Virus record (IMG/VR): IMGVR_UViG_3300028800_000259
Coordinates: 1 to 29,515 of that record
Origin: a virus
DNA: 29,515 bases
Strand: one strand, 5' to 3'
In this document: in pieces, positions 1-29,515 of the stretch
Position numbering within the stretch: position 1 is the first letter of the stretch
How the letters are laid out: each line of letters starts with the position of its first letter
The notes under the pieces: model-generated
Seen by the model: only the letters and a program-made list of their open reading frames with translations
Databases searched by the model: none
What the model was told of the DNA's origin: nothing
Position numbers and translations under genes: made by a program

Positions 1-384
1 TGCCTGACGAACACCGGCGGCGGGGGAGGGGGCGGCGGGACGCCCGGCGGCTCCGACACGCAGCTGCAGTTCAACCAGGGCGGGTCGGCGTTCGGCGGAG
101 ACGCCAACCTCGCGTGGAACTACACGTCCGAGATACTTATCATCGGCGGGAGCGCGGCGACAAACGCGGCCATAAGCGCGTCTAACATCACGCTTGCGTC
201 CGCCGCTACCAACTCGATGCTAAACGCCGTGGCCCTGTGGGTCGGTAATTCCACCGTTAATTCGATCTATCACCGAACGGGCATAACTCTCAACAGCCCG
301 CTGGCCAACGCGACAATAAACGCCACGTGCAGCACCATGTGGGGCGCGCAGTACGCCATATCGGCCGGCTTCGCTCTACCATAA
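1..384 (+). CDS. Tail fibre-like structural protein, C-terminal part (5'-truncated)
   Basis: Open from the first base in frame 1 to TAA at 382-384 (127 residues visible); the start lies outside the window. Seen: a glycine run near residues 6-12, then a SDTQLQFNQGGSAFGGDA segment. This type of 'NTQLQFNDGGAFGGDA' linker is common in phage tail fibres. After it come VGNSTVNS and ANATINAT units like those repeated in the 602-residue fibre at 4076, whose GGPNTSLQFNDS segment is also equivalent. It is therefore probably a paralogue of that fibre and part of the distal tail / host-contact apparatus. The exact role is not identifiable. It ends 21 bases before the probable start of the next structural gene, so the two are likely co-transcribed. 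Confidence 0.6.
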   Translation, partial: CLTNTGGGGGGGGTPGGSDTQLQFNQGGSAFGGDANLAWNYTSEILIIGGSAATNAAISASNITLASAATNSMLNAVALWVGNSTVNSIYHRTGITLNSPLANATINATCSTMWGAQYAISAGFALP

Positions 385-394
385 CTCAAGCAAC

Positions 395-399
395 AGGAG
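395..399 (+). promoter_or_regulatory. Shine-Dalgarno that places the start at ATC 406
   Basis: AGGAG followed by ACTAAC and then ATC. The spacing and flanks closely resemble AGGAG-ACTGAC-GTG at 24413-24426. This is the only ribosome site in the gap and is the evidence for a non-ATG start at 406, or for an ATG that has mutated or been misread. Confidence 0.5.
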
Positions 400-405
400 A
401 CTAAC

Positions 406-1182
406 ATCGCACAGGGCAACGGCAACCCGACCCCGATATTCTCGAGGGTCGGCAACATCCAGGGCACGCCGGGGATACTGACGCAGGCGCTGGACTACAG
501 CGGCAACAACAACCTCAACCAGATCGTGTTCATAGCCGACCAGAACAACGGCTCCTACGTGCAGAGGATCCGCTTCAAGGCGCTCGGCACGAACATCGCG
601 ACCGTCGCCCGCGTCTACATCGGCGGCACCGCGGTTCAGAACAGCGTGTCCTACGACCACCACAACTCGATCATACCGACGCCCGGCGCCCCGGCCGGCG
701 CCGCCGGCACGACCGGCGGAACACTGGCCACGCAGAACCTGTTCTGCATCGTCGTGGCGCAGGACCAGTACGGCAACTGGACGGCCAACTCGACCGAGTC
801 GTCGAACGTCGCCGTCACGGGGCCGACCGGCAACGTCACGTGGACGTGGAACTCCTCAGCGGGCGCCGTCGCGTACAGGTGCTACGTCGGTCCGATCTCG
901 GGCGGCGAGTCCAACTGGTTCCAGAACACGGCTGCTCAGACGTGCGTGCAGACCGTGGCGTTCGTCGCTGGGCAGCAGGGCGACTGGAGGTCGCTGACGG
1001 CCAGCCCGTTCTTCTACGGCGAGGTCTCCCTCCCGGCGACGACGATCGCCTCGCAGTCGGCGACCGCCGAGGTGGACTACCCGCTCAACTTCGCCCTGCC
1101 GCCGGGCGGCAGGATACTAGTCGGACTGGGAAACACGGTCGCGGCGGGCTGGGCGACGACCGTGCTGGGCGGAAGCTACTGA
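406..1182 (+). CDS. Putative virion structural protein with apparent ATC start
   Basis: An open frame continues directly after the TAA at 382-384 to TGA at 1180-1182. An AGGAG Shine-Dalgarno at 395-399 is followed, after 6 bases, by ATC at 406. The same AGGAG plus 6 spacing precedes the GTG of the gene at 24424. No in-frame ATG, GTG or TTG exists until GTG 526, which has no ribosome site and would remove about 40 residues of continuous coding-like sequence. From ATC the protein is 258 residues. It is rich in Thr, Asn, Ser and Gly with alternating hydrophobics, as in beta-structured virion proteins. It contains an IPTPGAPAGAAGTTGG linker (about residues 88-103) and a C-terminal LPPGGRILVGLG stretch. 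No family recognised; its position between fibre genes suggests a tail or adhesin accessory protein. The start is uncertain. Confidence 0.6.
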   Translation: MAQGNGNPTPIFSRVGNIQGTPGILTQALDYSGNNNLNQIVFIADQNNGSYVQRIRFKALGTNIATVARVYIGGTAVQNSVSYDHHNSIIPTPGAPAGAAGTTGGTLATQNLFCIVVAQDQYGNWTANSTESSNVAVTGPTGNVTWTWNSSAGAVAYRCYVGPISGGESNWFQNTAAQTCVQTVAFVAGQQGDWRSLTASPFFYGEVSLPATTIASQSATAEVDYPLNFALPPGGRILVGLGNTVAAGWATTVLGGSY

Positions 1183-1189
1183 GGGCCGG

Positions 1190-2149
1190 GTGCTCGACCT
1201 CTACAACCTCATCGACTCGCCGGGCGTAGACGTACAGTACTTCGAGGGCGGCACGCCAGGCGTCGCGTACACGGCCTTCCAGTCGTGGAGGAAGCCGCGC
1301 GGCGCGTCGATGGTCTACATGCTCGCCGTCGGCCCCGGCGGGGGCGGCGGCACCAGCAACAACTCCGGGACGACCTGCTTCGGGGCGTCGGGGGGCGGCT
1401 CCGGCGCGATGTCCGTGCTGTTCGTGCCGGCCCCGCTCCTCCCTGACGTGCTGTACGTTCAGACGCCGCCCGGGGGAGCCGGAGCGACGGCGAACGGCAG
1501 CAACGGCCTCGCGTCCACCAACACGATGATCCTGATCGAGCAGGCAGCGGGCAGCGAGCCGTCCCTCACTCTTCTGTCCGCCGCGAGCGGCGGGGGCGGA
1601 GGCACCGGCACCGGGTTCACCGGAGGCGGCGGCGGCGGCTCCGCGCCGGCGACTTCGATAGCCAACACGGTCCTGGCCGGGCGCGGCTACTCATTCTTCC
1701 TGGCCGGACAGGCGGGGATAACCGGCGGCTCTCCGGCCGTGAACGCCGCGTCGCTGACGATACCGACGACCGGCTTGATCGTCACGGGGGGAACAGGCGG
1801 GGGGTCGACAAACGCTGTCGGCGGCGGCAACAGCAGCGGGCCGATAGTGGCCCCGGCCACACTTGGCACCAACTGGTTCTACAGCGTCCCGGGCGCCGCG
1901 GCGGCCTCCGGGGCGACGCCGGCGCAGAACGGGACGCCGGGCTTCAAGCTGCCCAACTTCATGATGAACTACGGCGGCACCGGCGGCGGCGGCGCCTCGA
2001 CGACGACCGGAGGGCTGGCCGGCGCGGGCGGCGCCGGAGCTCCAGGCTGCGGGGGCGGCGGGGGCGGGGGCATGGGCACCACTAACAAGCAGGTCGGCGT
2101 CGGCGGGAACGGCGGCCCCGGGTTCGTCCTGATCGTGAGCGTGATGTAG
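1190..2149 (+). CDS. Glycine-rich tail adhesin paralogue 1
   Basis: 319 residues from GTG 1190, 7 bases after the previous stop. A short N-terminal domain (about 1-48) carries DVQYFEGG and the WRKPRGASMVYMLAVG motif, followed by many glycine clusters of 3-7 residues alternating with short variable loops. A conserved end follows: NFMMNYGGTGGGGAS, then GAPGCGGGGGGG, then a hydrophobic final strand. This 'W-KP-G-MV' plus polyglycine pattern is the phage glycine-rich tail domain. Polyglycine type II helix bundles of this kind form the receptor-binding tip of phage S16 gp38 (established for that family). Inference: a distal tail adhesin or host-range determinant. Two further paralogues follow without gaps. 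Confidence 0.75.
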   Translation: MLDLYNLIDSPGVDVQYFEGGTPGVAYTAFQSWRKPRGASMVYMLAVGPGGGGGTSNNSGTTCFGASGGGSGAMSVLFVPAPLLPDVLYVQTPPGGAGATANGSNGLASTNTMILIEQAAGSEPSLTLLSAASGGGGGTGTGFTGGGGGGSAPATSIANTVLAGRGYSFFLAGQAGITGGSPAVNAASLTIPTTGLIVTGGTGGGSTNAVGGGNSSGPIVAPATLGTNWFYSVPGAAAASGATPAQNGTPGFKLPNFMMNYGGTGGGGASTTTGGLAGAGGAGAPGCGGGGGGGMGTTNKQVGVGGNGGPGFVLIVSVM

Positions 2150-3096
2150 TGCTGGACTTCTTCAACTTCGCTGACGCGGCTCCCGGCTCAGACGTCAAGT
2201 ACTACGAGAGCATCGGCAACACCGCGTTCCAGACCTGGTACACGTGGACGAAGCCGCGCGGCTCCCGCATGGTCTACTTCTTCACGGCCGGCGGGGGAGG
2301 GGGAGGCGGCAGCTCCAACAGCAGCGCCTCTAACACCGGGGGCGGGGGCGGCGGCGCCTCGGGAAGCTCGTGCGTCCTTCTGGTGCCGTCGCTGTTCCTC
2401 CCGGACGTGCTCTACCTAGCCCCGGGGGCGCCCGGCGCCGGAGGCTCCGGGGGAACGGCCGGCGGAACCGGAGGGACGTCGTACGTCGCCTTCGAGCCGA
2501 TGACGTCCAACGTGCCAAACCTCCTGCTGGCGGTCGCCGCGGGCGGCGGCGGAGGGGGCGCCGGAAACACGTCGGCGGGGGGCGCGGCCGGAGCAATCGG
2601 CGGAGCCTCCGCGTTTACCTCGATGTGTCTGGCGGCTCGCGGCACGTTCACGACCCAGAACGGTCTGGCCGGCGCCGCGGGCGGCTTCAGCGCGGCGGGC
2701 GGGGCGATAACTATTCCAACGTCGGGCGTGCTGCTGAGCAGCGGGGCCGGGGGAGGCTCCTCCAACACCACGGCCGCGGCGGCCGGCGGGGCGGTCAACA
2801 CGCCGTCGGCGCTGGGTAAGAACTTGTTCTTGACGCTGGCCGGCGGGGCGGCGGCGTCCGGCGCGACCCCGGCGACGCCGGGCGTCGGCATGTACAGGGT
2901 GCCGTTGTTCATGATGAGCTACGGCGGGTCCGGGGGCGGCGGGGCGTCGCAGACTACCGGGGGCGCGGGCTCAGCGGGCGGCTCCGGCGCGCCCGGAGCC
3001 GGAGGAGGGGGAAGCGGCGCCGCGAACGCCGTGAACCCCGCGATAGCGCCGGGAGGCGACGGCGGCTCCGGCTTCATCCTGGTGGTGAGCGTCTGA
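2149..3096 (+). CDS. Glycine-rich tail adhesin paralogue 2
   Basis: 315 residues from GTG 2149, overlapping the preceding TAG by one base (TAGTG), so translational coupling is likely. It has the same layout as its upstream neighbour: MLDFFNF...DVKYYES N-terminus, WTKPRGSRMVYFFTAGGGGG, internal polyglycine clusters, an LFMMSYGGSGGGGAS block about 65 residues before the end, and a closing GFILVVSV strand. Loops between glycine clusters differ strongly from paralogue 1, as expected for surfaces that contact different receptors. Inferred distal tail adhesin. The antisense frames are long proline-rich shadows of the GGC/GGG codons. Confidence 0.75.
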   Translation: MLDFFNFADAAPGSDVKYYESIGNTAFQTWYTWTKPRGSRMVYFFTAGGGGGGGSSNSSASNTGGGGGGASGSSCVLLVPSLFLPDVLYLAPGAPGAGGSGGTAGGTGGTSYVAFEPMTSNVPNLLLAVAAGGGGGGAGNTSAGGAAGAIGGASAFTSMCLAARGTFTTQNGLAGAAGGFSAAGGAITIPTSGVLLSSGAGGGSSNTTAAAAGGAVNTPSALGKNLFLTLAGGAAASGATPATPGVGMYRVPLFMMSYGGSGGGGASQTTGGAGSAGGSGAPGAGGGGSGAANAVNPAIAPGGDGGSGFILVVSV

Positions 3097-4031
3097 TGTT
3101 TGACCTGTCACACATGATAAACAACCCGAGGTACGACGTTCAGTACTTCGAGGGGCAGACGCCTACGACTCCGTCGTTCAAGTCGTACGTCACGTGGCAG
3201 AAGCCATACGGGGCGCTGATGGTGTACATGCTCGGCGTCGGCGGGGGAGGCAGCGGGGGGTCCTCGAACAACACCATCGCTAACTCGGGCGGGGGCGGCG
3301 GGGGCGGCGGCGGGAACCAGACGACGCTGATCATACCGGCGATGATGCTTCCCGACGTCCTTTACATAGAGGCGGGCTGCGGCGGATTGGGCACGAGCGT
3401 CGGCGCCAGCGCCGGCACCAACGGCGCGAACACCTACGTGATGTACGAGCCGTCGTCAGGCGTCGAGAACGCCCTCTGCCTCCTGACGGCGCTCGGCGGG
3501 GCGTTCGGCGTGCAGGGCAACACGACGTCGGGCGGACCAGCCTCGGGAGGGACCGCGCCCTCCCTCGCGTCGATGTGTCTGGCGTCGCGAGGGATATACA
3601 ACTTCCTCTCCTCGCAGGCCGGCACCGCGGGCGGCTTCAACGGCTCGGCCGGCACGGTGCAGTCCCAGCCGGTCACGGGGCGCATCGTCACTGGCGGGTG
3701 CGGGGGAGGGGGCGCGAACGCGACGAACGGCGGGGCCGGGGGCGGCTACACCGCGGGCACCTCCCTGGGCACCGAGTGGTTCAACACGCCGGACGGCGGC
3801 GCCGGGCCGGGCGGGACCGGCGACAGCGGCAACAAGTCGCCGCTCTTCATGATGAACTGGGGAGGGGCCGGGGGAGGGGGCGCGACGGCGTCGACGCCGC
3901 CCGGAAACGGCGGGGCGGGCGCTCCCGGGTGCGGCGGCGGGGGAGCTGGAGCGAGCACGCTGGGACAGACGTTCGCGCGGTCCGGGGACGGCGGGCCGGG
4001 GTTCCTGTACGTAGCCACGATGTGTCGCTGA
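3096..4031 (+). CDS. Glycine-rich tail adhesin paralogue 3
   Basis: 311 residues from ATG 3096, overlapping the preceding stop by one base (TGATG). It repeats the paralogue pattern: DVQYFEGQ, WQKPYGALMVYMLGVGGGG near residues 34-52, glycine clusters with variable loops, LFMMNWGGAGGGGA, GAPGCGGGGAG and a terminal FLYVATM strand. Relative to the other two it shows different loop content but the same start and end blocks. Part of a three-gene tandem array that probably arose by duplication. Predicted to sit at the tip of a tail fibre. Co-translation through the stop/start overlap suggests similar dosage of all three. Confidence 0.75.
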   Translation: MFDLSHMINNPRYDVQYFEGQTPTTPSFKSYVTWQKPYGALMVYMLGVGGGGSGGSSNNTIANSGGGGGGGGGNQTTLIIPAMMLPDVLYIEAGCGGLGTSVGASAGTNGANTYVMYEPSSGVENALCLLTALGGAFGVQGNTTSGGPASGGTAPSLASMCLASRGIYNFLSSQAGTAGGFNGSAGTVQSQPVTGRIVTGGCGGGGANATNGGAGGGYTAGTSLGTEWFNTPDGGAGPGGTGDSGNKSPLFMMNWGGAGGGGATASTPPGNGGAGAPGCGGGGAGASTLGQTFARSGDGGPGFLYVATMCR

Positions 4032-4041
4032 GCCGCTGACT

Positions 4042-4049
4042 TATAAATA
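4042..4049 (+). promoter_or_regulatory. T4-type late promoter (TATAAATA) for the long fibre gene
   Basis: Exact TATAAATA, the T4 late consensus, in an intergenic gap. By T4 geometry the start would fall about 6 bases downstream, near 4055, giving a leader of about 21 bases to ATG 4076. The last bases of the element also form the left arm of an inverted repeat (ATACCCC at 4047-4053 with GGGGTAT at 4068-4074). Confidence 0.75.
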
Positions 4050-4074
4050 CCCCATAGCCTAGCGCAGGGGGTAT
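4047..4074 (+). repeat. Inverted repeat overlapping late promoter and ribosome site
   Basis: ATACCCC (4047-4053) and GGGGTAT (4068-4074) are complementary. The right arm includes the G-rich ribosome-binding stretch just before ATG 4076. There is no T-run, so this is not a terminator. RNA starting upstream could hide the ribosome site, whereas RNA starting near 4055 would lack the left arm. Confidence 0.4.
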
Positions 4075-4075
4075 A

Positions 4076-5884
4076 ATGTCGGGCAACAACCCATTCACGG
4101 CCGAGGACGGCATCGTCGCGAACGGTGTCTTCACGGCCAACTCGACGCTGACGCAGGCCAACAACCTCAACGTCGCCGGCACGACCAACGTCGCGATCCT
4201 AAACGTGTCTGGAAACGCCGCGTTCGGCCCGATCCAGGCCAACGGCGCGTACGGCACGGCCGGCCAGGTCCTCTTCTCCGGGGGAGGCTCAGGAGCCAAC
4301 GACTACTGGAACAACCTCCCGAGCGGCGGCCCCGGCACCCCGGGCGGCCCCAACACCAGCCTGCAGTTCAACGACTCCAACACCATCAACGGCACGGCCG
4401 GCTTCACGTTCACGAAGACGACCAACAGCGCGGCGCTGGCCAACACCCTGACCATCGGCACGTCCGTTGTCAACTCGACGCTGTTCCTGATGGTCGCGAA
4501 CTCGATCGTGAACGCGACTGTCAACGTCACGGCCAACGCGGCCGCGAGCGGGCTCGGACTGGCGTTCAGCTACTTGACCGGCAACTCGACCTCCAACACG
4601 TACTCTAACTCCCTGCTCACGTCGTTCTCCCTGACGATAGGCAACTCCGTCGTCAACACCACGATGAACTCGTCGGTCCTCTCGGTCGGCTCCAACGTCG
4701 TCGTCAACACGGTCGGCGTCGGCGTCGGCGCGAACGTGCTCCTCAGCCCCGGCGGCCTGTTCGTCGGCAACAACACGGCCAACGCGATCATGAACTCGAC
4801 CGCGCTGCTGATCGGGAACGTCACGCACGGTCAGAACCAAGTGACGGTCGGCAACTCGTCGGTCAACTCCGTCCTAAACTCGACCGCGCTGGTCATCAAC
4901 ACGGTGTCGCTGAACACGACGGCCGTGACGATCGGCAACTCCTCCCTGTTCGTCACCGCCAACCAGACGACCGTCTTCTGGGGAGACGGGGTATCCAACG
5001 CGCTTGTCAACACGACGATGATGTACATCGGCAACACCGTGACCAACGCGACGATCAACTCCAGCACGATCTCGATCGGCACCACCACCCTCAACTCATC
5101 GGCGCTGATCATCGGTGCGAACATGCAGCTGAACCAGTCGCTGCTGTTTCTCGGCAACTCCTCGGTCAACGCGATCCTTAACTCCAGCGCGCTGTCGTTT
5201 AACGGCGTAGCCATCAGCACCAAGGCGCCGACGACGCAGACGTTCTTGACGCCCGGGTCGGGCACCTACACGACTCCGGCCGGCGCCACGTGGATCAGGG
5301 TCAGGGCGGTCGGCGGCGGCGGGGGCGGCGGGGCTGGTGGAAATAGTACATCCACTGGCGGCAACGGTGTGAGCGGCGGCAGCAGCACGTTTGGAGCCAA
5401 CCTCGTGGCCGGCGGCGGGTTCGGCGGCGCCTGGTATCAAGACACGGCGGCCAGCGCCGGGTCCGGCGGAACTGCATCGATAACTGGGTTTAGCGGGGTG
5501 GCAGTATCGGGCGGACAGGGCGGCGCAACCATAACGTACGGCGTGATCACCGGCGCGACGGGAGGTTCGTCGGCGCTCGGCGGTGGCGGGATGGGCGGCA
5601 ACGACAACAGCCTCAACGGGGGCGACGTAGGTGGATCCGGAGCAAACAATACCGGCGCGGGCGGCGGGGGCGGCTCGGCAAACAACTCGACCGCGGTACC
5701 CGCGGGCGGCGGCGGGGGCGGCGCGGGTGCGTATCTCGACGTGATAATCACCAATCCAACCGGAACCTACGCATACGTCGTCGCGAACGGCGGCGCGGGT
5801 GGAATAAAGAATTCTCACAGCGGCAACAACGGCGGCAACGGCGGCACGGGCGGCATCTGGGTCGAGGAGCACTACGGAACATGA
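4076..5884 (+). CDS. Long tail fibre with NS-rich repeats and glycine-rich tip
   Basis: 602 residues from ATG 4076. Three parts can be seen. (1) Residues 1-110: a fibre-type start with the AYGTAGQVLFSGG linker and PNTSLQFNDS. (2) About 120-385: repeated units of the form (I/V)GNSxVNxxxNSxxLxI, roughly 15-25 residues apart, rich in Asn, Ser and Thr, suggesting a beta-solenoid or trimeric beta shaft. (3) About 395-602: a TPGSGTYTTPAGATWIRVRAVGG entry followed by polyglycine clusters, related to the tandem adhesins upstream. The glycine-rich part uses many A/T-ending codons (ggt, gta, ata), whereas the shaft uses almost only C/G-ending ones, suggesting a separately acquired tip. Its stop overlaps the gp13 start (ATGA). 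Confidence 0.75.
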   Translation: MSGNNPFTAEDGIVANGVFTANSTLTQANNLNVAGTTNVAILNVSGNAAFGPIQANGAYGTAGQVLFSGGGSGANDYWNNLPSGGPGTPGGPNTSLQFNDSNTINGTAGFTFTKTTNSAALANTLTIGTSVVNSTLFLMVANSIVNATVNVTANAAASGLGLAFSYLTGNSTSNTYSNSLLTSFSLTIGNSVVNTTMNSSVLSVGSNVVVNTVGVGVGANVLLSPGGLFVGNNTANAIMNSTALLIGNVTHGQNQVTVGNSSVNSVLNSTALVINTVSLNTTAVTIGNSSLFVTANQTTVFWGDGVSNALVNTTMMYIGNTVTNATINSSTISIGTTTLNSSALIIGANMQLNQSLLFLGNSSVNAILNSSALSFNGVAISTKAPTTQTFLTPGSGTYTTPAGATWIRVRAVGGGGGGGAGGNSTSTGGNGVSGGSSTFGANLVAGGGFGGAWYQDTAASAGSGGTASITGFSGVAVSGGQGGATITYGVITGATGGSSALGGGGMGGNDNSLNGGDVGGSGANNTGAGGGGGSANNSTAVPAGGGGGGAGAYLDVIITNPTGTYAYVVANGGAGGIKNSHSGNNGGNGGTGGIWVEEHYGT

Positions 5885-6627
5885 TACCCAACAGCAGGGA
5901 GTCCTTCAAGCACTACTGCCTGAGGAAGATCGGAGCGCCGGTCCTTGACCTAAACCTCGACGAGGAGCAGATCGAGGACAGGATCGACGAGGCGCTGATG
6001 TACTACGCCGACTACCACTTCGACGCCACCGACAAGACGTACTACAAGTACCAGGTAACGCAGCAGGACATCGAGAACCAGTACGTCACGCTGCCGCCCA
6101 ACATCATCGGCGTCGTCGACATCTTCAACGCCGAGATGGGCCTGAACACCAACAACATGTTCAACATCAGGTACCAGATCGCGCTGAACGACCTCTACAC
6201 GCTGACGAGCGTCTCGATGGTGCCGTACTTCATGGCGATGCAGCACATCCAGTTCCTCGAGCAGATCCTGGTCGGGCAGCAGATGATCAGGTACAACCGG
6301 CACGTCAACAGGCTCTACATCGACACCCAGTGGTGGGAGATGTTCAGGCCCGGCCAGTACCTGATCGTCTGCGCCTACCTCGTCATCGACCCCGAGAAGT
6401 ACCCGAAGGTCTGGGGCGACAGGTGGCTGGCCAGGTACGCGACGTGCCTGATCGAGGAGCAGTGGGGGCGAAACCTGACGCTCTTCAAGAACGCGAAGCT
6501 GGCGGGCGGGATCGAGTACAACGGGATGGAGATCCTCGCCAGGGCGCAGAAGGACAAGGACGCGCTCGAGCACGAGATGATCTACACCTACGGCCTGCCG
6601 GTCACCGACATGATCGGGCCGGGCTAA
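5881..6627 (+). CDS. 13: Neck protein gp13 (head completion)
   Basis: 248 residues, ATG overlapping the fibre stop. The N-terminus (MIPNSRESFKHYCLRKIGAP, then DEEQIEDRIDEAL and YYADYHFDATDK) is the hallmark of T4 gp13 homologues, which with gp14 form the neck that closes the filled head and joins it to the tail. The RLYIDTQWWEMFRPGQYLIVCAYLVIDP region near 150-180 is also family-typical. Shorter than T4 gp13 (about 309 residues). It lies directly before gp14 and gp15 as in T4. Arginine is mostly AGG (10 of 12 by hand count). Confidence 0.9.
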   Translation: MIPNSRESFKHYCLRKIGAPVLDLNLDEEQIEDRIDEALMYYADYHFDATDKTYYKYQVTQQDIENQYVTLPPNIIGVVDIFNAEMGLNTNNMFNIRYQIALNDLYTLTSVSMVPYFMAMQHIQFLEQILVGQQMIRYNRHVNRLYIDTQWWEMFRPGQYLIVCAYLVIDPEKYPKVWGDRWLARYATCLIEEQWGRNLTLFKNAKLAGGIEYNGMEILARAQKDKDALEHEMIYTYGLPVTDMIGPG

Positions 6628-6631
6628 GGTC

Positions 6632-7405
6632 GTGGTAACTAACTTCTTCTTCAAGAACTACGTCTCCAGGGCCAACCAGAAGCTGCTGGACGACCTCAAC
6701 GTGACCGCGATCCAGATGTACGGGGAGGACGTCTACTACCTCCCGTACAACCTGACGAACTACGACGTCGTCTACGGCGCGTCCGACCAGAAGCAGTACG
6801 TCTGGGCGATCTACATCGAGATGTACCTGACGACGCCGATGGGCTTCGAGGGGGACAAGCAGTTCTTCTCCAAGTTCGGCCCGGAGATCCGGAACGACGT
6901 CACGTGGTCGGTCTCGATGCGCCGGTTCGGCGAGGAGGTCGGCTCCAGCGCGGTCCTGCTGAGGCCGAGGGAGGAGGACCTGATCTACTTCCCTCTCGAC
7001 AAGAGGCTGTTCAAGATCGTCGAGGTCAGCAAGTACGAGAACTTCTACGAGACAGGATCGCTCCAGACCTGGCAGATGAGGTGCGAGAGCTTCGACTTCA
7101 GCGACGAGGTCGTGCAGACCGGCGTATGGGAGATCGACCAGCTGCAGCGGCGCTACACGACGAACGTGCTCGACCGGGCGATCCTCACCGAGGCCGGCTT
7201 CCCGATCAGGGACGAGAACGGCCGCTACCTGACGTTCCCCGACTTCGGCGACACGACCGACGGGCGCGAGGCCGATGAGCTCAACTCCGAGACCAGCCAG
7301 CTGATCCAGTTCGACGTGACCAACCCGTTCGCCGACACGACTGACACGCTCGTCAGCAACGCCTACAGTCAGCCGACGGACAGCGACGGGTACGGGGGCG
7401 TCTAG
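6632..7405 (+). CDS. 14: Neck protein gp14
   Basis: 257 residues, nearly the T4 length, from GTG 6632 only 4 bases after the gp13 stop. The N-terminal VTNFFFKNYVSRANQKLLDDL and NVTAIQMYGEDVYYLPYNL segments are characteristic of gp14. A conserved FEGDKQFFSKFGPEIRNDVTWSVS block follows at about residues 72-94, then a FPLDKRLFKIVEVSKYENFY block. The role known for the family is to assemble with gp13 onto the portal vertex after packaging. Its C-terminus is acidic and low in complexity (about 195-257). Confidence 0.9.
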   Translation: MVTNFFFKNYVSRANQKLLDDLNVTAIQMYGEDVYYLPYNLTNYDVVYGASDQKQYVWAIYIEMYLTTPMGFEGDKQFFSKFGPEIRNDVTWSVSMRRFGEEVGSSAVLLRPREEDLIYFPLDKRLFKIVEVSKYENFYETGSLQTWQMRCESFDFSDEVVQTGVWEIDQLQRRYTTNVLDRAILTEAGFPIRDENGRYLTFPDFGDTTDGREADELNSETSQLIQFDVTNPFADTTDTLVSNAYSQPTDSDGYGGV

Positions 7406-7407
7406 CC

Positions 7408-8304
7408 GTGTTCGGCCATTCGTTCTACTTCAGCACCATCCGCAAGTACACGTCCCTGATGGGCACGCTGTTCTCCGACGTCGTGATCGAGCGCTTCGCC
7501 GCGCCGGCGTTCAGCGCGAACACGCAGGACCAGGAGTACTTCGGCGGGCAGACCGGCACGCAGCCGACACAGGTGATCAAGGTGCCGCTGACCTACGGCC
7601 CCAAGGACAAGCTGATCCAGCGGTACATGATGGACCCGACTCTGTCTCGTCCAGAGGCCGTCGTGACCCTCCCGATGATGACATACGAGATGGTCGGCAT
7701 CACCTACGACAGGACCAGGAAGCTCGACACGATCGGCAGGATCGTCGTGCCGGATCCGACGACCAACAGCAAGCTCAGGTACCAGTACAACCCGGTCCCG
7801 TACAACGTCAAGTACAGGCTCTCGATCCTCGTCAAGAACTACGAGGACGGTGCCAAGATCGTCGAGCACCTGCTCCCGTTCTTCACGCCGGAGTGGACCC
7901 AGACCGTCATTATGATCCCGGAGATGGGCGTCAGAGAGGACGTGTCGGTCGTCCTGCACGACGTCCAGACGATCGACAAGTACGACGGCCCGTACGACCA
8001 GCGCCGGCCGATCGTGTGGGAGCTGGACTTCACGCTGCGAGGGAAGTTCTACGGGCCGGTCCAGAGCAGGCCGATCATCCAGTTCATCGACATGCCGATC
8101 TACGCCGTCACGACCGTCGCGAACACCCTCGGCTCAAACAACACCTCGACGCTGCTCGACTACGACGTCACGATCCAGACCACGCCTGGGCTGAGCGCGA
8201 ACGGGCTGCCGGTGTACCAGGCCAACCAGACGATCAACGTCAGCATGATCAGCGTCAGCAACGACTACGGCTTCGTCACTCAAGTAACGGACTACGACCC
8301 ATGA
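7408..8304 (+). CDS. 15: Tail terminator / sheath stabilizer gp15
   Basis: 298 residues from GTG 7408, 2 bases after the gp14 stop. The start (MFGHSFYFSTIRKYTSLMGTLFSDVVIERF) closely follows T4 gp15, as does VIKVPLTYGPKDKLIQRY near 55-72 and the PYNVKYRLSILVKNYEDGAKIVEHLLPFF block near 131-158. gp15 forms the hexameric ring that caps the tail tube and sheath and binds the neck (established for T4). Slightly longer than T4 gp15 (272). Its stop overlaps the ATG of the next gene. Confidence 0.9.
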   Translation: MFGHSFYFSTIRKYTSLMGTLFSDVVIERFAAPAFSANTQDQEYFGGQTGTQPTQVIKVPLTYGPKDKLIQRYMMDPTLSRPEAVVTLPMMTYEMVGITYDRTRKLDTIGRIVVPDPTTNSKLRYQYNPVPYNVKYRLSILVKNYEDGAKIVEHLLPFFTPEWTQTVIMIPEMGVREDVSVVLHDVQTIDKYDGPYDQRRPIVWELDFTLRGKFYGPVQSRPIIQFIDMPIYAVTTVANTLGSNNTSTLLDYDVTIQTTPGLSANGLPVYQANQTINVSMISVSNDYGFVTQVTDYDP

Positions 8305-8735
8305 TGAGGTTCAGAGACTACGTCATCGAGGTTGACACGAGGACGAAGCTGCAGAAGATGCAGGATCTGCGCGATCACCCCAACACGGAGCCTGGCGTAA
8401 GAGCCGCCGCGGAGAGGGCCATAAGCAACTTTAAGGAGCCTGTTCCTAGGTCCAATCCGAAGGTGCACCTGCCCGTGCACGGTTATACGTCGTACGACAC
8501 GGTGCTTAACGCGCACGGCTTCAAGAAGGAACCCGATCACCCGACGCACGAGTTCGACAGGTACACCAGGACGCACTCGCACGTGGGTCAGGGCGGCTGG
8601 GGTCATACGGAACACGCCGTACACCTCCACCACAACCCGGTCGGCAAACCGTTCTACAGCGTGCACGTGAACGGGGCACAGGTAGCGGGCGGCCTCACCC
8701 CCGAGAAACTACACGGACACTTGAACGACCTATGA
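8301..8735 (+). CDS. Unrecognised His-rich protein with capsid-targeting-like N-terminus
   Basis: 144 residues from ATG 8301 (a second ATG follows at 8304), overlapping the gp15 stop. The N-terminus MMRFRDYVIEVDTR resembles the T4 capsid targeting sequence (pattern M-x5-F/Y-xx-E) found on internal head proteins, and the next gene starts the same way (MIRFKDFLEEAK). The C-terminal half (about 55-144) is rich in His, Gly and Tyr, with a THSHVGQGGWGHTEHAVHLHH stretch; this could bind metal, but no family is recognised. Less GC-biased third positions than in gp15. Inferred small virion protein, possibly packaged in the head; function unknown. Confidence 0.6.
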   Translation: MMRFRDYVIEVDTRTKLQKMQDLRDHPNTEPGVRAAAERAISNFKEPVPRSNPKVHLPVHGYTSYDTVLNAHGFKKEPDHPTHEFDRYTRTHSHVGQGGWGHTEHAVHLHHNPVGKPFYSVHVNGAQVAGGLTPEKLHGHLNDL

Positions 8736-9094
8736 TCAGATTCAAAGACTTCCTCGAAGAAGCCAAGATGTTCAGGTATGCCGGCGACCAGGAGGAGCCC
8801 GAGGGGCACAATTCCGGCATGAAGTACCAGAGGCACGCCGCCGGTAAATACAAGACCCCCGCGAGCAGCGAGGAGGGCCGCGACGACGCGCTGTCCAGCT
8901 ACCACGCCCCGATACCGGCCGTGAGGAAGTTCGAGAACGTCGGGCCTAGGTTTAGGAACGACCCCGCGCGGCGGGAGAGGGACGGCGCGCCGAAGATCAA
9001 CACCGGCCGGCCGCTCTCGGTGAACAAGACGTCGAAGGACGCCCAGTACGGGGCGGCCAGGCGAGAGGCGATGCTCAAGAACACGAAGGACTAA
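8732..9094 (+). CDS. Unrecognised small protein with capsid-targeting-like N-terminus
   Basis: 120 residues, ATG overlapping the preceding TGA (ATGA). It starts MIRFKDFLEEAKMFRYAG, which fits the T4 capsid targeting pattern. It offers an L-E-E/A site that matches the gp21 protease preference for (L/I)-x-E, cleaving after Glu. The rest is hydrophilic and basic with no hydrophobic core (AGKYKTPASSEEGRDDA, PARRERDGAPK), so it is probably disordered or nucleic-acid-binding. If the signal is real, the product would enter the prohead and be trimmed. No family recognised; it sits between gp15 and gp16. Confidence 0.55.
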   Translation: MIRFKDFLEEAKMFRYAGDQEEPEGHNSGMKYQRHAAGKYKTPASSEEGRDDALSSYHAPIPAVRKFENVGPRFRNDPARRERDGAPKINTGRPLSVNKTSKDAQYGAARREAMLKNTKD

Positions 9095-9095
9095 C

Positions 9096-9503
9096 ATGGA
9101 CGACGACAAGAACCTGCCGGTCGAGTTCGACCCGGACCGGTTGGACCAGGTCGACCAGATGATACTGACGGCCAACGACGACAGCATGCAAAAGGACTTC
9201 GAGAAGGCCCGACTGAACCTCCTGCAGGTCTCCGAGCTGGCCACCGAGTCGATTAAGGAGCTGATGGAGGTCGCCTCCCAGTCCCAGCACCCCCGCGCGT
9301 ACGAGGCTCTGGCGAGGATGATCGAGAGCACGGTGCAGGTCAACCGCGAGCTGCTCGAGGCGCACCACAGCATCAGGAGGGCGGCGGCCGTCACGGCCAG
9401 CGCGACGAACAAGGCGAAGAACATCACCAACAACCTCTTCGTCGGCAGCACGGCACAGCTCCAGAAGATGCTCGAGGACCTCAGGAAGGGCCAGGAGGAC
9501 TAA
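9096..9503 (+). CDS. 16: Small terminase subunit gp16
   Basis: 135 residues from ATG 9096, one base after the previous stop and abutting gp17. The segment FEKARLNLLQVSELATESIKELMEVASQSQHPRAYEALARMIESTVQVNRELLE (about 31-85) is a helical gp16 core. The SQSQHPRAYEALARMI motif is the clearest family signature. gp16 forms an oligomeric ring that regulates the gp17 motor and recognises DNA for packaging. Acidic N-terminus (MDDDKNLPVEFDPD). Somewhat shorter than T4 gp16 (164). Confidence 0.88.
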   Translation: MDDDKNLPVEFDPDRLDQVDQMILTANDDSMQKDFEKARLNLLQVSELATESIKELMEVASQSQHPRAYEALARMIESTVQVNRELLEAHHSIRRAAAVTASATNKAKNITNNLFVGSTAQLQKMLEDLRKGQED

Positions 9504-11177
9504 GTGCCGATCGAGGACGTATTCGCCAGGGGCTACCTCGGCGACGCCACAGTCAAGGGCATCAACCAGTCCATCGAGTGGACCCCGGAGATGCTCGCCG
9601 AGTACATGAAGTGCGAGAAGGACCCGCTCTACTTCATCGAGACCTACATGAGGATCATCCAGGCCGGAAAGGGCCAGGTGAAGTTCGTCCTGCGCGACTA
9701 CCAGCGCGAGATGATCAAGTCGATGCACGAGAACAGGTTCACGATCATCGCGACGGCCCGTCAGGCCGGCAAGTCGACGGCGGTCTGCGCGTTCATCCTG
9801 TGGTACATCGTCTTCCACTCGGCCAAGACCGTCGGCATGCTCGCGAACAAGGGCGAGACCGCGAGGGAGATCCTAGGCAAGGTCCGGTTCGCCTACCGGC
9901 TCCTGCCGAAGTGGTGTCAGCAGGGAGTCGCTACCCTCAACAAGGGCAAGCTCGAGCTTGAGAACGACTCCAGAGTCGTAGCCTCCGCTACCGGATCGGG
10001 AACGATCCGAGGCTACACCTGCGACATCCTGTTCATCGACGAGGCGGCTTGGGTAGAGGACTGGGACGAGTTCTACACCGCGGTCTACCCGACGATCTCG
10101 TCGTCCGACGTCACCAAGGTCATCCAGGTCTCGACGCCCAACGGCCTGAACCACTTCCACACGACGTGGGTGGGCGCGAACAACACCGACCCGAAGAAGT
10201 GGAACGGCTTCCACCCGATCATGGTCACGTGGAGGGACGTCCCGGGGCGCGACGAGAAGTGGAAGCACGACACGCTCGCGGCGATGAACTTCGACCAGGC
10301 CAAGTTCGACCAGGAGTACAACGTCGAGTTCCAGGGCTCGTCCGGAACACTGATCTCCGGCCCGAAGCTGAAGGAGCTGATCGCGAGCTGGGTTGCTCCC
10401 GCGACCCCGACCCAGAAGGGCCTGACTAAGTACTCACCACCGCTCGACAAGCACTTCTACATCATGGTCTGCGACGTCTCGCGCGGCAAGGGCGGGGACT
10501 ACTCGGCGTTCTCGGTCATCGACGTCAGCAAGATGCCGTACGACCAGGTCTGCACGTACCGCAGCAACATGACGACCCCGATGGACTACGCCCAGCTGAT
10601 AATGAACATCGCTAAGCAGTACAACAACGCCGCGGTGCTGGTCGAGGTCAACGACATCGGAGAGCAGGTCGGCCACGCCCTGCACTACGACCTTGAGTAC
10701 GACAACGTCCTGTTCACGGAGAACGCCGGCCGGTCGGGCAAGAGGATCAGCGCCGGCTGGGCGAAGGGCGTCGACAAGGGCGTCAGGACCACCAAGGTGC
10801 TGAAGACCAACGGGTGCATCATCCTCAAGCTGATGATCGAGCAGGGCCAGCTCCTGGTCAACGACTGGAGCACGATCGACGAGCTCTGCACGTTCTCGCT
10901 GAAGGGCAACGGGTCCTACGAGGCCGAGGACGGCAAGCACGACGACATGGTGATGGGCCTGGTGCTGTTCGCCTGGCTGTCCGACCAGCAGTACTTCCGG
11001 GACTACACCGACATCAACACCCTCCAGAAGCTGAGGGACCAGACGGACTCGGAGATCATGGACGACATGCTGTTCTTCGGGTTCTTCGACGACGCCCGAG
11101 GAGAGAGCAAGGGGGCCCTGATGGAGGGCGACTTCGACGGCTGGGAGCACGCCGGCCAGTGGATGACCTGGGATTGA
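9504..11177 (+). CDS. 17: Large terminase subunit gp17 (packaging motor and nuclease)
   Basis: 557 residues from GTG 9504, immediately after the gp16 stop. N-terminal ATPase: FVLRDYQREMI at about 61-71, Walker A ATARQAGKST at 83-92, Walker B ILFIDEAAW at 175-183, and STPNG coupling motif at 210-214. C-terminal RNase H-like nuclease: VCDVSRGKGGDY with Asp324, VEVNDIG with Glu381/Asp384, and KHDDMVMG with Asp480/481. It hydrolyses ATP to translocate DNA into the prohead through the portal and cuts the concatemer. Around 9960-10060, spanning Walker B, codon choice is looser (aga, gta, gga, cga) than in the flanks. Confidence 0.95.
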   Translation: MPIEDVFARGYLGDATVKGINQSIEWTPEMLAEYMKCEKDPLYFIETYMRIIQAGKGQVKFVLRDYQREMIKSMHENRFTIIATARQAGKSTAVCAFILWYIVFHSAKTVGMLANKGETAREILGKVRFAYRLLPKWCQQGVATLNKGKLELENDSRVVASATGSGTIRGYTCDILFIDEAAWVEDWDEFYTAVYPTISSSDVTKVIQVSTPNGLNHFHTTWVGANNTDPKKWNGFHPIMVTWRDVPGRDEKWKHDTLAAMNFDQAKFDQEYNVEFQGSSGTLISGPKLKELIASWVAPATPTQKGLTKYSPPLDKHFYIMVCDVSRGKGGDYSAFSVIDVSKMPYDQVCTYRSNMTTPMDYAQLIMNIAKQYNNAAVLVEVNDIGEQVGHALHYDLEYDNVLFTENAGRSGKRISAGWAKGVDKGVRTTKVLKTNGCIILKLMIEQGQLLVNDWSTIDELCTFSLKGNGSYEAEDGKHDDMVMGLVLFAWLSDQQYFRDYTDINTLQKLRDQTDSEIMDDMLFFGFFDDARGESKGALMEGDFDGWEHAGQWMTWD

Positions 11178-11191
11178 AGAAACAGCTAGGG

Positions 11192-11199
11192 TATAAATA
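11192..11199 (+). promoter_or_regulatory. T4-type late promoter for gp18
   Basis: Exact TATAAATA in the gp17-gp18 gap. The predicted start is near 11205, leaving a leader of about 41 bases that contains GGAG-type ribosome sites before ATG 11246. It fits the high, late expression expected for the sheath. Confidence 0.8.
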
Positions 11200-11245
11200 A
11201 AGCACTAATCGCACCACGCTCGAGCAGGAGCGGAAGGAGAACAAG

Positions 11246-13363
11246 ATGGCGAACCCGCTCTACCCTGGCGTAACCGTAACCGAATACGACCTCACCACGT
11301 CGGTTCCGCAGCCGTCTCCGGCCACCGCCGCTCTCGCCGGCGTGTTCAACTGGGGACCGGTCCTCGAGATCATCTCGATCCCCGACACCACCACCCTCGC
11401 GCGCACCTTCGGGCCCCCGACCTCCAACAACGCCGAGACCTGGTTCACGGCCTGGTCCTACCTGGCCTACTCAAACCAGCTGCTCGTGGTCCGCGCGGCC
11501 AACACGACGACCGGCAACTCGATGTCGTACCTCAACGCGATCGGCAACACCGCCGCCGTCGGGAACATCTCGAGCCTCGTCGTCCTCAACAGCATCGACT
11601 TCGGCAGGAAGGCCGGCAACAACGTCCAGGTCGCCGGCTTCGACGCGAACTGCATGTACGTCGCGAAGTTCCCGGGCGCGAGGGGCAACAGCCTCCAGGT
11701 CGCGGTCTGCGACTCGGTCAACGCCTACTCCTCCAACATCAACATGGTCGCGAACGCCGACGTCTCGGCGTCGATGACCATCGCGATCGGCGCCAACAGC
11801 GTCATCATCAACTGCAACTCGGTCGCCGGCAACGTCGCGGCTGCTACGCTCTTCGCGAACACCCTGCTCGGGGAGATGTCGCAGGGCGACTACCTGGTCG
11901 TCGGCAACAACGCCAACATCGGGACCCAATTCCTCCAGCTGAACACGATAACCAACATCTCCAACGTCTCGTACGCCGGGCTGTCGGTCACGTTCGTGTC
12001 GCCCTACGCGCTGAAGGGCGCGTTCACGGCGAACGCGACGACCGCCAACACGCTCCAGCGCTACTGGGAGTACTTCAACATCATCGGCCAGCCGCCGATA
12101 CAGACGACCTGGGTCAGCCAGTACAACACCAACACCGCGGTGATCGACGGGCAGCACGTCGTCGTCATCGACGCCGGCGGACTGTTCAGCGGCGTCCCGG
12201 GCACGGTGCTGGAGACCTACAAGAACGTCTCCAGGGCGACCACGGCGAAGACCACCGGCGGCGCGGCCAACTACTACCAGACGGTGATCAACCAGAACTC
12301 CAACTACGTCTGGGCGGTCAACGACAGGCCGGACCACAACGCCAACTCCGGCACGGCCCAGACCGTGCTGTCCTCGACCGACAACATCCCGCTGCTCCTG
12401 CAGTTCAACGACGGGCAGGACGGCGAGACCGAGAACGCGGCGTCCCTGGCGACGATCGGCAGCGGCTACGACATGTTCAATTCGACCTACAACTCGACGA
12501 TCAACCTCGTCCTGCAGGGCAAGCCGATCGGCGGCACGACGGTCGCGACGAACGGCATGACCGTCAACAACTTCCAGCTGGCCAACTACCTGATCAGCAA
12601 CCTGATCGCGCTGCGCAAGGACTGCATGCTCTGCATCACTCCGGACGACCAGGTCGTCCTGGGCAACAAGGGCAACGAGGCGTTCGCCCTCTCGGCCTGG
12701 AGGAGCGTCGTCACCTCGAGCTCGTACGTCACCTGCGACTCCGGGTACCACCAGGTCTACGACAGCTACAACAACGTCTACAGGTACGTCCCGACCAACG
12801 GTGACGTCGCCGGCCTGTGCGCCTACACCGACCAGATCAGGAACCCGTGGTGGTCGCCGGCGGGCTTCAACCGCGGCTTCCTCAGGAACGTCGTTCAGGT
12901 CCGCTTCAACCCGGGCCAGACCGACCAGGGCACGCTCTACAGCAACTCGATCAACCCGATCGTCACGTTCCCGAACCAGGGCACGGTCCTGTACGGCGAC
13001 AAGACGCTGCTGACGCAGCCGTCGGCGTTCTCCAGGATCAACGTCCGCAGGCTGTTCCTGACCCTCGAGAAGGCGATCAGCATCGCGGCGCAGTACTCCC
13101 TGTTCGAGTTCAACGACTCGTTCACTCAGGCGGCGTTCGTGAACCTCGTGACGCCCTACCTGAAGCAGGTCAAGGCGCTGCGCGGCATCACCGACTTCTA
13201 CGTCCAGTGCGACGGCACCAACAACACGCCGGTCGTGGTCGACGCGAACCAGTTCATCGCTTCGATCTACATCAAGCCGGCGCGCTCGATCAACTGGATC
13301 ACGCTTAACTTCATCGCGGTCCCGACCGGGGTGTCGTTCAGCACCGTCGTCGGCACGTTCTGA
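11246..13363 (+). CDS. 18: Contractile tail sheath protein gp18
   Basis: 705 residues from ATG 11246, with a GAAGGAGAACAAG ribosome site. The N-terminus MANPLYPGVTVTEYDLTTSV and the LAGVFNWGPV segment (about 28-40) are canonical gp18. The C-terminal FEFNDSFTQAAFVNLVTPYL, CDGTNNTP and SIYIKPARSINWITLNF blocks form the conserved sheath domain that interlocks subunits. Longer than T4 gp18 (659). About 140 copies surround the tube and contract at infection (family knowledge). The same C-terminal fold appears to be copied in the small protein at 25262. Confidence 0.95.
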   Translation: MANPLYPGVTVTEYDLTTSVPQPSPATAALAGVFNWGPVLEIISIPDTTTLARTFGPPTSNNAETWFTAWSYLAYSNQLLVVRAANTTTGNSMSYLNAIGNTAAVGNISSLVVLNSIDFGRKAGNNVQVAGFDANCMYVAKFPGARGNSLQVAVCDSVNAYSSNINMVANADVSASMTIAIGANSVIINCNSVAGNVAAATLFANTLLGEMSQGDYLVVGNNANIGTQFLQLNTITNISNVSYAGLSVTFVSPYALKGAFTANATTANTLQRYWEYFNIIGQPPIQTTWVSQYNTNTAVIDGQHVVVIDAGGLFSGVPGTVLETYKNVSRATTAKTTGGAANYYQTVINQNSNYVWAVNDRPDHNANSGTAQTVLSSTDNIPLLLQFNDGQDGETENAASLATIGSGYDMFNSTYNSTINLVLQGKPIGGTTVATNGMTVNNFQLANYLISNLIALRKDCMLCITPDDQVVLGNKGNEAFALSAWRSVVTSSSYVTCDSGYHQVYDSYNNVYRYVPTNGDVAGLCAYTDQIRNPWWSPAGFNRGFLRNVVQVRFNPGQTDQGTLYSNSINPIVTFPNQGTVLYGDKTLLTQPSAFSRINVRRLFLTLEKAISIAAQYSLFEFNDSFTQAAFVNLVTPYLKQVKALRGITDFYVQCDGTNNTPVVVDANQFIASIYIKPARSINWITLNFIAVPTGVSFSTVVGTF

Positions 13364-13369
13364 GCCGGC

Positions 13370-13377
13370 CATAAATA
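13370..13377 (+). promoter_or_regulatory. T4-type late promoter (CATAAATA) for gp19
   Basis: CATAAATA lies 6 bases after the gp18 stop. The predicted start is near 13383, with a short leader holding CAGGAG (about 13391-13396) before ATG 13406. One mismatch to TATAAATA, at its first position. Confidence 0.65.
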
Positions 13378-13405
13378 TCGGTAGCGCCACCAGGAGCAAG
13401 CACGA

Positions 13406-14071
13406 ATGACGTTCAACATCGAGACCTTCAAGCAGCAGGGCCTCCCGTTCGGCGGCCAGAGGCCGTCGCTCTTCGCGATCCTGTTCGCTGCTCCGGGAGG
13501 AGTCGCGGAGGTCAACCAGAGCGCGGTGAACGAGCTGTCGTACCAGGCGAAGGGCACGCAGATCCCGGCGTCCACGATGGGCGTCGTCGAGGCCGGCTAC
13601 TTCGGCAGGAAGATCAAGCTGGCCGGCGACAGGAGCTTCAGCGACTGGACGGTCAACGTCTACAGCGACGAGGACCTCGCCTCGAGGTCGTTCTTCGAGG
13701 CCTGGTCGAACGGCATCAACGAGATGGAGGCGAACGTCCGCGAGTCGGCGGCGGTCGGCTCCGGCGGCGACGGGGCCTCGACGACCGCGCCGGGTCAGAC
13801 CGGCTACAAGGTCGACCTCACGGTCTACCAGTACGGTCAGGACGGCACGGTGCTCAGGGCCTACACCCTGGTCGGCGCGTGGCCGCGCGACGTCGGCGCG
13901 GTCCAGATGGACTGGGACAACCAGAACCAGATCATCACGTTCGGCGTCACCTTCGCCTACGACTACTGGATCCCGGTGGAGGGCGCCGAGCAGAACGCCC
14001 GCGGCGGGCCGGTCAGCCTCTACGCGCAGGCCGTCGACGACGCGCAGCAGTCCTCGACGTCTGGCATCTAA
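13406..14071 (+). CDS. 19: Tail tube protein gp19
   Basis: 221 residues from ATG 13406. The gp19 signature is clear: GYFGRKIKLAGDRSFSDWTVNVYSDEDLASRSFFEAW (about 65-107), then GAWPRDVGAVQMDWDNQNQIITFGVTFAYDYW (about 157-188). It forms stacked hexameric rings of the DNA conduit inside the sheath. Longer than T4 gp19 (163): a Gly/Ala/Thr-rich insertion sits at about 115-135, and the N- and C-termini are extended. A second gp19/gp54-family protein is encoded at 27583. Confidence 0.93.
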   Translation: MTFNIETFKQQGLPFGGQRPSLFAILFAAPGGVAEVNQSAVNELSYQAKGTQIPASTMGVVEAGYFGRKIKLAGDRSFSDWTVNVYSDEDLASRSFFEAWSNGINEMEANVRESAAVGSGGDGASTTAPGQTGYKVDLTVYQYGQDGTVLRAYTLVGAWPRDVGAVQMDWDNQNQIITFGVTFAYDYWIPVEGAEQNARGGPVSLYAQAVDDAQQSSTSGI

Positions 14072-14137
14072 ACATCGGCGACGGAGGTCGCTTCGGCTGG
14101 CGCGTCGACCGGACCGAGGCGCCGGGGGTGAGTAACT

Positions 14138-15865
14138 ATGGCTAGACTATTCGGCTGGGAGCTCGTAAGAGCCTCCAAGGAACCGGACCCGCGCCCCTCG
14201 TTCGCGCCGAGGATAGCCGACGACGGCGCGGTCGTAGTCGCGGCTGGTGGAGCCTTTGGCACGTACGTCGACCTCGACGGCACGGTCAGGACCGAGGCGG
14301 AGCTCGTCACCAAGTATCGCGAGATGGCCCTCCAGCCGGAGATCAACACAGCCGTCGACGAGATAATCAACGAGACGATGTCCATCGACGAGAAGGACAT
14401 CGTCGAGCTCAACCTCGACAACCTCGAGAACATGTCGCCCGAGCTCAAAGACACGATCCGTGGCGAGTTCGACAACTGCCTCAACATCCTCAACTTCCGA
14501 AACCAGGCCTACGAGATCTACAGGCGCTGGTACATCGACGGCCGCCTCTACTACCACGTCATCATCGACGACAAGCACCCCGAGGCCGGCATAATGGAGC
14601 TTCGGTACGTCGACCCCAGGAAGATCCGAAAGGTCAGGGAGATCGCGAAGCGCACCGTACCGGGCGGCGCGGACTTCGGACAGACCAACATCCCGGTCAC
14701 GCAGAACGAGTACTTCATCTTCAACGACCGCGGCTTCAACTACGGCAACAAGGTCGTCGGCCCGTCGACCGCCGGCCTGAAGATCGCGAAGGACACGATC
14801 CTTCACGTCACGTCGGGACTGACCGACACGCAGGGGACGATGGTCCTCGGGTACCTCCACCAGGCGATCAAGGCGATCAACCAGCTCCGCACGCTGGAGG
14901 ACGCGCTCGTGATCTACAGGCTGTCGAGGGCGCCGGAGCGCAGGATCTGGTACATCGACGTCGGCAACCTCCCGAAGATGAAGGCCGAGCAATACGTCCG
15001 CGAGATCATGGTCAAGCACAAGAACCGCCTGATCTACGACAGCGAGTCGGGACAGATACGCGACGACCGCAAGTTCATGACGATGCTCGAGGACTACTGG
15101 CTGCCGCGCAGGGAGGGTGGGCGAGGCACTGAGGTCACGACGCTTCCGGGCGGGCAGAACCTCGGCCAGATGGAGGACGTCCTCTACTTCCAGAAGAAGC
15201 TCTACCAGACCCTCTATGTCCCCGTCAACAGGCTGAACAGCGACGCGCTGTTCTCGATGGGCAGGGCGACGGAGGTCACTCGCGACGAGATCAAGTTCTC
15301 GCGCTTCGTTTCCAGGCTCCGCTACAGGTTCTCGCAGCTGTTCACGAAGATGCTGGAGAAGCAGCTGTCGCTGAAGGGGATCATGACGGTCGAGGAGTTC
15401 GCGCTCGTCGGTCCCGAGCTGGTCTACGACTTCTCGCGCGACAACTACTTCACCGAGCTCAAGGACACCGAGATGGCGATGTCCAGGATGAACGCCGCTC
15501 GGCAGGCGCAGGACATGGTCGGCAAGTACGTCTCGCAGTCGTGGGTGAGGAAGAACATGCTCGGCCAGTCCGACGACGACATCGAGCAGATGGACAGGGA
15601 GATCGAGGAGGAGTTCGAGTCCGGCGACGTCAGGTGGCAGAACCCGCTCTCCCTGCAGCAGACGATGCTCGCGCCGCCCGACCCGGAAGCCGGGCCGGAG
15701 CCCGGCACCGACGAGTTCGAGGCGCAGGCGCAGGAGCACGAGAAGCTCAGGAAGATCCAGGAGGCTAAGTCCAGGTACGACCTCCTCAAGAAGAAGAAGA
15801 ACAGGTCCCTCGCGGACCAGGCGGAGCTGCACAGCGTCGCGCAGGTAGTTGCTAAAAATTCATAA
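14138..15865 (+). CDS. 20: Portal protein gp20
   Basis: 575 residues from ATG 14138, with a GGGTGA ribosome site. Family blocks: EMALQPEINTAVDEIINE (about 66-83), RRWYIDGRLYYHVIIDDKHP, IMELRYVDPRKIRKVREI, then YLHQAIKAINQLRTLEDALVIYRLSRAPERRIWYIDVGNLPK (about 230-272), and the FSRFVSRLRYRFSQLF wing segment. It forms the dodecameric portal ring that seeds the prohead and passes DNA driven by gp17. Acidic and basic low-complexity C-terminal tail. The last codons (gta gtt gct aaa aat tca) are unusually AT-rich next to the endonuclease gene that follows. Confidence 0.94.
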   Translation: MARLFGWELVRASKEPDPRPSFAPRIADDGAVVVAAGGAFGTYVDLDGTVRTEAELVTKYREMALQPEINTAVDEIINETMSIDEKDIVELNLDNLENMSPELKDTIRGEFDNCLNILNFRNQAYEIYRRWYIDGRLYYHVIIDDKHPEAGIMELRYVDPRKIRKVREIAKRTVPGGADFGQTNIPVTQNEYFIFNDRGFNYGNKVVGPSTAGLKIAKDTILHVTSGLTDTQGTMVLGYLHQAIKAINQLRTLEDALVIYRLSRAPERRIWYIDVGNLPKMKAEQYVREIMVKHKNRLIYDSESGQIRDDRKFMTMLEDYWLPRREGGRGTEVTTLPGGQNLGQMEDVLYFQKKLYQTLYVPVNRLNSDALFSMGRATEVTRDEIKFSRFVSRLRYRFSQLFTKMLEKQLSLKGIMTVEEFALVGPELVYDFSRDNYFTELKDTEMAMSRMNAARQAQDMVGKYVSQSWVRKNMLGQSDDDIEQMDREIEEEFESGDVRWQNPLSLQQTMLAPPDPEAGPEPGTDEFEAQAQEHEKLRKIQEAKSRYDLLKKKKNRSLADQAELHSVAQVVAKNS

Positions 15866-15868
15866 ATA
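15861..15868 (+). promoter_or_regulatory. T4-type late promoter (CATAAATA) at the end of gp20
   Basis: CATAAATA overlaps the gp20 TAA stop. By T4 late promoter geometry (element at about -13 to -6) the start would be about 15874, which is the A of the endonuclease ATG. No Shine-Dalgarno could then be present in this transcript. Confidence 0.55.
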
Positions 15869-15873
15869 AATGC

Positions 15874-16512
15874 ATGATCATCTACAAGATAACTAACAAC
15901 ATCACAAAAAAGGCTTATGTAGGTCAAACGCGATCAACGCTCGAGGAGCGCTGGATGGGTCACTGCAATGACGCGCGTGGCAAGAGCAAACGTAAGTTTC
16001 TAAGCGCCATACGTAAGTATGGTACCGAGTGCTGGACTCTAGAAGTTATTGAAAAGGTTTCTAGCGTCGAACTACTAAATGAACGCGAGGTTTACTGGGT
16101 AGCGTACTACAATACGTTTCATAATGGCTATAACATGAGAACTGGAGGAGGACAGTGCTCACTTTTTAATGCGGAAGCGCGTCAGCACATGTCTGAATCA
16201 CAACGTCGAAGATTTACTGAACAAGGAGTCTCAGACGCGACGAGGCAGAAACTACGAGAAGCTAACTACAAGCGCGAGTACGGCCCGATGCGTGAGGAAG
16301 TTCGTTTAAAAATGCTAGGATGGGTTCCAAGTCAAGAGACACGAGCGCTGTGGTCCAAACAACGCAGGGGCGTAAAGCGGGGTCCGATGTCGGACGACAC
16401 GCGACGTAAGATAGGCGCCGCGCATCGAGGCAAGAAGCGAGGACCACTTCCTTTAGAAACACGAATGAAGCTATCTGAAGCTCTACGAAGAGCGCGAGCA
16501 CACAATAAGTAA
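15874..16512 (+). CDS. GIY-YIG homing endonuclease with NUMOD3-type repeats
   Basis: 212 residues from ATG 15874. GIY-YIG nuclease domain at residues 1-90: IYKITN and AYVGQT form the two signature strands, LEERWMGH supplies the catalytic Arg, and the NEREVYWV helix supplies the Glu. The C-terminal half carries NUMOD3-like DNA-binding repeats (KRGPMSDDTRRKIGAAHRGKKRGPL). GC content is visibly lower than in gp20 and gp67, with A/T-ending codons, a sign of transfer. Free-standing genes of this kind cut cognate phage genomes lacking the insertion and spread with their flanks. It is inserted between gp20 and the gp67-like gene. No good ribosome site is seen. Confidence 0.9.
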   Translation: MIIYKITNNITKKAYVGQTRSTLEERWMGHCNDARGKSKRKFLSAIRKYGTECWTLEVIEKVSSVELLNEREVYWVAYYNTFHNGYNMRTGGGQCSLFNAEARQHMSESQRRRFTEQGVSDATRQKLREANYKREYGPMREEVRLKMLGWVPSQETRALWSKQRRGVKRGPMSDDTRRKIGAAHRGKKRGPLPLETRMKLSEALRRARAHNK

Positions 16513-16562
16513 CTGGTGTAGGAGTTCAGTCGCGATGGTGGCACCAGCAACGAGGGCGTCGG

Positions 16563-16676
16563 TTGGACTTGTCGTTCCTGCTGTGTCCGTGTTTCTTCCT
16601 CGCACTCGTCGTCGCGCCGGTCCTCCTGGCCACGCTCGTCGAGCGCGCGGCGCGAAGGCTCGTTGGAAATAAATAA
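16563..16676 (+). CDS. Possible small membrane protein (TTG start)
   Basis: TTG 16563 to TAA 16674-16676, 37 residues. It starts MDLSFLLCPCFFLALVVAPV, continues LLATLV, and ends with a basic ERAARRLVGNK tail, which is a plausible single transmembrane helix with cytoplasmic anchor. A GAGGG lies 8-12 bases upstream. The alternative ORF in the next frame (ATG 16535 to 16672, 45 residues, Arg-rich) looks less protein-like. The stop overlaps the gp67 late promoter. No family is recognised, and it may be a chance ORF in GC-rich DNA. Confidence 0.3.
   Translation: MDLSFLLCPCFFLALVVAPVLLATLVERAARRLVGNK
16668..16675 (+). promoter_or_regulatory. T4-type late promoter (AATAAATA) for the gp67-like gene
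   Basis: AATAAATA with predicted start near 16681. The leader of about 14 bases contains GGAG (16686-16689) correctly spaced before ATG 16695. Confidence 0.65.
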
Positions 16677-16694
16677 GCAACCGTGGAGACAGAC

Positions 16695-16940
16695 ATGAGC
16701 GACGCCAACACAACATACACGACCACCGACCTGATCGGACACGCGCTGGACGAGCGACCGCTCGACTTCGCCGACGTCCTCGGGTCGATGCTGGCCGACA
16801 GGGCGCTGGAGGCGCTCGAGGCCAGGAGGACCGAGATCGCGAACGACCTGTTCGTGACCGACTACACGGAGCCGGAACAGGATCAGCCACAAGTAGTAGG
16901 CGACGCTACGGAGGTAACCGATGGCTCGCCCGCTGAATGA
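16695..16940 (+). CDS. 67: gp67-like prohead core protein
   Basis: 81 residues from ATG 16695, chosen over the in-frame GTG 16683 because GGAG at 16686 fits it. Very acidic; LGSMLADRALEALEARRTEIANDLF (about 33-57) is the 'ALEAKK-E-A' helix seen in gp67 homologues of cyanophage-like T4 relatives. It lies right after the portal gene as in T4. gp67 is an internal core protein needed for correct head shape and is cut by gp21 during maturation (family knowledge). The last 20 bases overlap the next gene. Identification rests on size, charge, position and this helix. Confidence 0.65.
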   Translation: MSDANTTYTTTDLIGHALDERPLDFADVLGSMLADRALEALEARRTEIANDLFVTDYTEPEQDQPQVVGDATEVTDGSPAE

Positions 16941-17214
16941 GATAAGCAAGATGCTCGCACACGCGGCCAGCAAGAAGTTTGCAGAAAAAAGAACCAACGA
17001 GTACGAGAAGTACCATGCGGCGGCGATGGACTACAGCAGGCCGCTGTCCGACGCGGATAAGCACCGCAGGTCCTACGAGAGAGCCTCAGCAGCATCCGAT
17101 CTCGCTGATAAAAAGATCTTTAACATCAACAACGTGAGAGTTCCAGCAACGGGGCCGATGCATCCCGACGACGAGGCGATGAGGAAGTCTCTAGACGCTC
17201 AGAGGAGGAAGTAA
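16921..17214 (+). CDS. Unrecognised small basic head-block protein A
   Basis: 97 residues from ATG 16921, with GGAGG shortly upstream, overlapping the gp67-like gene by 20 bases. Begins MARPLNEISKMLAHAASKKF; the following gene begins MGRPLKDILKGMHDSRIKSA, so the two share an 'RPL-(N/K)-(E/D)-I-x-K' leader. Hydrophilic, rich in Lys, Arg, Asp and Ala, without hydrophobic core. Third codon positions are noticeably more AT-rich than in the neighbours. Position in the head core cluster suggests an internal head protein, with the shared leader possibly a targeting signal (inference). No known family. Confidence 0.6.
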   Translation: MARPLNEISKMLAHAASKKFAEKRTNEYEKYHAAAMDYSRPLSDADKHRRSYERASAASDLADKKIFNINNVRVPATGPMHPDDEAMRKSLDAQRRK

Positions 17215-17215
17215 C

Positions 17216-17821
17216 TTGGGACGACCGCTTAAGGACATCCTCAAGGGGATGCACGACTCCAGGATCAAGTCGGCGTCGCTGGGCAAGGACCCGGCGGTTG
17301 ACTACGCGCCGAAGCCGGTCGACGACCGCAAGTTCGTAGCCAAGCACGCAGTGCAGCACCACGACTGGACAGGCCGCCCCGAGGACGACGCGATCTTCAA
17401 CGGGTCGAACGTCCAGAGGAAGCCGAACCGCTGGACCAACCGCGGGTACGACAGGCCCGAGGACGAGGAGGTCAACGGCATCCAGGGGTCCGAGAGCGGG
17501 GTCGCCGACGCCGAGAAGAACACCAACACCATGAGGACCGGCGCCGAGACCGACACGGCAGCACACGAGAAGTGGAACGCCGAGCTCGCCAAGCAGCTCG
17601 GGCTCTTCCCGGACAACACCGGCGGCGATGGGGCTTCAGGAGCGATCAAGGAGAGCGAAGCGGATCCACCCTGCGTCAAGTCCATTCAGCCAAAGTTCTC
17701 CCGCGCGTTTAAGGCGGGCGAGAGGACTATCAATAAGGACGCGAGGAAGCCGATCAAGGTTTCGACCACCGAGGAGACCGAGCCGCGCGCGATCGACAAG
17801 ATCTGGAAGTGGCTCGCCTGA
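17216..17821 (+). CDS. Unrecognised head-block protein B (TTG start)
   Basis: 201 residues. TTG 17216 is chosen because AGGAGG at 17203-17208 lies 7 bases before it and it begins one base after the preceding stop; the product starts MGRPLKDILKGM like its neighbour. Highly charged and probably extended: KFVAKHAVQHHDWTGRPEDDA (about 39-59), a GADTDTAAHE-like stretch, and a C-terminal IDKIWKWLA amphipathic helix. No enzymatic motif recognised. Likely co-expressed with the gp67-like gene and packed in the prohead core (inference from location). Confidence 0.6.
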   Translation: MGRPLKDILKGMHDSRIKSASLGKDPAVDYAPKPVDDRKFVAKHAVQHHDWTGRPEDDAIFNGSNVQRKPNRWTNRGYDRPEDEEVNGIQGSESGVADAEKNTNTMRTGAETDTAAHEKWNAELAKQLGLFPDNTGGDGASGAIKESEADPPCVKSIQPKFSRAFKAGERTINKDARKPIKVSTTEETEPRAIDKIWKWLA

Positions 17822-17822
17822 C

Positions 17823-19898
17823 GTGAAGAAGCTGGACGAGCTCAGCAGGGCGCACCACGAGCCGACCCTCAAGAAGTACAGGGCCGACGCCGCGCGCGTG
17901 CTGACGACCCAGCCGCAGCTGAAGACCCGCTACCTCGGCACGCACTTCCAGAAGGACCCGGAGTACCCGGAGGCCGACAGGAAGATGGCCAACGCCTCGC
18001 GGGGCATACCCAGGGCGAACGACAGGCTCGACAAGCTGGCCGCTGGGAAAGTGATGATCAAGGAGAAGCCGGTCGCCGAGGGCAGCGACGAGAGAGCACG
18101 CAGGGCTGACTGGACGAGAGCTGACAAGAAGTTCAACAAGTGGGAGCGCCTCGCCGGCTTCGGCGCGCCGAGAGCCGAGCCGGAGACAGAGAGCCAGCGC
18201 ACCATGACCAAGTACCTCAGGGACAAGAAGGGCTTCTCGTGGAAGTCACGAGTGAACGAGAGCAAGGACGAGGAGAGCGCGGAGAACCAGCGCCTGATCG
18301 CCGCTCACCAGGACAAGATCACGAAGCTCCCGGCCGGTGCGAAGTCAGAGGGAGTGAAGTACAAGCCGGCCTACGACATGTCGTTCAGGTCGAGCAAGGG
18401 GAAGGGCGGACCGAAGAGGAAGGTGTCCCTGGCCGGAAGCTCGTGGTCCAGCCTCAACACCAGGAAGTACGGGACGGTCGACGCGCCGAAGCTCTCGGAA
18501 GCCGAGGGGTCGGCCGGCTGGTCCGATCCCGACAGCGTCGGCAGGAAGAGGACCATCAAACAGTTCTCCACGCCCGCTCACCCGTCGGAGCCGGAGCACG
18601 CCCAGGGCGTGACGAAGCCGGCGATGGGCGCCAAGACCGTCTACACCAACCCCGACACCGGCGGAGGCAGCGGCGACAGGAAGTTCGCGTCGGCCAAGGC
18701 GAGCTGGGGAGCCCGTTCGACCGGAGCCGGCTACGAGCACCCGCACGTCACGGCGGCGAGGGACAGGCTGTCCGACTTCATCGGCGCGAACAAGCACGTC
18801 GTCACCGACAAGCACGCCGAGGCGCTGCACCGCGGGCTGAACAAGGCGATCAACGGCAGCGTCACCCACAGGCAGGCGTCGACGCCGGACAGGCCGGTGC
18901 CCAGGAGCTCGACCGGGGCTCCCGTCAAGGCGATCGTGCACAAGCCGGGCGAGGGCAGCGCGCCGCACCGCGCGAACGTCTACGTCAGCGGCGCGATCGC
19001 CGGCCTCAAGAGCAGCAACGAGCTCAGGTCAAACGCGATCAAGTCTAATCTCAGGGCGCCGGAACACTTCTCCAAGCCGGAGAAGCCGGACAACTCGTCG
19101 ACGATGAAGAAGTATGAGCTCCACCCGGCGGTATCCGACGTCGTCAGGGGGATCAACAGGGACAAGATGGCTGGCAAGGGTCCGGTCAAGCTCAGCCGCG
19201 AGTCGGTGTTCACGGACCTCGAGGTCTACGACGCGATCGTCGGCTCGCTCGAGAACGTGTTTCTGCACGAGCAGCTGATGAATGAGGTCTCTAGGGAGAA
19301 GCTCGAGAGGTACGAGAAGGCCGGCTTCGAGAGTATGGCAAAAGCGAACACAAAACCCAGGGATTACAACACGCTACGCAAGAGGCAGGCCGGTCTCGGC
19401 GTGTCCTTCGGGAAGATCATTAAGGCGCCGGACACTAGGGTTCACGCGACGGAAGCCGACCAGATCGATGCGATGCCGAGCGACGAAAACAAGGCCCCAA
19501 AGAAGCTGCGCAAGCTGAGGGAGTTCGACGGCTTCGGCGGGACCGGTGGGCCAGACCTCGCGCAGCCGCTGCTGGGGGACAACGAGCCGGGGCAGCACGA
19601 GCGGGACGAGGAGATGGCCCGCGCGCACGCGAGGACCGTCGCCAACAAGTCCCTGCACCTTCAGATGATAGGCGGCGGCGAGAAGTTCTACAGGGACCCA
19701 GAGGTCCAGCAGAACCTAAAAAGGGCCAGGGACGCCCTAAATAACGTGCACGACATGCGCCTGTTTCACGCCAAGCACATGGTCGACGAGGGCGGCCTGC
19801 CCGGGGACAGCGGCGAGCGCTCACTGACGCCGTCGTCGTCTCCAGGCAACCAGCTGCCCGACTACAACGACGACAACCACGTGGGAGCGAACGTCTAG
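17823..19898 (+). CDS. Large unrecognised charged protein of the head-core cluster
   Basis: 691 residues from GTG 17823, one base after the previous stop. Begins MKKLDELSRAHHEPTLKKYR. Almost the whole length is rich in Lys, Arg, Ser, Gly and Asp with few hydrophobics. Exceptions are a short helical segment (AARDRLSDFIGANKHVV) near 310-325 and a DLEVYDAIVGSLENVFLHEQLMNEV helix near 465-490. No signal peptide, membrane segment or known catalytic motif. Size and basicity, and its place between gp67 and gp21, suggest a DNA-associated internal head protein possibly injected with the genome (inference). Codons in about 19320-19500 are less GC-biased than the rest. No homologue is recognised. Confidence 0.6.
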   Translation: MKKLDELSRAHHEPTLKKYRADAARVLTTQPQLKTRYLGTHFQKDPEYPEADRKMANASRGIPRANDRLDKLAAGKVMIKEKPVAEGSDERARRADWTRADKKFNKWERLAGFGAPRAEPETESQRTMTKYLRDKKGFSWKSRVNESKDEESAENQRLIAAHQDKITKLPAGAKSEGVKYKPAYDMSFRSSKGKGGPKRKVSLAGSSWSSLNTRKYGTVDAPKLSEAEGSAGWSDPDSVGRKRTIKQFSTPAHPSEPEHAQGVTKPAMGAKTVYTNPDTGGGSGDRKFASAKASWGARSTGAGYEHPHVTAARDRLSDFIGANKHVVTDKHAEALHRGLNKAINGSVTHRQASTPDRPVPRSSTGAPVKAIVHKPGEGSAPHRANVYVSGAIAGLKSSNELRSNAIKSNLRAPEHFSKPEKPDNSSTMKKYELHPAVSDVVRGINRDKMAGKGPVKLSRESVFTDLEVYDAIVGSLENVFLHEQLMNEVSREKLERYEKAGFESMAKANTKPRDYNTLRKRQAGLGVSFGKIIKAPDTRVHATEADQIDAMPSDENKAPKKLRKLREFDGFGGTGGPDLAQPLLGDNEPGQHERDEEMARAHARTVANKSLHLQMIGGGEKFYRDPEVQQNLKRARDALNNVHDMRLFHAKHMVDEGGLPGDSGERSLTPSSSPGNQLPDYNDDNHVGANV

Positions 19899-20164
19899 TG
19901 GTAAGCATCCTTCGAGCTACGGCGAACGAGACGTCGCTCAACTCAACGCCGACGACGGTCAGCAACGCCAGGCTCGTGAGGGTTCTGAACAACAGCGCCT
20001 CGGCCGCCCTGCTGATCACGACCAACAACGGCGTCAACGCCGCGTCGATAACTATCATCGCCAACACCGAGGTATTGATCCGCAAGTACAACGCCGACCA
20101 GCTGCTGGCCAACACCGCGGCCAACTCGTTCCTGGTCGTGCCGATGTCGTTCGAGAACAACTGA
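19898..20164 (+). CDS. Small beta-rich structural protein
   Basis: 88 residues from GTG 19898, overlapping the preceding TAG by one base. Pattern: start SILRATANETSLNS, then alternating hydrophobic strands (LVRVLNNSASAALLITTNN, SITIIANTEVLIRKYNADQLL) and a final FLVVPMSFEN. Small Ig-like or beta-sandwich proteins of this type ('-V-R-I-N-, -K-x-x-D-x-L-') are common beside prohead protease genes in T4-like marine phages (recalled, not checked). Probably a minor virion or head-decoration protein. It lies one base before gp21. Confidence 0.6.
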   Translation: MVSILRATANETSLNSTPTTVSNARLVRVLNNSASAALLITTNNGVNAASITIIANTEVLIRKYNADQLLANTAANSFLVVPMSFENN

Positions 20165-20165
20165 C

Positions 20166-20825
20166 ATGAAACTCATAAGGGAGCTGAACGAGGACGTCAA
20201 ATACGTCGAGGAGCTGAACGAGTCGACCGGCGGGAAAGAGGCCTACATCGAGGGCGTGTTCCTGCAGGGCGACATCAGAAACAGGAACGGCAGGATCTAC
20301 CCCAAGGAGGTCCTCGTCAAGGAGGTCACTCGCTACTGCAGCGACAAGGTCTCCAAGATGGGCGCCTACGGAGAGCTGGGGCACCCCGACGGGCCGGTGA
20401 TCAACCTCAACAACGCCTCGCACCTCATCGTCAAGCTGACCGAGGACGGCAGCAACTTCATCGGCAAGGCCAAGCTCCTGCCGGTTCCAGCCGGCAACAT
20501 CGTGCGCGGCATCATGTCGGCGGGAGGCAGAATTGGCGTATCCTCTAGAGCAATGGGTTCACTGGTCCCAAGAGATGATGGGGCAATGGAAGTACAGGAC
20601 GACCTCCACCTCTCCACCGCCGCCGACATCGTCGCCGACCCCTCCGCCCCCGACGCCTTCGTGCACGGCATCATGGAGGGAGTCGAGTGGTTCTTCGACG
20701 GAAGCCAGTGGCACAGGGAGCGCGCCGAGAACCTCAGGAGGGACCTCAGGGAGACCAGGGTCCTCCAGCTAACCGAGCGACAGAAGCTGCGCATCTTTGA
20801 GAACTTCGTGAGGGGGCTCAAGTGA
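20166..20825 (+). CDS. 21: Prohead maturation protease gp21
   Basis: 219 residues from ATG 20166, T4-like length (212). AYIEGVFLQGDIRNRNGRIYP (about 26-46) and GAYGELGHPDGPVINL (about 66-81, catalytic His73) match the family, as does GGRIGVSSRAMGSL (about 120-133, catalytic Ser126 or 127). It self-activates inside the prohead and cleaves scaffold, core proteins and gp23 after (L/I)-x-Glu. About 27 codons around the serine (20524-20598) use AT-rich codons (three AGA, ATT, GTA, GCA, GAA) unlike the rest of the gene, possibly a gene-conversion tract. Confidence 0.93.
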   Translation: MKLIRELNEDVKYVEELNESTGGKEAYIEGVFLQGDIRNRNGRIYPKEVLVKEVTRYCSDKVSKMGAYGELGHPDGPVINLNNASHLIVKLTEDGSNFIGKAKLLPVPAGNIVRGIMSAGGRIGVSSRAMGSLVPRDDGAMEVQDDLHLSTAADIVADPSAPDAFVHGIMEGVEWFFDGSQWHRERAENLRRDLRETRVLQLTERQKLRIFENFVRGLK

Positions 20826-21022
20826 TAGGCGAGCCCGTCCTAACAGCGTTCAAGGACCTGCTCGACAAGATGTGGAAGGCCGAGAGGCCAGAGGCCTTCA
20901 CCGACGACGAGTGGGGCACGATCATAGAGCTGTACGGCTACGGGCTCCTCCTGCTCAAGGAGCTAAACGCCCAAGAGGCCGCCGATATAAATAAGAGCAC
21001 GGTACCAACGGAGACCAAGTAA
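20822..21022 (+). CDS. Unrecognised 66-residue protein between gp21 and gp22
   Basis: GTG 20822 overlaps the gp21 stop (GTGA). Acidic, helical-looking: FKDLLDKMWKAERPEAFTDD (about 10-29), then a WGTIIELYGYGLLLLKEL amphipathic or hydrophobic helix. It ends in a tail (INKSTVPTETK) whose codons contain the TATAAATA promoter of gp22. Small acidic proteins are frequent in this position in T4-like genomes and may be core components, but no family is recognised. Confidence 0.6.
   Translation: MIGEPVLTAFKDLLDKMWKAERPEAFTDDEWGTIIELYGYGLLLLKELNAQEAADINKSTVPTETK
20986..20993 (+). promoter_or_regulatory. T4-type late promoter for gp22
   Basis: Exact TATAAATA inside the 3' end of the small preceding gene. 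The predicted start is near 20999, with a 27-base leader containing GGAG (about 21010) before ATG 21026. Confidence 0.75.
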
Positions 21023-21025
21023 CTC

Positions 21026-22153
21026 ATGGCAAAGACCAGCAAGAAGAGCGTGAGCGAGGAGACGCTGTCGGCCAGCACCCTGCACCCGGCTGCCCGCCCG
21101 GTCACCGACGACCCCAAGTCAAGGTTCGAGATCCTGTCGAGCATGATCGGCGCGATGCACACGATGCGCGACGACCACCTCCAGGACCTCTACTACAAGT
21201 CACTGGACATCATCGGACACGAGGCCGACCCGGTCGGCGACCCGTCCGAGCACAACAAGGCGTCGATCAACATGAAGCCGTCCGCCGCCGAGGGCACCCC
21301 GGGTGACCACGGCGAGGAGATGGGCATGCCCCGCCTCGACGGCAAGGGTAACCCTGTCGAACACGTCGACTCCGAGCTCGACCTCGGCAAGACGAAGCCC
21401 GAGCTCAGGATGGCGATGCCGAAGATCAGCGTCAAGGAGGACGTCGAGGCCCTGTTCAACGGGCAGGAGCTGTCCGAGGAGTTCAAGGCCGACGCGGCGA
21501 TGCTGTTCGAGACCGCCGTAACGGCGAGGGTGATCCTCGAGGCCGAGAGGCTCGAGGCAACCTACAAGCAGCGCCTCGACGAGAGCGCCCAGAGCATCCA
21601 CGAGGAGATGGAGAAGAGGCTCGACGCCTACTTGGACTACACCGTCCAGCAGTGGCTCGAGGAGAACGAGGTGGCGATCAACACTGGCGTGCGCGCCCAG
21701 CTGATGGAGGACCTGTTCGAGTCGCTCCGCGGCGTGTTCCTCGAGCACAACGTCAACGTCCCAGAGGAGAAGGTCGAGGTCGTCGAGGCCCTCGGCGCCC
21801 GCATCGACGAGATGCAGGAGCAGATGGACGAGCTGATCGGCCAGAACACCGAGATGAAGGACGTCATCATGAAGTACGCGCTGGACGAGGTCGTCGACAA
21901 GGGGGCGCACGGGCTGTCGCTCTCCCAGCAGGAGAAGTTCAAGAAGCTCGCCGAGGCGGTGGAGTTCACCGGCGACATCGAGCAGTACGAGAGGAAGCTC
22001 GCGGTCGTTCGCAAGAACTACTTCGAGACCAAGTCCGCCCCGGGGAAGACGAACCTTGAGGAGGAGACGTTCGAGGGCGACGTCGGCAAGAAGCCGGTCC
22101 TCGACGAGATGGACCACTACGTCGCGGCGCTCGATCGCGGCCTGAGGAAGTAA
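21026..22153 (+). CDS. 22: Prohead scaffold / core protein gp22
   Basis: 375 residues from ATG 21026. Acidic and largely coiled coil. The C-terminal half matches gp22: EEFKADAAMLFETAVTARVILEAERLEATY (about 152-181), VRAQLMEDLFESLRGVFLEHNVNVPEEKV (about 221-250), and ALGARIDEMQEQMDELIGQN. gp22 forms the assembly core around which gp23 assembles and is degraded by gp21. Longer than T4 gp22 (269), with an N-terminal region of about 100 residues rich in His, Pro and Asp (HEADPVGDPSEHN). Lies directly before the gp23 promoter. Confidence 0.9.
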   Translation: MAKTSKKSVSEETLSASTLHPAARPVTDDPKSRFEILSSMIGAMHTMRDDHLQDLYYKSLDIIGHEADPVGDPSEHNKASINMKPSAAEGTPGDHGEEMGMPRLDGKGNPVEHVDSELDLGKTKPELRMAMPKISVKEDVEALFNGQELSEEFKADAAMLFETAVTARVILEAERLEATYKQRLDESAQSIHEEMEKRLDAYLDYTVQQWLEENEVAINTGVRAQLMEDLFESLRGVFLEHNVNVPEEKVEVVEALGARIDEMQEQMDELIGQNTEMKDVIMKYALDEVVDKGAHGLSLSQQEKFKKLAEAVEFTGDIEQYERKLAVVRKNYFETKSAPGKTNLEEETFEGDVGKKPVLDEMDHYVAALDRGLRK

Positions 22154-22177
22154 GCCTCGGGCTGAGATAAAAGCATC

Positions 22178-22185
22178 GATAAATA
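22178..22185 (+). promoter_or_regulatory. T4-type late promoter (GATAAATA) for gp23
   Basis: GATAAATA in the gp22-gp23 gap. The predicted start is near 22191 with a leader of about 33 bases carrying GAGGAGGGAG (from about 22207) before ATG 22224, which is a very strong ribosome site as expected for the capsid gene. Confidence 0.7.
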
Positions 22186-22223
22186 CACCACGATAACAAG
22201 AGCTCCGAGGAGGGAGTCACCGG

Positions 22224-23675
22224 ATGTCAAACCAGTATCTAGTTGAGGAAGAGGGCAAGGCGGTAGCCGCCCAGAACAAGTGGCAGAAGATGCTGGACTA
22301 CGAGGGCCCGGGCGTCGGAGCGATCCGCGACGACAGGTCCCGTAACGGCGTCTGGAACCGCAGGTCGGTCACGGCAATGGTCCTCGAGAACACGGTCCGC
22401 GAGATGCGCGCCGCGGGCTCGCTGATGGGCCGCCAGGGCCTGATCGTCGAGGACGTCGGCCTCGAGCCGATCCCGGCCAACTTCATGGGCGCCTCCTCGT
22501 CCACCGCCGGAACCGGCGGCGTCGACACCTTCGACCCGGTTCTTATCTCCCTCGTCCGTCGCGCGATGCCGAACCTGATCGCGTACGACATCTGCGGCGT
22601 GCAGCCGATGACCGGCCCGACGGGCCTGATCTTCGCGATGCGCTCGCGCTACAACACGATGGCCAACTCCTCGGGCAACAACACGGGCTACGCCGACAAC
22701 GAGACGTTCTACAACGAGGTCAACACCGCGTTCTCGACCGTCGTCGCCGGCAACACCACGTTCGGGCAGGGCTTCACCGGCACGTTCCCGGGCCAGACCA
22801 ACACCACGGCGCTGGTCAACACCGCGAACTACAACACCGGCACGGGCATGTCGACGGCGCAGGCGGAAGCCCTGGGCACGTCCTCGAACTCCGACTTCCC
22901 GCAGATGGCGTTCAGCATCGAGAAGGTCACGGTGACCGCCAAGTCCCGCGCCCTCAAGGCTGAGTACACCATGGAGCTCGCGCAGGACCTGAAGGCGATC
23001 CACGGCCTCGACGCCGAGACCGAGCTGGCCAACATCCTGTCGGCCGAGATCCTCGCGGAGATCAACCGAGAGGTCGTTCGCACGATCAACATCACCGCGG
23101 TCTCCGGCGCGCAGGACAACGTCACGACGTCCGGCGTGTTCGACCTCGACACCGACTCCAACGGTCGATGGATGGTCGAGAAGTTCAAGGGCCTCATGTT
23201 CCAGCTGGAGCGCGAGTGCAACCACATCGCGAAGGACACCAGGCGCGGGAAGGGCAACATCGTCATCGTCAACAGCGACGTGGCGAGCGCCCTCCAGATG
23301 GCCGGCGTCCTCGACTTCACACCGGCCCTGAACAGCAACAACCTGCAGGTCGACGACACCGGCAACACCTTCGCCGGCGTCCTGAACGGCAGGCTCAGGG
23401 TCTACATCGACCCCTACGCGATCGGCGGCAACTACTTCACCGCCGGCTACCGCGGCTCCTCGGCGTTCGACGCGGGCCTCTTCTACTGCCCGTACGTCCC
23501 GCTGCAGATGGTCCGCGCGGTTGACCAGCAGTCCTTCCAGCCGAAGATCGGGTTCAAGACCAGGTACGGCATGGTCGCCAACCCGTTCGCCCAGGGCCTG
23601 ACCCCGGGACACGGCAACCTGACGCTGCAGACCAACCTCTACTACCGCACGGTCGTCGTAAATAACCTCATGTAG
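22224..23675 (+). CDS. 23: Major capsid protein gp23
   Basis: 483 residues from ATG 22224. HK97-fold T4-type capsid protein: N-terminal scaffold-like arm (about 1-80), then FDPVLISLVRRAMPNLIAYDICGVQPMTGPTGLIFAMRSRY (about 104-144). Further blocks: AFSIEKVTVTAKSRALKAEYTMELAQDLKAIHGLDAETELANILS, NIVIVNSDVASALQMAGVLDF, and VYIDPYAIGGNYFTAGYRGS. It is cleaved near the end of the arm by gp21; a GLIVE/D site near residue 77 is a candidate (inference). Arginine uses mainly CGC (14 of 24; AGG 6), unlike neck genes where AGG dominates, as fits its very high expression. Confidence 0.95.
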   Translation: MSNQYLVEEEGKAVAAQNKWQKMLDYEGPGVGAIRDDRSRNGVWNRRSVTAMVLENTVREMRAAGSLMGRQGLIVEDVGLEPIPANFMGASSSTAGTGGVDTFDPVLISLVRRAMPNLIAYDICGVQPMTGPTGLIFAMRSRYNTMANSSGNNTGYADNETFYNEVNTAFSTVVAGNTTFGQGFTGTFPGQTNTTALVNTANYNTGTGMSTAQAEALGTSSNSDFPQMAFSIEKVTVTAKSRALKAEYTMELAQDLKAIHGLDAETELANILSAEILAEINREVVRTINITAVSGAQDNVTTSGVFDLDTDSNGRWMVEKFKGLMFQLERECNHIAKDTRRGKGNIVIVNSDVASALQMAGVLDFTPALNSNNLQVDDTGNTFAGVLNGRLRVYIDPYAIGGNYFTAGYRGSSAFDAGLFYCPYVPLQMVRAVDQQSFQPKIGFKTRYGMVANPFAQGLTPGHGNLTLQTNLYYRTVVVNNLM

Positions 23676-23716
23676 GCCCCTGTCTATTTATTGACAAGTC
23701 TGCCTACGCAGTAAAT

Positions 23717-23750
23717 AAAAGAGGTCGGAGAATATCCGACCTCTTTTTTT
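23717..23750 (+). terminator. Rho-independent terminator after gp23
   Basis: AAAAGAGGTCGGA (23717-23729) pairs perfectly with TCCGACCTCTTTT (23735-23747) around a 5-base loop, followed by further Ts. It isolates the late head operon from the endonuclease and accessory genes downstream. Confidence 0.9.
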
Positions 23751-23762
23751 ATTGGAGCAGAC

Positions 23763-24350
23763 ATGACTGAGAAGTACGGTTTCGTGTACGTGTGGTACGA
23801 CAGACAAAGAAAGCGCTACTACGTAGGTTCACACTGGGGCAATGAAAACGACAGGTACGTGTGTTCATCAACATGGATGAAACACGTCTACAAGAAGAAC
23901 CCAATGCTCTTCAAGAGGCGCGTAGTCAAGAGGATCTATACGTCACGAGCCGACCTCCTTGTTGAAGAACAGAGGTGGCTGGACATGATCAAGGACCACG
24001 AGCTGGCTACGTTTAACACGACGCTCGAGCAGAGACAAACTGTGCGCTACTACAACTTCACTAAGAGCGTGAAGGACCCCTGGCACACCTATGAGATCAA
24101 GAGGCTTGAAGTAGGCCAGAAGATCTCAGCCAGCAAGACAGGCAAGAACACCGGCAAGCGCGATCCGTCGGTAGGCGCCAAGATATCAGCCGCAAAGAGG
24201 GGCAAGGCGCTCACTGAAGAACACAAGCAGGCGCTCAGGAACGCCAAGGCCGGCAGGAGCTACCCTCACACCGAGGAATGGAAGCGAGCGAACGGCGAGA
24301 GGATGAAGAGGCTCTGGGTCGAGAGGAGAGCATCTAGAGAAACTATTTGA
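23763..24350 (+). CDS. GIY-YIG homing endonuclease with NUMOD3-type repeats
   Basis: 195 residues from ATG 23763, with TGGAGCAG upstream as ribosome site. GIY-YIG domain about 1-95: GFVYVWYD and RYYVGSHWG are the two signature strands, with a conserved RADLLVEEQRWL helix containing the Glu. C-terminal NUMOD3-like repeats: QKISASKTGKNTGKRDPSVGAKISAAKRGKALTEEHK (about 120-156). More A/T-ending codons than gp23. It is the second endonuclease of this class in the window, again placed just after a core head gene. Different in sequence from the one at 15874, so not a recent copy. It has no obvious promoter between the terminator and its ATG. Confidence 0.85.
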   Translation: MTEKYGFVYVWYDRQRKRYYVGSHWGNENDRYVCSSTWMKHVYKKNPMLFKRRVVKRIYTSRADLLVEEQRWLDMIKDHELATFNTTLEQRQTVRYYNFTKSVKDPWHTYEIKRLEVGQKISASKTGKNTGKRDPSVGAKISAAKRGKALTEEHKQALRNAKAGRSYPHTEEWKRANGERMKRLWVERRASRETI

Positions 24351-24379
24351 TTGACGAGAGAACCACCCGGTGATATGAT
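24351..24379 (+). promoter_or_regulatory. Sigma70-type promoter of the moron-like unit
   Basis: TTGACG (24351-24356), 17-base spacer, TATGAT (24374-24379), with a TG one base before the -10 (extended -10). It starts right at the end of the upstream endonuclease gene. The same TGATAT extension occurs at the 28647 promoter. Expected to be read by unmodified host RNA polymerase, unlike the late genes around it. Confidence 0.75.
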
Positions 24380-24401
24380 CGAATCATCGAGGTATATCAC
24401 C
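24369..24401 (+). promoter_or_regulatory. Possible operator overlapping the -10 box
   Basis: GGTGATAT (24369-24376) and ATATCACC (24394-24401) are perfect inverted repeats flanking a 17-base centre that also contains ATGAT/ATCAT. The left arm covers the -10 and the right arm the predicted start region. It could be a repressor site. A smaller CGAGGT/ACCTCG hairpin at 24388-24404 is a competing explanation as a 5' RNA structure. Confidence 0.4.
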
Positions 24402-24423
24402 TCGGCTGTGACAGGAGACTGAC

Positions 24424-24918
24424 GTGAATCTTGGACGAATAGTTAGGGCGGCGATCGGCGCGACGATCGGCAGCGTGATCGCTATCAGCCTGGCCACCGG
24501 CGCCGACAGGGCCCTGCCCGCCAAGTGGCCGAGCAACGGCAAGGAGGCGCTGGCCTTCATCCTCAACGAGCCCGGCTCGGTCTGGGAGCGCACCACCGGG
24601 AAGTCGATCAGCTTCAAGTTCCTGGTCGGGAAGCCGATCATCGCGATCTTCAACCCCTACGACGACACTATCGTGAACGTCGTCTGCGACGGCAAGTGGT
24701 CGCTCGTGGGTCCGAACGCCTACAACAAGAAGCTCGGCGCCCCGGACAAGATCAAGGCGCACCAGGTCGTGCTGGTCCCGACCGACAGGTTCGACGGGTC
24801 CTGCATGCAGTCGATCACCGCGGTCCTCGACGGCGGCGAGAACCACCCTGGTCGCCTGGAGATCCCGGGCGACTTCACGAACTCGACGACGATCATGTTC
24901 GCTCCGGCCGACGAGTGA
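24424..24918 (+). CDS. Unrecognised exported or membrane-anchored protein
   Basis: 164 residues from GTG 24424, with AGGAG at 24413-24417 six bases upstream. N-terminal NLGRIVRAAIGATIGSVIAISLATGA is a basic start plus hydrophobic segment (about 7-25), i.e. a signal peptide or anchor. The rest (about 30-164) is a mixed alpha/beta soluble domain with two cysteines (VVCDGKW near 88 and GSCMQS near 126), compatible with a periplasmic disulfide. No family recognised. First gene of a two-gene unit with its own host-type promoter and terminator inside the late region, as in lysogenic-conversion 'morons'. Host envelope modification or superinfection exclusion is possible but unproven. Confidence 0.7.
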   Translation: MNLGRIVRAAIGATIGSVIAISLATGADRALPAKWPSNGKEALAFILNEPGSVWERTTGKSISFKFLVGKPIIAIFNPYDDTIVNVVCDGKWSLVGPNAYNKKLGAPDKIKAHQVVLVPTDRFDGSCMQSITAVLDGGENHPGRLEIPGDFTNSTTIMFAPADE

Positions 24919-24921
24919 GCC

Positions 24922-25182
24922 GTGAGCGAGGACAACGAGGATCGGACCGAGGTTCGGCTAAGGATCGATCACGACACGGTGGTGATCGTCTCTATTGTTG
25001 CGTACGTGGTGATCGCGCTGATCATGTACGGATGGGACTCAGCCTACTACGTGCACCTCTGCGAGGCTAAGCCGAACGAAGCGATCTGTCACGACCCGGG
25101 GGTGTTCTTTGGGCCGCTGTTCCTGGGCGTGCTCTGGCCGCTCTACTGGGTCCTGCACCTGGCCACGCTGCTGTTCATGTAA
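24922..25182 (+). CDS. Small two-helix membrane protein
   Basis: 86 residues from GTG 24922, 3 bases after the preceding stop. Charged N-terminus (MSEDNEDRTEVRLRIDHD), a first transmembrane segment at about 19-37 (TVVIVSIVAYVVIALIMYG), a loop with Cys47 and Cys56, then a second segment at about 61-86 (VFFGPLFLGVLWPLYWVLHL...). A loop disulfide outside the cytoplasm would be consistent with N-in/C-in topology. No family recognised; size and topology also fit holins or T4 Imm-like exclusion proteins, but no signature supports either. It forms a unit with the 24424 gene and ends just before a terminator. Confidence 0.7.
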   Translation: MSEDNEDRTEVRLRIDHDTVVIVSIVAYVVIALIMYGWDSAYYVHLCEAKPNEAICHDPGVFFGPLFLGVLWPLYWVLHLATLLFM

Positions 25183-25206
25183 ACGCACGCGACACGCCTT
25201 CGAGCC

Positions 25207-25214
25207 CATAAATA
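25207..25214 (+). promoter_or_regulatory. T4-type late promoter (CATAAATA) overlapping a terminator
   Basis: CATAAATA whose last bases are the first bases of the left terminator arm. The predicted late start (about 25220) lies at the end of that arm. Late RNA would therefore lack it and not terminate, while RNA from the upstream early promoter would carry the full hairpin. Confidence 0.6.
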
Positions 25215-25248
25215 CCCCCGGATCACACGATCACGGGGGTATTTTTTT
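25211..25248 (+). terminator. Rho-independent terminator of the moron-like unit
   Basis: AATACCCCCG (25211-25220) pairs perfectly with CGGGGGTATT (25234-25243), followed by a T-run. The 13-base loop contains GATC twice, allowing further pairing. It closes the transcription unit begun at 24351. Confidence 0.9.
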
Positions 25249-25261
25249 GATCAGCGCCGAC

Positions 25262-25555
25262 ATGATGAAGACCCTGAGCGACGCCATCGGCCAGGCCATG
25301 GCGCAGTTCATCTTCGAACCGAACGATAAATACACGAGGGAGCAGCTCTCCACGACGCTCGGCAAGATCCTGCAGGAGCACGACGCGGCCGGCGTCAGGA
25401 TAGTCTGCGACGAGACCAATAACACGCAAGAGGCCGTAGACCTGCACGAGCTGCGTGTGACGGCCTACTACGAGCTACACGATCACCAGTGGTTCAAGAG
25501 GGACTACACCGTGGTGCGGGACGACGTTAACCACAGGGCGCTTCAGGGGGAGTAA
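25262..25555 (+). CDS. Stand-alone protein resembling the tail sheath C-terminal domain
   Basis: 97 residues from ATG 25262 (next ATG 25265; in-frame TTG 25247 lies in the terminator T-run). It aligns by eye with the C-terminus of gp18 of this phage: LSDAIGQAMAQFIFEPNDKYT against LEKAISIAAQYSLFEFNDSFT. Also CDETNNTQEAVDLHELRVTAYYE against CDGTNNTPVVVDANQFIASIYIK. That sheath region forms the interlocking inner domain. The rest of a sheath is absent and the end (HDHQWFKRDYTVVRDDVNHRALQGE) is different. Possibly a tail accessory or sheath-interacting protein expressed late from 25207. No clear Shine-Dalgarno seen. Function inferred only from this similarity. Confidence 0.65.
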   Translation: MMKTLSDAIGQAMAQFIFEPNDKYTREQLSTTLGKILQEHDAAGVRIVCDETNNTQEAVDLHELRVTAYYELHDHQWFKRDYTVVRDDVNHRALQGE

Positions 25556-25556
25556 C

Positions 25557-26054
25557 ATGGGATCGCAGTTCGGCTTCGAGCTGATGAACATCCACAACGA
25601 CGGCGGGGACTTCTACCTCGGGCCGTTCCAGAGGACGATCGATCTGCACGCGCTTCAGGTCGACATATCCCTGGCGTGCTCGGGCGGCAACGGCCCGACG
25701 CCGAACAAGGGGGAGTCGGGGTTCGCCCAGGCCCTCTGCTACGGCTTCTGGACACCCAGCAAGCCGACGTTCGCGGCGACGACGATCGCGTCGCTCAACA
25801 GCCAGCCCGACCCGACGCTGGGGTCGTACTCGATATACGACCCCAACAACATCGCGGCGGCGGGCAACGCGCCCGTGTCCAACTGCCTGTTCGCGGTGAT
25901 CCTCAAGACCTGGTTCCCGTCAGCGACGAGCCGGGGCCTGGTGGTCCCGTACTCCAGCCTGTCGATTCCGGCCGGGTCGTACTTCGTGATCCACGCCGAC
26001 CACACCGGGTACCAGGCGGACCTCGAGTTCCAGGGCGTCCTGCACTACGCCTGA
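25557..26054 (+). CDS. Unrecognised beta-rich putative virion protein
   Basis: 165 residues from ATG 25557, with GGGGGAG close upstream and one base after the previous stop. Begins GSQFGFELMNIHNDGGDFYLGP. The body is rich in Ser, Pro, Ala, Tyr and aromatics without charged clusters. It ends with an IPAGSYFVIHADHTGYQADLEF strand pattern typical of small phage decoration or fibre-associated proteins. No transmembrane segment or catalytic motif. Probably co-transcribed with the sheath-domain gene from the late promoter at 25207. Function unknown. Confidence 0.6.
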   Translation: MGSQFGFELMNIHNDGGDFYLGPFQRTIDLHALQVDISLACSGGNGPTPNKGESGFAQALCYGFWTPSKPTFAATTIASLNSQPDPTLGSYSIYDPNNIAAAGNAPVSNCLFAVILKTWFPSATSRGLVVPYSSLSIPAGSYFVIHADHTGYQADLEFQGVLHYA

Positions 26055-26065
26055 GCCCCGGCGCC

Positions 26066-26073
26066 AATAAATA
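26066..26073 (+). promoter_or_regulatory. T4-type late promoter (AATAAATA) for the glycosyltransferase
   Basis: AATAAATA in the gap after the 25557 gene. The predicted start is near 26079, with a leader of about 26 bases to ATG 26105. Ribosome site weak. Confidence 0.6.
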
Positions 26074-26104
26074 GAGCGATCACTTCCTCGCTCCGGGCAA
26101 CGAC

Positions 26105-27052
26105 ATGGCGCCGATCGCACCGCTCCACGTAGTCACTGCAGTCTCGAACCCGATCAGGTGGGGCTCGAGGATAAGGCACGCCCGGGACACGATCAGGGAG
26201 TGGGTCGACGACGGCGCGCACGTGACTGTCGTCGAGTGCGCGACCGGCGAGAGGCCCCACGAGCTGCTGGAGATACCGGGCACGACGCACGTCGCGCTCA
26301 GGTCCAGCACGATGGCCTGGAACAAGGAGTGCCTGCTCAACGTCGGCATCAACAGGCTCCCGCACGAGGCCAAGTACATCGGCTGCTTCGACGCCGACAT
26401 CCACTTCCGCAAGCGCTCGTGGGTCGAGGAGACCGTCCACGCCCTGCAGCTCTACCCGGTCATCCAGCCGTGGACCGACGCCTACGACCTCGGCCCGAAG
26501 GACGAGCACCTCCAAGCGCACAAGAGCTTCTGCGGCCTGTACAGGCACGGCAAGCCCGTAATACCGACCGGCCCCAAGTTCTGGAAGTTCAGCGGCGGCC
26601 CGTACGACTACTCCCACACCGGCTACGCCTGGGCGTACAAGAGGCAGTTCCTCGAGGACGTCGGCGGACTGATCGAGGTCTGCGCGATGGGCTCCGCCGA
26701 CCACCACATGGCCTACGCCATGCTCGGCCAGGTCGAGAAGTCCCTGCCGGGCAGGGTGTCGAAGAGCTACTCCGACGCGCTCTACCTCTGGCAGATGCGC
26801 GCGCTGAGGAGCGCGAACAAGAAGCTCGGCTACGTCAACCAGACGGTCGAGCACCACTTCCACGGGAAGAAGAGCAACAGGGGCTACCAGCACCGCTGGG
26901 ACATGTTCCTCGAGGCGGGGTTCGACCCCCTGACGGACCTGAAGAAGAACTCCTACGGCGTGATCGAGTTCGCCGGAAACAAGCCGGAGCTGGAGCTGCA
27001 GTGGGAGCTGTACCTCCGCTCGAGGAACGAGGACGACAACATTGCTGGCTAG
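26105..27052 (+). CDS. GT-A glycosyltransferase, phage virion-region type
   Basis: 315 residues from ATG 26105. Starts LHVVTAVSNPIRWGSRIRHA, a typical opening of a conserved phage glycosyltransferase group. Then SSTMAWNKECLLNVGINRLP (about 68-86) and the metal-binding DxD in YIGCFDADIHF (Asp96/Asp98). Later GFAW-like GYAWAYKRQFLEDVGG and GSADHHMAYAMLG (about 198-210), which carries acceptor-site residues. It transfers a sugar from a nucleotide-sugar donor; the acceptor is unknown (virion protein, DNA base or host surface glycan). No signal or membrane segment, so cytoplasmic. Expressed late, which favours a virion-protein or lysate-stage target. Confidence 0.8.
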   Translation: MAPIAPLHVVTAVSNPIRWGSRIRHARDTIREWVDDGAHVTVVECATGERPHELLEIPGTTHVALRSSTMAWNKECLLNVGINRLPHEAKYIGCFDADIHFRKRSWVEETVHALQLYPVIQPWTDAYDLGPKDEHLQAHKSFCGLYRHGKPVIPTGPKFWKFSGGPYDYSHTGYAWAYKRQFLEDVGGLIEVCAMGSADHHMAYAMLGQVEKSLPGRVSKSYSDALYLWQMRALRSANKKLGYVNQTVEHHFHGKKSNRGYQHRWDMFLEAGFDPLTDLKKNSYGVIEFAGNKPELELQWELYLRSRNEDDNIAG

Positions 27053-27218
27053 AGTAACTTACGTCGCCGCCGCGCTCGCGGCGCTCGTCGCGCTGTCGGG
27101 GTGCGAGTCGATGAACCTGTTCGGGGAACCGGGGTTCACGCTGGCGGGCTCGTACGCGGGGACCGTGTCCGACAGTGACTGGGGCAAGATCTCAGGGCTC
27201 GTCGGCGAGGCGCGGTAA
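27042..27218 (+). CDS. Small lipoprotein (TTG start), possible outer-membrane spanin
   Basis: 58 residues from TTG 27042 (CTG 27045 possible), overlapping the glycosyltransferase end by 11 bases; GAGG about 9 bases upstream. Basic start (MLARVTY), hydrophobic run (VAAALAALVAL), then the lipobox LSGC with Cys21 as lipidation site. The mature part of 38 residues is short, ending LVGEAR. Signal peptidase II processing would give a Ser/Met/Asn-containing outer-membrane lipoprotein. Short phage lipoproteins are often o-spanins that fuse membranes at lysis; no inner-membrane partner is seen next to it. A Gram-negative host is implied if correct. Confidence 0.65.
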   Translation: MLARVTYVAAALAALVALSGCESMNLFGEPGFTLAGSYAGTVSDSDWGKISGLVGEAR

Positions 27219-27252
27219 ATAGCTCAACGAGAAGCGCCTAAGCGCCGGAGAC

Positions 27253-27284
27253 TACGGGGAGCCAACGAGCTCCCCGTATTTTTT
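27253..27284 (+). terminator. Rho-independent terminator after the lipoprotein gene
   Basis: TACGGGGAGC (27253-27262) pairs perfectly with GCTCCCCGTA (27269-27278) around a 6-base loop, followed by TTTTTT. It ends the unit started at 26066. Confidence 0.9.
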
Positions 27285-27298
27285 ACAGGAGCAGGGAG

Positions 27299-27586
27299 AT
27301 GATGATGGACCCGACGTCGGTCGAACTGAAAAAGCTCGTGCAAACCATAGAGGCGAGGCTCCTCGCGCTGGAGCACAGGCTCGCGGCGCTCGAGCTCAGG
27401 CTGAGCCTCCCGCTGCCCGCGCCGCGCCTGGGACCGAGCTACAGCTACTGCGCTGGGACGAACGACACGCTAACGACGACCCAGCCGCTGGGCGGGTACG
27501 TCGGCTCGAGCTACACGCTCACGGCTAACCCGGACGGCACGATCAACTGGCCGGAGGGCGTCGTCGCGACGCCGACCGCCAAGTGA
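27299..27586 (+). CDS. Unrecognised small protein with N-terminal coiled coil
   Basis: 95 residues; three consecutive ATG codons (27299, 27302, 27305) follow AGGAG at 27286-27290. Residues about 6-40 (SVELKKLVQTIEARLLALEHRLAALELRL) show leucine heptads, so a short coiled-coil oligomerisation segment. A Pro-rich linker and a small beta-like C-terminal part (TLTTTQPLGGYVGSSYTLTANPDGTINWPEG) follow. It might be a tail or fibre accessory trimer. No family recognised. Its stop overlaps the next start (GTGA), so expression is coupled to the tube-family protein. Confidence 0.6.
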   Translation: MMMDPTSVELKKLVQTIEARLLALEHRLAALELRLSLPLPAPRLGPSYSYCAGTNDTLTTTQPLGGYVGSSYTLTANPDGTINWPEGVVATPTAK

Positions 27587-28185
27587 CTCAGCGCGACGAC
27601 GTCGAGGGGTGGCCGGTCGGGAAGCTCTACACGCCCGGCAACCAGAACTACAACGCGGTCACCAACACCCCTGTCAACACCAACTTCCTCACGAAGCTCG
27701 GCTACAAGCTGTACGTGAAGAGGGCGCAGCACGTGAACTTCTTCGCGCAGAACGTGGAAATCCCGCGGATGTCGGCGAAGCCGGCCAAGCAGCAGGGCAT
27801 GTTCTCGGCGATCCCCAAGTGGGGCGACCACGTCGAGTACGAGCCGCTGAGGGTCAGGTTCATAGTGGACGCCGAGATGCTCAGCTACCTGGAGCTGTAC
27901 CACTGGTTCAGGGGCCTGACGAAGCCCGAGACGTTCAGGCAGTACAGGGAGCTGATGAACGTGCCGCTGGTGTCGGGAGAGGGCCAGACCTCGGACATCG
28001 GGGTGCACGTGCTTTCGTCGACCGAGGTGCCCAAGCTGGAGTACGTCTTTCACGACTGCTTCCCAAGCGCGCTGGGCGGGTTCAACTTCGAGTCCACCAA
28101 CGACGACGTCGTGTACGTGACCGTCGACGCCACCTTCGAGTACTCGACGTTCGACGTGAAGAAGATAACACAGGCGTGGGGTTAA
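27583..28185 (+). CDS. Tail tube-family protein (gp19/gp54-like)
   Basis: 200 residues from GTG 27583. Pattern: YKLYVKRAQHVNFFAQNVEIPRMS (about 42-65), then IPKWGDHVEYEPLRVRFIVDAEMLSYLELYHWFRGLTKPETF (about 77-118). After that come SDIGVHVLSSTEVPKLEYVFHDCFPSALGGFNFESTNDDVVYVTVDATFEYSTFDV. This is the arrangement of gp19-fold tube proteins from marine T4-like and related myoviruses ('NVxFFxQxVxIP', 'VDEDMxxYLEIYxWLxGL', 'FPTSLSxLxF'). A second tube-fold protein besides gp19 is typically the baseplate tube initiator (gp54) or a baseplate hub component. Exact role is inferred. Confidence 0.75.
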   Translation: MTQRDDVEGWPVGKLYTPGNQNYNAVTNTPVNTNFLTKLGYKLYVKRAQHVNFFAQNVEIPRMSAKPAKQQGMFSAIPKWGDHVEYEPLRVRFIVDAEMLSYLELYHWFRGLTKPETFRQYRELMNVPLVSGEGQTSDIGVHVLSSTEVPKLEYVFHDCFPSALGGFNFESTNDDVVYVTVDATFEYSTFDVKKITQAWG

Positions 28186-28186
28186 G

Positions 28187-28459
28187 ATGAGCTTCGACAT
28201 AGAACTATTCCACATGGACATAATGATACAGCAGACTCTAGCCAACAAGCCCTGGCCGAACCACACGACCCTAGTGGGCTCAGTCAGAGATCACGTGCTC
28301 AAGCAACTTGAGCTTGATGAATCCGAGAGCGAGAGGATCTGGAAGAAGATCTGCACCAGGCTGGACGACTGGCCTGACTACAGGAACGAGACATTCTACA
28401 ACGAGGTCAACACCTGCTCGTGCGGCTGCCACCTGGTCCTGCCCAGAGCTCAGTCTTAA
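28187..28459 (+). CDS. Unrecognised small protein containing a gp23-derived patch
   Basis: 90 residues from ATG 28187, one base after the preceding stop. N-terminal part (MSFDIELFHMDIMIQQTLAN...) and SVRDHVLKQLELDESESERIWKKICTRL (about 33-60) look like a small helical protein. Residues 67-76 read NETFYNEVNT, identical to residues 159-168 of gp23 and encoded by 29 of 30 identical bases (28385-28414 versus 22698-22727). The last residues (CSCGCHLVLPRAQS) are Cys-rich. The C-terminus may be a recombinational fusion that replaced the original end. No function recognised. Confidence 0.55.
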   Translation: MSFDIELFHMDIMIQQTLANKPWPNHTTLVGSVRDHVLKQLELDESESERIWKKICTRLDDWPDYRNETFYNEVNTCSCGCHLVLPRAQS

Positions 28460-28559
28460 AAGACTTCGCTGTCGCCCTCGGCCAGGCGCCGGTCTTCTGG
28501 TCCTCTAGCTTCTCTCGGTCGTCTTCGACCTCCTCCGGCGTCCTCCGTGCTCTCGTCAC
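28407..28559 (-). CDS. Possible small ORF downstream of the leftward promoter
   Basis: Minus-strand GTG (28559-28557) to TGA (28409-28407), 50 residues, starting about 23 bases after the predicted start of the leftward consensus promoter. Product hydrophilic (RTPEEVEDDREKLEDQKTG). No Shine-Dalgarno is visible and the end overlaps the 28187 gene antisense. It may instead be a non-coding or antisense RNA. Confidence 0.2.
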   Translation of the reverse strand: MTRARRTPEEVEDDREKLEDQKTGAWPRATAKSFKTELWAGPGGSRTSRC

Positions 28560-28588
28560 CGTTTCATCGGGCGGTGTTTGATGGGGCG

Positions 28589-28618
28589 ATTATAGGCGCA
28601 CCCGGCGAACTTTGTCAA
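28589..28618 (-). promoter_or_regulatory. Consensus sigma70 promoter pointing leftward
   Basis: On the minus strand: TTGACA (28618-28613), 18-base spacer, TATAAT (28594-28589). Both hexamers are perfect consensus. It directs transcription into the gap and antisense to the late genes ending at 28459. It is back-to-back with the rightward promoter at 28647. Confidence 0.65.
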
Positions 28619-28646
28619 ACGCGTCGAACCGCTCGATCAACCGTAG

Positions 28647-28675
28647 TTGACAACCCGAGCCCGCCGTGATATATT
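28647..28675 (+). promoter_or_regulatory. Sigma70-type promoter for the UvsY unit
   Basis: TTGACA (28647-28652), 17-base spacer, TATATT (28670-28675), with TG one base before the -10. Same TGATAT extended -10 as at 24374. No T4 late element is nearby, so the downstream genes are likely early or middle, as expected for a recombination gene. Confidence 0.8.
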
Positions 28676-28692
28676 GGTCATCTAATAAAGTC

Positions 28693-29031
28693 ATGAGGAA
28701 CACCGACTTGAGCACGATGGTAACGATCAGGCAGGGCAAGGGTCACCACGTCTACCACGACGTCTTCGACGACGTCAGGGTGTTCGTGGAGCTGGACGCG
28801 GACAGGTGCACGCTTGAGTTCGACGAGGAGAGGGGCGCGGTGACGATAGGCCTGCACCGGGACCTGGCCCTCGAGATGGCGTTCATCACCGCCGAGGAGC
28901 ACGCCGACGTGGACCTCAAGCTGCTGCCGGTCGGGGACCAGTGCACCCACCGCTGCACGAACGGGCACGGGGCGTGCGGGACGGTGTACCCCTCGGCCCG
29001 GTGCCCTTGGTGCGTGGAGCGCGAGCGTTGA
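28693..29031 (+). CDS. Unrecognised protein with Cys-rich C-terminus
   Basis: 112 residues from ATG 28693 (alternative in-frame ATG 28717); only about 11 bases follow the predicted transcription start, and the ribosome site is weak. An N-terminal alpha/beta part has VTIRQGKGHHVYHDVFDDVRVFVELD (about 10-35). A C-terminal segment holds QCTHRC, GACG and CPWC (five cysteines plus histidines), a plausible zinc-binding knuckle. No family recognised. Placed under an early-type promoter directly before uvsY, so it may act in early DNA metabolism or takeover of the host; this is inference only. Confidence 0.6.
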   Translation: MRNTDLSTMVTIRQGKGHHVYHDVFDDVRVFVELDADRCTLEFDEERGAVTIGLHRDLALEMAFITAEEHADVDLKLLPVGDQCTHRCTNGHGACGTVYPSARCPWCVERER

Positions 29032-29040
29032 TCTCCTGAG

Positions 29041-29472
29041 ATGACGGTCGAAGAGATCCTGGGCGAGTGGGACAAGGACTCAAAGATCGACCAGACCGAG
29101 CTGGGAAGAGAGAGCCTGCGGGTCTCGGAGCTCCACCACAAGTATTACAAGATGTTCGTCGGCGAGAGGCTGGCCAGGCGCAAGCTCGAGGCCGAGCTCA
29201 AGGACCTCAAGCTGAGGAAGCACGAGTTCTACCTCCATGGCCCGTCCCGCGAGACCGAGGGCGAGGGGTGGAGGCACCCCGGCACGAGGCCGCTGAGGTC
29301 TGACCTCGGTCTCTACACCGACGCCGACGAGGGCGTGCAGCTGCTGACGATGAGGATCGGGTACCAGCAGGAGAAGATCGACCTCCTGGAGTCGATCATA
29401 AAGCTGATAGGCGCGAGGAACTACGCGATCAAGAACGCGATAGACTTCCTCCGCTTCACTAACGGGGGATAA
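29041..29472 (+). CDS. uvsY: Recombination mediator UvsY
   Basis: 143 residues from ATG 29041 (T4 UvsY is 137). The start TVEEILGEWDKDSKIDQTELGRESLRVSELHHKYYKMF matches UvsY of cyanophage-like T4 relatives closely. It continues with LKLRKHEFYLHG (about 58-69) and a C-terminal IDLLESIIKLIGARNYAIKNAIDFLRF helix used for oligomerisation. UvsY hexamers load UvsX recombinase onto gp32-coated single-stranded DNA during recombination-dependent replication and repair. Its early or middle role fits the sigma70-type promoter upstream. Confidence 0.9.
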   Translation: MTVEEILGEWDKDSKIDQTELGRESLRVSELHHKYYKMFVGERLARRKLEAELKDLKLRKHEFYLHGPSRETEGEGWRHPGTRPLRSDLGLYTDADEGVQLLTMRIGYQQEKIDLLESIIKLIGARNYAIKNAIDFLRFTNGG

Positions 29473-29487
29473 GGACTGATAGTAACG

Positions 29488-29515
29488 ATGAAGCGGGTGG
29501 ACGACGTCTACTCGC
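29488..29515 (+). CDS. Start of the next gene (truncated by the window)
   Basis: ATG 29488 opens MKRVDDVYS and runs off the end. The gap to uvsY is 15 bases and shows only a weak AAGGA at about 29471. Too short to identify; the start is provisional. Confidence 0.35.

Follow-up and report, generated by a model that had tools for sequence, protein, structure and literature searches.

A putative early envelope-directed gene pair between gp23 and gp3 of a T4-like phage, followed by a hairpin that holds a late promoter

We read the two-gene unit orfA-orfB as an early envelope-directed pair placed where the late region varies between relatives, with superinfection exclusion as its likeliest role; a hairpin would end the early RNA, and a late promoter would start the next gene. 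We give this reading as a whole a probability of about 0.4. The window, that is, the whole 29,515-base virus record analysed, carries head and tail genes of a T4-like phage, and the unit was located between gp23 and gp3, adjoining a GIY-YIG gene.

The PHROG search identified gp23, the major capsid protein gene, at 22224-23675 (phrog_138, 7e-155), with Stenotrophomonas phage DLP6 (66%) and the Sinorhizobium phages phiN3 and phiM12 (61%) as its nearest named relatives. The gene at 27583-28185 matched gp3 of phiM12 and its counterpart in DLP6, and the gene at 29041-29472 matched UvsY. T4-like phages are known as a lytic group. With at most one mismatch allowed, there were 12 occurrences of the late promoter motif TATAAATA across the window, where 0.83 would be expected; most lie directly 5' of late genes. 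RNA families and tRNAs were looked for and none was found. After gp23, an intrinsic terminator lies at 23717-23747 on the plus strand (13-pair stem, -20.8 kcal/mol, T-run), and this hairpin is predicted to close the late capsid transcript upstream of orfA-orfB. Between it and 25207 the only late promoter was a poor one, AGTAAATA, at the gp23 terminator itself.

A pattern scan found a sigma-70 promoter with an extended -10 element at 24351-24379 on the plus strand (TTGACG-17-TATGAT), matching the consensus at 10 of 12 positions and carrying in addition a TG one base 5' of the -10. Its weight-matrix score of 16.0 ranked third among all sites of the window on both strands and exceeded the plus-strand maxima listed for ten shuffled windows (10.2-14.2). 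The near-consensus promoter described in the initial annotation was thus recovered. The two higher-scoring sigma-70 sites form a divergent pair beside the uvsY unit. Genes of the uvsY class are read outside the late program, and we therefore count the position of these two promoters in favour of an early reading of the orfA-orfB promoter. A minus-strand sigma-70 promoter at 28618-28589 (12 of 12 consensus positions, spacing 18) points back towards gp3; downstream of it there is only a 50-aa ORF (28559-28407), and an antisense RNA from it is possible.

The 8-bp inverted repeat proposed as an operator, GGTGATAT at 24369-24376 and ATATCACC at 24394-24401, does exist. However, repeats of equal size arose in 3.5% of shuffles of the 111-bp region (P about 0.035), and the window contains 42 of that size. 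Seven of the eight bases of the left arm (GTGATAT) belong to the extended -10, and GTGATAT recurs at the other extended -10 promoter (28647) with no right-arm partner. For these reasons the repeat was not counted as an operator, and it is probably coincidental. A possible 5'-leader hairpin, CGAGGT-ATATC-ACCTCG, lies at 24388-24404 on the plus strand; its perfect 6-bp stem has a P of about 0.15 by chance.

Both ORFs of the unit were confirmed as real coding genes. The own-frame codon scores were 0.92 for orfA and 0.47 for orfB, all other frames scored lower, and four of the five were negative for each gene. The product of orfA (24424-24918, plus strand, 164 aa, Shine-Dalgarno AGGAG) showed one hydrophobic segment at residues 6-24 (KD 1.90) in the hydropathy prediction, followed by a soluble domain with Cys88 and Cys127. 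The segment is weakly hydrophobic and Ala/Gly-rich, and the protein is predicted to be exported or signal-anchored, depending on whether cleavage takes place after ATGA. orfB (24922-25182, plus strand, 86 aa) starts 3 nt past the orfA stop, and its product was predicted to have two membrane helices (KD 2.53 and 1.81) with Cys47 and Cys56 (CX8C) in the loop between them. These predictions agree with the signal-anchor protein and the two-helix protein with a cysteine loop described earlier. A strong hydrophobic segment (>1.8) was present in only three of the 34 products checked, namely those of orfA, orfB and a small lipoprotein gene, all within the gp23-gp3 insert, in line with the expectation that both products of the unit are envelope-directed.

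The tblastn searches against phages and the IMG/VR scans for both proteins, and those of genome contigs and plasmids for orfA, found no homologue; nor did 20 complete records of related or named phages contain a relative of either. Neither protein matched a family in PHROG, Pfam, NCBIfam or PADLOC, in agreement with the initial annotation, which recognised no family for either, and comparison with solved structures gave chance matches only. The AlphaFold2 single-sequence model of orfB was a helical hairpin (pLDDT 76), for which Foldseek returned uninformative E values of 3 or more, and the structure prediction of orfA without an alignment (pLDDT 33) was unusable.

The unit ends in an intrinsic terminator at 25210-25247 on the plus strand (-23.3 kcal/mol, followed by 7 T). 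The perfect terminator claimed at this point is thus strong, yet it is also the predicted late start site for the next gene: a T4-type late promoter overlooked in the initial annotation, CATAAATA at 25207-25214 on the plus strand, lies in the 5' arm of the stem. In T4, the late promoter motif occupies positions -13 to -6 from the start (PMC1524935), and the predicted start is therefore 25220. Folding showed that an RNA beginning there loses the outer 10 pairs of the hairpin and retains a 4-bp stem; the ten leading bases of the 5' arm lie before this start, and the late RNA would be unable to form the terminator. The GGGGG of the 3' arm is seven bases 5' of the TTG at 25247 and is a plausible Shine-Dalgarno sequence of the next gene, so that the structure at 25207-25247 combines a late promoter in one arm with a candidate Shine-Dalgarno in the other. 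Late-promoter hairpins are documented for I-TevI, segB, gene e, soc and Aeh1 mobE (PMC2988022, PMC3014915). The present one shares with them the 5'-arm late promoter, the covered Shine-Dalgarno of the late gene and the expected escape of late transcripts; unlike them, it has a run of 7 T and would therefore also terminate the early unit.

The composite ATAAATACYCC...GGRGTAT was present at two places in the window (4043 and 25208), with an expectation of 0.00. Nine related loci (L089, L090, L091, L111, L112, L122, L132, L150 and L019) had one copy each, directly 5' of a GIY-YIG gene in eight of the nine. Both sites in the window (4042-4075 and 25207-25247) fuse a late promoter to a hairpin, and the usual place of the composite is before a GIY-YIG or late gene. 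It apparently hides the Shine-Dalgarno and at some sites doubles as a terminator. Hairpins were not shown to be enriched at late promoters in general (18 distinct among 713 motifs vs 17 among 1,049 AT-rich controls, whose hits may include true terminators); among late-promoter hairpins, only this specific form stands out.

The next gene (25247-25555, plus strand, 102 aa, TTG or ATG start) encodes a stand-alone C-terminal domain of the tail sheath (phrog_23, E=4e-11), aligned to profile positions 369-448 of 496. Its top-ranked matches in phage records were tail sheath genes, and it also matched related loci. It is outside the early unit and is expected to use its own predicted late promoter. 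A full-length sheath gene is present elsewhere (11246-13363), and the homology of the stand-alone protein is confined to the C-terminal domain. A role in capping or regulating the sheath is possible.

The free-standing GIY-YIG homing endonuclease gene upstream (23763-24350, plus strand; phrog_314 homing endonuclease, E=9e-15), which the initial annotation had overlooked, ends at the base preceding the -35, so that its stop codon abuts the promoter. In the close relatives L005, L008 and L010, gp3 lies within about 100 bp of gp23. A GIY-YIG endonuclease follows gp23 in L006, L012, L013 and L016, and is the sole gene before gp3 in L012 and L013. An alignment-based search with the endonuclease returned 80 loci, about 38 of which have gp23, GIY-YIG and gp3 in order; the gap from endonuclease to gp3 in these is mostly 100-300 bp and sometimes 0.5-1.3 kb, against 3.2 kb in the window. 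Dozens of relatives thus carry either the GIY-YIG gene alone or variable cargo between gp23 and gp3.

In the window this 3.2-kb insert holds orfA-orfB, the sheath C-terminal domain, orfD, a glycosyltransferase-like gene and the small lipoprotein gene. The glycosyltransferase-like protein (26105-27052) has a CFDADIHF motif and no Pfam match, and its two IMG/VR relatives (57-59%) lie in a different gene context. The lipoprotein (27042-27218, 58 aa, lipobox LSGC), whose gene has a strong terminator 3' of it, resembles small exclusion lipoproteins by architecture only (phrog_1119 Cor, E=0.2). Far from this site, a second GIY-YIG-like gene (15874-16512) follows gp20; its codon usage is foreign (GC3 0.47 vs about 0.93), and it is apparently a recent arrival.

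Two related loci carry comparable cargo with no homology to the window pair. L150 has a GIY-YIG gene, TTGACT-17-TATGAT, a signal-peptide protein and a terminator; its contig begins just before the endonuclease, so gp23 is not seen there. In L017, gp23 and a terminator are followed by an apparent GIY-YIG remnant, a signal-peptide protein and a membrane protein of the EamA family, and no good sigma-70 promoter was found there. The stretch L017:9609-10466 after gp23 comprises the remnant, an exported protein that is rich in cysteine and has two repeats, and an EamA transporter protein of half size. Three independent examples of a docking site might be given by the window, L150 and L017: the gp23-gp3 gap with GIY-YIG would receive self-contained, non-homologous early envelope cassettes that shut out competing phages. 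Co-infecting phages would acquire the site from one another through the endonuclease, while the cassette would act against rivals. In other relatives the gap contains FkbM methyltransferases, a metal-dependent hydrolase and structural-looking or uncharacterised genes; the site is therefore not reserved for envelope genes. We regard the docking-site proposal as improbable.

Under the preferred reading, host sigma-70 RNA polymerase would start at the strong extended -10 promoter and transcribe orfA-orfB shortly after the DNA has entered, and the pair would therefore be made before the structural proteins. OrfA would pass through the inner membrane by export or stay anchored in it; OrfB would sit in that membrane as a small two-helix protein, its periplasmic loop probably containing a disulfide. 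Together they would change the envelope in such a way that phages of the same or a related kind that arrive later fail to complete DNA entry. The hairpin at 25210-25247 would terminate the early transcript, and later the promoter in its 5' arm would start the next gene on an RNA lacking the hairpin.

Such a division of labour would resemble that of T4, in which the exclusion proteins Spackle and Imm, and the periplasmic disulfide of Spackle, are documented (PMC7677548). A small, predicted two-helix membrane protein, a predicted periplasmic protein with a cysteine pair and, as expected here, early expression would be common to both. The pairs differ in that OrfA has 164 aa against 97 for Spackle, that imm and spackle are non-adjacent in T4 whereas orfA and orfB are adjacent, and that OrfB has cysteines between its helices whereas T4 Imm has none. 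Direct comparison gave no alignment of OrfB with Imm and a chance alignment of OrfA with Spackle (E=5.7); the T4 pair would thus be a functional analogue and not a homologue. As there is no homology to T4 Imm, Spackle or the families of PHROG, Pfam, NCBIfam and PADLOC, superinfection exclusion is a guess from anatomy. The unusable orfA model, the non-envelope cargo elsewhere and the lack of a good promoter in L017 also count against it, as does the missing exclusion homologue.

The pair could instead serve early host takeover or be housekeeping membrane proteins, in either case without a role in exclusion; they might, for example, inhibit an envelope enzyme of the host, stabilise the membrane or affect nutrient uptake. 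For most novel early ORFs of T4-like phages no function is known, and such ORFs commonly lie behind early promoters (Nolan et al. 2006, PMC1524935), which, together with the missing exclusion homologue, fits this alternative. We consider it doubtful but still to be reckoned with, the pairing of an exported and a two-helix protein being closer, by architecture only, to Spackle and Imm. A lysis or lysis-timing pair, in which OrfB would be holin- or antiholin-like and OrfA a signal-anchored periplasmic regulator like T4 RI, would suit the weak N-terminal segment and two-cysteine domain of OrfA and the two helices of OrfB. It is nevertheless unlikely: no match to a holin, antiholin, spanin or endolysin was found, so the recognisable lysis function that had been named beforehand as refuting did not appear; OrfB has no charged C-terminal tail, and no lysozyme gene was recognised beside the unit. 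Lysis genes would also be expected late or held back, whereas the promoter here is of the host type. That the promoter-like sequence is unused and the ORFs are read late, through the gp23 terminator, is very unlikely, given a score above the listed shuffled maxima and strong terminators before and after the unit; even so, a consensus match is not function, and promoter use is predicted from sequence.

The description of the unit as a moron-like cassette stood in part. Like lambdoid morons, it is short, is flanked by its own promoter and intrinsic terminator, and lies between genes adjacent in relatives, although the insert carries further genes too; it is self-contained and has a host-type promoter inside the late region. 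It is not a strict lambdoid moron. GC3 (0.93 for orfA and 0.85 for orfB vs 0.91-0.95 for core genes) and codon usage are phage-like and show no distinct base composition of recent acquisition, and the unit has a homing endonuclease gene as its neighbour, in a T4-like backbone of the lytic type. A reading as a classical moron, which would be a recent acquisition transcribed by host polymerase in a lysogen and controlled by an operator, could claim the promoter and terminator, the placement and the 8-bp repeat. It is highly improbable, considering the core-like composition, the lytic group to which the backbone belongs and a weak repeat accounted for by the -10. Novel ORFs of T4-like phages usually have phage-like GC content and do not appear 'moronic' (PMC1524935). 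The unit belongs with those having early promoters, sharing with them unfamiliar ORFs, an early promoter of its own and the GC content of the phage; unlike them, it lies in the late head and tail region (gp23-gp3), and both its products look envelope-directed. The arrangement is known, and the genes are new.

If the pair does exclude phages, two unrelated families would join the short list of superinfection exclusion proteins, and such genes would be tied to a homing-endonuclease site common to competing phages. If it does not, the locus would still represent a compact predicted switch, in which one hairpin ends an early unit and the promoter in its arm starts a late gene.
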